From Algibacter pectinivorans (GTDB taxonomy: Bacteria > Bacteroidota > Bacteroidia > Flavobacteriales > Flavobacteriaceae): a stretch of DNA of 64,000 bases. Location of the stretch: contig NZ_FOMI01000003.1 in NCBI RefSeq assembly GCF_900112595.1, positions 434,001-498,000 on the forward strand, read 5' to 3'. The notes beneath the pieces are model-generated. The model saw only the letters and a list, made by a program, of their open reading frames with translations. It ran no database searches and was not told the origin of the DNA. Of this stretch, positions 1 through 64,000 are shown piece by piece. Positions within the stretch are counted from its first letter, which is position 1; every line of letters starts with the position of its first letter. The position numbers were made by a program, and so were the translations under genes.

Positions 1-623
1 ATATAGTATTTTAAATATTTAGAATGTATATGGAAAGTAGAGTAGTAGCGTACGTTATAAATATAGTCTGTTTTCCAAAATCGGTTTTTACGAATATCTT
101 TTGGTGTTAATAAATTTTTACCGCTAAACCAAGCCGTTTTTTTACCTAAACGGTAACCAAAATTATGCCTAAAATAATCTAAAATAGCATGACGCTCTCT
201 TGAGTCGTCTAAAAGATATACTACTTCTAAAGATTTTCCTGTTGTGCCTCCTGTTTTTGCAACACTGCCTTCACTTTTTTTTATGGTATAAATATCACTA
301 ATATTTTGCCGTATTAGCTCTTTATTAACGATAGGAAGCAAACGTATATTTTCAATATTTTCTGGAGAGTCTAGTTTAGACAACGTATTGCTATAGTATT
401 TAGAATTTGTAATGGCGTATTTTATAAATGCTGTATACTTTTTGGATTGAATAGCTTTTAACTCTTGTAACGACAAGTTTTTATTGGCTTTATAGTGTTT
501 TAAAAACTCGTGGTATTTGCCAGAATTGCGCCCTCTATACGCTAAAATATTATAAATACTAACTAAAGAATTTTGAAGAAAATGAGGGGCGTACTTATAT
601 AATTTATCTTGTAATTGTGCCAT
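1..623 (-). CDS. CapK/PaaK-like adenylate-forming protein (3' part missing)
   Basis: The frame stays open from an ATG at 623 to the window edge, giving 207 residues of an N-terminal part. It resembles the phenylacetate-CoA ligase/CapK family found in capsule loci and is a paralog of the protein at 1787-3187. Residues about 121-131 (VAKTGGTTGKS) are the glycine/threonine-rich nucleotide-binding loop of adenylate-forming enzymes, and a later stretch, FWKTDYIYN, lines up with FWMYNYFDN in the paralog. The start overlaps the end of the upstream glycosyltransferase by 20 bases, so the two are probably translationally coupled. The substrate is unknown; in capsule loci such proteins are thought to activate or handle a carboxylic acid. 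The C-terminal part lies outside the window. Confidence 0.85.
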   Translation of the reverse strand, partial: MAQLQDKLYKYAPHFLQNSLVSIYNILAYRGRNSGKYHEFLKHYKANKNLSLQELKAIQSKKYTAFIKYAITNSKYYSNTLSKLDSPENIENIRLLPIVNKELIRQNISDIYTIKKSEGSVAKTGGTTGKSLEVVYLLDDSRERHAILDYFRHNFGYRLGKKTAWFSGKNLLTPKDIRKNRFWKTDYIYNVRYYSTFHIHSKYLKYY

Positions 624-1764
624 GTGTAGTGTTATTTTGCTCTAAATAAAACAGCTCTATTTGCTTAGTATTAGAAATAATATCGTAGTTACCATTAATA
701 ATAAAACTAGATTGGTCTATTTTTTTAGAAGCATCTAAATCTAAAATGTGTTGTGCCCATACTTCGGCCGGTTCCTCAATAGAAAGGAATTTAATATTGT
801 TAGTTAAGCTTACTTCGTTTGTAATAGAGTTGGAGGCTATAATTTTTAAACTTGCAGCTTGGGCTTCTATTAGAGTAACCGGAAGCCCTTCGTAAAATGA
901 GGGAAATACAAAAACATCCATCATTTGGCAAAGTTCTGGAATATCGGTTCTTACCCCTAAAAATTGTATTTTATGATCAATTTTTAATTGCTTAGCTTCA
1001 GTTTGTAATCCTGCTCGTAAGGGGCCATCACCAATTAATACTAGGGTAGCATGAGGTTGTTTATTTAATAATGCTGCAAATATTTTAATTAAAAAAGCAT
1101 GATTTTTTTGACTAACAAACCGGCCAATGTGCCCAATAACTAACTCATTTTCTAGTCCATACTCTTTTTTATATCTCGCCGAAATGGTAGGGTTATATTT
1201 AAACTTTTCGGTATCAATAGCGTTATTTATGGTTTTAAAAGGCGTTTTACCAAACAACCAATTTCCCGCTTTATCTCCACAAGAAAAATAGTGGGTTGCA
1301 TGTTGTTTTATGCGTTTTTTTAGTTGGAGTTTTACCAGTTTTTTTAAACTTTCTTTTAAACTTTCTTTACCAGAAATTATAGAGGGTAAACTTACTTTAT
1401 TTATAGCAATGTGCGCATGTGCAATACGGCATGGAATATTAAACTCTGCGGCTATTTTATGCGGAAAGTAACTAAATGTATTTAGATGGGAGTGTACAAT
1501 TTTATAATTGTTGTGGCTATTAAAAAACGCACGTAAAGCCTTATAATAAGCCTTGGGCTTAAATGGATTTATTTGTGGTAACTTGTAAATAATGCCTCCC
1601 ATGGTCTCAATTTCGTCATCGTAGGCTCCTTTTTCAGGTCTATGTACTAAAAAATCAAACTGGACTTTTGTTTTGTCTAGCTTTCTGTAATAATTCATAA
1701 TCATAGTTTCTGCGCCGCCGCGATCCATTATGGTAAATATTTGTAAAACTCGTATTGGGGTCAT
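604..1764 (-). CDS. GT4-family glycosyltransferase
   Basis: This 386-residue protein has the two-domain GT-B layout of family 4 glycosyltransferases. The N-terminal donor/acceptor loop carries GGAET (residues 16-20), as in EpsF-like exopolysaccharide enzymes. The C-terminal domain has GHIGRFVSQKN (about 211-221), LIGDGPL (about 243-249) and the E-x7-E nucleotide-sugar motif at E292 and E300 (EGLPVTLIE). There is no signal peptide, so it is expected to work on the cytoplasmic face of the inner membrane, adding one sugar to the lipid-linked repeat unit. It lies between two CapK-like genes on the same strand. The sugar specificity cannot be told from the sequence. Confidence 0.93.
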   Translation of the reverse strand: MTPIRVLQIFTIMDRGGAETMIMNYYRKLDKTKVQFDFLVHRPEKGAYDDEIETMGGIIYKLPQINPFKPKAYYKALRAFFNSHNNYKIVHSHLNTFSYFPHKIAAEFNIPCRIAHAHIAINKVSLPSIISGKESLKESLKKLVKLQLKKRIKQHATHYFSCGDKAGNWLFGKTPFKTINNAIDTEKFKYNPTISARYKKEYGLENELVIGHIGRFVSQKNHAFLIKIFAALLNKQPHATLVLIGDGPLRAGLQTEAKQLKIDHKIQFLGVRTDIPELCQMMDVFVFPSFYEGLPVTLIEAQAASLKIIASNSITNEVSLTNNIKFLSIEEPAEVWAQHILDLDASKKIDQSSFIINGNYDIISNTKQIELFYLEQNNTTHGTITR

Positions 1765-1786
1765 ATTAGAAATGTGTTATCTATTT

Positions 1787-3187
1787 TTATAAATTGAGTT
1801 TAAATTTGCGCTTTACCGCAACAAATTTACCATTAGCCCCTAAAGGGATAGCATCTACTTTATTTAATTTATACTCAATTTGATCTCCTAATCTAGCCTT
1901 TAAATTGTTTAAAAATTGGGTTTCCATTTTTTTAGTAAATAAGGCGTCTGTTTCTAGGTTTATTATAACTAAACTTGGTGATTCTTGTATAATTTGGCCT
2001 TTATTAATACCTACAAGTCCTTTGTAAGCTGTATCCATTCGGCCAACAAACCCTTTAGCCTCAGTCCATAAAATATCGTCTTCGCGTCCAATTAATTTTT
2101 CGATTAGTGGCATTTGGCAACCACACGAACATAAAGCATTATCGCTTTTTAATAGAACCGTATCTTCTATACTATATCTTACTAAAGGCGTGCGATAATT
2201 TATAAAACTAGTTACTACAAGTTTGGCTATTTCACCGGGTTTGGCAGGTTCACCTTTAATATTAATAAACTCGAATATACCAGAATCTAAATTTAAATGT
2301 AATTCACCTGCCGTACATTCGGTAATAAAGGGGCTTCCCTCGCTAGAAGCATATTGATTATAGACTTTACATTGGAAAGCTTTTTCGATTTCTTCCCTTT
2401 GGTAATCGTATAAGGTTTCGGCAGTTACCGCTATGGCTTTGGGTATAAAGGTTAGTTTTAAATTGTGTTTGTTAATGTATTTACTAACAATATAAAGAGC
2501 AGAAGGATATCCATCTAGTAATTCGGGCTTAAATGCATTGAGTTTATTAATATAATGACCTAAATTACTTTCTGTTAAATGATAGGTGGACATTAACAAT
2601 TGATTATCAAAATAATTATACATCCAAAAAGGTGGTTTACTGGACTTAGCATCTACTATTAATCGTCCTGAAAATCTAACTTGTTTGGTGTTTGGTTTAA
2701 TGCCAATGGTATGGTGAAAGCGCTTCCAAAATGCAAATGAAGCATTTATGGATTCGATATCGATATAATCTAATGTTGGTGAGCCCGATGTACCACTAGT
2801 ATGGCCAACCATGGCTGTTTCTCGTTTATTGTTTAATAAGCTTTCAACATTATTTTTTCTATCGTTTTTTTCTAAAATTGGTATTTTAGTAAGCACTTCA
2901 AATGGATTATTTAATATTTCAGTTTTAGTAATACCCAAGACGTTCATTTTGGCAGAATACCAATCTGAATGATCTAAAATCTCAGAAAGTAAAACAATTA
3001 ATTTTTCTTTCTGAAACTGTTTAATAATTTTGAGATCAGCGTTCCAAAGTGTTTTGTATTCCTCCAAAAACAAATCAAATTGTTTATTATAGCGTTGTTT
3101 TCTATTTAAATACCCTTTAATATTTAGCAATACAAATTTAATAGGGTGGGGCATTATATTGTATATCGTCTCTTTTAAACCTGCCAT
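1787..3187 (-). CDS. CapK/PaaK-like adenylate-forming protein
   Basis: The 466-residue protein belongs to the phenylacetate-CoA ligase/CapK family of adenylate-forming enzymes. Residues 130-137 (TSGTSGSP) are the ATP-binding loop. A C-terminal cluster CSCGCQMP followed by GREDD matches the Cys-rich region and hinge typical of PaaK-like proteins. No transmembrane segment is evident. It sits between two glycosyltransferase genes and is a paralog of the truncated gene at 1-623. Family members are frequent in polysaccharide loci but their acid substrate is mostly unknown, so a CoA-ligase reaction is only inferred. It may supply or transfer an organic-acid substituent. Confidence 0.9.
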   Translation of the reverse strand: MAGLKETIYNIMPHPIKFVLLNIKGYLNRKQRYNKQFDLFLEEYKTLWNADLKIIKQFQKEKLIVLLSEILDHSDWYSAKMNVLGITKTEILNNPFEVLTKIPILEKNDRKNNVESLLNNKRETAMVGHTSGTSGSPTLDYIDIESINASFAFWKRFHHTIGIKPNTKQVRFSGRLIVDAKSSKPPFWMYNYFDNQLLMSTYHLTESNLGHYINKLNAFKPELLDGYPSALYIVSKYINKHNLKLTFIPKAIAVTAETLYDYQREEIEKAFQCKVYNQYASSEGSPFITECTAGELHLNLDSGIFEFINIKGEPAKPGEIAKLVVTSFINYRTPLVRYSIEDTVLLKSDNALCSCGCQMPLIEKLIGREDDILWTEAKGFVGRMDTAYKGLVGINKGQIIQESPSLVIINLETDALFTKKMETQFLNNLKARLGDQIEYKLNKVDAIPLGANGKFVAVKRKFKLNL

Positions 3188-3296
3188 AATCTATTCTATT
3201 ACTCTATAATTTTCATGAATTTTCGGGTTTCTTAACAATGTGCATAAAAAGGCTAGTTCCAAAAACTTAATCCTTATTTAGGATAGGTAAAACCTT

Positions 3297-4190
3297 TTAA
3301 AAATCACCTTTAGTTTTTACTCTAATATATATGTTTAAGAGTACACCAAACGGAATAGCAAAGATTGTTGTAAGTTTTTTTGGCGATTCTTGAATAAATT
3401 TCCAGTTTTTATTGAATAAAGAACTAGAAACATAATGGATGGCATTTTTAAATTTATCTTTAAAATTCTCTGCCAATTTCATTCTACTCTTTCTTGAAAA
3501 GGCAAATCCTTGTGGGTGCCTTCTGTATTGTTTAAGCATGTTCATGCTGGACCCGTCTTGCATGTATTCAACAATACAAAAAACTTCATTTACAGGAAAT
3601 AATTTATAATCTTGATCAATCAATTGGTATAAATAGCCTAGAGGTACAAAACGTTCACCCTCAAAAATAGGGTAGGGTGGGTATTTTTTTACTACATCGG
3701 TGCGCAATACTAACTTTTTATCCCCTAAAACTTTGTGCGTATTATATAATTGATATAGCGTTGTTTCTTTTAAATGTTCCGGAATTTTTGTTCCAATAAT
3801 AGTACCACTTTCATCTGCATCTAAGCCTACTAGACCTGCAAAATTGGGTTTGTCTTTGATTTTTTTCCAATTTTCAAGTATGTTTTCAATAGCTTCATCT
3901 GCCATATAATCGTCACTATCAATACAAACGTTTAAAGGTGTTTCTATAAGACGATAAGCAGCATTGTGGCCACCATGCATACCTTGGTTTTCTTGATAAT
4001 GATACTGAATTGATATTTTTGCTTCTTTAATCCATGATTCTACAACATCTTTCGTATTGTCTGAAGAACCATCGTCTATAATTAGCCATAAAAAATCTTG
4101 GTTGGATTGATTTACCAAACTATCATAGCACTTATTTAAGCAATAAGCTCTATTATAAGTAGGCGTAAATACAGTAATTGTTTTAGTCAT
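3297..4190 (-). CDS. GT2-family glycosyltransferase
   Basis: This 297-residue protein starts with the GT-A fold signature TVFTPTYNRA and LIIDDGSSDNT (acidic pair D39-D40). The metal-binding DxD-type motif is DSDD at 91-94. The protein is entirely soluble by eye. It should transfer a sugar from a nucleotide donor to the growing lipid-linked repeat unit on the cytoplasmic side. It lies in the minus-strand polysaccharide run between an EpsG-like polymerase gene and a CapK-like gene, with 109 bases to the latter, so an internal promoter is possible. Sugar specificity is not predictable. Confidence 0.93.
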   Translation of the reverse strand: MTKTITVFTPTYNRAYCLNKCYDSLVNQSNQDFLWLIIDDGSSDNTKDVVESWIKEAKISIQYHYQENQGMHGGHNAAYRLIETPLNVCIDSDDYMADEAIENILENWKKIKDKPNFAGLVGLDADESGTIIGTKIPEHLKETTLYQLYNTHKVLGDKKLVLRTDVVKKYPPYPIFEGERFVPLGYLYQLIDQDYKLFPVNEVFCIVEYMQDGSSMNMLKQYRRHPQGFAFSRKSRMKLAENFKDKFKNAIHYVSSSLFNKNWKFIQESPKKLTTIFAIPFGVLLNIYIRVKTKGDF

Positions 4191-4233
4191 CTAAAAAAGT
4201 TTATTAAATTTTAACTTGTTAATAAAATGTTAT

Positions 4234-5334
4234 TTATGCATAAAAAACATAGGCCATTAAATATGTAAACATAAAATAGACAAATAATACTTTACCAATC
4301 ATGAAATGATGATTTTTAAAAAGACGTTGTTTTAGTAAAGGATAAATTATAACTATAGCCATCATAAACCAAGATAAATAGGCAAATCTATTGGAGTAGT
4401 TAGCATTAATAACTAAGATCCAAAACCCATTACAAATGAGATACGTATTTAACAATTGATAATAAAATTTATCATGAAATTTCTTTTTAATAATAAAATA
4501 CCAACCGGCAAAAACGGCAAAAGCACTGTGGAAAAGAAAATCCCATCTAAACCCCGTGTTAGAAAAAGTGCCTTCTGCAGATTGCCCCGATAAATAACCA
4601 GCAAGCCTATCATCATCACCAAAACCTATACTGCTAAATATACTTATAAAAACACTACCTAGTACCAAGGATAAGGGAATACAAGCTAACCAGCCTTTTA
4701 AGAAGGCTTTAGGATCGTTATAAACCAATGTAATGAGATAAGCAAATATTGGTAAAAACATGGTTTTATGAAAAGATACTGCTATAAAAAAACATAGCGC
4801 CATAATAAATTTATTGTTTTTATAACTTAGTCCTAATAAGAATAACGAGCCGGCTGCTCCATTTCTAATACCATTAGTGCCATAAGCCCAAAAAGAAAAA
4901 GAAACCAAAAACATAAAGAAAGCATAATACCAATACTCTTTAAAAAGGACTATGGAAATTCTTGCCAATGGAAGTATATATACCATAGCGCAAATTGTAA
5001 AAAACGTATGGACTGAAACAAAGTAGGAGGACGTTTTCATAAATATATGAAATAAAAGATCCTTAGTGCCTTTCAGAGGTGCTCCCAATTGGTAATCGGC
5101 ATAGTATATAGAATAGGTTCTCATATCTCCAAAATACCTTCCGCTTATAGGTCTTTGTCCAATGTATAAAATAGCAAAGACTAATATAAGTAATCCGGCT
5201 ACCCTTATAAAATTTATGTTTTTAGGATCATCTAGTTTTAATATTCTAGTATGTAATAATGTAAACATTATTAAAAAAAAGAAGACGTTTATATAAACTT
5301 GAAAATATAAATGTAAAGGTACTAGAGTATTCAT
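4234..5334 (-). CDS. EpsG-like polysaccharide polymerase (Wzy role)
   Basis: The 366-residue protein has many hydrophobic helices (about ten). It carries features of the EpsG family: an early RYFGDMRTYSIYY segment, a central WAYGTNGIRNGAA motif and an SFHKTM stretch after it. EpsG proteins are thought to polymerise repeat units on the periplasmic side of the inner membrane. It is the only Wzy candidate in the window, and the Wzx flippase is at 19064-20587. It is flanked by an SGNH-like gene and a GT2 gene on the same strand. The polymerase role comes from family knowledge; the bond formed is unknown. Confidence 0.85.
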   Translation of the reverse strand: MNTLVPLHLYFQVYINVFFFLIMFTLLHTRILKLDDPKNINFIRVAGLLILVFAILYIGQRPISGRYFGDMRTYSIYYADYQLGAPLKGTKDLLFHIFMKTSSYFVSVHTFFTICAMVYILPLARISIVLFKEYWYYAFFMFLVSFSFWAYGTNGIRNGAAGSLFLLGLSYKNNKFIMALCFFIAVSFHKTMFLPIFAYLITLVYNDPKAFLKGWLACIPLSLVLGSVFISIFSSIGFGDDDRLAGYLSGQSAEGTFSNTGFRWDFLFHSAFAVFAGWYFIIKKKFHDKFYYQLLNTYLICNGFWILVINANYSNRFAYLSWFMMAIVIIYPLLKQRLFKNHHFMIGKVLFVYFMFTYLMAYVFYA

Positions 5335-5371
5335 ATTTTATTTATCTTCTTGTTACAGGAATGAAATTAAT

Positions 5372-6283
5372 TTACTTAACCAAAATAGAGTCGCACAGGC
5401 TTTCAGTAAATGTATTGCTAAGCAACTTCGTAATGTGCATACCATCAAGTGTTTTATATTTTTTACTGGTATTTTTATAATTATAATATTTAATTTTATT
5501 TTTTTTAGTTATGGAATCAATTAGATTATCAAAACCAGGCACCATCTTATCTTCAAGTTCTAGAAAAATTGAGTCTACCGGTAATCGAGCTAAATGTACT
5601 TCTCCATAAACTTTTAATGTTTTTATTAAAGTGTCTAAACTTGCTAAACGATAATTAGAGAACGCATATTTTTTATCAAAATTATTATAGCTATTTAGCC
5701 ACCATTCTCTTCTGTTTTCGTACTCATTTTTATTTTTTGGTAAGTTGTTGTCCTGTAACCAACCATCATTATGTAAAATAAGTTTTCGCTTAAAAATGGC
5801 TTTAAAATGGAAATTACTATAATTTTTTATTAAGTATTCAAAATTTGGATTTACATCTACAGAATTCATATTGTGAGGAGACATGTCGTCTTCAATGAAT
5901 TCATTTTTATAATTATCATGAGAATTTTCAGAAAGTAACATTAATGGAGAAATAGAAAGTATAAATAACCCATTTTTAGTTTCTGGATCAAGCTTTTTTA
6001 ATATACTTTTTCGATACAATGGACCAATAGGAGCTTGAGCAATCGTAAATGCATAATTTGTTATAGGAAGCTCGTATCCTTCATTTTTTAATTTATTATT
6101 TATGGTGCTAGGTACAACTCCCATTAAAGCTCTTGAGTCACCTATTATCATGGACTTAGCCTTAGGCGTTGTAAACTTTAAATAAAAACTATCTACTACC
6201 CCTCCAAAAGCCATTAAAAATAACGACATAAGTACAGCCGATATTAGAAAAAATAATGATGTTTTTTTTATAAATTTTTTCAT
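5372..6283 (-). CDS. SGNH-hydrolase-like membrane-anchored protein (AlgJ/DltD-like role)
   Basis: The chosen start is the ATG at 6283, one base after the stop of the upstream MBOAT gene; a longer frame from 6325 would run through that gene's end. The 303-residue product has a single N-terminal membrane helix (about 8-30) and then a periplasmic domain. The candidate nucleophile is in GDSRA (S50) and the matching Asp/His pair is in LDGMH (D280, H283), the layout of SGNH-type enzymes that partner MBOAT O-acyltransferases. It probably transfers the acyl group to the polysaccharide in the periplasm. It shares little else with the two SGNH-like proteins of the plus-strand module. The specificity is unknown. 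Confidence 0.72.
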   Translation of the reverse strand: MKKFIKKTSLFFLISAVLMSLFLMAFGGVVDSFYLKFTTPKAKSMIIGDSRALMGVVPSTINNKLKNEGYELPITNYAFTIAQAPIGPLYRKSILKKLDPETKNGLFILSISPLMLLSENSHDNYKNEFIEDDMSPHNMNSVDVNPNFEYLIKNYSNFHFKAIFKRKLILHNDGWLQDNNLPKNKNEYENRREWWLNSYNNFDKKYAFSNYRLASLDTLIKTLKVYGEVHLARLPVDSIFLELEDKMVPGFDNLIDSITKKNKIKYYNYKNTSKKYKTLDGMHITKLLSNTFTESLCDSILVK

Positions 6284-6284
6284 T

Positions 6285-7736
6285 TTAAAATTGAAAATAA
6301 ATAAATGATTGTGCTTTTGCTCCAAAAATAATTATAACACTTATTAATATGAAATAAATTACCCATCGTAAAACTGTAGAATTTACTTTTTGCAAATCCA
6401 ACCCGTATGCTTTTTCTCTTTGTAACCATTCAATAAGAATAAGGCAAGGTATGAAAAGGACTATTCTAATATCAGGTATTTTAATATCAAATATGTTATT
6501 CGTTATTAGTCCATTAATTATGGCCTTATTAAGGTTTATAGCTTCTGTTAGATTAATGGCTCTAAAAAAAATATATGTAAAACATACCATTGCGAAAGTT
6601 AAAACCATTTTAGGAAAATCTCGTAATGTACTTTTGTTTTTCGAATTAATCTTATTAGATGAAATAGAACTAAATCGTTTTTTAGAAAAAATTACGGGAA
6701 TATAAAATAAGCCATGTAAGCCACCCCAAACAATGTAATTCCAACCTGCACCGTGCCATAAGCCCGAAATTAAAAAGGTTAAGAATAGTGCCAAAAATAT
6801 ACCATATTTCTTGTAATCTCTATATTCTATTGCAAGTGGTGTAAACACATAATCATTTAACCAACTGGATAATGATATATGCCAACGCTTCCAAAAATCG
6901 GAAATATTAGTAGAGAAATAAGGGTAGTTAAAGTTTCTTTTAAAATTAAAACCAAATAATTTAGCAACTCCAATAGCAATATCTGTATAGCCGCTAAAGT
7001 CTGCATAAATTTGAAATGCAAATACAACAACACCTAAAATTAGCGTACCAGAAGAATAGTCTGAATAATTTTGAAATATGTCATTAACATAAGGTGCGCA
7101 ATTATCTGCAATTACAATTTTTTTAAACAAACCCCAAAGCATCTGGCGAGCACCATCCACTGCGGTATTATAATCAAATTTTCTTTTTTTAAAAAACTGT
7201 GGTAATAAATTGGAGGCCCGTTCGATAGGACCTGCTACCAATTGCGGAAAAAAAGCAACAAAAGTTGCGAAGGCAATGAAGTCTTTAGTAGGCTCTAGTT
7301 TTCTTTTACTAATATCTAAGGAATATGACATTGTTTGAAACGTATAGAACGATATACCTACCGGAAGAATTATATTTAAGGAGTAGTAATCCATTTGATA
7401 GCCAATACTATTGAAAGCATCAACCCATGAGTCAATAAAAAAGTTAAAGTATTTAAAGAATCCCAACAAGCCTAGGTTAAACAAAACAGATATCCTTAAC
7501 CACCTTTTTCGTATTTTGGCGTCTTCATTTTTAAAAATTTGAAGACCCACAAAATAATCTACTACGGTACTTAGCATAATAAGCGATAGGAATCTCCAAT
7601 CCCACCAGCCATAAAACACATAACTTGCGATTAATAATAGAACGTTTTGAGATTTTAAATGCTTTTTTAAAATAAACCAATAAGCGCAAAAAACAATAGG
7701 TAAAAAAACAAAAAAATCAAAAGAATTAAAAATCAT
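6285..7736 (-). CDS. MBOAT O-acyltransferase (carrier-linked variant)
   Basis: This 483-residue multi-spanning protein belongs to the AlgI/DltB group of MBOAT acyltransferases. It has FYGWWDWRFL (41-50), FFPQLVAGPIER (162-173), FWKRWHISLS with H286 and SGLWHGA with the catalytic H328. It should pass an acyl group across the inner membrane for attachment to a glycan. Where the plus-strand paralog has the AlgI-like IPLGGSRGG, this protein reads TPLAIEYRD, with no glycine-rich motif. Dlt-type MBOATs, which take their acyl group from a carrier protein, also lack it. A dedicated acyl carrier protein gene ends 4 bases upstream of its start codon, which fits that reading. Confidence 0.92.
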   Translation of the reverse strand: MIFNSFDFFVFLPIVFCAYWFILKKHLKSQNVLLLIASYVFYGWWDWRFLSLIMLSTVVDYFVGLQIFKNEDAKIRKRWLRISVLFNLGLLGFFKYFNFFIDSWVDAFNSIGYQMDYYSLNIILPVGISFYTFQTMSYSLDISKRKLEPTKDFIAFATFVAFFPQLVAGPIERASNLLPQFFKKRKFDYNTAVDGARQMLWGLFKKIVIADNCAPYVNDIFQNYSDYSSGTLILGVVVFAFQIYADFSGYTDIAIGVAKLFGFNFKRNFNYPYFSTNISDFWKRWHISLSSWLNDYVFTPLAIEYRDYKKYGIFLALFLTFLISGLWHGAGWNYIVWGGLHGLFYIPVIFSKKRFSSISSNKINSKNKSTLRDFPKMVLTFAMVCFTYIFFRAINLTEAINLNKAIINGLITNNIFDIKIPDIRIVLFIPCLILIEWLQREKAYGLDLQKVNSTVLRWVIYFILISVIIIFGAKAQSFIYFQF

Positions 7737-7740
7737 AATT

Positions 7741-7974
7741 TTATCTTTTCTCTTGAATAGAATTTACAATTTCACCAACGTTTTTCCATTCTAAAATTTG
7801 AGAGCTCGTGAACTTTATATTAAAGTGTTTTTCAATTTCAACTACTAAATAAATGTGATTTATAGAATCCCATTCATCAATATCACTAGCTACAGTTTCA
7901 GGAGTAAGAGTTATGTCTTCATTTTCAAAAACTTCACGGAAAAGTAGGTTTAATTCGTCTAGATATTCTTGCAT
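7741..7974 (-). CDS. acyl carrier protein
   Basis: The 77-residue acidic protein has the acyl carrier protein four-helix pattern. The phosphopantetheine attachment serine is S37 in DEWDSINH, followed by the expected VEIEKHFNIKF helix. The start overlaps the end of the fkbH-like gene by 16 bases, and the MBOAT gene begins 4 bases after the stop, so all three are surely co-transcribed. It is distinct from a fatty-acid AcpP by context and should carry the acyl group loaded by the FkbH-like enzyme and used by the MBOAT protein, in the manner of DltC. The identity of the acyl group is inferred only. Confidence 0.9.
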   Translation of the reverse strand: MQEYLDELNLLFREVFENEDITLTPETVASDIDEWDSINHIYLVVEIEKHFNIKFTSSQILEWKNVGEIVNSIQEKR

Positions 7975-9698
7975 GAGATAAAATGTTTAAAGTTGTTAAA
8001 TTCTTTTAATTCTGTGTTATAGTTAATTTCATTGGTTTTTGTAAAGCTTAGTTTGTCTAATAAATCTGAAACCAATTTATTTTTTGGTGTTTCTAAATAT
8101 TCTCCAATTAAATTACTAGCATTAACTTGTAATAACTGTTCTACGATTTGATTCATAGCAAAATATTCTACACCTCTTTTTAATACTCTACAACTCATAA
8201 TCCAAGTATCAATAAAAAAAGTGTTGGCATCGGTTTTTTCTAATATAATTACAGATATTAGTCCGTAGTCTCCAAATTTATCTTTTAGTTTTATACTATA
8301 AGTTACATGGTTTTCAGAATTCATAAAATGAATAATATCCTCATCTGTGTAACGCTTTGTTCTTAGATTAAATTGGTTGGAACGTTGTGTTAACTGCGCA
8401 ATACGTGATACATCTTCAGAATTAAAGCTTTTAATTTCTCCAATCATTTCTAATGACTTTAAGTAGTCATCCATGTTGGTTACAGATGTAATAAGCTTTT
8501 TTCTTTCAGCTTCCTGCTGATATTGTAAAGTTCTATCTTTATCATTACTCGAGAATGATGCCGTTTCAAACAAATTTAAGTCTGTTAAATACGGTAAATA
8601 TAATGCAGGATCCTCTGGCAAATTTGGTACAGTAACAAGTGGTAAACTTTGTTTAACAATATCTCGTTCGGCTGGATTGTCATCTATAAATACCATAGAA
8701 TCAAAACCTATATTAAGTACTTCTTGTATATACCTTATATTATCAGCCTTATTGTTCCAATTAGCAACAAAAATGGAGATGTCTTCTAGTTTTAGAACCA
8801 TTTCGCTATGTTTTATAAAAGGCTCTTTAGCTACTTCTTCAGTATTTTTAGAACATACCGCGATAATTATTCCTCGCTCTTTTAATTCCTTTATCCATTT
8901 TTGCAATTTGGTAAATGCTTTTCCAATACCTAAGTTTCCAATTTGTATTTTATCAATTCCATCATCCCCAATAATACCTCCCCAGGTTGTATTATCTAAA
9001 TCAATAATCAAACATTTTTTAAAACTACCTTTTAAAGCTTTTATGAATAAAGTCATGTGGTAGCTAAAATGTGCAAATGTGTCTATGGTGTAATGCAAAT
9101 CGGAATTTATGTAAGCTGGCCAATCTCTATAAGCATCAATATTTTTTATATGTTTATTAATATCAAATACATAAAAATTATTTTCATTTTCAGATATATT
9201 AATAAGCGCAGTATTGGCTTTCCATAATTGATTATAAAAGCTATGAGGTACTTTTGAAAAAAGATTTCCATAAAGTTCATCATCTAATAACTCATAGGAT
9301 GCGTAAATAATTTTTGCACTACTGTTATTTTTATTTAAAAAATCTATTCGGTTTTTAGCTTTATTTAACAAATCATTATGAAACTGAGCACGTGCTTCAT
9401 TTGATTTTAAGGCATAAAAATCGTCTTTGATTTTAAGCGTTGATTCAAATATAATTATAATTTCAGGGTTAAAATCATATAGCTTTGAACTTGCATCAAT
9501 TAAAGTGATATCAATTTGGTCAAAATCAGCTTCAAAAATATTAGGATTAAAACCTGCCAAAACAAGTTGATTTTCAATCGCTTTACAGAAAAAAGTTGTA
9601 GTATGATTTCCAAGAACTGCAATTTTTATTGCCGTATTACTTTTGGGGAAATCTTTTGCAAGTTTTTGAAGTGCTCTAAAACTTAAATTAAAGTCCAT
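7959..9698 (-). CDS. FkbH-like HAD-family protein (glyceryl-ACP synthesis candidate)
   Basis: The 579-residue length is normal for FkbH-like proteins. An N-terminal domain of about 220 residues is followed by a HAD domain with the nucleophile motif DLDNTTWGG (D233 and D235) and a later FIDDNPAERD motif. The C-terminal part looks like a GNAT-type domain. Characterised FkbH proteins take the glyceryl group of 1,3-bisphosphoglycerate and load it onto an acyl carrier protein. The usual motif is DLDNTLWGG; here Thr replaces Leu. It is the first gene of a minus-strand operon, followed directly by an ACP and an MBOAT gene, which suggests glyceryl-ACP is made for polysaccharide decoration. Other acyl groups are possible. 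Confidence 0.88.
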   Translation of the reverse strand: MDFNLSFRALQKLAKDFPKSNTAIKIAVLGNHTTTFFCKAIENQLVLAGFNPNIFEADFDQIDITLIDASSKLYDFNPEIIIIFESTLKIKDDFYALKSNEARAQFHNDLLNKAKNRIDFLNKNNSSAKIIYASYELLDDELYGNLFSKVPHSFYNQLWKANTALINISENENNFYVFDINKHIKNIDAYRDWPAYINSDLHYTIDTFAHFSYHMTLFIKALKGSFKKCLIIDLDNTTWGGIIGDDGIDKIQIGNLGIGKAFTKLQKWIKELKERGIIIAVCSKNTEEVAKEPFIKHSEMVLKLEDISIFVANWNNKADNIRYIQEVLNIGFDSMVFIDDNPAERDIVKQSLPLVTVPNLPEDPALYLPYLTDLNLFETASFSSNDKDRTLQYQQEAERKKLITSVTNMDDYLKSLEMIGEIKSFNSEDVSRIAQLTQRSNQFNLRTKRYTDEDIIHFMNSENHVTYSIKLKDKFGDYGLISVIILEKTDANTFFIDTWIMSCRVLKRGVEYFAMNQIVEQLLQVNASNLIGEYLETPKNKLVSDLLDKLSFTKTNEINYNTELKEFNNFKHFISCKNI

Positions 9699-9739
9699 TT
9701 TTAATAATTTTAGGGTATAAGTTTATATAATTTGGTAAG

Positions 9740-9768
9740 CAAATATGTTATTTTTTTTTAAAACCCAA
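9740..9768 (-). promoter_or_regulatory. candidate promoter of the fkbH-like operon
   Basis: On the minus strand there is a TTG at 9768-9766 and, after an 18-base spacer, CATATTTG at 9747-9740. This resembles the Bacteroidota TTG / TAnnTTTG promoter, with C-A in place of T-A in the -7 box. Initiation would fall about 30-35 bases before the ATG at 9698. It is a pattern match only. Confidence 0.35.
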
Positions 9769-10141
9769 TCATATTTATTTAAAATTTCGTCTAAATGTGT
9801 TATTGACTAGTTAAAGAGAATAATAAAAAGAATAAACACTAAAATATTAAGTCAACTTAGTTTGTTTTAATTTAATATGCATTTATTTTATTGCTATGTA
9901 ATATTATCTAACCAAGTAACAAAAACGTCCTAATGCGTTGCGAATAATATCGTTAATAAGTATAACTTGTTAGTTGCAAATTATAGTGTAAGTTCTTTTT
10001 ACCTAACATATTATTAGTGTTATTTTTATTTGGTTGTTAATTTGCAGTAAAAAAAATAGAGATGTTTGTTTAACAACATGAGGCTTAGTATTTCATTTTC
10101 AAAGGCTTCATAAAAAAAATGGCAGTAAAATTTATATTTTT

Positions 10142-10175
10142 TTTGTGCAACGCAAGTAAAATACATTTATATTTG
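10142..10175 (+). promoter_or_regulatory. candidate promoter of the plus-strand SGNH/MBOAT module
   Basis: TATATTTG at 10168-10175 is an exact TAnnTTTG -7 box of the Bacteroidota type. TTTG at 10142-10145 is the upstream element, with a 22-base spacer. It would leave a leader of roughly 115 bases before the ATG at 10297. Confidence 0.42.
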
Positions 10176-10296
10176 AACTATAAAAGTTAAAACTTGTTAA
10201 ATGAATTTGGTAAGTATTTTCTTTAAAAATAAATAGAGCATTTACTTTTTTGGTATGTTTTAAAACCTAACAACTATTACATAAATATATTTTTAG

Positions 10297-11169
10297 ATGA
10301 AATATTTTTTAAAAAGAATATTAAGTTTTTTATTAATACCGTTTCTTTTTCTTTTAATTATAAGTATAGCTGCGTTAGTTTTTTTACCTAAATCAGAATA
10401 TTATAAAATTGATCCAGCGATTAAAAACTTATATGTTGGTGACTCTCACATACAATATGCAATTGTGGATAGTTTATTGGTGGAAAGTCAAAATATTGCT
10501 GTTGAGGCTGAAACATTTTACTTCTCATATTTTAGATTAAAAAAAATACTTGAATCAGAAAATAATATAGAAAAGGTGTATTTGGGGTTAGGATATCACA
10601 GTTTAAGCAGTATTAATGATGATTTTGTCTATGGTAAAAGTTCATTTTCAACAGCTCCAAAATATTTTTACCTCCTACCTTTTAGTGAGCAAAAAAAGGT
10701 ACTTTATTCAAATTACAAAAGTAATCATTTACATAACTATTTTAAAATTTTGATTAAGAGCAGCTTTAGGCCCTTAGTGAATAATTCAAAATTTGGAGGT
10801 TACTCCAATTATTTCTACAGTACTGCATCGAAAAAAAGAATTATGGATAAAAGGATTAATTATCATTTTTATAAGGACAAATTGGTTAATGGGTACTCTA
10901 ATTTAAATTTATTTTATTTAGAAGAAATAATCAATCTAAGTAAAAAATATAAATTTGATTTAGTGATAATTAATACACCTTTAGATCCGTATTATAAAGA
11001 AAAAATCCCGAAAAAATTTATAAATAAATATGATGAAATAATCAATAAGTTTAATTTAAAACTTATTGATTTTTACAATTTAAGATTTGATGAGAGCTGT
11101 TTTATTCCAGATGGAGACCATCTTTCTGTAAATGGAGCTATAAAAATGACAAAGGAGCTTATTAAATAA
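10297..11169 (+). CDS. SGNH-like membrane-anchored protein
   Basis: The 290-residue protein begins with a strong membrane helix (about 5-30) after a KR-containing start, so it is anchored with its body in the periplasm. YVGDSH (S50) is a candidate SGNH nucleophile motif, and the C-terminal PDGDHLS (D272, H275) supplies the Asp/His pair. It is the first gene of a three-gene unit with an MBOAT acyltransferase and a second SGNH-like protein. By analogy with the AlgJ/AlgX and AlgI partnership it probably helps transfer an acyl group to the exported polysaccharide. No close named family was recognised. Confidence 0.75.
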   Translation: MKYFLKRILSFLLIPFLFLLIISIAALVFLPKSEYYKIDPAIKNLYVGDSHIQYAIVDSLLVESQNIAVEAETFYFSYFRLKKILESENNIEKVYLGLGYHSLSSINDDFVYGKSSFSTAPKYFYLLPFSEQKKVLYSNYKSNHLHNYFKILIKSSFRPLVNNSKFGGYSNYFYSTASKKRIMDKRINYHFYKDKLVNGYSNLNLFYLEEIINLSKKYKFDLVIINTPLDPYYKEKIPKKFINKYDEIINKFNLKLIDFYNLRFDESCFIPDGDHLSVNGAIKMTKELIK

Positions 11170-11252
11170 CAAATGTTTAGTAATACGGATGAAATAGCGA
11201 AAATAAACTAAGAATAGAATAATTATTACATTAAACGAATAGATAGAATTTT

Positions 11253-12701
11253 ATGTTTTTTAACTCAATTGACTTTGCGATTTTCCTACCTATAGTGTTT
11301 ATACTTTATTGGTTTGTAACAAACAAAAACTTGAAGCTACAGAATTTTTTAATAGTTGTAGCAAGTTATATCTTTTATGGCTGGTGGGATTGGAGATTTT
11401 TATCGCTAATTCTTTTTAGTACCATTGTTGATTATTCAATTGGACGAATGCTGCTAACCGAAGAGAAGCAAACTAAACGGAAGGTTTTACTTTGGACAAG
11501 TATTTTGGTAAATCTTGGATTTCTTGGTTTTTTTAAATATTACAATTTCTTTCTTGATAATTTTATAACTGCTTTTTCATTTTTTGGTTCAGAAATTAAA
11601 GCTAACTCATTGAATATTATACTACCAGTAGGAATTAGTTTCTATACTTTCCAAACTTTGAGTTATACTATTGATGTTTATAAAAAAAATCTTGAACCCA
11701 CAAAAGACTTTATCGCATTTTCTGCATTTGTGAGTTTCTTTCCGCAATTAGTTGCAGGACCTATTGAAAGAGCAAAACATTTACTTCCTCAATTCTACAA
11801 GTTTAGAAAATTTGATTACGCATTAGCCGTTGATGGGATGCGTCAAATACTTTGGGGTTTATTCAAGAAGGTTGTAATTGCTGATAACTGTGCGGAATAT
11901 GCAAACCAAATATTTAATAATTCTGCAGATATGAATGGAAGTACTTTGGTGCTAGGTGCTTTGTTTTTCACATTCCAAATTTATGGTGACTTCTCTGGTT
12001 ATTCGGATATCGCGATTGGCACGTCACGTTTATTTGGTTTTGACCTTATGAAAAATTTTAATTTCCCTTATTTTTCAAGAGATATTGCAGAGTTTTGGAG
12101 GCGTTGGCATATTTCTTTATCAACCTGGTTTAGGGATTATCTTTATATTCCTTTAGGTGGAAGTAGAGGTGGTACATGGATGAAAGTCCGAAATACTTTT
12201 ATTATATTCATAGTTAGTGGGTTTTGGCACGGTGCAAATTGGACTTTTATTGTTTGGGGTGCATTAAATGCCATTTATTTTCTACCACTTATGCTTACTA
12301 AAAATAATCGTAATAATATGGATATTGTAGCTAAAGGAAAAAACTTCCCGAATATTAGAGAGTTTTCTGCTATATTGCTAACTTTTAGTTTAACTGTTTT
12401 CGCATGGATATTTTTTAGAGCAAATAACATTAACCATGCATTAAGTTATATTTCTGAAATATTTTCATCATCACTTTTTACCTTACCAAAATTTGATGGA
12501 ATTGGAAGTGCTTTAATAATAATTTTTATTGTAGGAATTTTTGTTTTAGTTGAGTGGAAAGGGAGAGCGGGCGAATTTGCAATTGCTCAATTAGGATTAA
12601 ATTGGAAACGACCAATAAGATACTTAATGTATTATATAATTATTATCGCCATATTTTGGTTTGGAGGTAAAGAACAACAATTTATTTATTTTCAATTTTA
12701 A
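11253..12701 (+). CDS. MBOAT O-acyltransferase (AlgI-like)
   Basis: The 482-residue multi-spanning protein is a canonical AlgI-type MBOAT acyltransferase. It shows FFPQLVAGPIER (162-173), FWRRWHISLS with H286, RDYLYIPLGGSRGG (294-307) and SGFWHGANW with the catalytic H326. Members usually take acetyl groups from the cytoplasm, probably from acetyl-CoA, and pass them outward for O-acetylation of polysaccharides. It aligns without gaps over the first 300 or so residues to the MBOAT protein at 6285-7736. It lacks an adjacent carrier-protein gene. An SGNH-like gene lies on each side. Confidence 0.94.
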   Translation: MFFNSIDFAIFLPIVFILYWFVTNKNLKLQNFLIVVASYIFYGWWDWRFLSLILFSTIVDYSIGRMLLTEEKQTKRKVLLWTSILVNLGFLGFFKYYNFFLDNFITAFSFFGSEIKANSLNIILPVGISFYTFQTLSYTIDVYKKNLEPTKDFIAFSAFVSFFPQLVAGPIERAKHLLPQFYKFRKFDYALAVDGMRQILWGLFKKVVIADNCAEYANQIFNNSADMNGSTLVLGALFFTFQIYGDFSGYSDIAIGTSRLFGFDLMKNFNFPYFSRDIAEFWRRWHISLSTWFRDYLYIPLGGSRGGTWMKVRNTFIIFIVSGFWHGANWTFIVWGALNAIYFLPLMLTKNNRNNMDIVAKGKNFPNIREFSAILLTFSLTVFAWIFFRANNINHALSYISEIFSSSLFTLPKFDGIGSALIIIFIVGIFVLVEWKGRAGEFAIAQLGLNWKRPIRYLMYYIIIIAIFWFGGKEQQFIYFQF

Positions 12702-12702
12702 T

Positions 12703-13644
12703 ATGAAACAGTTTTTTATTAAAATTTGTTATTTTATAGCTTTTCCGATAATAATATTGTTATTATTATTTTGTATGCATTTAAAATTCCCATTGATGTC
12801 TGACTATGACTTTGACGGAGGATTAAAACTAAAACATCAATTATTAGAAAAAAATAAGGATAAAAAAAAAATAGTATTTATTGGTGGAAGTAATCTGGCA
12901 TTAGGCCTTGATTCCAATAAAATTCAATCTTCGTTCCCGGACTATCAAATAATTAATTATGGCCATCGATTTCATTATGGATTAGACTTCTATATAAGTG
13001 AAATTAAAAATTATTTAAATAAAAATGATATTATAGTTATCGTTCCCGAATACCAATTAATTTTAGATGATTACTTTGGCAATCAGCCATTGGCAAAATT
13101 ACGTATAGAAAACTTAAATTATTCGGATTTTAAAATTGATATTTCTCCTAGAGATTTTCTTTCTTATGTTAATGAAAGGTTTAGATTTCTAATTAAATTG
13201 AAAGAGGGTACATTTCCAAATCAAAAAAGCCACAATAGGGCTAGTGCTTTTAATAAATTTGGCGATTGTAACGCTCATTGGTATTGGGAAAATAAAAAGC
13301 ATCAGGACTATATCGACCCAGATATAATAAATGTTGTATCCACGAACTATCTTAAAAGTTTTACTGACACTTTCACTAAAAGAGGAAACCTTATTTTATT
13401 AATCCCTCCTATGTATGAAAAAAACAGCTATAATCTAAGTGAAAATTTAGTTGAAGTAAACGTTGAATATTATAAAAAAGCAAGCTTAAATTATGCGTAC
13501 CCGACCGATAAAATGATTTTGGATTCCAAATATTTTTACGATTCGCCGTACCATCTGTTATACGAAGGAATTGACATTAAAACGAATATAATTATTTCTG
13601 TGTTAATGAAAAACATAAAAGAACGAACAAACAACAGGCATTAA
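12703..13644 (+). CDS. SGNH-like membrane-anchored protein
   Basis: The start is set at the ATG at 12703, one base after the MBOAT stop; a longer frame from 12661 would begin inside that gene. The 313-residue product has an N-terminal membrane helix (about 8-27) and a periplasmic domain. FIGGSN (S63) is the nucleophile candidate and the C-terminal DSPYHL gives the Asp/His pair typical of DltD/AlgX-like SGNH domains. It is likely the periplasmic transferase partner of the preceding MBOAT protein. The gene pair has the same junction as the minus-strand MBOAT/SGNH pair. The substrate is unknown. Confidence 0.75.
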   Translation: MKQFFIKICYFIAFPIIILLLLFCMHLKFPLMSDYDFDGGLKLKHQLLEKNKDKKKIVFIGGSNLALGLDSNKIQSSFPDYQIINYGHRFHYGLDFYISEIKNYLNKNDIIVIVPEYQLILDDYFGNQPLAKLRIENLNYSDFKIDISPRDFLSYVNERFRFLIKLKEGTFPNQKSHNRASAFNKFGDCNAHWYWENKKHQDYIDPDIINVVSTNYLKSFTDTFTKRGNLILLIPPMYEKNSYNLSENLVEVNVEYYKKASLNYAYPTDKMILDSKYFYDSPYHLLYEGIDIKTNIIISVLMKNIKERTNNRH

Positions 13645-13914
13645 ACGATGGTTGAATTAGTTGAAAGTGTAATTTATGGTATAGTTTCAGTTTAATATTA
13701 GTTTGTAAATCTCTTTTAGGACTAATTTTGCTTTTATGCATTTCTATTTATTTTCTATACCTAACTTTGGATAACATTCTATTTAAATTAGAAAAAATGT
13801 GCTTTTTCTGTTTGTTTCAATTTATAACCTGTTAATTACCACTAATTATGGTGTAATGATGATGATTTATAATAACAACTAAATATTAAAATATTTAATT
13901 GTTACAGCTTTCTA

Positions 13915-14475
13915 TTATTCTAGTTTTATAATTCTTGCAGGGTTGCCAACTACTGTACTATTGGCTGGAATATTTTTTGTTACCACACTACCTGCGCCAA
14001 TTTTAACATTATCGCCTATGGTAATACCTCCTATAACTATTGCTCCTGTATAAATAGAAACATTATTGCCTATTATGGGGCGTTTACCATTAACTTCGCC
14101 AATGGTTACTAAGTGGTTAACATAAAAGTTTTCGCCTATAGATTCTGCATTTAATATGGTACTATAAGGGTGCCCTGTTAAAATACCTCCGCCTAGTTTA
14201 GTAGACATATCTATTCTAAAATATTTTTCCTTAGGCATATAAATATTAAGCAAGCTTGTAATTAGACTTCTATTTCTAAAATAAAAAATGGTTCTAAAGT
14301 CTGGAGAAAGGGATAAAAACCTAATGAGTAGCTTGGTATGAGATCCAGAAATTTGTTTTTCTTTTGCCCATCTTTCAATATCCATATCTATTGTAGCCTT
14401 TACCGAACTACGTTTATAAATTATAAGATGCGGTATTAAAAGTAAAGTATAAATAAAACCATGTATAAACTTCAT
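13915..14475 (-). CDS. serine-acetyltransferase-like hexapeptide acetyltransferase
   Basis: The 186-residue protein has a hydrophobic N-terminal segment, a short helical region and then a C-terminal left-handed beta-helix of hexapeptide repeats (about 100-180), ending in the loop VVGNPARIIK typical of CysE/NodL/WcaF-like acetyltransferases. The catalytic histidine is probably in YVNHLVTIGE. In this setting it most likely O-acetylates a sugar of the repeat unit using acetyl-CoA. It is the last gene of a long minus-strand run, starting 1 base after the preceding glycosyltransferase ends. Automatic annotation might call it serine acetyltransferase, but the context argues for a sugar substrate. 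Confidence 0.85.
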   Translation of the reverse strand: MKFIHGFIYTLLLIPHLIIYKRSSVKATIDMDIERWAKEKQISGSHTKLLIRFLSLSPDFRTIFYFRNRSLITSLLNIYMPKEKYFRIDMSTKLGGGILTGHPYSTILNAESIGENFYVNHLVTIGEVNGKRPIIGNNVSIYTGAIVIGGITIGDNVKIGAGSVVTKNIPANSTVVGNPARIIKLE

Positions 14476-14476
14476 A

Positions 14477-15691
14477 TTAATTTATTTTATCATTTAAATA
14501 CGTATTAGCTACATGCTCTAAATTAAACTTGTCTAACAAATTATTTTTGTGGTTTTGTAATGTATTGCGATATGTTTGGGTATGCAATACATCATGCAAT
14601 GCGTTGGCAAATAAGGTTTCTTCTTGAATAAATGTATTATCTTTTGGTATGCCTAAACGCCCTTTAAACAAATTAGGTGTAATTATCCCACTTTCTACTA
14701 TTAAGTTTTTATTGGTTTTATTGTGCGCTTTTAAACTCATGAGTTCTAATATACCCTCGGTACAATTTGAAGTAACAATAGGTGTACCTAAACAAATGGC
14801 TTCTACAATAACATTTGGTGTGCCCTCATAGTGTGACGAAAGTACTAGAGCATCTGCTTTTGCAAGGTATTTATATGGGTTAGATTTTCTACCTAAAAAA
14901 ACAACGTTTTTATCAATTTTAAATGTTTCGATTAAAGACTTAACATGATTGGTAACAGATGCATCACCATCTCCAATAATTAGTAATTGGGTTTCTGGAC
15001 TTTCTTTTAGCAGTAACGAAAACGCTTTTATTAAGTGCCAAGGTGATTTTTGAGTAGATAGCCTACCTAAAAACAGCAGTGTTTTTGTTTTAAAAAGCGT
15101 GTCTTGTTCTTTTGCGTTTAAAGGTTCTAAAGCTTTTTTATTAATTTCCTCTATATCATGTGGGTTATAAATGACTTTTAAGTTTTCTTCAAATTTATAA
15201 TCACATTGTTTTATTAAATCTTCCTTTATAGCTTTACTTATACATACTAACTTATCTAGCTTTTTATAGGTGTATTTAAAACCAAACCTAGTAAGTTTAC
15301 TTAGTTTAGAATTATTACTTAGCTCTACACTTTTTAACGCGTGTATGCTTCCTATTTTATATTCATTTGTAAATGTAAGTGAGCTGTATAGGTTTGGTGG
15401 ATCTCCAAATGCTATAGAGTGTGTTATTTTGTGTTTTTTAATTAAAGCCCGAAGCTTTAATGGGGCCTTTAAATTAAATAATAACCTATTAGCTTTTGTC
15501 ATGTCTTGATAGTCTAATTTTGATAAGAATAACTCATCTTCATCAAAATTTATAATATCAGATTCCAATTTTATGAACTTTACAGCTTTAATAAAATACC
15601 CCTGTTTTTTGTAGAAATTATAAAAGGAATACGCTAATCGTTCCATGCCTCCAACACCGCCATAGGGTAAAATTAGTAAAATACGTTTCAT
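14477..15691 (-). CDS. GT4-family glycosyltransferase
   Basis: The 404-residue protein has the GT-B fold signatures of family 4: LPYGGVGGMERLA near the N-terminus, FLGRLSTQKSPWHLI and LLIIGDGDA in the C-terminal domain, and the E-x7-E motif in HYEGTPNVIVEA. It is expected to be cytoplasmic and to add a sugar to the lipid-linked repeat unit. It is packed tightly between another GT4 gene (2-base gap) and the acetyltransferase gene (1-base gap), which marks one transcription unit. The donor sugar is unknown. Confidence 0.93.
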   Translation of the reverse strand: MKRILLILPYGGVGGMERLAYSFYNFYKKQGYFIKAVKFIKLESDIINFDEDELFLSKLDYQDMTKANRLLFNLKAPLKLRALIKKHKITHSIAFGDPPNLYSSLTFTNEYKIGSIHALKSVELSNNSKLSKLTRFGFKYTYKKLDKLVCISKAIKEDLIKQCDYKFEENLKVIYNPHDIEEINKKALEPLNAKEQDTLFKTKTLLFLGRLSTQKSPWHLIKAFSLLLKESPETQLLIIGDGDASVTNHVKSLIETFKIDKNVVFLGRKSNPYKYLAKADALVLSSHYEGTPNVIVEAICLGTPIVTSNCTEGILELMSLKAHNKTNKNLIVESGIITPNLFKGRLGIPKDNTFIQEETLFANALHDVLHTQTYRNTLQNHKNNLLDKFNLEHVANTYLNDKIN

Positions 15692-15693
15692 AA

Positions 15694-16794
15694 TTATTTT
15701 TTAATTAAACTCTGGAATAAATTGTCCCATTGGGCTACTATTTGTTCGGGGAAATAACGCTTTACATCTATTTTAGCCTTTTGCCCCATGTTTTTTCTAA
15801 GTTCCTCATTATTTATAAGCTTGATAACACCTAGAGCTAAACCCTTAACATCGCCATTTGGAACTATAATACCATTTTTTTTATCTGTTATAATATCTGA
15901 TGGGCCATAAGGGCAATTAAATGCTACACAAGGTACACCGTAGGCCATAGCTTCTGTTAGGACCATGCCAAAGCCTTCATAGCGTGAGGATAAAACATAT
16001 ACAGACGCTTCTTTATATTTTTCTTTTATGTTTTTTACTGGAGGGTAAAAATTCACAATATCTTTAATATTAAGTGTTTTAGCTAATCCGTCTAGATTTT
16101 CTTTTTTACTAATGGTACCATAAATATGCAATGTCCAGTCTGGAAATTTTTTATTTACCATTTGCCAACTTTTTAATAAACGGTCATATCCTTTTTGGTA
16201 GCTCTGTTTACCAACGGCCAAAACTATTTTATTACTAAGAGTACTACTTTCTTCGGGATAAAAGGAAAGCGGGTTTGGGATTACCATAATGTTTTTTAAA
16301 CGCCATTCATTTAAATTACCATTAGTTAAAACCACAAATTTATTGTAGAATTTAGCTCCAAAATTCATGAGTTTAAAAGTAATTCCTATTTTAAATTTTG
16401 ATAAAATAGATTTGTTTTCGCTTGAGTTTCCAGCCTGACGCGATACATGCCTCTCATAAACCATAGGTGCTGGTTTACCTAATAATATGGGTAAAAACAA
16501 TCCTTTAAGTCCATCATCACAAACGGCTATAACATCTGGGTTTATAGATGCAATTGTTTTTCGAAGACTATTAACATACTTAAACACTTTTAGAATAGGA
16601 TTACCAACTGCTATAACATTATGGTAAACTATTTTATTACTGAATTCATAAAACAGATCTGTACGATCTTGGTTCAACGTTATAATATGTACATCATAAT
16701 CATACTTATCTGCCAACATACTAGCTTTTATAGAAAGGACTCTTTCCAAACCGCCAGGGCCGTCTATTCTATTTACAATGTAAACAAGCTTCAT
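15694..16794 (-). CDS. GT4-family glycosyltransferase
   Basis: The 366-residue protein shows RIDGPGGLERVL near the N-terminus, AVGKQSYQKGYDRLL in the C-terminal domain and the E-x7-E motif in SRYEGFGMVLTEAMAYG, all typical of GT4 enzymes. It should extend the repeat unit on the cytoplasmic face of the inner membrane. It follows a pyruvyltransferase gene with a 14-base gap and precedes another GT4 gene with a 2-base gap. Acceptor and donor are unknown. Confidence 0.93.
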   Translation of the reverse strand: MKLVYIVNRIDGPGGLERVLSIKASMLADKYDYDVHIITLNQDRTDLFYEFSNKIVYHNVIAVGNPILKVFKYVNSLRKTIASINPDVIAVCDDGLKGLFLPILLGKPAPMVYERHVSRQAGNSSENKSILSKFKIGITFKLMNFGAKFYNKFVVLTNGNLNEWRLKNIMVIPNPLSFYPEESSTLSNKIVLAVGKQSYQKGYDRLLKSWQMVNKKFPDWTLHIYGTISKKENLDGLAKTLNIKDIVNFYPPVKNIKEKYKEASVYVLSSRYEGFGMVLTEAMAYGVPCVAFNCPYGPSDIITDKKNGIIVPNGDVKGLALGVIKLINNEELRKNMGQKAKIDVKRYFPEQIVAQWDNLFQSLIKK

Positions 16795-16808
16795 TTAATA
16801 GTATTGTT

Positions 16809-17777
16809 TTATGATAAGAATTTTTTTACTCGATCTTTTAAAGCATTAGCTAAATCATGATGCTTTTCAAGGTTCTTTATTTTTGTGTTTTTATCAATTT
16901 TACCTTCCAAATTAAAATTATTTGTAAAACTCCCGGTTTTACTATCGATATCAATTCTATTAAATAGCTCTAGAATACCATCAAAACGGCAAGAATCAAC
17001 AAAACTTTCAAATCCATTAACAAAAATTACCGGGGTTCCTAACGCTAAGCAGGGTAGTGCACAGTGAATTCTAGAGGTAATTACTAATTTAGCTTTTGCA
17101 TATTTTTTTAATAAATCTTCTGCCATTTCAAACTTTTGTTCTGTGGTATAGGTATTTGAAGGCGGCTCCTGATTAACAAAATGTGCGGTTTCTAAAAGTT
17201 CTGGACTAATAAAGTTTTTTAAATGTTTGTTTTTTTTATTTAATTTAAAAGCTGTACCATTTAAAACATTACGCACCGTAGCTTTTGCGTTATAAAATAT
17301 TTTTTCTGGCCTTGGGTAGCTGTATAAAGGATCGACTATGTATATGTCGTCTCCACGTTGGGAGTCTGGTACTTTATACGAATCCAATGTAAGGGTTAAA
17401 CAGCCTGTAAAATAAGCATCGATACCTTTTTCTATAAGCGTGTTTGCCGTAAATTGATCTCTACAACCAATAGGTTCATGCTTTTTTAAATAGGCAATAC
17501 CTTTTTCGCTTAACATAAAAGGAGCAGCGGTATTATTCATGTGAAAGGATACAAATAAAGGGTCGATATCTTCTGAAGGTACCCAATTATGAATGTTATG
17601 TGTAAACCATCCATTCATAATTAATTTAGTTTTTTCACCTTTATATTCTCCCAGCTTTTCTCGGTTTAAAAACGTATCTACCTTAGGTAAAAATTGTTTA
17701 GCCGCTAAGCTTTGTATATTATCGCCTACATTAAAAAAGCGTTTGTTTTCGTCGTATTTTAGTAATCCGTATTTCAT
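16809..17777 (-). CDS. polysaccharide pyruvyltransferase family protein
   Basis: The 322-residue protein matches the polysaccharide pyruvyltransferase family (CsaB/WcaK-like, GT-B-like fold). Recognisable parts are the N-terminal FNVGDNIQSLAAKQFLP, the central PIGCRDQFTANTLIEKGI and the C-terminal VITSRIHCALPCLALGTPVIFVN. Family members add a pyruvate ketal to a sugar, using phosphoenolpyruvate, which gives the glycan negative charge. Its neighbours are a PP-loop protein of unknown role and a GT4 gene. Some members of this family act differently, so the reaction is inferred. Confidence 0.88.
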   Translation of the reverse strand: MKYGLLKYDENKRFFNVGDNIQSLAAKQFLPKVDTFLNREKLGEYKGEKTKLIMNGWFTHNIHNWVPSEDIDPLFVSFHMNNTAAPFMLSEKGIAYLKKHEPIGCRDQFTANTLIEKGIDAYFTGCLTLTLDSYKVPDSQRGDDIYIVDPLYSYPRPEKIFYNAKATVRNVLNGTAFKLNKKNKHLKNFISPELLETAHFVNQEPPSNTYTTEQKFEMAEDLLKKYAKAKLVITSRIHCALPCLALGTPVIFVNGFESFVDSCRFDGILELFNRIDIDSKTGSFTNNFNLEGKIDKNTKIKNLEKHHDLANALKDRVKKFLS

Positions 17778-17787
17778 AATAAAAGGG

Positions 17788-19059
17788 CTATCTTAATTTT
17801 TTATATATGTTGTATAAACCTGAAAATTTATTTCTTATTAAAAACTTTATTTTACTTTTTTTACTTTTAGGTGTGTCAATTTTTTTCTGCAATAAGTTAT
17901 GGATTTCGCCATTCCTAATTCTATCTAGTTCTATTTTCTCTATAGAGGCGTCCTTAAATGTGTATATAGATTTTGTGTTTTTTGCCTTTTCCATGAGTTC
18001 CCACCAGAAATATTGCATGCCTTTACTGGCACTTCCATAGTTTAGGTTTGCAAACATTTTTGTGTAAACATGCTCATCCACATTAAAACCATAATTGTTT
18101 GGGTTTTTACCGTTAAGAATGAGACCCAAAATGGTACGGTAGCATTTTTCGCATTTGCTACAATTAAAAGAGCTACGTAGCTCCGAATAACAAACACGCA
18201 ATTTAAAGTTGATGTTTTTTTCTTCTGAAAACTGCGTAATTAAATCGACTTTGTCTTGACGTTGGAGCTCGTAACCATCATGAAAAACTTTTATACCTGC
18301 CCAAGAAATACTTTGATCGATTTGTGGTGTTGAACCCCAAGCGATAGCAATTTGCTCGGTATAGGAGGATGCAATGTAAATTTTATTATAACCATTTAAA
18401 TAGGATATAGGAGCAAGAGAACCAATTAAAGACAGGCCATGTTGCACCTTACCCCACCAACCAACTTCTTTTAGTAAAAGCTCTACTTGATAGGTATAAA
18501 ACGTACGTACATTGGTTTCTATATATCGCTTTTTATTTTGTTTTAGTAGTGGTTCTTCTTCTATAAAATTTGTAAAGCTTAACCATTGTTCTTGATCTTC
18601 AATTTCAATATCTGCACCTAAAATAGTTACTAAATCTGGGGTTTCAGAAAAGGTTCTAATGTAGGTTGCGTAGGCATCAACACCGCCACTAAAAAGCATG
18701 GCAGAGTTTGTTTGGCTAATTGTGTTTTTTACAAGTTTTAAGGCTTTAATTTCGCCCTTTAGTTCATAGTCCGGAAATTGCTTTTCAAATTCAATTTTAA
18801 CTTGTTTTAAGGCATTAAAAAAATCTTCGTCTAGTTCCGGAACTTCTATATTGAAACCTGCAAACCATGCAATAGGTAATACATTAGAAATAAAAGGAAT
18901 AGCCAGAATACTTTGAGGTACACTTGATAATTCTTGCTTATATTTAGAATAAAACGGTATGTTTTTATTAAAATATTTTTTTGAATTTGTATTTGTACTA
19001 TAATCATATACAATCTTATGATTATGGTCTGCTAATTGTATGTTATTAAGTTTTACCAT
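17788..19059 (-). CDS. QueC-like PP-loop protein of unknown function
   Basis: The 423-residue protein carries a PP-loop ATP-binding motif, FSGGVDAY (residues 123-130); most PP-loop proteins have SGGxDS, so Ser is replaced by Ala. Downstream, C290, C300, C303 and C306 (NCSKCEKCYRT) form a probable zinc site of the type seen in 7-cyano-7-deazaguanine synthase QueC. It therefore belongs to an adenylating PP-loop family but is longer than QueC. I recall similar uncharacterised proteins in glycosyltransferase clusters, with CxxCEKCxRT motifs. It lies between the flippase and pyruvyltransferase genes, in the same direction. The role is unknown; amidation of a sugar acid or modification of a carboxylate is one possibility. 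Confidence 0.75.
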   Translation of the reverse strand: MVKLNNIQLADHNHKIVYDYSTNTNSKKYFNKNIPFYSKYKQELSSVPQSILAIPFISNVLPIAWFAGFNIEVPELDEDFFNALKQVKIEFEKQFPDYELKGEIKALKLVKNTISQTNSAMLFSGGVDAYATYIRTFSETPDLVTILGADIEIEDQEQWLSFTNFIEEEPLLKQNKKRYIETNVRTFYTYQVELLLKEVGWWGKVQHGLSLIGSLAPISYLNGYNKIYIASSYTEQIAIAWGSTPQIDQSISWAGIKVFHDGYELQRQDKVDLITQFSEEKNINFKLRVCYSELRSSFNCSKCEKCYRTILGLILNGKNPNNYGFNVDEHVYTKMFANLNYGSASKGMQYFWWELMEKAKNTKSIYTFKDASIEKIELDRIRNGEIHNLLQKKIDTPKSKKSKIKFLIRNKFSGLYNIYKKLR

Positions 19060-19063
19060 GTTA

Positions 19064-20587
19064 TTATTTTAAGAACTTTAGTACGGGACTTAATGTGGTT
19101 TTAAATAGTTGTTTCTCGAAAGGTATTAAGCCCATGTTATACATGAGCAATGAAAATACTACAGCATATATTACCGCTTTTATAATAAAATTCCACCAAC
19201 CAAAACCAGGAATAAAATTTATAGCATAACCTATAGCAAAAGCTATAATAACTACAACAAAAGTTTTGTTTAAAAGGCTTTTAAAGAATCTAGGAATATT
19301 TAAACCAATAGTTTTATGATAATAAAAATTCATGACATTTTGAACAATTAACCATGCTATTACCGTACCCACCATCATACCAATGGCTTGATACTTTTTG
19401 GCAAGAATAGCACCTAATACGGTTCCTATTAGCATAAAGGATAAATATAATATGGCTTTAAACCTTAATTTGCTTTTTGCTTCTAAAATAGAATTACCAA
19501 AACCTTGAACTAGGGGCAGGGTATAAGCAACCATTATCATTAATGCAATGATCCATGATTGGAAACTCCCGTCTTCTCCTAATTCGCTACCCACCCAAAG
19601 AAATACAAATTGTTTTCCAAAAAGCGTGAACGCTGTAAGAATAAACATGAGTACTATAAAGGATAATCGACCAATTTTTATCATCATATCTGTAAGTTCT
19701 TCACCCGAAGCATCATCTACAGACATTTTTGTTGCTCTTGGTAAAAACACACTTGAAATTGCTGTTGAAAAGGCACCGTAGTAAGTTCCTAAAACAATAC
19801 CAATTCCATAAATAGTTAGTATTTCTGGCGGACTTATGCGGCCTAATACCCAATGTCCAGCTTTCCATTGAAATAACGACACTAATGCAAAAACAAAGAT
19901 CCAGGTAGAATAACTAAAAATATGTTTTATGAATTTTATAGAAAACTCGTGTAGCTTAATTTTTACCTTTAGTTTTTTAAATACATAATAACTAGTAATA
20001 CCTATAATTAGAATATTAAATACAGAATCTATAATAACTAAAGAAATGGATTTTCCTCCTAATATTAATACCGCAACTACAGTAATAGAACGTAAAATAT
20101 ATCTTGCAATATTAAGCGTTTTTGGAAATACAAAATTTTCGTGTCCATAACATATACCAGTTAAAGCAGCTCCCGGTAAACCTATAGCTAAATTAAAAAT
20201 AAAAATTTTATAAATGGTTTTAGCAATTTCAATTTCGGACGCATTCATTTTGGTAAAATACGTATCGATATAATTATAAAAAATAATGCCAATACTAACA
20301 ATAACCGTAGATATAATTAGGTATAGAAGCATGGTGGTAGCTAAAAAGTTTTCTTGACCCTTACTATCATTTTCTGCTCTGTATTTAGCCACAAAACGAA
20401 CTATGGTGTTGTTAAGACCAAAATCCAATAAAGAAATGGTACCAACTAACGCCCCAATGGTTAGGTAAATTCCATATTCGGATTTTCCTAAATGGTTTAA
20501 TATAAAGGGCGTCATTAGTAACCCAATTACATTGGTTAAAACTATAGTAGCATAGTTTAAAAAGGCTCCTTTTTTTAATTGGCTCAA
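19064..20587 (-). CDS. wzx: Wzx-type oligosaccharide flippase
   Basis: The 507-residue protein has about 12-14 hydrophobic helices and the N-terminal pattern of the polysaccharide transport/MOP superfamily (GAFLNYATIVLTNVIGLLMTP, then SEYGIYLTIGALVGTISLLDFG). It should flip the undecaprenyl-linked repeat unit across the inner membrane. It is the only flippase in the window. The gene is co-directional with the UDP-sugar dehydrogenase gene upstream (22-base gap) and the PP-loop gene downstream (4-base gap). Confidence 0.92.
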   Translation of the reverse strand: MSQLKKGAFLNYATIVLTNVIGLLMTPFILNHLGKSEYGIYLTIGALVGTISLLDFGLNNTIVRFVAKYRAENDSKGQENFLATTMLLYLIISTVIVSIGIIFYNYIDTYFTKMNASEIEIAKTIYKIFIFNLAIGLPGAALTGICYGHENFVFPKTLNIARYILRSITVVAVLILGGKSISLVIIDSVFNILIIGITSYYVFKKLKVKIKLHEFSIKFIKHIFSYSTWIFVFALVSLFQWKAGHWVLGRISPPEILTIYGIGIVLGTYYGAFSTAISSVFLPRATKMSVDDASGEELTDMMIKIGRLSFIVLMFILTAFTLFGKQFVFLWVGSELGEDGSFQSWIIALMIMVAYTLPLVQGFGNSILEAKSKLRFKAILYLSFMLIGTVLGAILAKKYQAIGMMVGTVIAWLIVQNVMNFYYHKTIGLNIPRFFKSLLNKTFVVVIIAFAIGYAINFIPGFGWWNFIIKAVIYAVVFSLLMYNMGLIPFEKQLFKTTLSPVLKFLK

Positions 20588-20609
20588 AATAATTGTTTTT
20601 AGGATAGAT

Positions 20610-21890
20610 TTATAATCTACCGGTTACGCCCTCTTTTAAAACACCTTTTACATCATAAAGCACACCATTTGTATTTAATAGGGCCTTAAAATTAATGTCT
20701 AGAAACTCTTTATGTGCTACAGTTAATACAATAGCATCATATTTTTCTTGGGGTAAATCTCTTGTTGTTTTTAAATTATATTCATGTTTTACCTCTTCAG
20801 GATTTGCCCAAGGATCATATATTGTAATAGCAGTGCCGAAACTAGCTAATTGGCTAATAACATCTACGGCTTTTGTATTTCTTACATCCGGACAGTTTTC
20901 TTTAAAAGTTATACCTAATGCTAATACCTTAGCTCCCTTTATTCTAATATCATTCTTAACCATTAATTTAATGATTTCGGAAGCTACATATTGCCCCATA
21001 CCATCATTTACACGTCGGCCGGCTAAAATAATTTCTGGATGATACCCAACTTCTTGCGCTTTTTGTGCTAAATAATAAGGGTCTACACCAATGCAATGTC
21101 CGCCAACAAGACCTGGCTTAAACGGAAGAAAATTCCATTTTGTACCAGCTGCTTCTAAAACAGCGTGCGTATCAATATCCATTAAATTAAATATTTTTGC
21201 TAACTCGTTTACAAATGCAATGTTAATATCGCGTTGCGAGTTTTCTATAACTTTAGCGGCTTCGGCTACCTTTATAGTAGGAGCAAGGTGAGTTCCTGCA
21301 GTAATGATGCTTGAATATAGAGCATCTACTTTTTTACCAATTTCTGGTGTTGAACCAGCAGTTACTTTTAAAATTTTATCTACGGTATGTAATTTATCTC
21401 CTGGGTTAATACGCTCCGGGGAATAGCCAGCGAAGAAATCTTGGTTAAATTTTAAACCACTTACTTTTTCTAGAACAGGAATACATTCATCTTCGGTAGC
21501 TCCTGGATAAACGGTAGACTCATAAATTACAATATCTCCCTTTTTTAATACTTTACCAACTGTTTCGCTAGACTTGTATAAAGGCGTTAAATCTGGTCTG
21601 TTATTTTTATCGATAGGTGTAGGTACTGTTACTACGTAGTAATTACAATCTTCAATATCTTTAATATTATGAGAACAATAAAGTCCTACATTATCATTTG
21701 ATGTATCCTTTAAAACAGCTTTTAAAATATCGTCTTCAACCTCTAAAGTAACATCTTTACCTTGAGTAAGTTCTGAAACTCGTCTTTGGTTTATATCGAA
21801 TCCAACCACGGCGTATTTGGTTGCAAATAATCTAGCTAGTGGTAAGCCTACATAGCCCAGTCCTATAATCGCGATTTTTTCTTTATTCAT
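20610..21890 (-). CDS. UDP-N-acetylhexosamine 6-dehydrogenase (WbpO/TviB-like)
   Basis: The 426-residue protein is a nucleotide-sugar dehydrogenase. It has the N-terminal NAD site IAIIGLGYVGLPLA and the catalytic-cysteine motif GGHCIGVDPYYL. The sequence resembles the TviB/WbpO/VipA group, which oxidises UDP-GlcNAc or UDP-GalNAc to the uronic acid, more than glucose-type dehydrogenases. It would use two NAD+ per sugar in the cytoplasm. A separate UDP-glucose dehydrogenase gene is 6 bases upstream and a TviC/WbpP-like epimerase precedes that. Together they would supply N-acetylhexosaminuronic acids. The exact substrate is inferred from similarity and context. Confidence 0.88.
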   Translation of the reverse strand: MNKEKIAIIGLGYVGLPLARLFATKYAVVGFDINQRRVSELTQGKDVTLEVEDDILKAVLKDTSNDNVGLYCSHNIKDIEDCNYYVVTVPTPIDKNNRPDLTPLYKSSETVGKVLKKGDIVIYESTVYPGATEDECIPVLEKVSGLKFNQDFFAGYSPERINPGDKLHTVDKILKVTAGSTPEIGKKVDALYSSIITAGTHLAPTIKVAEAAKVIENSQRDINIAFVNELAKIFNLMDIDTHAVLEAAGTKWNFLPFKPGLVGGHCIGVDPYYLAQKAQEVGYHPEIILAGRRVNDGMGQYVASEIIKLMVKNDIRIKGAKVLALGITFKENCPDVRNTKAVDVISQLASFGTAITIYDPWANPEEVKHEYNLKTTRDLPQEKYDAIVLTVAHKEFLDINFKALLNTNGVLYDVKGVLKEGVTGRL

Positions 21891-21896
21891 AATTTA

Positions 21897-23276
21897 TTAT
21901 TGTCCAATTGAAGAATATTCGAAACCTATTTTTATCATTTCAGTTTTGTCTAGAAGGTTTCTTCCATCAAAAATAAAAGCAGGTTTTTTCATGTTTACAT
22001 ATATTTTGTTCCAATCATACGATTTAAATTCGTCCCATTCTGTTAAAATGGCAACCGCATGTGTATCTTTTAGTGCCTCGTAAGGATTGCTAAATACAGT
22101 AACTTGTTGCTCGTTTTCACTTACAGACCTGGTATTTAAATAATTTAAATCTGATTGCATTTTTTTAGCAGGTACTTTTGGGTCGTAAACGGAGATGCTA
22201 GCTTGTTCGTTTAGCAAATAATCTGCCACATAAATAGCAGCAGATTCCCTAGTATCATTGGTGTCTTTTTTAAACGCCCATCCCAGAAACCCAATTTTTT
22301 TTCCGGAAACGGTATTATAAAGTGTATTTACAATATGGTCTGCAAATCGCCTTTTTTGATGATCGTTAAATAGCGTAACTTGCTCCCAATAATCGGCAAC
22401 TTCATGCAAATTATAGCTGCGTGCTATATATACTAAATTTAAAATATCCTTTTGAAAACAAGACCCGCCAAATCCTACCGAGGCTTTTAAAAACTTAGGT
22501 CCAATTCTAGAATCCATGCCAATAGCTTTTGCTACTTCGTTTACATTGGCTTCGGTTTTTTCGCAAAGCTCTGAAATGGCATTAATAGACGATATACGCT
22601 GCGCTAAAAACGCATTAGCCGTTAGTTTTGAAAGCTCTGAAGACCATACGTTAGTTCTTAATATTTTATCTTGTGGTACCCAACTTGCATAAATATTAGC
22701 TAAAACCTCAATAGCATCTTCAAATTCGCCCCCAATAAGTACACGATCTGGATTAATTAAATCTTGAATAGCAGTGCCTTCCGCTAGAAACTCAGGATTT
22801 GAAAGTATACTAAATTTAACATCGCTTCCTGTATTATCTAGAATACTTTTAATCGCTTGAGCTGTCCTTACTGGAAGAGTCGATTTTTCTACCACAATTT
22901 TATTTGTGGTGGCTACTTTTGCAATATTTCTTGCACATAGCTCAACATATTTTAAATCTGCTGCCATCCCTTTACCTTTTCCATAGGTTTTAGTGGGCGT
23001 GTTAACAGATATAAAGATCATCTCAGATTCATCAATTGTTTTATCAATCTCTGTAGAAAAAAATAAATTTTTTCCTCTGGTTTCTTTAACAATTTGAGCT
23101 AAACCAGGCTCGTAAATAGGAAGATTGTTTACATCGGCATTATTCCATGCATCAATTCTGTCTTGATTTACATCAACAACAGTAACTGTTATGTTTGGGT
23201 TTTTTTTAGCTATTACAGCCATGGTTGGTCCACCAACATATCCTGCACCAATACAACAAATTTTTGTAACTTTCAT
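21897..23276 (-). CDS. ugd: UDP-glucose 6-dehydrogenase
   Basis: The start is placed at the ATG at 23276 ([17 protein letters not shown]), 8 bases after the stop of the upstream epimerase; a longer frame from 23306 would overlap that gene and adds no family sequence. The product is 459 residues. It has the NAD site [15 protein letters not shown] and the catalytic-cysteine motif FGGSCFQKD, and resembles the long eukaryote-like form of UDP-glucose dehydrogenase. It makes UDP-glucuronate, a building block for acidic polysaccharides. It lies between two other UDP-sugar genes of the same operon. Confidence 0.92.
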
Positions 23277-23284
23277 TTGCGTAA

Positions 23285-24268
23285 CTATAAATTTTTCCAA
23301 TACCATTTAACAGCTTCTTTAATGCCGCTATTAATATTAAATTTAGGATTATAATTTAAAAGTTTTTTAGCTTTTTCTATTGATGCTAAAGAATGGGGGA
23401 TATCTCCAACACGGTTTTCACGATGTTTTATATCGATGTCCTGAATAGTTGAATCAAACTCAGAAAGGTTGCTTTTTAATACGTTAGCCAACTGTAAAAG
23501 CGTTGTTCTGTCGCCATAGGCCACATTATAAACGGTATTTAACGCTTCTTGGTTAGTAGTTGTTAATGCTAAAATATTCATTTGAACCACGTTGTCAATA
23601 TACGTGAAGTCTCTTGAGTAGCTACCATCTCCATTAATAATAGGAGATTCTTTATTTATAAACTGTTTTACGAATAATGGGATTACGGCTGCATAAGCTC
23701 CATCTGGATCTTGACGCTTACCAAACACGTTAAAATAGCGTAAACCAATAGTATCTAAGCCATACGTTTTCTGAAAAATATCGGCATATAACTCATTAAC
23801 ATATTTAGTAATAGCGTATGGAGATAAAGGTTTTCCTATAACATCTTCAACTTTAGGTAGCGCCTCATGGTCCCCATAAGTTGATGAACTTGCAGCATAT
23901 ACAAAGCGTTTAACTTGAGCATCTTTGGCTGCAACTAACATATTTAAAAAACCAGATACATTAACATCATTAGTAGTAATAGGGTCGTTAATAGAACGTG
24001 GTACAGATCCTAAAGCTGCTTCATGTAAAATATAATCAACATCTTTACATGCTTTTTTACAATCTTCAAGATTTCTTATGTCGCCTTCAATAAGTTTAAA
24101 ATCTGAATTACCAAGAAAGGGTTCAATGTTTTTTCTTTTTCCTGTTGAGAAATTATCTAAGCAGACAGTTTTAATGCTATTGGCTAGTAGTACTTCGCAT
24201 AAATTAGAGCCAATAAAACCTGCTCCTCCTGTGACTAAAACTGTTTTATTTTGTAAATTATGAAACAT
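23285..24268 (-). CDS. UDP-N-acetylglucosamine 4-epimerase-like protein (WbpP/TviC-like)
   Basis: The 327-residue short-chain dehydrogenase/reductase has the Rossmann motif [12 protein letters not shown] and the active-site pattern Ser/Tyr-x3-Lys in [12 protein letters not shown]. The run [18 protein letters not shown] is characteristic of the WbpP/TviC group, which interconverts UDP-GlcNAc and UDP-GalNAc or their uronic acids. It is the first gene of the minus-strand operon that runs to 13915 and directly precedes ugd. With the TviB-like dehydrogenase it could make UDP-GalNAcA, as in the Vi antigen route. A UDP-glucuronate epimerase activity is an alternative. Confidence 0.88.
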
Positions 24269-24297
24269 TCAATTTGGGTTTATTTTATTTTACAGGA

Positions 24298-24324
24298 CAA
24301 ATATGTAAAAAAATAAATTAACAA
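24298..24324 (-). promoter_or_regulatory. candidate promoter of the UDP-sugar/glycosyltransferase operon
   Basis: On the minus strand, TTG at 24324-24322 and CATATTTG at 24305-24298 are separated by 16 bases. The -7 box is the same CATATTTG variant found before the fkbH-like operon. Initiation would be about 20-25 bases upstream of the epimerase start at 24268. It is a pattern match only. Confidence 0.35.
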
Positions 24325-25029
24325 GCGTTTTTATTATTCTAAGTAGAGGTTTTTTACGACAAAAAACTTAAAACAAATAGAATGTAGGAATTTATCGGTA
24401 AAAATGCACTTTATAACCCCGATTAAAAATAGTTGTTTTTATTAAAATTACAGTACAGCTTTTAAATAACCGTTATAACACAATAGTTAAAACCATAATC
24501 ATATTTAAGTATAGTATAACTGTTTTTTTAATACTTAATGTTTATTAGAACAAATACATTCATCAGCTATAATAAGTAATATAAAGGCTAAGAAAACAGC
24601 GCAGCCCTCCAATTTACCCGTAAATAAACTACCTAAAGGAATAACTAATTTACTGGTCCTTATCTAAGTTATAAAACAACAAGCTTTTTATGGTAAAATA
24701 AGTACCACTACTTATAAAAAGGCTAGTCCAGCTATCGATAATGTGCTAACTTTTACTATGAAAATTAAACAAAAGGTATTTAACCGATTTAAAATACTGT
24801 TTTAGCGAAATAACTAGATTGATGGTTAATAAATTTAAAACAATTATTAAATTTGTCTCAACAAAATGAAATTAGATTGATTAATAGCAAATTAATTTAA
24901 TTGTATTAAATGTAATTTATAAGTACCAGGAAACACTTAAATATTCAAACTCTCAAATTAAGAATTTGTGGATAACTTATTCGTTTTAAATGTTTGGTGG
25001 TTGTTTAATACTTAGTTTAACTATTTTAT

Positions 25030-25043
25030 CAAAATTAATTTTG
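25030..25043 (+). promoter_or_regulatory. palindromic promoter-like element
   Basis: CAAAATTAATTTTG is a perfect 14-base palindrome. It contains TAATTTTG (25036-25043), an exact TAnnTTTG -7 box for the plus-strand operon starting at 25147; by symmetry the same box is read on the minus strand. No good TTG element sits at the usual distance, so the call is weak. Confidence 0.3.
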
Positions 25044-25146
25044 TTATATGTACACTAGAGGGAATATTATTCATGTTTATTTAAATATTAATTTATGGGC
25101 TTGTAGAATTATAAGTTCTAATTTTTCTTGTAATTAAGTTAAATAA

Positions 25147-26280
25147 ATGATGCTAACAAAAACAAAAATTTATTTGTCTTCCCCTCATATGGGAACTTCA
25201 GAGCAAAAGTATGTATCAGAAGCTTTTGATACTAATTGGATAGCTCCACTTGGGCCGCACGTTGATGGCTTTGAAAATGATATAAAAAGTTATTTAGGAG
25301 GTAAAAAAGAAGTAGCTGTATTAAGTTCAGGAACAGCTTCTATTCATATGGCATTGAAGCTTTTAGGAGTAACACGTGGTGACGAAGTTTTATGTCAAAG
25401 CTTCACCTTTTCGGCTTCAGCTAATCCCATTCTGTATCAAGGTGCTTCACCTATATTTATAGATAGCGAAAGAGATACATGGAATATGTGTCCAGAATTG
25501 TTAGAGATTGCTATTAAAGATAGAATTGAAAAACACAAAAAACCCAAAGCCATAATTGCCGTACATCTATATGGAATGCCTTACAAAGCTAATGAAATTA
25601 ATGCTATAGCTAATAAATACGATATTCCGGTAGTTGAAGATAGTGCCGAAGCTTTAGGTAGCACTTATTTTGGTAAGACGTGTGGTATGCTTTCGGATAT
25701 GGGTATTATTTCATTTAATGGTAATAAAATTATAACAACATCTGGTGGAGGAGCGTTAGTAGTAAAAACAAAGGAGCTGAAAGAAAAAGCTGTGTTTTAT
25801 GCAACGCAAGCCAGAGATAATGCCGCTCATTATGAGCACTCATCTATTGGATATAATTATAGAATGAGTAATGTTTTGGCAGGTATAGGAAGAGGGCAGA
25901 TGGAAGTACTTGATGATAGAGTACGTGCTAGGAGACAGAATTTTGAGTTTTACAAAAAACATTTGTCTGAATTTAAAGACATTACATTTTTAGAAGAACC
26001 GGATAACTTCTTTTCGAACAGATGGATTACTTGTATTGAAACACCATCATTCGAATTAAGAGAAAAAATAAGATTAGAATTATTAAAAGACGATATAGAA
26101 TCTAGACCATTATGGAAACCAATGCATATGCAACCTATTTTTAAGGATAATTTGCATTTTAGTAACGGTATTTCTGAAGATCTTTTTCAAAGAGGACTTT
26201 GTTTACCTAGTGGCTCTAATTTAACACAGGATGATTTATCCAGAATCCTAAATAATATTACTAAAACCCTCAAATTATGA
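25147..26280 (+). CDS. DegT/DnrJ/EryC1-family sugar aminotransferase (PglE-like)
   Basis: The 377-residue protein is a PLP-dependent aminotransferase of the DegT/DnrJ/EryC1/StrS family. The PLP-binding lysine is K194 in SFNGNKIITTSGGG, and the cofactor region includes SSGTASIHMAL and VVEDSAEALGS. Such enzymes aminate the 4-keto sugar made by a 4,6-dehydratase. The next gene, overlapping by four bases (ATGA), encodes exactly such a dehydratase, so the pair probably makes a UDP-4-amino-4,6-dideoxy-N-acetylhexosamine, as PglE and PglF do for bacillosamine. The start could be either of two adjacent ATG codons (25147 or 25150). Confidence 0.92.
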   Translation: MMLTKTKIYLSSPHMGTSEQKYVSEAFDTNWIAPLGPHVDGFENDIKSYLGGKKEVAVLSSGTASIHMALKLLGVTRGDEVLCQSFTFSASANPILYQGASPIFIDSERDTWNMCPELLEIAIKDRIEKHKKPKAIIAVHLYGMPYKANEINAIANKYDIPVVEDSAEALGSTYFGKTCGMLSDMGIISFNGNKIITTSGGGALVVKTKELKEKAVFYATQARDNAAHYEHSSIGYNYRMSNVLAGIGRGQMEVLDDRVRARRQNFEFYKKHLSEFKDITFLEEPDNFFSNRWITCIETPSFELREKIRLELLKDDIESRPLWKPMHMQPIFKDNLHFSNGISEDLFQRGLCLPSGSNLTQDDLSRILNNITKTLKL

Positions 26281-28229
26281 TAAACAATTATTTTATTAAC
26301 TTCTCTCAAAAATATGTATCCAAGTGGTTGGTATTTGCTATAGATTTGGTTTTAATCTTAGTTGCTTTTTTTGCTGCTTATGTTATAAGGTTTAATTTTA
26401 CATTAGATTTTGATTTAAATCAGTTCTTTATAGAAATACCATTCTTAATTGTGGTTTCTGCAGTTAGTATGCTTTTTGTAGGGTCTTTTAGAAGTGTTAT
26501 TAGACATACGGGATTTACAGATGTTCTTAATGTATTTAAATCTGTTTTGTTAATGTCTCTACTATGTATATGCTTTGTACTAACAAATAGAGCGGCTAGT
26601 ATTATTCCAGGATTTACCATACCGCTTTCAATAATAGTAATACATGCACTATTAAGTTTTGTAATACTTAGTGCTAGTAGATTAGCCTTTAAAATGGGTT
26701 ACAAATACTTGAAATGTAAATTTTTATCTACAAGACGTGTGTTAATTTATGGAACAGGGGACTCGGCAATTGCAACCTATAACGCTTTACTAAATAATGC
26801 TACGGTAAGTTTTACAGTAGTAGCCTTTATTAATAACCAAGCTAAAAAGAGTTCTAAAATTATAAATGGAATTCCAATTTTAAATTATAAAGCTTTAAAT
26901 GAACATTATCTATTTAATAATGACATTGATGAAATTATTGTAACACCTCAAAATACAGAGACAAGTAAACTTATGCAACTTATGGATAGTTTGTCTGACT
27001 CTGGTGTAAAAGTAACCAAAGTGCCACCAATTGAACAATGGATTAATGGTGAGTTAAGTGCTAAACAGATAAAACAAGTACAAATAGACGACTTATTAGG
27101 GCGTCCTCCAATTGAAATTGATAACCCTAATTTATTAAGCGAATTTAATGGCGAAACTGTACTTGTTACAGGAGCAGCTGGGTCTATAGGAAGCGAATTA
27201 GTAAAACAATTATCGAACTTTAATGTTAAACATTTAATTTTAGTAGACCAGGCTGAATCTGCTCTTTATGATGTACAACAAGACTTAAAACGTGAAGGTA
27301 AACATAGTTATACGGCTATTGTTGCAGATATTAGAGATGGCTTAAGAATGGACACCATTTTCCAAATGCACAAACCAACTATGGTTTTTCATGCCGCTGC
27401 GTATAAACATGTCCCTTTAATGGAAAAATCGCCTTATGAAGCTATAAAAATTAATGTAAACGGCACCAAATTGCTTGCAGATACTGCGTCGAGATATAAT
27501 GTGAAAAAATTTGTTTTTGTATCTACAGATAAAGCCGTTAATCCTACTAGTGTAATGGGGGCTACTAAACGTATGGCAGAAATGTATATTAGCTGTCTTC
27601 AAAAGGAAAGTAAAACCAAGTTTATTACTACACGTTTTGGTAATGTATTAGGATCAAATGGCTCTGTTATACCTTTATTTAAAAAACAAATAGAGGCAGG
27701 TAGTGCTTTAACCTTAACTCATAAAGATATTACCAGATATTTTATGACTATTCCTGAGGCTGCACAATTAGTATTAGAAGCAGGAACTATGGGTAAAGGT
27801 GGAGAGATATTTATTTTTGATATGGGAGAATCTGTTAAGATTTATGACCTTGCCAAAAATATGATAAAACTATCTGGATTAAGATACCCCGAAGATATCG
27901 ATATTAAAATTACAGGACTTAGACCTGGAGAAAAGTTATATGAAGAATTGTTAGCTAATGGTGAAAACACCTTGTCTACATACCATAAAAAAATATTAAT
28001 AAGTAAAACAAGGGAACTTGATTATGCTAAAGTAAAATCTGAAATTGAAGAGCTTTGTATAACAAATCGTTTTCAAAGCAATAATATTGTAATGAAAATG
28101 AAAAATTTAATTCCTGAGTATAAATCTAATAACTCTGAATACGAAAGATTTGATGCTCGAGTTAAAACATATAAAAAAGCAAAAGGAATATTAAATAAAC
28201 CTAATAGTACAAAAAAACGCACCATTTAA
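26277..28229 (+). CDS. membrane UDP-GlcNAc 4,6-dehydratase (FlaA1/WbpM/PglF-like)
   Basis: The 650-residue protein has four N-terminal membrane helices (about 17-37, 52-68, 84-101 and 113-132), a CoA-binding-like Rossmann domain (about 150-260) and a C-terminal dehydratase domain. The NAD site is GAAGSIGSE (299-307). STDKAVNPTSVMGATKR (416-432) is the active-site region in which Met replaces the usual Tyr, as in WbpM. It converts UDP-GlcNAc to the 4-keto-6-deoxy sugar at the cytoplasmic membrane face. It overlaps the aminotransferase gene by four bases, indicating coupled translation. Confidence 0.93.
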   Translation: MINNYFINFSQKYVSKWLVFAIDLVLILVAFFAAYVIRFNFTLDFDLNQFFIEIPFLIVVSAVSMLFVGSFRSVIRHTGFTDVLNVFKSVLLMSLLCICFVLTNRAASIIPGFTIPLSIIVIHALLSFVILSASRLAFKMGYKYLKCKFLSTRRVLIYGTGDSAIATYNALLNNATVSFTVVAFINNQAKKSSKIINGIPILNYKALNEHYLFNNDIDEIIVTPQNTETSKLMQLMDSLSDSGVKVTKVPPIEQWINGELSAKQIKQVQIDDLLGRPPIEIDNPNLLSEFNGETVLVTGAAGSIGSELVKQLSNFNVKHLILVDQAESALYDVQQDLKREGKHSYTAIVADIRDGLRMDTIFQMHKPTMVFHAAAYKHVPLMEKSPYEAIKINVNGTKLLADTASRYNVKKFVFVSTDKAVNPTSVMGATKRMAEMYISCLQKESKTKFITTRFGNVLGSNGSVIPLFKKQIEAGSALTLTHKDITRYFMTIPEAAQLVLEAGTMGKGGEIFIFDMGESVKIYDLAKNMIKLSGLRYPEDIDIKITGLRPGEKLYEELLANGENTLSTYHKKILISKTRELDYAKVKSEIEELCITNRFQSNNIVMKMKNLIPEYKSNNSEYERFDARVKTYKKAKGILNKPNSTKKRTI

Positions 28230-28298
28230 ATTAGTTATTTTTATAAAGATTAATTTATAAATAAATAACTCGTATATTTATTTCGGTTAAAGCCCTAA

Positions 28299-29087
28299 AT
28301 GATTAAAATAAGTATGAATATTCCATTATTACCTTGTAAGGAAAAATTATTATCAATTCTAATGTTCATTTTTTTATTAACCTCTTGTGGTTCTAAAAAA
28401 GACATTATTTATTTTCAAAACGCTAAGGACTTCGAAACCTTAGTGGATACCGATACATTTACACCTAAATTTAAAGTTAATGACATTGTAAGTGTATTTG
28501 TTTCTACATTCGATTTGGAGGCTGTAAAGCCTTTTAACATGTACAAGAGTACAACAGAAAATCAAGCAGAAATTGTTGATTATGTAATAGATATTAATGG
28601 AAATATTGATTACCCTGTTTTAGGTAAAATTAAATTATTAGGTTTAACAGTTGAAGAAGCTAAAACTTTATTTAAAGAAAAACTTTCTGACTATCTTAAA
28701 GACCCTATTGTAAATATTAGAATTCTAAACTTTAGAATATCTGTTCTAGGTGAAGTAGATAACCCTGGTAGATATGAGGTGTCGGGAGAACGCATAACAT
28801 TGCTTGAAGCCATAGCCATGGCCGGTGATTTAACTATAAAAGGAGAAAGAAAGAATGTATTGGTAATTAGAGATTTTAATGGTACAAAAACCTACTCTAG
28901 ATTTGACTTGACAAGTAAAGAATTATTTAATTCACCTGTATATTATCTTACACAAAATGATGTGGTTTACGTGCAGCCTAATAAATCTGCCATTAGTGGA
29001 TCTGTTAGTGATGCAAGAATTGGCACCATTATTTCTGTTGTATCTTTCCTTGTTACAACTTCATTATTATTGATTACTAGAAATTAG
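28299..29087 (+). CDS. Wza-type polysaccharide export lipoprotein
   Basis: The 262-residue protein has a lipoprotein signal peptide ending in the lipobox LLTSC (C30); the start could also be Met6. The mature part has a polysaccharide export (SLBB-containing) organisation: FKVNDIVSVFVST, then VLGKIKLLGLTVEEAK and ISVLGEVDNPGRYEV. A hydrophobic helix lies at the C-terminus (about 238-258). It should form the outer-membrane export channel for the capsule or exopolysaccharide. The Wzc gene follows after 9 bases. Confidence 0.92.
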   Translation: MIKISMNIPLLPCKEKLLSILMFIFLLTSCGSKKDIIYFQNAKDFETLVDTDTFTPKFKVNDIVSVFVSTFDLEAVKPFNMYKSTTENQAEIVDYVIDINGNIDYPVLGKIKLLGLTVEEAKTLFKEKLSDYLKDPIVNIRILNFRISVLGEVDNPGRYEVSGERITLLEAIAMAGDLTIKGERKNVLVIRDFNGTKTYSRFDLTSKELFNSPVYYLTQNDVVYVQPNKSAISGSVSDARIGTIISVVSFLVTTSLLLITRN

Positions 29088-29096
29088 ACATTACAC

Positions 29097-31478
29097 ATGG
29101 CTTTAATAGAAAATGAAAATTTATCTAATAGCAATTCTGAGGATTTTAATTTAAAGAAAATGCTATTTACATACTTAAAACAATGGAAATGGTTTGTTTT
29201 TAGCTGTATTGTATTTGTTGCATTAACTTTTTTTAAGTTACGTTATACAACACCTCAATATTCTGCAGTTGCTAAGATTATGCTTATTGATGATAGTGAC
29301 AAGTCGTCTGGAGCTTTAAAAGATTTGGCTCTTTTTTCTGAGAAAGAAGATGCCAAAGTTGATGATGAAATACAGGTAATTAAATCTAGAAGTTTTTTAA
29401 GAAACATAATAAAAAAACTTAATTTAAATGTTACCTATTACGCTAAGGGTAGAATACAAGAAATAGAGTTATACAAAAAATCGCCTATTACTTTAAACTT
29501 TATTGAGTCGGATTCTATTATAGATAATATAAGCTTTAGTTTTTATGTGCAAGTACTATCTAATACTGAGTTTACATATAAGATAAAAGAGGATGCCATT
29601 GCTAAAAAATATACGTTTGGCGAAACCATATCTACAAATTTTGGAGGAATAATAGTTACTCCTGTAGAAGCCACACTAAATAATTATATAGGTAGCACTA
29701 TTAAAGTAAACATAGCGAAATTAGAAAGTCTTTCAGAGTCTTTAAAAAATAGAGTTAAAATTGCACCTTCTGGAAAATCTTCCAAAGTAATTAGTATTGG
29801 TTTAACAGATCCGGTAATACAAAAAGCCAAGGATATAATAAATACACTAATTGATGAATATAATAGGTCTACAATTGATAAAAAAAATGAAATATCCAAT
29901 AACACTGCAGATTTTATTAATGAACGTGTAGAGTTAATTGCTGAAGACCTTGTAAATGTTGATAATAGTATTGTACGCTTTAAAACTGGTAATAAACTAA
30001 CCGATGTTAGTAATGAAGCTATGAAATTTTTAGAATCCAGTACTATGAATCAGCAAGACATGGATCAATCTAAAATAGAATTAAGTTTACTAAATTCAAT
30101 GAAGGGTGCTTTAGGAAATGATGCGGCAAAATTTCAACCGGTACCTTCTAACTTAGGATTGGGAGATGCTGCTATTGCAGGACTTTCTAGTAAGTATAAT
30201 GAGTTATTACAAAGAAGAAAGACATTATTAAAAAGTGCAGGAGAACAAAACCCCATAGTAGTTGAACTAGATCAAACACTTTCTAGTATTCGTCAAAATT
30301 TAACACAGAGTATTGATAACTCCAGTAATTCATTAAAAATTAGAATTAATAATCTACAAAATCAATCCTCTAGGATTAATTCCAAAATTTTATCAGTTCC
30401 AGGACAAGAAAGTAAATTACGATCTATAGAGAGAAAACAGGGTATTAAAGAACAACTGTATTTATATTTATTACAAAAAAGGGAAGAAGCGGCCATATCC
30501 TTAACGGCAACATCGCCTAGTGCAAAAATTATTGATGAAGCTTATAATAGCAATGGTGGACCTGTTTCCCCTAATAAAAAAATAGCTTATATAGCGGCTT
30601 TATTTTTTGGACTAGCTGTACCTTTTGGAATCATTTATATTAAAGGTTTATTAGATACAAAAATTCATAATAAAGAAGACCTAGAACGAGAAGTTAAAAA
30701 CATATCCGTGTTAGGAGAAATTCCAAAGCTAAGTAATGGAGATAACCATCTAGTTCAGAAAAACGATAGATCCATTCTATCTGAGTCTTTCAGAATAATT
30801 AGAACCAATTTAGATTTTGTTAGACGAAGTAAAGATGTTAAAGCGTTTAATAATGTTGTTTTTGTAACTTCAACCATTAACAATGAAGGAAAGTCTTTTT
30901 TTAGTTCAAATTTAGCACTTACTATTGCTAATACAAATCAAAAAGTATTGTTAATAGGTGCAGATATTAGAAATCCACAAATATTTTCTGCAATTAAAAA
31001 GAACGCAAAAAACATTGTAGATAGAGGTTTAACAGAGTATTTGGGAGATAGCTCTATTACTATAAAGGAAACTATTAATGAATTAAATATTAATAATATT
31101 AATCTTGATGTACTCCTATCTGGTATAGTACCTCCAAATCCTGCAGAGTTGTTAATGAGTGATAGATTAAAACAATTATTTGAAGAGGTTTCTGCTCATT
31201 ACGATTATGTTATTGTGGATACCGCTCCAGCCATGTTAGTTACCGATACCTTATTAATTAGTAAATATGCCGGACATACCGCTTATATTACTAGAGCAGA
31301 TTATACCGAAAAGAAAATACTAAACTTCGCAAAAGAATTGCATGCTGAAAATAAGTTAAATAATATGATGCTTGTAGTGAACGATGTTAAACAATCTAAT
31401 TTTGGATATGGTGCAAAATATGGTTATTATGGAGCTCCTGAAAAGAAAGGATTATTTGGACGATTTAAAAAATCTTAA
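29097..31478 (+). CDS. Wzc-type tyrosine autokinase / chain-length regulator
   Basis: The 793-residue protein has a Wzz domain with a first membrane helix (about 32-47), a long periplasmic coiled region, a second helix (about 497-515) and a cytoplasmic BY-kinase domain. Walker A is STINNEGKS (592-600), Walker A' is LLIGADIRNP (618-627) and Walker B is YVIVDTAP (704-711). The tail holds Y771, Y775, Y777 and Y778, the usual autophosphorylation cluster. In Walker A' the first Asp is Gly. It controls polymerisation and export together with Wza. No Wzb phosphatase gene is present in the window. Confidence 0.94.
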   Translation: MALIENENLSNSNSEDFNLKKMLFTYLKQWKWFVFSCIVFVALTFFKLRYTTPQYSAVAKIMLIDDSDKSSGALKDLALFSEKEDAKVDDEIQVIKSRSFLRNIIKKLNLNVTYYAKGRIQEIELYKKSPITLNFIESDSIIDNISFSFYVQVLSNTEFTYKIKEDAIAKKYTFGETISTNFGGIIVTPVEATLNNYIGSTIKVNIAKLESLSESLKNRVKIAPSGKSSKVISIGLTDPVIQKAKDIINTLIDEYNRSTIDKKNEISNNTADFINERVELIAEDLVNVDNSIVRFKTGNKLTDVSNEAMKFLESSTMNQQDMDQSKIELSLLNSMKGALGNDAAKFQPVPSNLGLGDAAIAGLSSKYNELLQRRKTLLKSAGEQNPIVVELDQTLSSIRQNLTQSIDNSSNSLKIRINNLQNQSSRINSKILSVPGQESKLRSIERKQGIKEQLYLYLLQKREEAAISLTATSPSAKIIDEAYNSNGGPVSPNKKIAYIAALFFGLAVPFGIIYIKGLLDTKIHNKEDLEREVKNISVLGEIPKLSNGDNHLVQKNDRSILSESFRIIRTNLDFVRRSKDVKAFNNVVFVTSTINNEGKSFFSSNLALTIANTNQKVLLIGADIRNPQIFSAIKKNAKNIVDRGLTEYLGDSSITIKETINELNINNINLDVLLSGIVPPNPAELLMSDRLKQLFEEVSAHYDYVIVDTAPAMLVTDTLLISKYAGHTAYITRADYTEKKILNFAKELHAENKLNNMMLVVNDVKQSNFGYGAKYGYYGAPEKKGLFGRFKKS

Positions 31479-31497
31479 TCTCACTAAGTTTAAGTAC

Positions 31498-31532
31498 AAA
31501 AAAAGCATCTATTTAAATAGATGCTTTTTTTT
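31498..31532. terminator. bidirectional rho-independent terminator
   Basis: A perfect 34-base palindrome (31498-31531) has the core AGCATCTATTT / AAATAGATGCT and A/T runs on both sides. It lies between the convergent wzc and aroB genes and would stop transcription from both directions. Confidence 0.9.
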
Positions 31533-31558
31533 ATTGGTTATTATATAATTACATGTTC

Positions 31559-32626
31559 TTAATTTGCATAAAATTGAAAAGCGTCTAAAATCACTTTATT
31601 ATCAACTAAACAATCTATCTTACAAGTACCAATGGATTCTAAAAGCACAAAATTAATATTTCCATGGTTATTCTTTTTGTCGTATTTTAATAACTCTATA
31701 ATAGCTTCGTAATCCTTATCTTCAAAAGTTACTTTATCATAATAGCTAAGAAATAAATCTTTTATATCTTGAGTGGTTTGTTTTGGAAAACCTAACAATT
31801 CGGTTGAAATATAGCTCGCCAAAATCATACCCACAACTATAGCTTCACCATGTAATAATGTGGTCTTGTTTTCATTACTTAAAAAATAAGATTCTATAGC
31901 GTGTCCTAAAGTATGACCAAAATTTAAAGTTTTACGTAGGCCATTTTCAAAAGGATCCTCTTCAACAACATTTCTTTTAATAATAACAGACTCGTGTATT
32001 AGCTCATCTAGATTATCTAGAGTTAATTTCGATAAATCCTGAAATTTATTCCAATAGTTCTCTCCGGTTATTAAACCATGTTTAAGCATTTCGGCCAATC
32101 CAGAACGCATTTGTTCTTTAGATAAAGTGTCTAAAAAAGATGTATCAATAAGCACCAAATCAGGATTACTTATTACACCAATTTGGTTTTTTAGGTGCCC
32201 TAAATCTACACCTGTTTTACCTCCAACAGAGGCATCTACCATAGATAATAATGTTGTTGGCACGTTTACATAAGAAATACCACGCTTAAAGGTGCAGGCC
32301 ACAAACCCGCCTAAATCGGTAATAACCCCACCACCAATGTTTATCATTAAACTCTTACGGTCTGCATTAAGTTCAGATAAGGTATTCCATACACCAACGC
32401 AAGTGTCTATATTTTTGTTTACTTCGCCAGATTCAATTTCAATAATTTCAATTATTTTATCTGTTTCAAGTCGGTTTAAAAACTTAGGCAAACAATGTTC
32501 ATGTGTGTTTTCATCAACTAAAATAAAAATTTTCGAGAAATTACTGTTTTTAATATGCTCATTTATATTATTGTAACACGTTTCATTAAAATGTACAATA
32601 CTATCATTAGCCTTTATAGAATCCAT
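31559..32626 (-). CDS. aroB: 3-dehydroquinate synthase
   Basis: The 355-residue protein is an AroB-type dehydroquinate synthase, which makes 3-dehydroquinate from DAHP in the shikimate pathway using NAD and a metal ion. Recognisable motifs are the NAD-binding INIGGGVITDLGGFVA, GGKTGVDLGHLKNQIG, and the metal ligands in FGHTLGHAIE and LLHGEAIVVG. The length is normal. It is convergent with wzc across a shared terminator and divergent from the proline dehydrogenase gene with 93 bases between. It has no evident link to polysaccharide making. Confidence 0.95.
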   Translation of the reverse strand: MDSIKANDSIVHFNETCYNNINEHIKNSNFSKIFILVDENTHEHCLPKFLNRLETDKIIEIIEIESGEVNKNIDTCVGVWNTLSELNADRKSLMINIGGGVITDLGGFVACTFKRGISYVNVPTTLLSMVDASVGGKTGVDLGHLKNQIGVISNPDLVLIDTSFLDTLSKEQMRSGLAEMLKHGLITGENYWNKFQDLSKLTLDNLDELIHESVIIKRNVVEEDPFENGLRKTLNFGHTLGHAIESYFLSNENKTTLLHGEAIVVGMILASYISTELLGFPKQTTQDIKDLFLSYYDKVTFEDKDYEAIIELLKYDKKNNHGNINFVLLESIGTCKIDCLVDNKVILDAFQFYAN

Positions 32627-32719
32627 AAAATAAATGTTGTTTTTTAAGGCTGTGAAATTAAGGAGTTTTTAGATAAAAAGGTAACTTAGATATAATTATA
32701 TTTATGCAAATTTTTTGAA

Positions 32720-33895
32720 ATGAATACCGATTTAATTTTTGATAATACCGAAGTTGCTTTTTCTTTAAAGTCGGACTCCGAATTAGAACGTGCTTATTTT
32801 TTATTTAAAATGATATCTATTGAGCCTTTAGTGCGCATTGGAACTGCAGCTACAAATTTTGCAATTAAGGCACATTTACCAATTGAAGGCTTAATTCGGT
32901 CAACTGTTTTCGATCATTTTTGTGGAGGTGTTAGCGAAAATGATTGTTTAACAGTTATCAATAATATGTTTACTAAAGGTGTTAGCTCGGTTTTAGACTA
33001 TTCGGTAGAAGGAAAAGAAGCTGAAAATGAATTTGATGCCGCATGCGATAAGATTGTAAAAATAATTGAATTTGCTAAAGAAATTGACGCCATTCCTATT
33101 GCTGTATTTAAGCCTACTGCTTTTGGTCGTGTTGCGATATATGAAAAACTTTCAAAAAATGAGAAGTTAAGTAACTTGGAAGCGCAAGAATGGCAACGTA
33201 TAATTAGTAGGTTTGAAAAGGTTTGTAGTAAGGCTAAAGAAATTGATGTAGCAGTATTAATTGATGCCGAAGAAAGTTGGATACAAACAGCAGCTGATAA
33301 TTTAGTAACTACTTTAATGCAAAAGTATAACACAGAAAAACCTATAGTGTTTAATACGCTACAAATGTACAGACACGATAGACTAGCTTTTTTACAGGAA
33401 GAGCACGAAAAAGCAAAAAAAGCAAAATATTTTCTTGGTTATAAAGTGGTTAGAGGCGCTTATATGGAAAAAGAAAAAGATAGGGCAGAAGCAGGAGGTT
33501 ATCAATCGCCAATTTGTGGTAGTAAAGCATTAACCGATGAGAATTTTAATAAGGGTGTTAGATATATAATGGATAATTTAGATTGCATGTCTATTTTTGC
33601 TGGCACACATAATGAAGATAGTTCGTATTTGTTAATGGATTTAATGAAGAACAAAGGTTTATTACACAATGACCCGCGTGTATGGTTTGGCCAATTGTAC
33701 GGTATGAGTGATCATATTAGTTTTAATTTGGCTAATAAAGGCTATAATGTTGCTAAATACTTGCCATTTGGTCCCGTTAAAGATGTCATGCCTTATTTAA
33801 TACGTAGGGCAGAAGAAAACACATCGGTGGCTGGACAAACAGGAAGAGAATTAGCTCTATTAACTAAGGAGAAAAAGCGGCGAAAATCTATATAA
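32720..33895 (+). CDS. proline dehydrogenase
   Basis: The 391-residue protein matches stand-alone proline dehydrogenases, FAD-dependent TIM-barrel enzymes that oxidise proline to pyrroline-5-carboxylate. Typical segments are AVFKPTAFGR, VLIDAEESWIQ, FNTLQMYRHDR, YKVVRGAYMEKEK and the C-terminal YLPFGPVKDVMPYLIRRAEEN, the last holding the substrate arginines. The gene's 3' end overlaps the convergent CapD-like gene by 8 bases. A housekeeping or catabolic role is expected, with no link to the polysaccharide locus around it. Confidence 0.94.
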   Translation: MNTDLIFDNTEVAFSLKSDSELERAYFLFKMISIEPLVRIGTAATNFAIKAHLPIEGLIRSTVFDHFCGGVSENDCLTVINNMFTKGVSSVLDYSVEGKEAENEFDAACDKIVKIIEFAKEIDAIPIAVFKPTAFGRVAIYEKLSKNEKLSNLEAQEWQRIISRFEKVCSKAKEIDVAVLIDAEESWIQTAADNLVTTLMQKYNTEKPIVFNTLQMYRHDRLAFLQEEHEKAKKAKYFLGYKVVRGAYMEKEKDRAEAGGYQSPICGSKALTDENFNKGVRYIMDNLDCMSIFAGTHNEDSSYLLMDLMKNKGLLHNDPRVWFGQLYGMSDHISFNLANKGYNVAKYLPFGPVKDVMPYLIRRAEENTSVAGQTGRELALLTKEKKRRKSI

Positions 33896-34952
33896 GCTTT
33901 TGCAACAATGCTTTAATGTCTTTATTAGGAGTTTTTGGGGTAACTTTTTCTAAGTCTTGAAAATTAATAGCAATAATTTTCTCTTTTGATTTTTGCTTTA
34001 CCACAAGTATACCACTATTACTTGTAGGAACTAGTATTTCATTATTAGTTATTATTTCTTCGCTAAATTTTTCGCCAGGGCGTAAACCAGTTGTTTTTAG
34101 TTCTATGTCAATAGATTTTTTGTTACATTTTATAATTAGTCTATTAATTATATCCATAATTTTAATGGGGTTTCCCATATTAAAAGTATAGGTTGTTTCT
34201 TGATAATTATTATAAGCAAGTTTTAAAATGAGCTTACATGCCTTATGTTTGCTTATAAAGTATCTAGAAATGTTTTTATCTGTTATAGTTACTGGGTAAC
34301 CAAAGTCTATTTGTTTTTTTAATAAAGGAACTAAAGAACCATTGGACCCTAATATATTACCAAACCTTGTATTAATAAATAAAGTGTCACTTTTAGAGTT
34401 TAAAAACGTAATATAGTTTTCTCCAATTTTTTTAGATAATCCCATAACATTAATTGGGTTAACCGCCTTATCTGTAGAAATAAAAATGAATTTTTTAATA
34501 TTAAATTCATGTGCTAAATCGGCAAGTTGCTTAGTTGCCAAAACATTTACTTTTACTGCTCTATAGGCATTACTTTCCATTAATGGTACATGTTTGTAGG
34601 CTGCCGCATGAAAAATAATGGTTGGCTTATATTTAATAAATATAAGTTTTACAGCGTCTACATCTGTAATGTCAATTAATTTAAAGTTTACATTTTTAAT
34701 AGCTTTAAACTCTAGTTCCTTAATTAATTGGTAAAGTGGCGATTCTGCATTGTCAATTAATATTAGTTTTTTGTATTTGCAGTTAATTAATTGGTGTACT
34801 AGTCCGCTGCCTATAGAGCCTGCAGCACCGGTAATTAAAATAACATCGTTAGAGAAGTCAAACTCACAGTCTTTTTTTGTAGAAGTATTCAGGGAAAATA
34901 ATCCTGAGTCATTAAGTAATTCGTCAATATAATTTTTAATTTCTGTGTTCAT
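33888..34952 (-). CDS. soluble CapD/WbpM-like nucleotide-sugar dehydratase/epimerase
   Basis: The 354-residue protein corresponds to the C-terminal catalytic domain of WbpM/CapD proteins without the membrane part. The NAD site is ITGAAGSIGSG; the usual Glu after GSIGS is Gly here. STDKAVNPINVMGLSKK is the active-site region with Met in place of Tyr and the Lys retained. FGNILGSNGSLVP and TGLRPGEKFSEE are also typical. It may be a UDP-GlcNAc 4,6-dehydratase or an inverting type. It is a paralog of the protein at 26277-28229. It overlaps the convergent proline dehydrogenase gene by 8 bases and lies upstream of an initiating sugar transferase gene. Confidence 0.86.
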   Translation of the reverse strand: MNTEIKNYIDELLNDSGLFSLNTSTKKDCEFDFSNDVILITGAAGSIGSGLVHQLINCKYKKLILIDNAESPLYQLIKELEFKAIKNVNFKLIDITDVDAVKLIFIKYKPTIIFHAAAYKHVPLMESNAYRAVKVNVLATKQLADLAHEFNIKKFIFISTDKAVNPINVMGLSKKIGENYITFLNSKSDTLFINTRFGNILGSNGSLVPLLKKQIDFGYPVTITDKNISRYFISKHKACKLILKLAYNNYQETTYTFNMGNPIKIMDIINRLIIKCNKKSIDIELKTTGLRPGEKFSEEIITNNEILVPTSNSGILVVKQKSKEKIIAINFQDLEKVTPKTPNKDIKALLQKLI

Positions 34953-35052
34953 TTTGAAGAATTACTATGCTATTTTAAGTAACTTTTAATTGTTTAGAAG
35001 TTATTTTGAAATTTATTAATAATAATGCTATAAGTAAATTAAATTTTCAACT

Positions 35053-35646
35053 TTATTTAGTTATAACTTTAATAATGGTTTTAGCAATAAGTTTTAAATC
35101 GAATAAAAAACTTTTTCGTTTTACGTATTCTTTATTATATCTTAATTTATCGGGAATTATTGTGTTAATAAAGTACGCTTCTGGATCTTTAGCTGCCTTT
35201 AAAAGTTCTACCTCGTTTCTATACTTCAAGGATGCTAATCCAGTAATTCCGGGTCTAACTTTAAATATCTTAAGATCATCTTCGGTATAAAAGTTAACAT
35301 AGTAACGTAATTCTGGTCTAGGACCAACAAAACTCATATCTCCTTTTATAATATTTATAAGTTGCGGAAATTCATCTATTTTAAATCGCCTTAAAAAATA
35401 ACCTATTTTAGTAATTCTAGAATCGTTGTTACCCAGAGTTAGTAGTCCCTTTTTATTAGAATCCGTTCGCATGGTTCTAAATTTATAAATATTGAAATTT
35501 ATATTGTTTTTACCCACACGCTCTTGAATAAAAAGTACTGGGCCTTTAGAGTCTAGTTTTATTAGAATGGCAATTATTAATAGAATAGGAGATAGCACTA
35601 ATAATCCTATTATAGAAAAAACAACATCAAAAAGTCGTTTAGTCAT
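35053..35646 (-). CDS. PglC-like initiating sugar-phosphate transferase
   Basis: The 197-residue protein is a minimal polyprenyl-phosphate sugar-1-phosphate transferase. It has one N-terminal re-entrant membrane helix with the Ser-Pro break (residues 19-20), the KFRTMR motif (55-60), the catalytic Asp-Glu pair D91-E92 (RRFKIDEFPQL) and SFVGPRPE. It would start repeat-unit assembly by moving a sugar phosphate from UDP-sugar to undecaprenyl phosphate. The PglE- and PglF-like enzymes of the neighbouring operon suggest an amino-dideoxy sugar as first residue, which is inference. It follows the 124-residue protein gene with a one-base gap. Confidence 0.92.
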   Translation of the reverse strand: MTKRLFDVVFSIIGLLVLSPILLIIAILIKLDSKGPVLFIQERVGKNNINFNIYKFRTMRTDSNKKGLLTLGNNDSRITKIGYFLRRFKIDEFPQLINIIKGDMSFVGPRPELRYYVNFYTEDDLKIFKVRPGITGLASLKYRNEVELLKAAKDPEAYFINTIIPDKLRYNKEYVKRKSFLFDLKLIAKTIIKVITK

Positions 35647-35647
35647 A

Positions 35648-36022
35648 CTATTTTTTGATTATTAAATTTTGAAGCGTAGCTATACTATCACAGTTTTGAA
35701 CCACTAAACTCAGTTCTTTTTCATTATAGTTTGCATCAATAGTATAAACCCCACAAGGCTCTTGTCTGGGTGTGCTTTCAGAAAAATTGATATCTCCTTT
35801 TTTTAAAATATAGGCGACACCAAGAGAATCTATGTCTTTAGCTAATAAAGCTTGAGAAATATTTTCACTATAAATAAGGTTTTTAGAGTTAATGTTTTTT
35901 AAAACTCTAGAATCTGGACCATAACTACAGGACGTTTTTTTTCCATTTAAAAAAAATGCCAAAATGATTAAGCCTAATGAAAAACCACCCAAATAATAAC
36001 CAATACGCTGAATTAAACTCAT
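35648..36022 (-). CDS. small membrane-anchored protein (possibly DUF4258)
   Basis: The 124-residue protein has one N-terminal membrane helix (about 9-25) and a small soluble domain with cysteines at SCSYGPD, QEPCGVY and QNCDS. I believe similar proteins are annotated as DUF4258-containing in Flavobacteriaceae, next to alanine dehydrogenase as here, but that is from memory. The function is unknown. It sits between ald (32-base gap) and the sugar transferase gene (1-base gap) on the same strand, so the three may be co-transcribed. Confidence 0.8.
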   Translation of the reverse strand: MSLIQRIGYYLGGFSLGLIILAFFLNGKKTSCSYGPDSRVLKNINSKNLIYSENISQALLAKDIDSLGVAYILKKGDINFSESTPRQEPCGVYTIDANYNEKELSLVVQNCDSIATLQNLIIKK

Positions 36023-36054
36023 TTAAAAATTTTAGTGTTGTTTAAAGTAATGGT

Positions 36055-37257
36055 TTAAAATATTAGTAAATTAATATCACTATATTTTAAATCGAACCAC
36101 TCGCCAACAGATTTACTTGTTAAAATACCGTGGTAAAAGTACAATCCATTTTTTAAACCCTTGTCGAATCTTAAAGAATTTTCTATACCGCCATCTTCTG
36201 CTATTTTAAGCAAATAAGGAGTGAATATATTACTAATGGATACTGTAGCTGTTCTAGGGTATCTTGCAGGTATATTTGGTACACAATAATGTACTACGTT
36301 GTGTTTTATATATGTAGGTTGTCTGTGTGAAGTTACATCGCTAGTTTCAAAACAACCGCCCATATCTATACTAACATCTATTATTATGGCTCCCTTTTTC
36401 ATTGAGCGAACCAACTCCTCTGAAACAACTATAGGTGCTCTGTTAGTACCTCTAACAGCGCCAATAACTACATCGCATCGTTTTAAAGCTTTTAATAAAT
36501 TTTTAGGTTGTATGGTTGACGTAAATAGAGGTCGCCCAAGTTGTGCCTGAATGCGTCTTAATTTAGTTATTGAATTATCGAATATTTTAACACCAGCACC
36601 AAGACCCAATGCACTTCTAGCAGCAAACTCGCCAACAGTTCCTGCTCCCAAAATAACAATTTCAATAGGAGGCACGCCACTAATATTACCAAGCATTAAA
36701 CCATTTCCCGTTTTTGTATCCGAAAGTAACTCCGAAGCAATTAATACAGATGCTGTTCCTGCAATTTCGCTTAAGGATCTCACTGCAGGATAACTGCCAT
36801 CAGTATCTCTAATAAACTCAAATGCCAAGGCTGTTATTCTTTTTGAGGCTAGAGCTTCAAAATATTTTTTACTTTGTGTTTTAAGTTGTAAAGCAGATAT
36901 TAAAATAGTTTGCGGATTAATAAGCTTAATTTGATCGAGAGTAGGAGGTTCTACCTTTAAAATCATTGGGCACGAAAAAACCTTAGCTGTATCCTTAGTT
37001 ATTTCGGCTCCGGCCTCACTATAATCCTTATCGCTAAAGCTTGCACCTTCACCAGCACCAGATTCAATTAAAACTCTATGTCCGTTGCTAACAAGGGCAT
37101 ATACAGCATCTGGAGTTAAACAAATTCGTTTTTCTTGATAAGCTGTTTCCTTAGGTACACCTATAAAAAGTTCTCCTTTTTTTTTATAGATTTCAAGCGT
37201 TTCTTCCTGTGGTAAAAGCTGTTGTTTGGTAAAAGGCGAAAGTGGTTGTTTCGACAT
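36055..37257 (-). CDS. ald: alanine dehydrogenase
   Basis: The 400-residue protein is of the alanine dehydrogenase/transhydrogenase family, which converts alanine to pyruvate and ammonia with NAD. It shows FIGVPKETAYQEKRICLTPDAV near the N-terminus, an NAD site VILGAGTVGEFAARSALGLGA, and NIPARYPRTATVSISN near the C-terminus. The N-terminal extension of about 30 residues before FIGVPKE is common in Bacteroidota members. Its start is preceded by a 174-base gap to the divergent outer-membrane gene. Confidence 0.93.
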   Translation of the reverse strand: MSKQPLSPFTKQQLLPQEETLEIYKKKGELFIGVPKETAYQEKRICLTPDAVYALVSNGHRVLIESGAGEGASFSDKDYSEAGAEITKDTAKVFSCPMILKVEPPTLDQIKLINPQTILISALQLKTQSKKYFEALASKRITALAFEFIRDTDGSYPAVRSLSEIAGTASVLIASELLSDTKTGNGLMLGNISGVPPIEIVILGAGTVGEFAARSALGLGAGVKIFDNSITKLRRIQAQLGRPLFTSTIQPKNLLKALKRCDVVIGAVRGTNRAPIVVSEELVRSMKKGAIIIDVSIDMGGCFETSDVTSHRQPTYIKHNVVHYCVPNIPARYPRTATVSISNIFTPYLLKIAEDGGIENSLRFDKGLKNGLYFYHGILTSKSVGEWFDLKYSDINLLIF

Positions 37258-37431
37258 GTTTAAATCAAATTATTAAATTTCAAATTACAAATAAATTTTC
37301 TAATGAGAAAAATTTCTGTTAAACTAATTTTTTTTTATATCATTTTTTATAATTACTGAAATTTTAGTAAAAAACTTACTTTTTTAGACTAAGTACTATA
37401 TTGTTATAATCTAATTTTTATAAATTAGCAC

Positions 37432-39858
37432 ATGTTTAAAAAAATATTTTCTTTCTATTTTTTAACCCTCACTTCACTCTGTTTTTCTCAACATTTTGTT
37501 GTTGCTGGAACGGTTGTAGATTCTTATAAAACTCCTATTTCGTATGCTAATGTAACCATTTATAATACCGATTTACCACAGGATATAAATGGAGTTATTA
37601 CAAATGATAATGGTTATTTTAAGTTTGATAATTTGAGTAACGGCGAATATATTTTAAGTATTAGCTTTTTAGGTTTCGAGAAATATATAAAAACATTAGA
37701 AATAAAAGAAGATAAACAATTAGGTACCATAACTCTTAAGGAAAACGTTGAAGAACTTAATGGAGTAACAATTGTGGCGCAAAGACCAACGATTAAGCGC
37801 ATGGTGGATAGGTTGGTTTTTAATGTAGAAAACTCAACACTTTCTAATAATAACGTTTTTGATGTTTTAAAACATACACCAGGGGTTTTAGTTATGAATG
37901 AAACTATTACCGTAAAACAAGGTACACCAACAATTTATATCAATGATAGGCGCGTAAATTTATCTTCGAATGAAGTTAAACAGCTTTTACAAGGAACTTC
38001 TGCTAGTAATATTAAGTCTATTGAAGTAATTACAAATCCACCCGCAAAATACGAAGCAGAAGGTGGATCTGTAATAAATATTATAACTAGTAAAAATATT
38101 ATTGCTGGGTATAATGGTAGTATATATGGTACTTATAAACAAGGCTCTAAATTTCCTAAATACGCGTTTGGTACGAGCCATTATTTTAAAACTAAAAAAA
38201 TGAATTTTTACTTAAATTATAGTAAAAGTCCTAAAAAAGAGTTTAGAAATAATGAAGAGTCTGTTAATTTTTTTGAAAACAACTTAAACACTACTAGTTG
38301 GGATACAGATTTTGAAAGGGTACGTAAAAGCTCAAATCAAAACATTAATACCAATGTTGACTACGAATTTAATAAAAAAAATAGCCTAAGTTTTTCTGCA
38401 AGCATGCTACTAGCACCAAGAAAACAAACCCAAAACCAGGTAAATTCTACCACTAGGGTATTTAATGCTAATAAAATATTAGATTCTACTTTTATAACCA
38501 ATAACTTAAAAGTAGATGAAAATTTAAATTTAGCATTTACACTAGATTATATTCATAAATTCAATAAAGAAGGCGAAAAATTATCGGTTAATACACACCA
38601 TACAGCTTATAGTTTTTCTAGTTTTCAAGATGTCGACACCAAGTACTTTTTACCAGATAATTCCTTTTTGAGAAACAATAATTTCCAAACATTTTCAAGT
38701 CAAGAAATAAAGTTATATACAAGTCAAATGGACTATGAATTACCTATAGACAATTCTACTTTTTTTGAGTCGGGTATAAAGGTATCTAGCATAAATTCTA
38801 AAAGTGAATTACAGCAAAACAATATTATAAATGGTCTTAAGGTTGAAGATATAGAAAATTCTGATGTGTTTTTATATGATGAAACTAATTTTGCGCTTTA
38901 TACTAGTTTATCGAAAGAATGGAATTCATGGGACCTAAAAGTAGGTTTAAGAACAGAGTTTACAAACATTAAAGGAAATTCATTATCAAGTAATACGTTA
39001 AACAACAATAAATACACAAATTTTTTTCCATCCTTACATTTGCTTCATACTATAAATGATAAAAACGAAATTTACTTAAACTATAACAAACGTATTTACA
39101 GGCCAAGATATAACCAATTAAACCCGTATAAATATTTTTTAAACGACAATTCATATATAACGGGTAACCCTAATTTAGTGCCGCAAATAGATGATGCTTT
39201 TACTTTGGGTTATACAATAAATCAAAAATATACTTTTGAAGCTTATTATAGATATGAAAATAATCCTACAATCGAAATAACGTTTCAGGATAATACTAAC
39301 AACATTTTAAAATATGTAAACACTAATATTGATAGAAATATTTCTTACGGATTAGATTTTACATCGTACACAGCAGTTCTTAATAATTATTGGAATATCT
39401 ACCTTTTATCGTCTATATTTTATTATGACAATCAATTTTTCGCTATTGAGAGTGAAAATGCTTTGGTTAATAAAAGCCAGTGGAGTTTATATGGGCAAAT
39501 TATTAATTATTTTTCTTTTTTGAAGGACAAAAGTTTAACAGCTGATGTTTCTTTGTTTTATTTATCTAGTATAGTAGACGGTCCATCGGAATATAGTTCT
39601 AGATCTAGTTTGGATATTAATTTTAGAAAAACCTTTTGGAACAATAAAGCATCTGTAAACGCAGGAATAACCGATGCCTTTAATGGTTTAAACTTAAGCC
39701 AGACTACTAAATACTTAAATCAGGACAATACTTCTTATTCACGCATTGAAAATCGACTTATTACCTTCGGTTTTAATTATAAATTTGGGAATTCTAGTTT
39801 AAAAGCCAAGGAAAAAGAATTTAAATTACAGGAACGCGACCGACTAGAAAATAAATAA
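37432..39858 (+). CDS. TonB-dependent-receptor-like outer-membrane beta-barrel protein
   Basis: The 808-residue protein has a signal peptide (cleavage probably after CFSQ near residue 20), then a carboxypeptidase-regulatory-like domain (about 23-110, VAGTVVDSYKTPISYANV). A plug-like region follows (TPTIYINDRRVNLSS, IEVITNPPAKYEAEGG), and then a long beta-barrel. It fits the outer-membrane beta-barrel family that Bacteroidota often use for uptake or surface functions. No SusD partner is adjacent, so the substrate is unknown. It is divergent from ald, and its stop lies 3 bases from the convergent 180-residue gene's stop. Confidence 0.87.
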   Translation: MFKKIFSFYFLTLTSLCFSQHFVVAGTVVDSYKTPISYANVTIYNTDLPQDINGVITNDNGYFKFDNLSNGEYILSISFLGFEKYIKTLEIKEDKQLGTITLKENVEELNGVTIVAQRPTIKRMVDRLVFNVENSTLSNNNVFDVLKHTPGVLVMNETITVKQGTPTIYINDRRVNLSSNEVKQLLQGTSASNIKSIEVITNPPAKYEAEGGSVINIITSKNIIAGYNGSIYGTYKQGSKFPKYAFGTSHYFKTKKMNFYLNYSKSPKKEFRNNEESVNFFENNLNTTSWDTDFERVRKSSNQNINTNVDYEFNKKNSLSFSASMLLAPRKQTQNQVNSTTRVFNANKILDSTFITNNLKVDENLNLAFTLDYIHKFNKEGEKLSVNTHHTAYSFSSFQDVDTKYFLPDNSFLRNNNFQTFSSQEIKLYTSQMDYELPIDNSTFFESGIKVSSINSKSELQQNNIINGLKVEDIENSDVFLYDETNFALYTSLSKEWNSWDLKVGLRTEFTNIKGNSLSSNTLNNNKYTNFFPSLHLLHTINDKNEIYLNYNKRIYRPRYNQLNPYKYFLNDNSYITGNPNLVPQIDDAFTLGYTINQKYTFEAYYRYENNPTIEITFQDNTNNILKYVNTNIDRNISYGLDFTSYTAVLNNYWNIYLLSSIFYYDNQFFAIESENALVNKSQWSLYGQIINYFSFLKDKSLTADVSLFYLSSIVDGPSEYSSRSSLDINFRKTFWNNKASVNAGITDAFNGLNLSQTTKYLNQDNTSYSRIENRLITFGFNYKFGNSSLKAKEKEFKLQERDRLENK

Positions 39859-39861
39859 CTC

Positions 39862-40404
39862 TTAAAAATATTTTTTTATTAAGCCCCAAAACGTTTTCGG
39901 GGTTATTTTAAACTCGGCTTCAAAATCTTCCAATGATTTATTGGCATCATTAATTTTATTAAATATTCTAGCGCGTATTAAATATATGGAGGGTACTATT
40001 ACTGCCATAACGGGTATTAAATATATAAGTTGGTTTGAATCTAGATTAGTAATATCCTGCTTAATGGCATAAAATATCTGGTAGCTATACATCATTATAG
40101 GGATAAGTAGCACATGATACCACCAATGCCTACACGTAAAAAACCAAATAAATAATAAATATAGAGGTATTATTTTACCTGTTAAGGTCCAAGCTAAAAC
40201 AAAGACACTTTCGTTATATCTGCTATCATATTGACCAAAAAAAGTGTTCCAACTTTTTACATCTGGAACACTTTCGTATAAGTAAAATAAATAGGGGGTA
40301 ATAGCTATTAAAGTAGCAACAATGCTACCCATAACTAAACCTTTTTTATCCCCTTGCAGGTACTTTAATTCTGTTTTTTTCGATTTTTGATGTTTGTTGT
40401 GCAT
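39862..40404 (-). CDS. four-helix membrane protein of unknown function
   Basis: The 180-residue product has a charged N-terminal 20 residues followed by about four membrane helices, and a soluble C-terminal tail. No named family was recognised. The start at 40404 overlaps the small secreted-peptide frame at 40346-40489 by 59 bases; an internal ATG at 40332 (MGSIVATL) would avoid the overlap but would trim the KYLQGDKKG segment. The function is unknown. Confidence 0.7.
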   Translation of the reverse strand: MHNKHQKSKKTELKYLQGDKKGLVMGSIVATLIAITPYLFYLYESVPDVKSWNTFFGQYDSRYNESVFVLAWTLTGKIIPLYLLFIWFFTCRHWWYHVLLIPIMMYSYQIFYAIKQDITNLDSNQLIYLIPVMAVIVPSIYLIRARIFNKINDANKSLEDFEAEFKITPKTFWGLIKKYF

Positions 40405-40489
40405 CGACGTTAAACTGGTTTGCTGCTTGAGCCAAGAATAACACGCCTCCGAAAATTGCTACTGCAATTAAATACTTTTTAGTTTTCAT
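40346..40489 (-). CDS. 47-residue secreted peptide (hypothetical)
   Basis: An ATG at 40489 opens a 47-codon frame. The product begins with a textbook signal peptide (MKTKKYLIAVAIFGGVLF, then LAQA) and ends in a short basic tail KIEKNRIKVPARG. A TACTTTTG -7 box (40528-40521 on the minus strand) lies about 30 bases upstream. The frame overlaps the start of the membrane-protein gene downstream by 59 bases, so one of the two starts may be wrong. I recall short Flavobacteriaceae proteins of this general shape but cannot name a family. Confidence 0.52.
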   Translation of the reverse strand: MKTKKYLIAVAIFGGVLFLAQAANQFNVDAQQTSKIEKNRIKVPARG

Positions 40490-40520
40490 AATTTTAAGGG
40501 ATTTTAATGAATTAATACCT

Positions 40521-40528
40521 CAAAAGTA
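40521..40528 (-). promoter_or_regulatory. TAnnTTTG -7 box before the small secreted-peptide gene
   Basis: TACTTTTG on the minus strand is an exact match to the Bacteroidota -7 consensus. It sits 31 bases upstream of the ATG at 40489. No clear TTG element was found at the expected distance. Confidence 0.35.
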
Positions 40529-40661
40529 TACAAAGACTAAAATGAATATACTACCTAAATGTTAATTTTATGTTAAAAACATAGATATTCCATTTATTCG
40601 CTACGGGATTACCGTAAATGGTCAGTTTGTTTCGGAAGAATGTTTAATAATTGTCATAAGC

Positions 40662-40680
40662 TTGGTTGGTTGGTTGGTTG
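40662..40680. repeat. short TTGG tetranucleotide repeat
   Basis: Four and three-quarter copies of TTGG lie immediately downstream of the tsaE stop codon. The tract is outside any coding region, and no effect is evident. Confidence 0.6.
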
Positions 40681-40681
40681 A

Positions 40682-41095
40682 TTAATTAACGTTTTTTAAA
40701 CTTAAATAGCGTTTATTATTTTTTTTTAATTTAATTTCAATTTTGGTAAATGTTTCAATTAATAGTGACTCTATTATTTCTGGCCATTCAACAAGTTTCC
40801 AAAAGTCTGAGTCTAAGTAATCTTCAATTCCAAAATTATAAGTTTCTTCAACATCGTTAATTCGGTATAAATCAAAATGAAATATTTTACCTTCACTTAA
40901 ATTATATTCATTAACAATTGAGAAAGTTGGGCTGCTAACCTCGTTATTAGAACCTAATGATTCTACAATACTTTTTATAAGTGTTGTTTTTCCAACACCC
41001 ATATCTCCATAGAAAAGCAACGTTTTTGAATTCGAATTTTTAATGATTTGTCTTGCAACTTGCTCAACATCATCTAATCCATAAAAAATTTCCAA
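40682..41095 (-). CDS. tsaE: tRNA threonylcarbamoyladenosine biosynthesis ATPase
   Basis: The 137-residue protein is TsaE, an ATPase needed for the threonylcarbamoyl modification of A37 in tRNAs that read ANN codons. It works with TsaB and TsaD. The Walker A loop is GDMGVGKTT (30-38), followed by SPTFSIVNEY and the FHFDLYRI segment, both typical. The length is normal. It lies downstream of porX on the same strand with a 94-base gap. Confidence 0.94.
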   Translation of the reverse strand: MEIFYGLDDVEQVARQIIKNSNSKTLLFYGDMGVGKTTLIKSIVESLGSNNEVSSPTFSIVNEYNLSEGKIFHFDLYRINDVEETYNFGIEDYLDSDFWKLVEWPEIIESLLIETFTKIEIKLKKNNKRYLSLKNVN

Positions 41096-41189
41096 CTTTT
41101 AATAATTTTATATATGCAATAATAACCTTTTTAATTTAAAAAACCTAAAGCTTTAAACGGTTCGTCGGCAAAATAGGTTATTCATAGAT

Positions 41190-42737
41190 TTACTTTGGTG
41201 TAAAAACAACAAAAGGAATAATCATTTCTTCCAACGAAACACCACCATGTTGATACGTGTTTCTATAATAACTAACATAATGATTGTAATTATTTGGGTA
41301 AGCAAAAAACAAATCGTTTTTCGCAAAAATATACGAACTACTCATATTAATAGAAGGTAAATGAAATTCTTTAGGCGTTTTAGTTGCTAAAACATCTTTT
41401 TTCTCAAAGGTTAAACTACGTCCAGTTTTATAGCGTAAATTTAAACTAGTGTCTCTATCTCCTATTACTTTAGATGGGTTTTTAACATTAATAGTGCCGT
41501 GGTCTGTGGTTAATATTAATTTAAAACCTAACTGTTGGGCTTGCTGTATTATCTCTAAAAGTGGTGAGTTTTTAAACCAACTAAGAGTTAAAGATCTATA
41601 GGCTTTATCGTTTGAGGCTAATTCTTTAACAACTTCCATCTCGGTTTTGGAGTGCGAAAGCATATCTACAAAATTATAAACAATAACGGAAAGGTCGTTG
41701 TCTTTTAAAGACCTAAAGTTTTCTGCAAGCTTTTTACCCGTTTTTAAATTAGTTATTTTATGGTATTCATAACTTAAATGCGTTAGGCCTAAGCGTTTTA
41801 ATTGTGCTTCTAAAAATTCGGCTTCATAAAGGTTTTTTCCGCCTTCATCAGTATCATTTTTCCAGTATTGTGGAAATAGTTTTTCCATATCGCTTGGCAT
41901 CAATCCAGAAAATATGGCGTTACGAGCATATTGTGTGGCTGTAGGTAGAATGCTAAAAAAAGCATCTTCTTTGTCTTTTTTATAGTAATTATTAATAATA
42001 GGCTCGAAAACTTTCCATTGGTCGTACCTTAAATTATCAATAACAACTAGTAGCGTTGGTTGTTCTTTACTTATTTCTGGTACTATTTTTTCTTTAAATA
42101 AGGTATGAGACATTATTGGAGCTTCGGTATGCGGCTCAAACCAATTGGCATAATTTTTATCGATAAACTTGCCAAATTGATTATTAGCCTCATTTTTTTG
42201 AGATTCTAAAATTTCGAACATACCTATATCTTCAATATCTTCCAATTGAATTTCCCAATAAATAAGTTTTTGGTAAAGATTTACCCATTCTTCATAACTA
42301 TTTACCATCGAGAGGTCCATGGCTATTTTTCTAAACTCTTGTTGATAATTAGAGGTTGTTTTTTCTGAAATTAATCTAGAGTGGTCTAAATTCTTTTTAA
42401 GGCTTAATAAAATTTGATTAGGATTTACCGGTTTTATTAAATAATCGGCTATTTTGTTTCCTATAGCTTCTTCCATTATATATTCTTCCTCACTTTTAGT
42501 TATCATTACTACTGGAAGATTATCTTTTTTCTCTTTTATTTCGTGCAAGGTTTCTAATCCTGTTAATCCAGGCATGTTTTCGTCTAAAAATACAATATCA
42601 AAATTTTGATCTTCCAACACATCTATAGCCTCTGTACCACTATTACAGGTTGTTACTTGATAGTTTTTCTTTTCTAGAAATAATATATGCGGTTTTAGTA
42701 AGTCAATTTCATCATCAACCCAAAGTATCTTTATCAT
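41190..42737 (-). CDS. porX: PorX response regulator with PglZ phosphatase-like domain
   Basis: The 515-residue protein has an N-terminal receiver domain with the phospho-acceptor D52 (VFLDENMPG) and acidic pair D8-D9. A helical linker follows, and a C-terminal PglZ domain of the alkaline phosphatase superfamily starts near residue 220 (LLVVIDNLRYDQW, later LILTTDHGTINVK). This architecture is PorX, which with the histidine kinase PorY regulates type IX secretion in Bacteroidota. It is divergent from the HD-domain protein gene. The kinase gene is not in the window. Confidence 0.95.
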   Translation of the reverse strand: MIKILWVDDEIDLLKPHILFLEKKNYQVTTCNSGTEAIDVLEDQNFDIVFLDENMPGLTGLETLHEIKEKKDNLPVVMITKSEEEYIMEEAIGNKIADYLIKPVNPNQILLSLKKNLDHSRLISEKTTSNYQQEFRKIAMDLSMVNSYEEWVNLYQKLIYWEIQLEDIEDIGMFEILESQKNEANNQFGKFIDKNYANWFEPHTEAPIMSHTLFKEKIVPEISKEQPTLLVVIDNLRYDQWKVFEPIINNYYKKDKEDAFFSILPTATQYARNAIFSGLMPSDMEKLFPQYWKNDTDEGGKNLYEAEFLEAQLKRLGLTHLSYEYHKITNLKTGKKLAENFRSLKDNDLSVIVYNFVDMLSHSKTEMEVVKELASNDKAYRSLTLSWFKNSPLLEIIQQAQQLGFKLILTTDHGTINVKNPSKVIGDRDTSLNLRYKTGRSLTFEKKDVLATKTPKEFHLPSINMSSSYIFAKNDLFFAYPNNYNHYVSYYRNTYQHGGVSLEEMIIPFVVFTPK

Positions 42738-42801
42738 ATTACTGTATTTATTTTATTATTAAAACGTTTTAATTGAAAGCGCCATTATAAACCCTTATCA
42801 T

Positions 42802-42809
42802 TATATTTG
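42802..42809 (+). promoter_or_regulatory. TAnnTTTG -7 box before the HD-domain gene
   Basis: TATATTTG is an exact -7 consensus, 27 bases upstream of the TTG start at 42837. The nearest TTG element is about 27 bases further up, which is longer than usual. Confidence 0.35.
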
Positions 42810-42836
42810 TATTTTTTTAATGTAAAAAATTAAAGT

Positions 42837-44057
42837 TTGAATAAACTTAAAATATTAAACGACCCAATTTACGGATTTATTACTATTCCAAATTCGCTAA
42901 TTTTCGATTTAATTCAACACAAATATTTTCAGCGCTTACGCAGAATCACACAAATGGGAATGTCTTATTTGGTATATCCAGGTGCGCACCATACTAGGTT
43001 TCATCATGCTATAGGCTGTGTTCACTTAATGCAACAAGCTGTTAACGTACTGCGTTTTAAAGGGGTAGATATCTCAAATGAAGAAGAAACAGGACTGTAC
43101 GTTGCTATTTTATTACATGATATTGGTCATGGTCCATTCTCTCATGCTATGGAACACAGTATAGTAAATAATGTATCTCATGAAGATATTTCGTTACTAT
43201 TTATGGAATGTTTAAATAAAGAATTTAACGGAAGTTTAACGCTTGCCATTCAAATTTTTAAAGGCGAATATCCTAGAAGGTTTATGTGTCAACTTATTTC
43301 TGGGCAACTCGATATGGATAGAGCCGACTATTTGAAGAGAGATAGTTTTTATACAGGCGTTGCTGAAGGTAATATTAATAGCGAACGTTTAATTACCATG
43401 CTTAATGTTGTGGATGATGAGTTAGTGGTTCAAGAAAAAGGGATTTACAGCGTCGAGAAATTTATTATTGCTAGACGGTTAATGTATTGGCAAGTGTATT
43501 TGCACAAAACAAGTTTAGCTGCCGAACAATTACTTATAAGAGTTTTAAAACGTGCAAAAGAATTACATGACCGTGGACATAAATTAAAAGCTAGCAATGC
43601 CTTGCTTTATTTTTTAGAAAACAAAATAACCCCTAATAATTTTAACGATGAAACACTTTTAGTGTTTTCGCATTTAGACGATTATGATATTTTATCGGCT
43701 ATGAAAGAGTGGCAATATTATGATGATTTTGTATTAAGCAAACTATGCCAAATGATTATTAATAGAAACTTGCTTAAAGTAAAGCTAAAAAACAAAAAAA
43801 TTAAAGAAAACAGTCTTAAGAAACATTTAGAATTTACTATGAGAAATTTCAATATCTCTAATGAGGAAGCCGAGTATTTTGTATTTCAAGGTAGTATTTC
43901 AAACCAAGCATATCAACTAAATACTAAACGAATTAACATATTACATAAGTCTGGTAAAATTCAAGATATTGTAAAAGCTTCAGATCAATTAAACTTAAAA
44001 GCACTCTCAAAACCTGTAACTAAATATTATATATGTTACCCCAAGGTTAAACTTTAA
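42837..44057 (+). CDS. HD-domain phosphohydrolase (dGTPase/SAMHD1-like)
   Basis: The 406-residue protein begins MNKLKILNDPIYGFI and has the HD-domain metal ligands: RFHHAIG (R54, H56, H57) and the HD pair H94-D95 in LLHDIGHGPFSHAME, plus a late LDMDRADYLKRD. It resembles dNTP triphosphohydrolase-like HD proteins, whose usual reaction is release of triphosphate from dNTPs, though the substrate here is unproven. The start codon is TTG; no in-frame ATG precedes it. lpxD follows with a 57-base gap. Confidence 0.9.
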   Translation: MNKLKILNDPIYGFITIPNSLIFDLIQHKYFQRLRRITQMGMSYLVYPGAHHTRFHHAIGCVHLMQQAVNVLRFKGVDISNEEETGLYVAILLHDIGHGPFSHAMEHSIVNNVSHEDISLLFMECLNKEFNGSLTLAIQIFKGEYPRRFMCQLISGQLDMDRADYLKRDSFYTGVAEGNINSERLITMLNVVDDELVVQEKGIYSVEKFIIARRLMYWQVYLHKTSLAAEQLLIRVLKRAKELHDRGHKLKASNALLYFLENKITPNNFNDETLLVFSHLDDYDILSAMKEWQYYDDFVLSKLCQMIINRNLLKVKLKNKKIKENSLKKHLEFTMRNFNISNEEAEYFVFQGSISNQAYQLNTKRINILHKSGKIQDIVKASDQLNLKALSKPVTKYYICYPKVKL

Positions 44058-44068
44058 CACATTTTTCC

Positions 44069-44076
44069 TATTTTTG
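44069..44076 (+). promoter_or_regulatory. TAnnTTTG -7 box before lpxD
   Basis: TATTTTTG is an exact -7 consensus and ends 38 bases before the GTG start of lpxD. It lies just after the stop of the HD-domain gene. No exact TTG was seen at the usual spacing. Confidence 0.33.
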
Positions 44077-44114
44077 CGTTCAATCAAACAAAAAACAACA
44101 ACAAACTACAAAGT

Positions 44115-45140
44115 GTGAAATTTACAGCACAACAAATAGCAGACATATTAGAAGGTGATGTAGTTGGTAATCCAAATATAGAAGTTTCTAAACTTGCTAA
44201 AATAGAAGAAGGCTTTAAAGGTACATTAACCTTTCTAGCTAACCCAAAATACACCTCGCATATTTACTCTACAAATGCATCGATTACTATAGTTAATAAA
44301 ACTTTTAAGCCAGAACATGACTTAAAAACAACATTAATTAAGGTTGATGATGCGTATTTAGCCTTTTCAAAAATTCTTGAATATTATAATTCTGTTAAGT
44401 TAAATAAAGTAGGAGTAGAGCAACCATGTTTTATTGCTGATTCTTCTAAATATGGAGATAACGTTTACATAGGTGCATTTTGCTACATAGGTTCTAACGT
44501 AATTCTAGGCGATAATGTAAAAGTATTTCCAAATGCATTTATAGGAGATAATACGGTTATTAACGATAATACAATTGTTTTTTCTGGAGCCAAAATTTAT
44601 TCTGAAACAATTATTGGGAAAAACTGCATTATAAACTCTGGAGTTATTATTGGTGCAGACGGTTTTGGTTTTGCTCCAAACGAAGATGGTAGTTATAAAA
44701 AAATACCTCAAACAGGAAATGTAATTATAGAAGACTTTGTGGATGTTGGTGCGGCTACTACTATTGATCGTGCAACATTAGGCTCCACAATTATAAGAAC
44801 AGGTGTAAAATTAGATAATCAAATTCAAATTGCTCATAACGTAGAAATTGGCAAAAACACTGTAATAGCGGCTCAAACGGGTATAGCGGGTTCTACTAAA
44901 ATTGGCGAAAACTGCCAAATAGGTGGTCAAGTTGGTATTGCAGGACACATAGCTATTGGGAATAACGTTAAAATACAAGCACAGTCCGGTATTGGCCGAA
45001 ATGTTAAGGATAACGAAATTTTACAAGGCTCTCCAGCCATAAAATTAAGCGATTATAATAAGGCTTACGTTCATTTTAAGAACTTGCCAAGTATTGTTAA
45101 AAATATAAACGATATAAAGAAGATAAATGGGAATAGTTAA
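44115..45140 (+). CDS. lpxD: UDP-3-O-acylglucosamine N-acyltransferase
   Basis: The 341-residue protein has the LpxD layout: an N-terminal uridine-binding domain (about 1-100) and a left-handed beta-helix, with catalytic H241 in [10 protein letters not shown]. It adds the N-linked hydroxyacyl chain in lipid A synthesis, using acyl-ACP. The start is GTG at 44115, agreeing with the family N-terminus KFTAQQIA. It is followed by lpxC-fabZ, overlapping by 14 bases, and then lpxA, in a compact lipid A operon. Confidence 0.94.
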
Positions 45141-46533
45141 TACTACAATAAAGCAAAAAACTATTAAAGAAGAAGTTTCTTTAACCGGAGTAGGGCTGCA
45201 TACAGGAAAAGATGTTACCCTAACATTTAAACCTGCTGCTGCTAATACAGGATTTTCTTTTAAAAGAGTTGATTTAGAGGGCATGCCAATAATTGAAGCA
45301 GATGCTAACTATGTAACAAATACTCAACGCGGCACTTGTTTAGAGAAAAACGGTGTAACCATACAAACGTCAGAACATGTATTAGCAGCCTTAGTAGGAT
45401 TAGATATTGACAATATTATAATTGAACTAAATGCCTCAGAACCACCTATTATGGATGGGTCTTCTAAATATTTTGTTGAAGCTATTGAAAAAGCAGGTGT
45501 TGTAGAACTTGATGCTTTTAGAGAAGAATTTGTGGTTACCAATATTGTGTCTTATGTCGATGAAGAAACAGGAAGTGAAATTTTAGTAATGCCATCAAAT
45601 GAGTATCAAATAACAACCATGGTTGATTTTGGTACAAAAGTTTTAGGAACCCAAAATGCAACTCTAAATACCTTATCTGATTTTAAAAAAGACATATCAG
45701 ATTCTAGAACCTTTAGTTTTCTGCACGAAATAGAAATGCTACTAGAAAATGGATTAATAAAAGGAGGTGACTTAAATAACGCCATTGTTTATGTGGATAA
45801 AGCACTATCTGAGGAAACTATGGAGAAATTAAAAGTTGCTTTTAAAAAAGACTCTATAGCTGTTAAACCTAATGGTATATTAGATAACCTTACTCTACAT
45901 CACCCCAATGAAGCGGCAAGACATAAGTTACTTGATGTGTTAGGAGACTTAGCTTTAGTAAAAACCAGAATTAGAGGTAAAGTTATAGCTAATAAACCGG
46001 GGCATTTTGTTAATACACAGTTTGCAAAAAAACTTTCTAAAATCATTAAAAATGAGCGTAGAAATAATGTGCCCAATATAGATTTGAATTCTCCGCCATT
46101 AATGGACGTGGTTCAAATTATGGATATGTTACCTCACAGACAACCATTTTTATTAATAGATAAAGTATTCGAACTTACAGATAACCATGTTGTGGCTACC
46201 AAAAATGTTACCATGAACGAGGAGTTCTTTAAAGGTCATTTTCCTGGTGCACCGGTAATGCCTGGTGTTCTAATAGTAGAAGCCATGGCTCAAACCGGCG
46301 GTATATTAGTTTTAAATACAGTACCAGACCCCGAAAATTATTTAACATTTTTCATGAAAATGGATAATGTTAAGTTTAAACAAAAAGTAAGTCCCGGAGA
46401 TACATTAATTTTTAATTGTTCGTTAATTACTCCTATACGTCGTGGTATTTGCCATATGCAAGGTTATGCCTATGCTAATGGTAAATTATGTGCAGAGGCA
46501 GAATTAATGGCTCAAATATCTAAAGTAAAATAA
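45127..46533 (+). CDS. lpxC-fabZ: bifunctional UDP-3-O-acyl-GlcNAc deacetylase / 3-hydroxyacyl-ACP dehydratase
   Basis: The 468-residue protein is a fusion. The N-terminal LpxC part carries zinc ligands in TSEHVLAAL (H84) and [10 protein letters not shown] (H266 with D270). The C-terminal FabZ part begins near residue 325 with [11 protein letters not shown], and has [10 protein letters not shown] (H371) and the catalytic E385. The first part performs the committed step of lipid A synthesis; the second dehydrates hydroxyacyl-ACP in fatty acid synthesis, so both use the same acyl-ACP pool. The fusion is known in Bacteroidota. It overlaps lpxD by 14 bases and precedes lpxA by 2. Confidence 0.96.
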
Positions 46534-46535
46534 AT

Positions 46536-47321
46536 ATGAACCAACCCTTAGCTTACGTACATCCAGGAGCAAAAATTGCAAAGAATGTAGTTATCGAGCC
46601 TTTTACAACCATTCATAATAATGTAATAATTGGCGAAGGCACTTGGATAGGTAGTAATGTAACTATAATGGAAGGTGCTAGAATTGGTAAAAATTGTAAC
46701 ATTTTTCCAGGTTCGGTAATTTCTGCTGTCCCTCAAGATTTAAAATATAACGATGAAGATACCACGGTCGAAATTGGAAACAACGTTACCATTAGAGAGT
46801 GTGTTACTATAAATAGAGGTACAACCGACAGAATGAAAACTGTTGTTGGCGATAACTGTTTAATAATGGCCTATTGCCATATTGCTCACGATTGTATTGT
46901 TGGTAAAAACTGTATCTTTTCAAATAACAGTACTTTGGCAGGACACATTACTATTGGAGATTTTGTGGTTTTAGCAGGTATGACGGCGGTACATCAATTT
47001 GTTTCTGTTGGTAACCACGCTTTTGTAACAGGAGGTTCTTTAGTTAGAAAAGATGTGCCACCATTTGTAAAAGCGGCAAGAGAGCCTTTATCTTACGTTG
47101 GTATTAACTCGGTTGGTTTAAGGCGCCGTGGGTATACCACCGAAAAAATTAGAGAAATTCAAGATATATTTAGAATTTTATATCAAAAAAACTATAATAA
47201 TACTCAAGCTGCAGAAATTATTGAAGCGGAAATGGAAGCAACTCCAGAACGCGACGAAATTCTTCAATTTATTAAAAATTCGCATCGAGGTATCATGAAA
47301 GGATATTTCAAATCTAACTAG
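46536..47321 (+). CDS. lpxA: UDP-N-acetylglucosamine acyltransferase
   Basis: The 261-residue protein is LpxA, which adds the 3-O-hydroxyacyl chain to UDP-GlcNAc as the first lipid A step. It is made of hexapeptide repeats (about 1-190) and a helical C-terminus. The active-site histidine region is YCHIAHDCIVG, and RGTTDRMKTVVG is typical. It begins 2 bases after lpxC-fabZ. Confidence 0.95.
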   Translation: MNQPLAYVHPGAKIAKNVVIEPFTTIHNNVIIGEGTWIGSNVTIMEGARIGKNCNIFPGSVISAVPQDLKYNDEDTTVEIGNNVTIRECVTINRGTTDRMKTVVGDNCLIMAYCHIAHDCIVGKNCIFSNNSTLAGHITIGDFVVLAGMTAVHQFVSVGNHAFVTGGSLVRKDVPPFVKAAREPLSYVGINSVGLRRRGYTTEKIREIQDIFRILYQKNYNNTQAAEIIEAEMEATPERDEILQFIKNSHRGIMKGYFKSN

Positions 47322-47367
47322 AATTTTAAAACAGCTTATTAAATAACAATTTTACAATAAAAGCATT

Positions 47368-47934
47368 ATGGCAACTACAAGTGATATTAGAAACGGATTA
47401 TGTATACGTTACAACAACGATATCTATAAAATAATTGAATTTTTACACGTAAAACCAGGTAAAGGTCCAGCGTTTGTAAGAACAAAAATGAAAAGTGTTA
47501 CTAGCGGAAAAGTATTAGATAATACATTTTCGGCAGGACATAAATTAGAAGACGTTCGTGTAGAAACACATAAATTTCAATATTTATATAATGATGGTGA
47601 ATTTTATCATTTTATGAATGAAGCCGATTATACGCAAATCCGTTTATTAGAAGCAGCTCTAGATAATCCTGGTTTAATGAAAGAGGGAGAGGTTGTTACC
47701 GTATTAATAAACACAGAAGATAACGCACCTTTGTCGGTAGATTTACCTGCAAGTGTAATTCTAGAAGTTACCCACACAGAGCCTGGAGTTAAAGGAAACA
47801 CGGCTACTAATGCTACAAAACCAGCAACTGTTGAAACAGGGGCCGAAGTTAATGTGCCATTATTTATAAACGAGGGCGACAAAATAAAAATAGAAACAGC
47901 AAAAGGTACGTATAAAGAACGTGTTAAAGAATAA
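47368..47934 (+). CDS. efp: elongation factor P
   Basis: The 188-residue protein is EF-P, which helps the ribosome through proline runs. The tip loop is KPGKGPAF with K32 at the site that is modified in many bacteria. The three-barrel domain pattern and length are normal. It lies between lpxA and the second lpxD-like gene, within an otherwise lipid A related series. Confidence 0.95.
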   Translation: MATTSDIRNGLCIRYNNDIYKIIEFLHVKPGKGPAFVRTKMKSVTSGKVLDNTFSAGHKLEDVRVETHKFQYLYNDGEFYHFMNEADYTQIRLLEAALDNPGLMKEGEVVTVLINTEDNAPLSVDLPASVILEVTHTEPGVKGNTATNATKPATVETGAEVNVPLFINEGDKIKIETAKGTYKERVKE

Positions 47935-47938
47935 ATAA

Positions 47939-48009
47939 TCAGTCCGCAGTTTGCATTGTTAAGTAAGCAGGTCTTAATTAAACATTGTAAATTGCTAACT
48001 GAGTACTGA
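47939..48009. repeat. imperfect inverted repeat built of heptamers
   Basis: The left arm 47939-47955 (TCAGTCCGCAGTTTGCA) and the right arm 47993-48009 (TGCTAACTGAGTACTGA) pair with 3 mismatches in 17. Each arm is a series of seven-base units (AGTCCGC, AGTTTGC; ACTGAGT, ACTGACC, ACTGAAT). The element fills the gap between efp and the second lpxD-like gene. Confidence 0.6.
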
Positions 48010-48018
48010 CCACTGAAT

Positions 48019-48960
48019 ATGAAATTCCCAAAACCATACACACTAAAACAAATTGCAGATCTAATTGATTGCAATTTTGTTGGAAATGCAGATTTTCAAG
48101 TTTTAGGCATGAACGAAATTCATGTTGTAGAGCCTGGAGATATTGTGTTTGTAGACCATCCTAAGTACTACGGCAAAGCTTTAGAGTCGGCGGCTACAAT
48201 TGTGTTAATTAATAAAGAGGTAGACTGTCCAGAAGGGAAGGCATTACTTGTAAGCGACGATCCGTTTAGAGATTTCAATACACTTACAAATCACTTTAAA
48301 CCTTTTCAAGCTTCAAATTCAGCAATTTCAGCTTCAGCAAAAATTGGAAAAAACACAGTAGTTCAACCCAATTGTTTTATTGGTCATAATGTTACCATTG
48401 GCGATAATTGTGTTATCCATTCCAACGTTAGTATTTATGACGATGCTGTAATTGGAAATAATGTTACCATTCATGCTAACTCCGTTTTAGGAGCGAATGC
48501 ATTTTATTACAAAAATAGACCAGAAGGTTTCGATAGATTAAAATCTGGCGGACGCGTAGTTATAAAAGATCATGTCGATATAGGTGCAGGATGTACCATC
48601 GATAGAGGTGTAACCGGCGATACCATAATTGGTGAAGGATCAAAACTCGACAACCTAATTCAAGTTGGTCACGATACCGTTATTGGTAAAAAATGTTTAA
48701 TAGCATCACAAGTTGGTATTGCTGGCTGCGTTGTTATAGAAGACGAAGTAATACTTTGGGGGCAAGTAGGTACTACAAGCGGTATAACTATTGGTAAAAA
48801 AGCAGTAGTTCAAGGGCAATCTGGAGTTACAAAGTCTATAGAAGGCGGAAAAATCTATTGGGGAACACCAGCGCAAGAAGTTCGTAACCATTTAAGAGAA
48901 ATGGCAGCTGTTAAACAAATCCCTAATCTTTTAAAACGAATAAAAAATAAAGAGATTTAA
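48019..48960 (+). CDS. second LpxD-like acyltransferase
   Basis: The 313-residue protein has the same two-part LpxD plan: an N-terminal domain of about 100 residues beginning KPYTLKQIADLID and a left-handed beta-helix with catalytic H218 in IQVGHDTVIG. It is shorter than, and clearly diverged from, the LpxD at 44115-45140. It may act on a different UDP-sugar or chain length, or duplicate LpxD function. It follows efp and is followed by sucD after 56 bases. Confidence 0.87.
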   Translation: MKFPKPYTLKQIADLIDCNFVGNADFQVLGMNEIHVVEPGDIVFVDHPKYYGKALESAATIVLINKEVDCPEGKALLVSDDPFRDFNTLTNHFKPFQASNSAISASAKIGKNTVVQPNCFIGHNVTIGDNCVIHSNVSIYDDAVIGNNVTIHANSVLGANAFYYKNRPEGFDRLKSGGRVVIKDHVDIGAGCTIDRGVTGDTIIGEGSKLDNLIQVGHDTVIGKKCLIASQVGIAGCVVIEDEVILWGQVGTTSGITIGKKAVVQGQSGVTKSIEGGKIYWGTPAQEVRNHLREMAAVKQIPNLLKRIKNKEI

Positions 48961-48983
48961 TATAAAAAGTGATTTCAAAAAAT

Positions 48984-48991
48984 TACATTTG
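48984..48991 (+). promoter_or_regulatory. TAnnTTTG -7 box before sucD
   Basis: TACATTTG is an exact -7 consensus, 25 bases before the ATG of sucD. The upstream TTG element is not evident. Confidence 0.38.
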
Positions 48992-49016
48992 TAGAACAAT
49001 ATCCAAATAAGAAAAT

Positions 49017-49889
49017 ATGAGTGTTTTAGTTAACAAAGATTCAAAAATTATAGTACAAGGATTTACAGGTAGTGAAGGTACGTTTCACGCAGGTCAAATG
49101 ATTGAATACGGTACCAACGTTGTTGGTGGTGTAACTCCAGGAAAAGGAGGTCAAACACATTTAGATCGTCCGGTTTTTAATACAGTACAAGATGCTGTAG
49201 AAAAAGTTGGTGCAGATACTACCATTATTTTCGTTCCGCCAGCATTTGCTGCCGATGCGATTATGGAAGCTGCCGATGCTGGAATAAAAGTAATTATTAC
49301 TATTACAGAAGGTATTCCTGTTGCCGATATGATTACGGCTTCAAGCTACATTAAAGGTAAAGACTGTAGATTAATTGGTCCTAACTGTCCAGGTGTAATT
49401 ACGCCAGGCGAAGCAAAAGTTGGTATTATGCCAGGTTTCGTTTTCAAACAAGGAAAAGTTGGTATTGTTTCTAAATCGGGAACATTAACTTATGAGGCTG
49501 CCGACCAAGTTGTAAAACAAGGTTTAGGTATTACTACAGCCATTGGTATTGGTGGCGATCCAATTATTGGAACAACAACTAAAGAAGCGGTAGAGTTATT
49601 AATTAACGACCCAGAAACAGAAGCTGTTGTAATGATAGGTGAAATTGGAGGTCAATTAGAAGCAGATGCTGCACATTGGTATAAAGCAAGCGGAAGTAAA
49701 AAACCAGTTGTTGGTTTTATCGCTGGCGAAACTGCTCCTGCAGGTCGTACAATGGGTCACGCTGGTGCCATAGTTGGTGGTAGCGATGATACTGCTCAAG
49801 CTAAAAAAGCCATTATGAGAGAATGTGGAATTCACGTTGTAGATTCTCCAGCCGAAATAGGAAAAAAGATTGCCGAAGTTTTAGGATAA
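49017..49889 (+). CDS. sucD: succinyl-CoA synthetase alpha subunit
   Basis: The 290-residue protein is the alpha subunit of succinate-CoA ligase (TCA cycle). It has the CoA-binding Rossmann start [13 protein letters not shown], the [13 protein letters not shown] segment, and the phosphohistidine in [11 protein letters not shown]. The beta subunit gene is not adjacent. A terminator follows its stop within 19 bases. Confidence 0.96.
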
Positions 49890-49907
49890 TCATTAAAACA
49901 TATAAAT

Positions 49908-49944
49908 AAATCCGTTAGCTATTTTAGTTAACGGATTTTTTTTT
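49908..49944 (+). terminator. rho-independent terminator after sucD
   Basis: The stem AAATCCGTTA (49908-49917) pairs with TAACGGATTT (49929-49938) around an 11-base loop and is followed by a run of T. Confidence 0.88.
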
Positions 49945-49952
49945 AAATAATT

Positions 49953-50055
49953 TGGGCGTTACCACAAGGGGCGGGCTTTTGGCAGTCGCTTTTTTGTGTT
50001 GCATATGTGCAACAACACAAAAAGAGCTTCAACAAATGCCGCAATCCCTAACGCA
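49953..50055. repeat. GC-rich palindromic intergenic element
   Basis: This stretch is much richer in G and C than its surroundings. Its ends are inverted (GCGTTA at 49956-49961, TAACGC at 50049-50054). The centre has a strong stem TTTTTGTGTTG (49991-50001) / CAACACAAAAA (50013-50023); a nested palindrome GTTGCA-TATG-TGCAAC offers an alternative fold. Intergenic elements of this general form, bounded by GGGCGTTA and TAACGC, are, as I recall, common in Bacteroidota genomes. No ORF lies inside. Confidence 0.6.
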
Positions 50056-50111
50056 TAATCATAACAAGTTAAAAACAACACGGTTTATTTCAACATAACA
50101 CAGGTATTTGT

Positions 50112-50119
50112 TATATTTG
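50112..50119 (+). promoter_or_regulatory. TAnnTTTG -7 box upstream of fabG
   Basis: TATATTTG matches the -7 consensus exactly and lies 128 bases upstream of the fabG ATG, directly after the palindromic element. The long leader makes the assignment uncertain. Confidence 0.35.
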
Positions 50120-50247
50120 ATTATGTTCAAAAACCCGTTTAAAAACTAACCATTAAATGCATTGTACATCAATAATAAAGCACAAAAGGTAAATACAATA
50201 AATGCTTAAGGTGTAACATACCATTTAAAAAAAATAAAATTATAAAC

Positions 50248-50994
50248 ATGAAATTATTAGAAGGTAAAACAGCAATTGTTACTGGTGCTAGTCGTGGAAT
50301 TGGAAAAGGAATTGCGCAAGTTTTTGCTCAACAAGGTGCAAATGTAGCATTCACATACAGCTCATCTGTTGATGCTGCTAACGAATTAGAAAAAGAACTA
50401 AATGCCTTAGGTGTAAAAGCTAAAGGATATAAAAGTAACGCAGCCAGTTTTGACGAAGCTCAAAAACTAGCAGAAGAAGTAGCCAAAGAATTTGGTAGCA
50501 TCGATATTCTAGTAAACAACGCTGGTATTACAAAAGATAATTTATTAATGCGTATTTCAGAAGAAGATTTCGATACCGTTATCGAAGTTAACTTAAAGTC
50601 TGTATTCAACATGACAAAAGCGGTTCAAAGAACCATGCTTAAACAACGTAAAGGCTCAATAATAAACATGAGCTCGGTAGTTGGAGTAAAAGGTAATGCA
50701 GGACAAACCAATTATGCAGCCTCAAAAGCAGGAATTATTGGTTTCTCTAAATCTGTAGCTTTAGAGTTAGGGTCAAGAAATATTAGAAGTAACGTAGTGG
50801 CTCCTGGTTTTATCGAAACCGAAATGACAGCTAAGTTAGATGAAGAAACAGTTAAAGGATGGCGCGCAGGAATTCCATTAAAACGTGGAGGAACACCAGA
50901 AGATATCGCTAATGTTTGTGTATTTTTAGGTAGCGACATGAGTGCGTATGTTACAGGACAAACATTAAACGTTGATGGCGGAATGCTAACATAA
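50248..50994 (+). CDS. fabG: 3-oxoacyl-ACP reductase
   Basis: The 248-residue short-chain dehydrogenase has the NADPH site TGASRGIGKGIA, NNAGITKDNLLMR, the catalytic Ser-Tyr-Lys set in NMSSVVG and NYAASKAG, and a C-terminal NVDGGM. The residues and length are those of FabG, which reduces 3-oxoacyl-ACP in fatty acid elongation. It stands alone, followed by a hairpin and a VWA protein gene. Confidence 0.95.
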   Translation: MKLLEGKTAIVTGASRGIGKGIAQVFAQQGANVAFTYSSSVDAANELEKELNALGVKAKGYKSNAASFDEAQKLAEEVAKEFGSIDILVNNAGITKDNLLMRISEEDFDTVIEVNLKSVFNMTKAVQRTMLKQRKGSIINMSSVVGVKGNAGQTNYAASKAGIIGFSKSVALELGSRNIRSNVVAPGFIETEMTAKLDEETVKGWRAGIPLKRGGTPEDIANVCVFLGSDMSAYVTGQTLNVDGGMLT

Positions 50995-51011
50995 ACAAAC
51001 TTATTTGGCGG

Positions 51012-51029
51012 TTCCCTCAAAGGAGGGAA
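51012..51029. repeat. GC-rich hairpin after fabG
   Basis: TTCCCTC (51012-51018) pairs perfectly with GAGGGAA (51023-51029) around AAAG. There is no T-run after it, so it is not a standard terminator. It lies between fabG and the VWA gene. Confidence 0.6.
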
Positions 51030-51055
51030 TCTCATAAAATATATCAAATTTTTTA

Positions 51056-53089
51056 ATGAGTTCAGAAACTCTATTATACATCATACTCGCTGGAATAGTC
51101 GCTCTAGGTTTAGCCCTTTTTCAGTATATTAATAAAAAGAAAGGCATGTCTAAAATCAACATGCTTTTCTCTTTTTTAAGATTTCTTACCATATTTTCTG
51201 TATTACTTTTAATTATAAATCCTACTTTCAATCAAGTTAAGGTAACTACAGAAAAACCAAATTTAGTTATAGCTGTCGATAATTCTAGCTCTATAAAACA
51301 TTTAAAACAGGATAAAAATGCTTTGGATTTTGTTAATGCTTTAAAAGCAAATGCAGACATTCAAAACAAATTTAACGTCAACTATTTTACCTTCAACGAA
51401 AGTTTACAAACACTCGATTCTATTAATTTTAAGGGGCAACAAACCAATATAGCAACGGCCTTTAACCAATTACATGATGTTTACAAACAAACCATAAGTC
51501 CAACCATTTTAATATCCGATGGTAACCAAACCTATGGTAACGATTACCAATTCTCTACAAATACATACAAGCAGCCTATTTACCCTATAATTTTAGGGGA
51601 TACTATTACGTATACCGATTTAAAAATTGAGCAATTAAACGTTAATAAATATGCGTATTTAAAAAATCAGTTTCCTGTCGAAGCGATTCTAGTTTACAAC
51701 GGAAACAAAGACGCAAACTCTAAGCTTGTTGTAAAAAAAGGAAACACTACGGTATTTTCAAAAGCCATTAGTTTTTCAAAAAATAAAAACTCAAGTGTTG
51801 TTAATTTTATGTTGCCTGCCAATAGTGTAGGTGTAGGTAATTATAGCGCCACATTAGTTCCGCTAGACGGTGAAAAAAACACCATAAATAACACTAAGAA
51901 TTTTGCCGTAGAAGTTATAAACGAGCAAACCAAAATAGCACTTGTTAGCGATTATTCGCATCCAGATTTAGGCATGCTTAAAAAAAGTATTGAAAGTAAC
52001 GAGCAACGTTCAGTTACTATTCTAGATTCAAAAAAAATAATTAATCAAATAAATGATTTTCAACTAATTATAATATATCAACCAAATATAAGATTTAATG
52101 ATTTGTACACTAAAATAAAGGCATTAAATAGTAATACGTTTACCATAATTGGCTCTAAAACAGATCTAAATTTTCTAAATAAAGTAACAGAAAATTATTC
52201 TCATCTTATTACGCGTCAAACAGAAAATTATCTACCGGAGCTAAATACTAATTATTCCCCTTATCGTATTGAAGATATAAATTTCGAATCCTTTCCACCA
52301 TTGTTATCCAACTATGGTCAGGTTAATTTCAAAATACCTTATCAAACCCTATTAAACAAATCCATTAACGGGGTTGCAATTGATGAACCGCTATTAGCAA
52401 CCTTCGAAACTAAGGGCAGGAGAGAAGCTCTATTATTTGGCGAAAATATTTGGCAATGGCGTGCGCAAAGTTATTTAAATGAAAAATCGTTTAATCCTTT
52501 CGATGATTTTATGGGTAGGCTAATTCAGTATTTAGCTTCAAACAAACAAAAAAGCAGACTAAATTTAGATTACGAATCCTTTTACACAGGGAGCAGAAAT
52601 GTAATTATTAAAGCTGAGTTTTTCGATAAAAATTATGTTTTCGACCCAAGAGAAGCATTAAACATTACGGTAACAAATAAGGTTTCAAAGGCTAGTAAAA
52701 CCATGCCTTTAATATTAAAAAACAATTATTATCAAGTAGATTTAAGTAGTTTAAATCCTTCAGAATATAATTTTACAGTAAAAGCTACTAAGGAAAACAT
52801 GGCCAAGTCTGGTAGTTTCCAGATCATTGAATATAATGTCGAGCAACAATTTTTAAATGCCAATGTAACAAAGTTGCAAAAATTAGCAACTAACAGTGGT
52901 GGTAAAAGCAACTTTATTGCTAATACAGAACAGATAGTTCAAGAATTATTAAACGATAATCGTTATACGCCAATACAGAAAAGCAGTAAAAATACCATAC
53001 CTTTGATAGATTGGAAATATTTATTAGCCATAATAGCGTTAAGCTTAGGTTTAGAATGGTTTTTAAGAAAATTTAACGGATTAATATAA
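51056..53089 (+). CDS. VWA-domain inner-membrane protein
   Basis: The 677-residue protein has two N-terminal membrane helices (about 5-24 and 37-54) and one C-terminal helix. A von Willebrand factor A-like domain between them has the metal site D75-x-S77-x-S79 (VIAVDNSSSI). Such proteins are common in Bacteroidota, but the function is unknown. The prohibitin-like gene follows after 9 bases, so they are probably co-transcribed. Confidence 0.82.
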   Translation: MSSETLLYIILAGIVALGLALFQYINKKKGMSKINMLFSFLRFLTIFSVLLLIINPTFNQVKVTTEKPNLVIAVDNSSSIKHLKQDKNALDFVNALKANADIQNKFNVNYFTFNESLQTLDSINFKGQQTNIATAFNQLHDVYKQTISPTILISDGNQTYGNDYQFSTNTYKQPIYPIILGDTITYTDLKIEQLNVNKYAYLKNQFPVEAILVYNGNKDANSKLVVKKGNTTVFSKAISFSKNKNSSVVNFMLPANSVGVGNYSATLVPLDGEKNTINNTKNFAVEVINEQTKIALVSDYSHPDLGMLKKSIESNEQRSVTILDSKKIINQINDFQLIIIYQPNIRFNDLYTKIKALNSNTFTIIGSKTDLNFLNKVTENYSHLITRQTENYLPELNTNYSPYRIEDINFESFPPLLSNYGQVNFKIPYQTLLNKSINGVAIDEPLLATFETKGRREALLFGENIWQWRAQSYLNEKSFNPFDDFMGRLIQYLASNKQKSRLNLDYESFYTGSRNVIIKAEFFDKNYVFDPREALNITVTNKVSKASKTMPLILKNNYYQVDLSSLNPSEYNFTVKATKENMAKSGSFQIIEYNVEQQFLNANVTKLQKLATNSGGKSNFIANTEQIVQELLNDNRYTPIQKSSKNTIPLIDWKYLLAIIALSLGLEWFLRKFNGLI

Positions 53090-53098
53090 ATAAGAAAA

Positions 53099-53911
53099 AT
53101 GGAAAAATTACCAAAAATTGCAATGCCTTTAATTATTGGGGCAGTTATACTTTTTATTATCATATCAAAATCGCTAGTTACTATTGGTCCTGGTGAAGGT
53201 GGCGTGTTATTTGAGCCGCTTGGAGATGGTATTAATACCGAAAGAACATACGGAGAGGGATTTCATATTGTTGCACCTTGGAACGACATGATTGTCCAAA
53301 AAGTGCGTCAGCAATCCATTTCAGAGAACATGAATGTACTGTCTGTAAACGGACTGGATATTACTGTAAGCGGAACGATTTGGTTCGAGCCAGAATTTAA
53401 AAATTTAGGCTTATTAATACAAACCAAAGGAGAAGATTACATTAGAGAATTACTAAATCCAGCTATTAACGCCGCTGCAAAAAGTGTAGTAGGACGTTAT
53501 ACACCAGAGCAATTATACTCCAGTAAAAGAGATATTATTGAGTTGGAAATTTTAGAAGAAGTAAGAAACGAACTCGACGGACAATATGTTAACGTTAAAC
53601 GTGTACTTGTTGAAAATGTAAAATTACCAACTACCATTAAAGATGCTATTGAGCGTAAACTAAAGCAAGAGCAAGAGTCTTTAGAGTACGAATTTAGATT
53701 AGTAACCGCTAAAAAAGAGGCCGAAAAAGTAATTATTGAGGCGCAAGGTAAAGCGGATGCTAATAGGATATTAAGCGCTTCTTTAACCGATAAAATTTTG
53801 CAGGATAAAGGTATTGAAGCTACGGTTAAACTATCGGAATCGCCTAATAGTAAAACTATTATAATTGGTTCTGGAGATACGGGCTTACCTATCATTTTAG
53901 GTAATCAGTAA
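53099..53911 (+). CDS. prohibitin/SPFH-family membrane protein
   Basis: The 270-residue protein has one N-terminal membrane helix (about 6-25) followed by the SPFH domain (GPGEGGVLFEPLGDG, FHIVAPWNDM, QQSISENMNVLSVNGLDITV). A helical C-terminal region (about 165-225) would form coiled coils in oligomeric rings. Members organise membrane microdomains or guard proteases; the role here is unknown. Confidence 0.9.
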   Translation: MEKLPKIAMPLIIGAVILFIIISKSLVTIGPGEGGVLFEPLGDGINTERTYGEGFHIVAPWNDMIVQKVRQQSISENMNVLSVNGLDITVSGTIWFEPEFKNLGLLIQTKGEDYIRELLNPAINAAAKSVVGRYTPEQLYSSKRDIIELEILEEVRNELDGQYVNVKRVLVENVKLPTTIKDAIERKLKQEQESLEYEFRLVTAKKEAEKVIIEAQGKADANRILSASLTDKILQDKGIEATVKLSESPNSKTIIIGSGDTGLPIILGNQ

Positions 53912-53932
53912 AAAGGCATTAAATAATTCAGC

Positions 53933-53953
53933 TTTTAAAGCAATCCTTTAAAA
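53933..53953 (+). terminator. weak AT-rich hairpin after the prohibitin-like gene
   Basis: TTTTAAAG (53933-53940) pairs with CTTTAAAA (53946-53953) around a five-base loop, followed by AT-rich sequence including a short T-run. It may be a weak terminator ahead of the histidine operon. Confidence 0.35.
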
Positions 53954-54069
53954 ATTTTGAATTTTTTAAGTGATAATATTTAAAATTATTGAATTGTTTT
54001 AATAATTACATTTATTATTAGGATTTATTCATATAAATTTTAGATATTTGTTCAGATAAAAAAAAGAAC

Positions 54070-54123
54070 ATGACTTTTATTCAATTACATCATCATTTTC
54101 ATATTTGCTCTCAAGCGAAGTGA
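54070..54123 (+). CDS. hisL: histidine operon leader peptide
   Basis: A 17-codon frame encodes MTFIQLHHHFHICSQAK. Four of the codons at 54088-54102 are CAT (His), in the order His-His-His-Phe-His. It lies 110 bases upstream of hisG and overlaps the attenuator hairpins. It would sense charged tRNA-His through ribosome stalling. Confidence 0.85.
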   Translation: MTFIQLHHHFHICSQAK

Positions 54124-54155
54124 AAATGTATTGAGTAAAATCAGCATATATTTCT

Positions 54156-54187
54156 AAACCCGTTTGAGACAATCAAGCGGGTTTTTT
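54156..54187 (+). terminator. attenuator terminator of the histidine operon
   Basis: A 12-base stem, with one G-U pair, joins 54156-54167 and 54173-54184 around a five-base loop (GACAA) and runs into six T. Confidence 0.9.
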
Positions 54188-54233
54188 AATTCTAATGCCA
54201 ACTAGATTGTTTCAAACTCATAAAAACAAGATA

Positions 54234-55091
54234 ATGAGTAAATTAAGAATTGCAGTACAGAAATCGGGTCGTTTAAATGAAGATTCGATGCAAATATTAA
54301 AAGACATTGGTATTTCTATTGATAATGGAAAAGATCAATTAAAAGCTTCGGCTAGAAATTTCCCTGTTGAAGTATTCTATTTAAGAAACGGCGACATTCC
54401 GCAGTATTTAAAAGATGGCGTAGTAGATGCCGCTATTATTGGCGAGAATGTTTTAATTGAAAAAGGAAACGACTTAAAGTTTGTAGAGCGTTTAGGCTTT
54501 TCGAAATGTAAAGTTTCTATTGCCGTTCCTAAAGATTCAAAGGATAATTCTTTAAAGGACTTAAACGGTAAAAAAATAGCAACTTCGTACCCAGAAACTG
54601 TTAAAAAGTTTTTAAAAGAACAAAATATTGATGCCCAATTACACATCATTAACGGATCGGTAGAAATTGCGCCAAACATTGGTTTAGCCGATGGTATATG
54701 CGATATCGTTTCTAGTGGTAGTACTTTATTTAAAAATGGATTAAAAGAGATTGAAGTCTTATTAAAATCTGAAGCTGTATTGGCTGTTTCCCCAATTTTA
54801 AATGATGAAAAACAAGCCATTTTAGATACTATTCAATTTAGAATACAATCTGTTTTAAAAGGTAGAGATTCTAAATATGTTTTGCTTAACGCGCCTAATG
54901 ATAAGTTGGAAGACATTATTGCTTTATTACCAGGTATGAAGAGCCCAACAGTATTGCCATTAGCGCAAGAAGGCTGGAGCTCTGTACACTCGGTAATTCC
55001 TAAAAATGACTTTTGGAATATCATAGAGGGTTTAAAAGCAAATGGAGCACAAGGTATTTTAGTGTGTCCAATTGAAAAAATGGTGCTTTAA
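54234..55091 (+). CDS. hisG: ATP phosphoribosyltransferase (long form)
   Basis: The 285-residue protein is HisG, which joins ATP and PRPP in the first step of histidine synthesis. The start at 54234 (MSKLRIAVQKSGRL) fits the family; an ATG at 54195 would add 13 unrelated residues. Its length and C-terminal regulatory part (about 210-285) mark the long form, which is feedback-inhibited by histidine and needs no HisZ. It is the first structural gene behind the attenuator. Confidence 0.95.
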   Translation: MSKLRIAVQKSGRLNEDSMQILKDIGISIDNGKDQLKASARNFPVEVFYLRNGDIPQYLKDGVVDAAIIGENVLIEKGNDLKFVERLGFSKCKVSIAVPKDSKDNSLKDLNGKKIATSYPETVKKFLKEQNIDAQLHIINGSVEIAPNIGLADGICDIVSSGSTLFKNGLKEIEVLLKSEAVLAVSPILNDEKQAILDTIQFRIQSVLKGRDSKYVLLNAPNDKLEDIIALLPGMKSPTVLPLAQEGWSSVHSVIPKNDFWNIIEGLKANGAQGILVCPIEKMVL

Positions 55092-55100
55092 TCGCTTATC

Positions 55101-56384
55101 ATGAAAATTATAAATAATCCAAATAAAGAAAGTTGGTCGGATGTTTTAAAACGACCAACGCAGACAGTTGGTGATATAGAATCCATCGTTAACGAGATAT
55201 TTAAAGATGTTTCTATTAACGGCGATGACGCGATAAAAACATATACCGAAAGATTTGATGGTATTCGTTTAGAAAATAATGAAGTTTCAGTTTCAGAAAT
55301 TGAAAATGCCATTGCTAAAGTACCAGAAAACCTTAAAAATGCTATAATTAAGGCCAAAGGTAATATTGAAGCTTTCCATACCGCCCAAAAAACAGAAAAA
55401 GTAGCTATTGAAACTACTAAAGGTGTACAATGTTGGCAGGAAAAACGACCTATTCAAAAAGTAGGTTTGTATATCCCTGGTGGCACAGCGCCTTTGTTTT
55501 CAACCGTTTTAATGTTGGCGGTTCCTGCTCAAATTGCGGGTTGTAAAGAGATTGTGCTATGTTCGCCACCAAATAAAGCAGGCGAATTAGCACCCGAAAT
55601 TTTATTTGCTGCCAAACTTTGTGGCGTTACTAAAATTATAAAAGTAGGAGGTATTCAGGCCGTTGCTGGACTTACGTTTGGCACAGAAACTATTCCGCAG
55701 GTTTATAAAATTTTCGGACCAGGAAATCAATTTGTAACCGTTGCCAAACAACTAGCAACTAAACATGGTGTGGCTATCGATATGCCTGCAGGTCCAAGTG
55801 AATTACTAATTGTGGCCGACGAAACGGCTAATGCGTCTTATATCGCTTCAGACTTGTTAAGTCAAGCTGAGCATGGTGCAGATAGTCAAGTAATACTAGT
55901 GGCGACTTCTAAAACATTAATTGATAATGTTTCGGATGAAGTTGAAAAACAATTAAATGTCCTTCCGCGTAAAGCAATTGCCGAAAAAGCCATAGCCAAC
56001 TCAAAGTTGATTTATGTTGAAAACGATACTATTGCCCTCGAATTAATTAACGAATACGGTCCGGAGCATTTTATAATTTGTTCTAAAAATGAAGATTTGT
56101 ATGTAGATGGTATAAGCAATGCAGGTTCCGTTTTTATTGGGGATTATACACCAGAAAGTGCTGGCGATTATGCCTCGGGAACCAACCATACATTACCAAC
56201 TAATGGCTTTTCTAAAGCCTATTCCGGAGTTAATTTAGATAGCTTTTTAAAGAGCATGACGTTTCAAAAAATATCAAAGGCAGGCCTTTTAAATATTGGC
56301 GAAACTATTGAGTTAATGGCAGAAGCAGAAGGTTTACAGGCTCATAAAAATGCTGTAAGTATTCGTTTAAAAGATTTAAAATGA
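55101..56384 (+). CDS. hisD: histidinol dehydrogenase
   Basis: The 427-residue protein is HisD, which carries out the last two oxidations of histidine synthesis with NAD and zinc. It has GLYIPGGTAPLFSTVLM, AGPSELLIVADE and the SAGDYASGTNHTLPT segment, which holds zinc and substrate ligands. The end overlaps hisC by four bases (ATGA). Confidence 0.96.
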   Translation: MKIINNPNKESWSDVLKRPTQTVGDIESIVNEIFKDVSINGDDAIKTYTERFDGIRLENNEVSVSEIENAIAKVPENLKNAIIKAKGNIEAFHTAQKTEKVAIETTKGVQCWQEKRPIQKVGLYIPGGTAPLFSTVLMLAVPAQIAGCKEIVLCSPPNKAGELAPEILFAAKLCGVTKIIKVGGIQAVAGLTFGTETIPQVYKIFGPGNQFVTVAKQLATKHGVAIDMPAGPSELLIVADETANASYIASDLLSQAEHGADSQVILVATSKTLIDNVSDEVEKQLNVLPRKAIAEKAIANSKLIYVENDTIALELINEYGPEHFIICSKNEDLYVDGISNAGSVFIGDYTPESAGDYASGTNHTLPTNGFSKAYSGVNLDSFLKSMTFQKISKAGLLNIGETIELMAEAEGLQAHKNAVSIRLKDLK

Positions 56385-57433
56385 TAAGGTTTAACATCCA
56401 AAATATAATTAGAGCGAACGTAAAAGCTATGAAAGCTTATAGTTCGGCGCGAGACGAATATGTTTCCGATGGTTCTAAAATGATTTTTTTAGATGCCAAC
56501 GAAAATCCATTCGAGAATGGTGTAAATCGTTATCCCGATCCGCTTCAGCGTTCATTAAAATCTGTATTATCGGAACAAAAAAATGTTCCAGAAAATCAAA
56601 TTTTACTTGGTAATGGAAGCGATGAAGTTTTAGATTTATTGTTTAGAGCTTTTTGCGAGCCAAAGCAAGATAATATCATCACATTACCTCCAACTTACGG
56701 TATGTATACCGTGTTATCTAATTTAAACGAAGTTGAGGAGCGTAAAGTGGAGTTAAATGAAAATTTTCAACCAAATGTTGAAGCCATTCTAGACACCATA
56801 GATGAAAACTCAAAAATGCTTTTCATTTGTTCGCCTAATAACCCAACAGGAAACCTTATTGCTTCAGATAAAATTAAAACATTACTTGAAAATTTTAATG
56901 GTTTAGTAGTCATTGATGAAGCCTACATCGATTTTTCAAATCAAGATAGTTGGGTTTCAGAATTAAGTAATTACCCGAATTTAATCGTTACTCAAACGCT
57001 ATCAAAAGCTTATGGTTTGGCAGGAATTCGTTTAGGTCTGTGTTTCGCTTCCGCGGAAATTATTTCAGTTTTAAATAAAATCAAACCGCCGTATAACGTT
57101 AATGAGTTAACTCAAAAACGAGCATTAGAGCGTATTTCGAACTTAGAAGCGGTAAAGGAAGAAGTAAAATCGGTTTTAAAAGAACGTGATATATTAATTG
57201 AAGCTTTAAAAAATATCAATTTTGTAGAAACCATTTTTCCTACCGAAGCTAATTTTGTTTTGGCTAGGGTAGATGATGCTACTAAACGATACAACCAGTT
57301 AATAGCAAACGGTATTGTTATTAGAAACCGAACAACCCAACCATTATGTAAAAACACATTACGTTTTACGGTTGGAACCGAAATTGAAAATAAAACATTA
57401 ATTTCTGCTTTAAGGCAGTTAGCAATTAGCTAA
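56381..57433 (+). CDS. hisC: histidinol-phosphate aminotransferase
   Basis: The 350-residue protein is HisC, a PLP-dependent class I/II aminotransferase. It has [12 protein letters not shown], a PLP-contact segment CSPNNPTGN and the PLP lysine in [15 protein letters not shown]. It overlaps hisD by four bases and precedes hisB by 10. Confidence 0.95.
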
Positions 57434-57443
57434 AAGCATAAAT

Positions 57444-58580
57444 ATGAAAAAAGTACTTTTTATAGACCGAGATGGGACATTGGTTTTAGAACCACCTGTT
57501 GATTATCAATTAGATAGTTTAGAGAAGCTAGAATATTTTCCAAAAGTATTTCAATACATGGCTAAAATAGCCAATGAGTTGGATTATGAGTTGGTTATGG
57601 TTACAAATCAAGATGGTTTAGGTACCGATAGCTTTCCAGAAGATACCTTTTGGCCAGCCCAAAACAAAATAATTGATGCCTTTGCTAAGGAAGGCGTGGT
57701 GTTTTCTGAAGTATTTATAGATAAAACGTTTCCTCATGAAAATGCAGAAACGCGTAAACCTAGAACAGGCCTATTAACTAAGTATTTTTCTGAAGATTAT
57801 GATTTAGAAAATTCATTCGTTTTAGGAGATAGAATTACAGACATGGAATTGGCAAAAAATCTGGGAGCAAAAGGTATTTATTTATCTGAAAACCCAGAAT
57901 TAGGAGCCGATGAAATTGAAACTTCAAAACAAGATATTCAAGATTGTATTGCCTTAACAAGTACAGATTGGTCGGCTATTTATGAGTTTTTAAAACTTGA
58001 AAGTCGTGTTGAAGAAATTACGCGTAACACCAATGAAACCAAAATTTATATAAAATTAAATTTAGATGGTTCAGGTAAAAATGATATAGATACAGGACTG
58101 TCTTTCTTCGACCATATGTTAGATCAAATTGGTCGCCACGGCGCCATGGATTTAACAGTAAAAGTTGATGGCGATTTAGAAGTTGACGAACACCATACTA
58201 TAGAAGACACTATGATTGCTTTAGGCGAGTTATTTAATAAAGCTTTAGGTAATAAATTAGGTATTGAACGTTACGGATTTTGTTTACCAATGGACGATTG
58301 TTTAGCCCAAGTTGCTGTCGATTTTGGAGGTAGAAATTGGTTGGAATGGGATGCCGAATTTAAACGTGAAAAAATTGGTGATATGCCAACCGAAATGTTT
58401 TTCCATTTATTTAAGTCATTTACAGATGGTGCTAAATGTAATTTAAATGTAAAAGCAGAAGGTATTAACGAACACCACAAAATAGAAGGTATTTTTAAGG
58501 CTTTTGCAAAAGCAATGAAAATGGCTGTAAAAAGAGACCCTAACAAAATGTTTTTACCATCAACTAAAGGAATGCTTTAA
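57444..58580 (+). CDS. hisB: bifunctional histidinol-phosphatase / imidazoleglycerol-phosphate dehydratase
   Basis: The 378-residue protein is a fused HisB. The N-terminal HAD phosphatase has [12 protein letters not shown] and [12 protein letters not shown]. The C-terminal dehydratase (about 190-378) has [22 protein letters not shown] and [16 protein letters not shown] with the manganese-binding histidines. It overlaps hisH by one base (TAATG). Confidence 0.96.
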
Positions 58581-59161
58581 TGAAATTAGTTATAATAAAT
58601 TATGGTGCTGGAAATATAAAAAGTATTCAGTTTGCCTTTAAAAGACTGGGTGTAGATGCTATTTTATCTAATAATCCAGATGAAATTAAAGAAGCCGATA
58701 AAATAATTTTCCCGGGTGTAGGCGAAGCGAGTACTGCTATGAATATGCTTAAAGAAAGTGGGTTAGATAAATTAATTCCTACCTTAAAACAACCGGTTTT
58801 AGGCATTTGTTTAGGTATGCAATTATTGTGTAAACACACAGAAGAAGGCGACACTAAAGGTATTGGCATATTTCAAACCAATGTAAAACGCTTCACAAAC
58901 AAGGTGAAAGTGCCGCAAATGGGTTGGAATGTCATTAAAGATTTAAAATCTGATTTGTTTAAAGGCATTAAAGAAAGTGAATACATGTATTTAGTGCATA
59001 GTTATTATGCAGAGCATTGTAACGAAACTATTGCTAAAACAGATTACGGTCTTAATTATGCTTCTGCTTTGCAACACGAAAACTTTTACGGTGTGCAGTT
59101 TCATCCAGAAAAGAGTGGCGTTGAGGGCGCTAAAATATTAAAGAATTTTTTAGAATTATAA
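58580..59161 (+). CDS. hisH: imidazole glycerol phosphate synthase, glutamine amidotransferase subunit
   Basis: The 193-residue protein is HisH, a class I glutaminase that feeds ammonia to HisF. The catalytic cysteine is in GICLGMQLL and the His-Glu pair is in [10 protein letters not shown]. It begins at the last base of hisB and ends one base before hisA. Confidence 0.95.
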
Positions 59162-59162
59162 T

Positions 59163-59897
59163 ATGAGAATAATACCAGCCATTGACATTATAGACGGAAA
59201 ATGTGTTCGCCTTACAAAAGGAGATTACGATACTAAAAAAATATATAACGAAAACCCTTTGGAGGTTGCCAAAATGTTTGAAGGGTCCGGCATTGAGTAT
59301 TTACATTTAGTAGATTTAGATGGTGCCAAGGCGAAGCATATTGTCAACTATAAAGTCTTGGAACAAATAGCTTCAAAAACCAAATTAAAAATAGATTTTG
59401 GTGGTGGTTTAAAAACTAACGAAGATTTACATATTGCTTTTAATTCTGGAGCTAGACAAATTACAGGAGGTAGTATTGCGGTTAAAGATGCTGAAACTTT
59501 TGAAGGTTGGATATCTAAATACGGCGGAAACAAAATTATTTTAGGTGCCGATAGCGATGCAGGGAAAATTTCTATTAGTGGCTGGATGGAACAAAGTAAA
59601 GAAGATGTTATTCCATTTATTAAAGGCTACCAAAAGAAAGGTATTCAATATGTTATTTGTACAGATATTTCTAAAGATGGTATGTTAGAAGGTCCTTCTT
59701 TCGATTTATATAAAGAAATTATTGATTCTTGCAGTAACAGTAGTAGCGGACAGTCTATAAAACTTATAGCATCAGGAGGGATTTCTCATATCGATGAGTT
59801 ACCTAAATTAATCGAGTTAGGATGCGAAGGCGTTATTATAGGAAAAGCGATTTACGAAAATAGAATTAAACTACACCAACTAGAAAAATTTGTATAA
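59163..59897 (+). CDS. hisA: ProFAR isomerase
   Basis: The 244-residue TIM-barrel protein is HisA. It starts [17 protein letters not shown], with the first catalytic Asp in the AIDI segment, and has [12 protein letters not shown] with the second Asp. The two phosphate-binding glycine regions ([13 protein letters not shown]) are present. It shares one base with hisF. Confidence 0.95.
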
Positions 59898-60652
59898 TGC
59901 TAACAAAAAGAATTATACCTTGTTTAGATATTAAAAACGGAAGAACTGTAAAAGGTGTTAATTTTGTGGATTTAAGAGACGCAGGAGATCCCGTTGAATT
60001 GGCTAAACAGTATGCAAATCAAGGGGCAGACGAATTAGTATTTCTAGATATTTCTGCTACTTTAGAAGGTCGCGGAACCACTTTAGACATGGTTTTACAC
60101 GTAGCCGAACAAGTTAATATTCCATTTACCGTTGGTGGAGGCATTTCTAGCGTAGAGCATGTTGATGCTTTATTACAATGTGGTGCAGATAAGGTGTCTA
60201 TCAACTCCTCTGCTGTTAAAAGGCCAGAATTGGTAAATGAATTATCAAACAAATTTGGAAGTCAATGTGTTGTTGTCGCTATTGATGCAAAACAAATAGA
60301 TGGCCAATGGAAAGTACATTTAGCAGGCGGAAGTATTCCAACAGAAATCGATTTATTTGAATGGGCAAAAGAAGTCGAAGAACGTGGAGCAGGAGAGATT
60401 CTATTCACATCAATGGATCATGATGGTACTAAAAATGGATTTGCAAATGAAGCTTTAGCTAGATTATCTGAAGAATTAAACATTCCCATAATAGCCTCGG
60501 GTGGAGCTGGAAATGTACAACACTTTGTAGACACTTTTAAAGAAGGAAAATCTGATGCAGCCTTGGCAGCAAGTGTGTTTCATTTTGGTGAAATTCCAAT
60601 TCCAGAATTAAAAAAAGAATTAAAAAGTAATAATATAGAAGTACGATTATAA
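59897..60652 (+). CDS. hisF: imidazole glycerol phosphate synthase, cyclase subunit
   Basis: The 251-residue TIM-barrel protein is HisF, partner of HisH. It begins [20 protein letters not shown] with the catalytic Asp in CLDI and has [13 protein letters not shown] with the second Asp. VGGGIS and IASGGAGN are the phosphate sites. Confidence 0.96.
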
Positions 60653-60705
60653 ATCGCGCGTGTTATGCTTAACTTGGTTTGGCATTTCAATAATAAAAAA
60701 TAATC

Positions 60706-61299
60706 ATGACCATAAAATACGACTCAAACGGATTAGTTCCAGCTATTATTCAAGATGCCACAACAAAAAATGTGTTAATGTTGGGCTATATGAATGCTGA
60801 ATCTTACGAGAAAACTATAGAAACTAAGAAGGTTACTTTTTTTAGTAGAAGTAAACAGCGCCTTTGGACTAAAGGTGAAGAAAGCGGTAATTTTTTAAAC
60901 CTTGTAGATATAAAAAATGATTGTGATAACGATTCTTTACTTATTCAAGTTAATCCAGTAGGACCAACATGCCATACCGGTACAGATACCTGTTGGAAAG
61001 AGGAAAACAAATCTAATTATGGTTTCTTTTCTACTTTAGAAGATGTTATTGCAGAGCGTGTAGCTAATAAGGATACCAAAAAATCTTATGTGGCTAGTTT
61101 GTTTGCTAAAGGTATAAATAAAGTAGCTCAAAAAGTAGGCGAGGAGGCTGTGGAAACCGTTATTGAGGCTATGGATAATAACGATGAGTTATTTTTATAT
61201 GAATCGGCAGATTTGTTGTTTCATTACCTAATGCTTTTACAAGCCAAAGGATTTACCCTAAAGGATATCGAGAAAGAATTAATAGGAAGACACAAATAA
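60706..61299 (+). CDS. hisIE: bifunctional phosphoribosyl-AMP cyclohydrolase / phosphoribosyl-ATP pyrophosphatase
   Basis: The 197-residue protein fuses HisI (about 1-105) and HisE (about 110-197). The HisI part has LGYMNAESY, FFSRSKQRLWTKGEESGN and CHTGTDTCW, with the zinc cysteines. The HisE part has KVGEEAVETVIEA and the ESADLLFHYL segment. It closes the operon; a terminator follows immediately. Confidence 0.95.
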   Translation: MTIKYDSNGLVPAIIQDATTKNVLMLGYMNAESYEKTIETKKVTFFSRSKQRLWTKGEESGNFLNLVDIKNDCDNDSLLIQVNPVGPTCHTGTDTCWKEENKSNYGFFSTLEDVIAERVANKDTKKSYVASLFAKGINKVAQKVGEEAVETVIEAMDNNDELFLYESADLLFHYLMLLQAKGFTLKDIEKELIGRHK

Positions 61300-61301
61300 G
61301 T

Positions 61302-61334
61302 AAAAAAGGCTTTAGTACAACTAAGGCCTTTTTT
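61302..61334. terminator. bidirectional terminator after the histidine operon
   Basis: AAAAAAGGC plus TTAGT pairs with ACTAA plus GCCTTTTTT (one T-G pair between) around a three-base loop. It lies between hisIE and the convergent membrane-protein gene at 61344-61763. Confidence 0.88.
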
Positions 61335-61343
61335 ATTATCAGT

Positions 61344-61763
61344 TTAAGCTATCCAATGTTTTGAGGCTGCAAATCTAGAAAATACCAAAAAGGCTATAGC
61401 AAATACAATAATTATAAGCACCATAGCTACGCTTGCGGCTTCACCGGTTACTAAGGCATATCCCATTTGTAATAAAACGGCAATTAGCGATATAAGCCAA
61501 AAAGTGGTGGCAATTTTTTTTCTAAGTAATAAAAAAATGGCTCCCAAAACGCCGGTAAAAACGGCTATGGCAAAAGCGCCCATGGTCCAAGAAGGGGCAT
61601 TTGCAGCAATTTCAAGCTGTTCTGGTGTAAAAGAATTTCTATAACGTTCTGTATTATAGGCTTGTCCTAAATATCCATCAACGCCTAGAGCATTCCAAAC
61701 TAGCGCAATAATACTGATAATCCAGAACCAAATAGGTGGTTTATTAAAGTATGTGTTGGTCAT
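61344..61763 (-). CDS. four-helix membrane protein of unknown function
   Basis: The 139-residue protein has about four membrane helices: WFWIISIIALVWNALGV, MGAFAIAVFTGVLGAIFLLL, TTFWLISLIAVLLQMGYAL and a C-terminal one. A soluble loop NTERYRNSFTPEQ follows the first. No function can be assigned. It is convergent with the his operon and divergent from the TruA-like gene. Confidence 0.85.
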   Translation of the reverse strand: MTNTYFNKPPIWFWIISIIALVWNALGVDGYLGQAYNTERYRNSFTPEQLEIAANAPSWTMGAFAIAVFTGVLGAIFLLLRKKIATTFWLISLIAVLLQMGYALVTGEAASVAMVLIIIVFAIAFLVFSRFAASKHWIA

Positions 61764-61859
61764 AATACTTGGTATTTTGTAAGTTATTAGTATTACAAGT
61801 TATAATTTTTTTGTTAAAATTAATAATTACCCTATTTTCCGCATCAATTTAATTTTAAA

Positions 61860-62636
61860 ATGAAAAAATACTTCTACTTTATTACTATTCAATACTTAGG
61901 CTATCGCTTTCATGGTTGGCAAAAACAACCAGATGTAAAAACCTTGCATTTAATGGTAGATAGAACATTAAATTTTATTTTAGAAGGTAAGCGTTTTAAA
62001 AGTTTAAGTTCGGGTAGAACAGATGCCATGGTTTCGGCAGAATGTGCAGCCATTGAACTTTTTCTGTTTGAACCTATAGAAGATTTAACCGCGTTTTTAG
62101 AACTTTTTAATCGTAATTTACCCCAAGATATTCGGGCCTTAAACATAAAAGAAGTTGATGCCGAGTTCAATATTATAAAAAACTCTAAGATTAAAGAATA
62201 CTTGTATTTGTTTGCCCATGGCCAAAAATGCCATCCGTTTTGTGCACCAATTATGACCACTATTTTAGATGAGCTGGATATAGAGATCATGAAACAAGGC
62301 GCTAAGATTTTTGAAGGCGAAAACTATTTAAAAACGTATTGCTATAAACCTACCGATAATGGCATTTATACACGAACCATATTAACATGCGAGTTAATAG
62401 AAAACAATCTATATACTGCCAATTACTTTCCCGATCAATCTTATATACTACGCGTTAGAGGTAAAGGCTTTATGCGCAATCAAATCCGCTTAATGATGGG
62501 AACACTAATTGATTTAGGTAAAGGTAAACTTACCATTAAGGATATTCAAGATAGTTTGGTTCCAGATAGCAATATAAAGATGAATTATATTGCGCCTGCA
62601 TCAGGTTTAATATTAAACAAAATAGATTTCGAATAA
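61860..62636 (+). CDS. TruA-like tRNA pseudouridine synthase (divergent)
   Basis: The 258-residue protein has the TruA fold and the catalytic Asp, D55, in SSGRTDAMVSA. Canonical TruA has GRTDAGVHA, so Gly and His are replaced by Met and Ser. RGKGFMRNQIRLMMGTLIDLG in the C-terminal half is typical of TruA. TruA modifies U38-40 in tRNA anticodon stems; this version may be a paralog with other targets. Whether a canonical truA exists elsewhere cannot be seen here. Confidence 0.87.
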   Translation: MKKYFYFITIQYLGYRFHGWQKQPDVKTLHLMVDRTLNFILEGKRFKSLSSGRTDAMVSAECAAIELFLFEPIEDLTAFLELFNRNLPQDIRALNIKEVDAEFNIIKNSKIKEYLYLFAHGQKCHPFCAPIMTTILDELDIEIMKQGAKIFEGENYLKTYCYKPTDNGIYTRTILTCELIENNLYTANYFPDQSYILRVRGKGFMRNQIRLMMGTLIDLGKGKLTIKDIQDSLVPDSNIKMNYIAPASGLILNKIDFE

Positions 62637-62638
62637 TC

Positions 62639-62761
62639 TTAATGCACTCTAAACAGCATATTTAAAAGGCGTTTTGCGGCGTTTTCACCTCCTTTTTTAC
62701 TTGTTTCATTTTGAAATGAGCAAGGATTTTTATCATACGAACAAACCGTATTGCTACTCAT
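62639..62761 (-). CDS. 40-residue hypothetical protein
   Basis: A clean ATG-to-TAA frame of 40 codons encodes a hydrophilic peptide with two cysteines (VCSYDKNPC) and a basic C-terminal helix (AAKRLLNMLFRVH). Its codon choice looks like that of real genes nearby. It is convergent with the TruA-like gene, its stop only 2 bases away, and divergent from dps. No family was recognised. Confidence 0.45.
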   Translation of the reverse strand: MSSNTVCSYDKNPCSFQNETSKKGGENAAKRLLNMLFRVH

Positions 62762-62838
62762 ATTATAATTTAGCGGTAAGAAAGAAAGACAGCATAAAAC
62801 TTTCTTTTGAATAGATATTAACCTTTAAAAATATAATT

Positions 62839-63342
62839 ATGAACTATTTAAATATGAATGAGGAAGAAGTACTACCTGTGGTGATGGAATTAAATATTTT
62901 ATTAGCAGATTATCATATATACTATCAAAAACTTCGAAGTAATCATTGGAATGTTAACGGAATAAACTTTTTCGATTTACATGAAAAGTTTGAAGAATTA
63001 TACAATGATGCCAAAATAAAAATCGATGCTATTGCAGAGCGTGTTTTAACATTAAGATATAATCCTATGAGTAAAATGAAGGATTATTTGGAAGCAGCTA
63101 CAATACACGAAGATAGACCTATAAAATCGGATCAAGATATGGTGGATGAAACCTTGAATGATCATAAAATTTTATTGAAACAAATGTCTAAAGTAATTGA
63201 AAAGGCAGATAAAATTTCAGATGAAGGTACTATCGATTTAATTGGTGCATACATAAGAGAACTAGAAAAATCTAGTTGGATGCTAAATGCTTGGGCGACT
63301 AGCAAAATTGAGCAACCTCAAAAAAAGGAGCTTATAAGCTAA
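62839..63342 (+). CDS. dps: Dps-family ferritin-like DNA-protection protein
   Basis: The 167-residue protein has the Dps ferroxidase pattern H36-x11-H48-x14-D63-x3-E67 (NHWNV, FFDLHEKF, KIDAIAER). It would store iron by oxidation with peroxide and bind DNA during stress. The length is normal. The mscS-type gene follows after 52 bases. Confidence 0.93.
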   Translation: MNYLNMNEEEVLPVVMELNILLADYHIYYQKLRSNHWNVNGINFFDLHEKFEELYNDAKIKIDAIAERVLTLRYNPMSKMKDYLEAATIHEDRPIKSDQDMVDETLNDHKILLKQMSKVIEKADKISDEGTIDLIGAYIRELEKSSWMLNAWATSKIEQPQKKELIS

Positions 63343-63394
63343 AACAAGTTAAGTAACTTAATATTTAACTTTTAACCCTATAACATTTATAATC

Positions 63395-64000
63395 ATGACA
63401 GAAGAATTTAATAAAGCATACGAACTCATTTCAGGTAAACTTACAGGTTGGTTAGAGACCATTATTGCCAACTTGCCAAACCTATTAATTGCCATTATTG
63501 TTATGGTGGTATTTTACTATATCTCCAAATACGTTTCAAAACTTGTAGGAAGGTTGGTGTCTAAAAAAGTGCACCAAGATTCTTTGGTTTCTATCATAAC
63601 TAAAATAACTGCGGTGGCCATTATAGCTGTTGGATTATTTTTAGCACTAGGTGTATTAAACTTAAGTAAAACCTTAGAAACCTTAATTGGAGCAGCCGGT
63701 GTATCTGGTTTAGTAATTGGTTTAGCCTTGCAAGGTACGTTAAGTAATACCTTTGCTGGTATAGTACTTAGTTTCCGTAAAAGTGTAGAATTAGGCCATT
63801 GGGTAGAAACCAACGGATATTCTGGTGAAGTTGTGGAAATCAGTTTAAAAAACTTTGTAATTAAGGAAGCCGATAACAATATGGTTTTAATTCCTAATAA
63901 ATCGATACTAGAAAATCCATTAAAAAATTATTCATTAACTACCAAAATGCGTGTATTTATTGAGTGTGGTGTGGGTTACGAATCAGATTTAGACGAAGTA
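63395..64000 (+). CDS. MscS-family mechanosensitive channel (3' part missing)
   Basis: From the ATG at 63395 the frame runs 202 codons to the window edge. It has about three membrane helices; the pore helix GAAGVSGLVIGLALQGTLSNTFAG matches MscS TM3, and the beta domain begins after it (VELGHWVETNGYSGEVVEI). Such channels release solutes during osmotic down-shock. The C-terminal part lies outside the window. Confidence 0.92.
   Translation, partial: MTEEFNKAYELISGKLTGWLETIIANLPNLLIAIIVMVVFYYISKYVSKLVGRLVSKKVHQDSLVSIITKITAVAIIAVGLFLALGVLNLSKTLETLIGAAGVSGLVIGLALQGTLSNTFAGIVLSFRKSVELGHWVETNGYSGEVVEISLKNFVIKEADNNMVLIPNKSILENPLKNYSLTTKMRVFIECGVGYESDLDEV

Follow-up and report, generated by a model that had tools for sequence, protein, structure and literature searches.

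The his operon of Algibacter pectinivorans, a member of the Flavobacteriaceae in the phylum Bacteroidota, is preceded by a short reading frame rich in histidine codons and by a hairpin that ends in a run of T, and the question that this locus raises is whether the operon is under attenuation control of the enteric type, as the original prediction proposed. Amino acid attenuators have been regarded as largely gamma-proteobacterial, and an origin in that group has been suggested (PMC3766115). Surveys place them chiefly in Proteobacteria and later also in Firmicutes and Actinobacteria, his attenuators have been described in Firmicutes (PMC9413887), and a paper on the histidine genes of Bacteroidota brings up attenuation for enterics alone (PMC8305728). 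The part of the literature closest to our organism is an RNA-seq study of Flavobacterium psychrophilum, of the same family, which speaks of 'strong clues' of leader-peptide attenuation 5' of amino acid operons and whose main text is silent on the his operon and on the additional helix described below (PMC9723704). We found no his attenuator in Bacteroidota described by name in the open-access literature. Candidate attenuators in Bacteroidetes/Chlorobi were reportedly mentioned in 2004 in a survey by Vitreschak and colleagues, and we therefore do not claim to be the first to propose attenuation in general for this phylum.

The window analyzed here is the whole 64,000-nucleotide stretch of DNA that contains the operon, and the features of interest within it are listed in the table. 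We conclude with high confidence, from sequence, folding and comparison of relatives, that the element between the upstream gene (53099-53911, on the same strand as the leader) and hisG would attenuate transcription of the his operon in a ribosome-mediated manner. All of the sequence-level features of enteric-type control (leader, terminator, antiterminator and protector) are present in this member of the Bacteroidota, and the codon run of the leader, which is cognate to the operon, lies directly 5' of it. The eight genes hisG, hisD, hisC, hisB, hisH, hisA, hisF and hisIE are each above an NCBIfam cut-off.

Features of the his leader region and operon (positions within the window)
Feature	Position	Strand	Description
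Bacteroidota-type promoter	54018-54050	+	TTAGG (54018-54022) and GATATTTG (54043-54050), spacing N20
Leader ORF, MTFIQLHHHFHICSQAK	54070-54123	+	17 sense codons, four CAT; ATG 54070, TGA 54121-54123 (sequence)
Protector hairpin	54075-54140	+	54075-54085:54130-54140, 54094-54102:54120-54128, apical 54104-54109:54114-54119
Segment A, antiterminator 5' strand	54109-54117	+	Inside leader ORF (codons Ser-Gln-Ala); partner 54161-54169
Intrinsic terminator	54156-54187	+	54156-54167:54173-54184, U tract 54182-54187; independently found by terminator scan
Segment D, GATTGTTTCAAAC	54205-54217	+	Complementary to terminator 5' arm and loop 54162-54174, 13 bp, one G.U
Possible start-codon hairpin	54216-54239	+	ACTCAT (54216-54221) with ATGAGT (54234-54239); minimum-energy fold; general support weak
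hisG	54234-55091	+	ATP phosphoribosyltransferase, long form; TIGR00070, TIGR03455
hisD, hisC, hisB (bifunctional), hisH, hisA, hisF, hisIE	55101-61299	+	Same strand, closely spaced

The 17-codon leader with four CAT codons is present where it had been predicted, and the histidine codons occupy 54088-54096 and 54100-54102. The promoter lies 19 nt before the leader ATG and is conserved in the family, the pattern TT[TA]GG-N17..22-AnnTTTG being found in 106 of 193 family leaders compared with 0.05% in shuffles; transcription is expected to start at about 54055-54060. We also note an in-frame ATG at 54195 (54195-54236) that would add 13 residues to hisG and span segment D, and relatives favor the start at 54234.

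The leader is common well beyond this genome. Among hisG upstream regions sampled from genomes of the family, order, class and phylum, a short ORF with His-His-His occurs in 200 of 230, whereas only 0.35% of dinucleotide shuffles of the same regions contain one. The conserved leader that was expected 5' of hisG in Flavobacteriaceae is thus there, with His-His-His at 188 of 197 distinct upstream regions, an ORF with at least three histidines at all 197, and a recognized terminator after it at 186. The corresponding numbers, again for distinct upstream regions and in the order at least three His, His-His-His and recognized terminator, are 47, 39 and 38 of 49 in other families of the order, 14, 11 and 9 of 14 in other orders of the class, and 14, 10 and 7 of 20 in other classes; many of these loci come from close relatives and so are not independent events, and the His-His-His counts are the safer ones because the looser criterion of at least three His is reached by 11.8% of shuffles. 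Leader forms have diverged in the other orders and classes of the phylum, and no comparable leader was seen at loci with a very divergent hisG (about 30% identity), nor at one locus sampled from 0.6-Mb genomes. Overall, nearly all hisG genes of the sampled family are preceded by the putative his attenuator, which is also recognizable across much of Bacteroidota. Three loci from other classes of the phylum (L222, L223 and L226) have a His-rich leader ORF before hisG with no recognized terminator between them, and these may have another output, such as translational or Rho-dependent control.

Within the host genome, a covariance model built for the element gives a single strong hit, 5' of hisG (E 5e-26); a second his-type site was considered and set aside, the next model matches (33 and 30 bits) resembling plain hairpins. 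Another leader lies 5' of trpE in the same genome (L307, reverse strand, position 1278), where MNSILNNTWWWSFRN precedes a GGCTTGTC/GACAAGCC hairpin and a run of seven T, with the trpE-family gene after them, and it is likely a trp attenuator with the same design as the his leader. No leader was found in the upstream flank of ilvB examined in this genome.

The original prediction described three mutually exclusive pairings, and each of them can be formed at its coordinates; what does not hold is strict exclusivity of the stem 54094-54101:54121-54128 on its own. In that stem CATTTTCA pairs with TGAAAATG, which leaves 54109-54117 in the loop, and it is the apical stem 54104-54109:54114-54119 that excludes the antiterminator. 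Folding replaces the 8-bp stem as the whole protector with a hairpin of about 26 bp in all, at -20.8 kcal/mol and z -4.3. Across 42 diverse sequences, 75% of the protector cells are paired compared with 41-45% when the strands are slid, and 65 double-change cells are seen against 36 in shuffles (0/500). The codons for the Phe-Ile-Gln residues of the leader form the outer 5' strand of this hairpin, which would explain why those residues are conserved.

At the terminator, AAACCCGTTTGA (54156-54167) pairs with TCAAGCGGGTTT (54173-54184), with a folding z of -5.4. The six T that had been described as additional to this stem are present at 54182-54187, although three of them are already counted in the 12-bp stem, and all six lie directly 3' of its G-C-rich core. 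Terminator cells are 97.4% paired with 15 double-change cells against 2.2, and the protector and terminator are thus the covarying stems that had been anticipated, kept with compensatory changes across relatives. RNAalifold recovers the terminator alone from the alignment, which is expected with competing helices but is no proof of them, and the other helices were therefore tested as named structures.

The antiterminator is formed by TCTCAAGCG (54109-54117) and CGTTTGAGA (54161-54169) with one G.U pair, and its segment has a z of -4.3. The motif TCAAGCG indeed occurs both at 54111-54117 and at 54173-54179, such that the leader and the terminator 3' arm carry the same sequence. Antiterminator cells are 90.7% paired compared with 28-51% when slid, and within the family the pairing is nearly invariant with only slight covariation (10 double-change cells against 5.8). 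The terminator arm UCUGA is found only with leader CAGGCG (nine of nine scorable loci), and UUUGA with CAAGCG (132) or CAGGCG (27). Outside the family, the sequences of A and the terminator arm are quite different yet matching, with a mean of -14.9 kcal/mol for own pairs and -9.4 for swapped ones, and the antiterminator is retained in every group while its sequence changes. In three loci (L019, L119 and L167) the Gln codon CAA in the leader tail has become TAA, giving a shorter peptide in which the pairing of A is kept through U.G, which indicates that it is the RNA rather than the peptide tail that is conserved.

From this anatomy, the competition between the pairings, their conservation and the compensatory changes, we infer stalling, termination and read-through in the cell as follows. 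Polymerase would start about 10-15 nt before the leader ORF. When histidine is plentiful, the ribosome would reach the leader stop codon and cover segment A, the terminator 54156-54187 would form and transcription would stop; with no ribosome on the leader, A would be buried in the protector hairpin, and the terminator would again form and stop transcription. When charged His-tRNA is scarce, the ribosome would stall on the CAT run and block the protector, and A, which begins 7 nt after the last His codon and judging by that position would be left free by the stalled ribosome, would pair with the terminator 5' arm so that polymerase reads into hisG. In transcripts that continue past the terminator, the 5' arm and loop of the terminator would have segment D, next to the hisG start, as a further possible partner.

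Two other explanations deserve consideration. The terminator could merely end the transcript of the upstream gene, with the His-rich ORF incidental, and that gene does lie on the same strand and end at 53911; however, a conserved promoter stands between it and the leader, the leader contains a copy of the terminator arm that changes along with it, and the leader is present in nearly all relatives, all of which makes this reading very improbable. It is scarcely credible that the sensor of histidine is another kind of RNA, a T-box or a riboswitch, and not a translating ribosome. Elements of that type regulate his genes in Firmicutes (PMC9413887), but the window gives no Rfam match of this kind, and a conserved His codon run would have no purpose in such a system. 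Specifically, no Rfam 15 family is above its gathering threshold in the window, neither the T-box (RF00230) nor the His_leader (RF00514) covariance model has a match at the gathering threshold or at E<=10, and the only leader-type match at E<=10 is a sub-threshold Trp_leader, at 19.9 bits against 41.

The predicted attenuator is thus one that works like those of enterics and is outside the Rfam His_leader family. It shares with the his attenuator of gamma-proteobacteria (RF00514) a run of His codons in a short leader ORF, a protector, an antiterminator and a terminator before hisG, and departs from it in that segment A is inside the leader ORF, in its Bacteroidota promoter with a short 5' region, and in the extra helix formed by segment D. 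By description it also resembles the candidate his attenuators of the Bacillus cereus group, Peptostreptococcaceae and Erysipelotrichales, whose leader peptides have three to five His codons and which follow the same logic, although those belong to another phylum (PMC9413887).

Segment D and its helix are new to this analysis; the original prediction included neither them nor the full extent of the protector or the spread of the element among relatives. With the comparison anchored on the terminator arm and made over the 11-nt core of D, 74% of the 224 loci compared within the order have 10 or 11 of the 11 positions paired to the 5' arm and loop of the terminator, a level reached by 23% when D is swapped in from loci with other loops and by 2.7% when it is shuffled; fewer than nine pairs are formed in 38 of the 224. 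Loop and D change together (for example GACAA/UUGUU, GUAAA/UUUAC, GUACA/UGUAC, GCAAA/UUUGC and GUCAU/AUGGC), and at position 8, in the loop, the 97 distinct combinations include U-A (30), A-U (25), C-G (25) and U.G (7) pairs. The 5' end of the core is mostly 24-28 nt before hisG, and the minimum-energy fold of 54156-54270 has D paired with the terminator arm. In seven loci (L010, L014, L018, L023, L061, L067 and L098) the stretch between terminator and hisG is lengthened by additional sequence, which is often palindromic, and several of these loci have an altered D or none. The frequent G.U pairs between D and the terminator 5' arm point to an RNA rather than a DNA interaction and disfavor D as an operator with an inverted repeat for a repressor, and D is not a second terminator, there being no U tract after it. 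Helix D is, on this comparative evidence, a lineage-specific conserved addition that makes the putative attenuator a variant of the enteric-like design. Because D is transcribed only once polymerase has gone beyond the terminator, it can have no part in the termination decision itself.

What D does is a matter on which there are two models to consider. In one, which we consider somewhat less likely than not but the likelier of the two, D serves the message and not the switch: after read-through it would displace A or the terminator 3' arm from the 5' arm, such that the terminator does not refold, the leader is cleared for later ribosomes, or the 5' region is protected from decay. Transcription of D only after the terminator fits this well, as do the preference of the arm for D in the fold of 54156-54270 and the generality of the D:arm pairing when the pairing with the hisG start is not general, although the 38 loci with fewer than nine pairs stand against it. 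The other model, a tentative one that we consider unlikely, adds dual control, with D hiding the hisG start when the terminator hairpin is folded and freeing it when D is taken up by the terminator 5' arm and loop, so that translation of hisG from read-through messages would be set by the switch as well. Such a role would account for how strongly the D:arm pairing is conserved, and in many lineages the hisG start can be paired by D or its neighbor, some of them showing matching changes: the start ATGAGTAC is found with D TGTACTC, ATGAACAA with TTTGTTC and ATGAGTTC with GAACTC. A few lineages pair the start by Watson-Crick and leave G.U for the arm, and in a folding model the start is unpaired at 0.59 with D held by the arm and at 0.39 with the terminator folded, a difference that is partly built in since D was simply removed. 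However, own and swapped starts are nearly equal in the family (-7.3 and -6.9 kcal/mol), the native D outperforms shuffled D at the 0.05 level in just 19 of the 82 distinct cases, there is no signal for the start types ATGACAAAA, ATGACTAAA or ATGAATAAA, and the match is absent from several lineages. In the clade to which the window belongs, D's two pairings share two bases only and are hardly exclusive. We thus reject D:start pairing as a general rule, the match being partial only.

The dual-control idea has an analogy in the trp leader of Bacillus subtilis, where a single leader with TRAP controls both termination and access to the ribosome-binding site of the first gene; there is no sequence relation, and the sensor there is a protein and not a ribosome. 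Were dual control to apply, and we think it doubtful, the element would be a four-partner switch in Flavobacteriales, in which the terminator 5' arm and loop chooses the terminator 3' arm, the leader tail or D, and D chooses that strand or the hisG start, so that one event sensed by a ribosome would govern the operon's transcription together with the translation of hisG.

Rfam 15 is without a curated RNA family for this Bacteroidota his element. Bacteroidota rarely use Shine-Dalgarno-led initiation, and the element described here is well suited to asking whether these bacteria couple transcription to translation.
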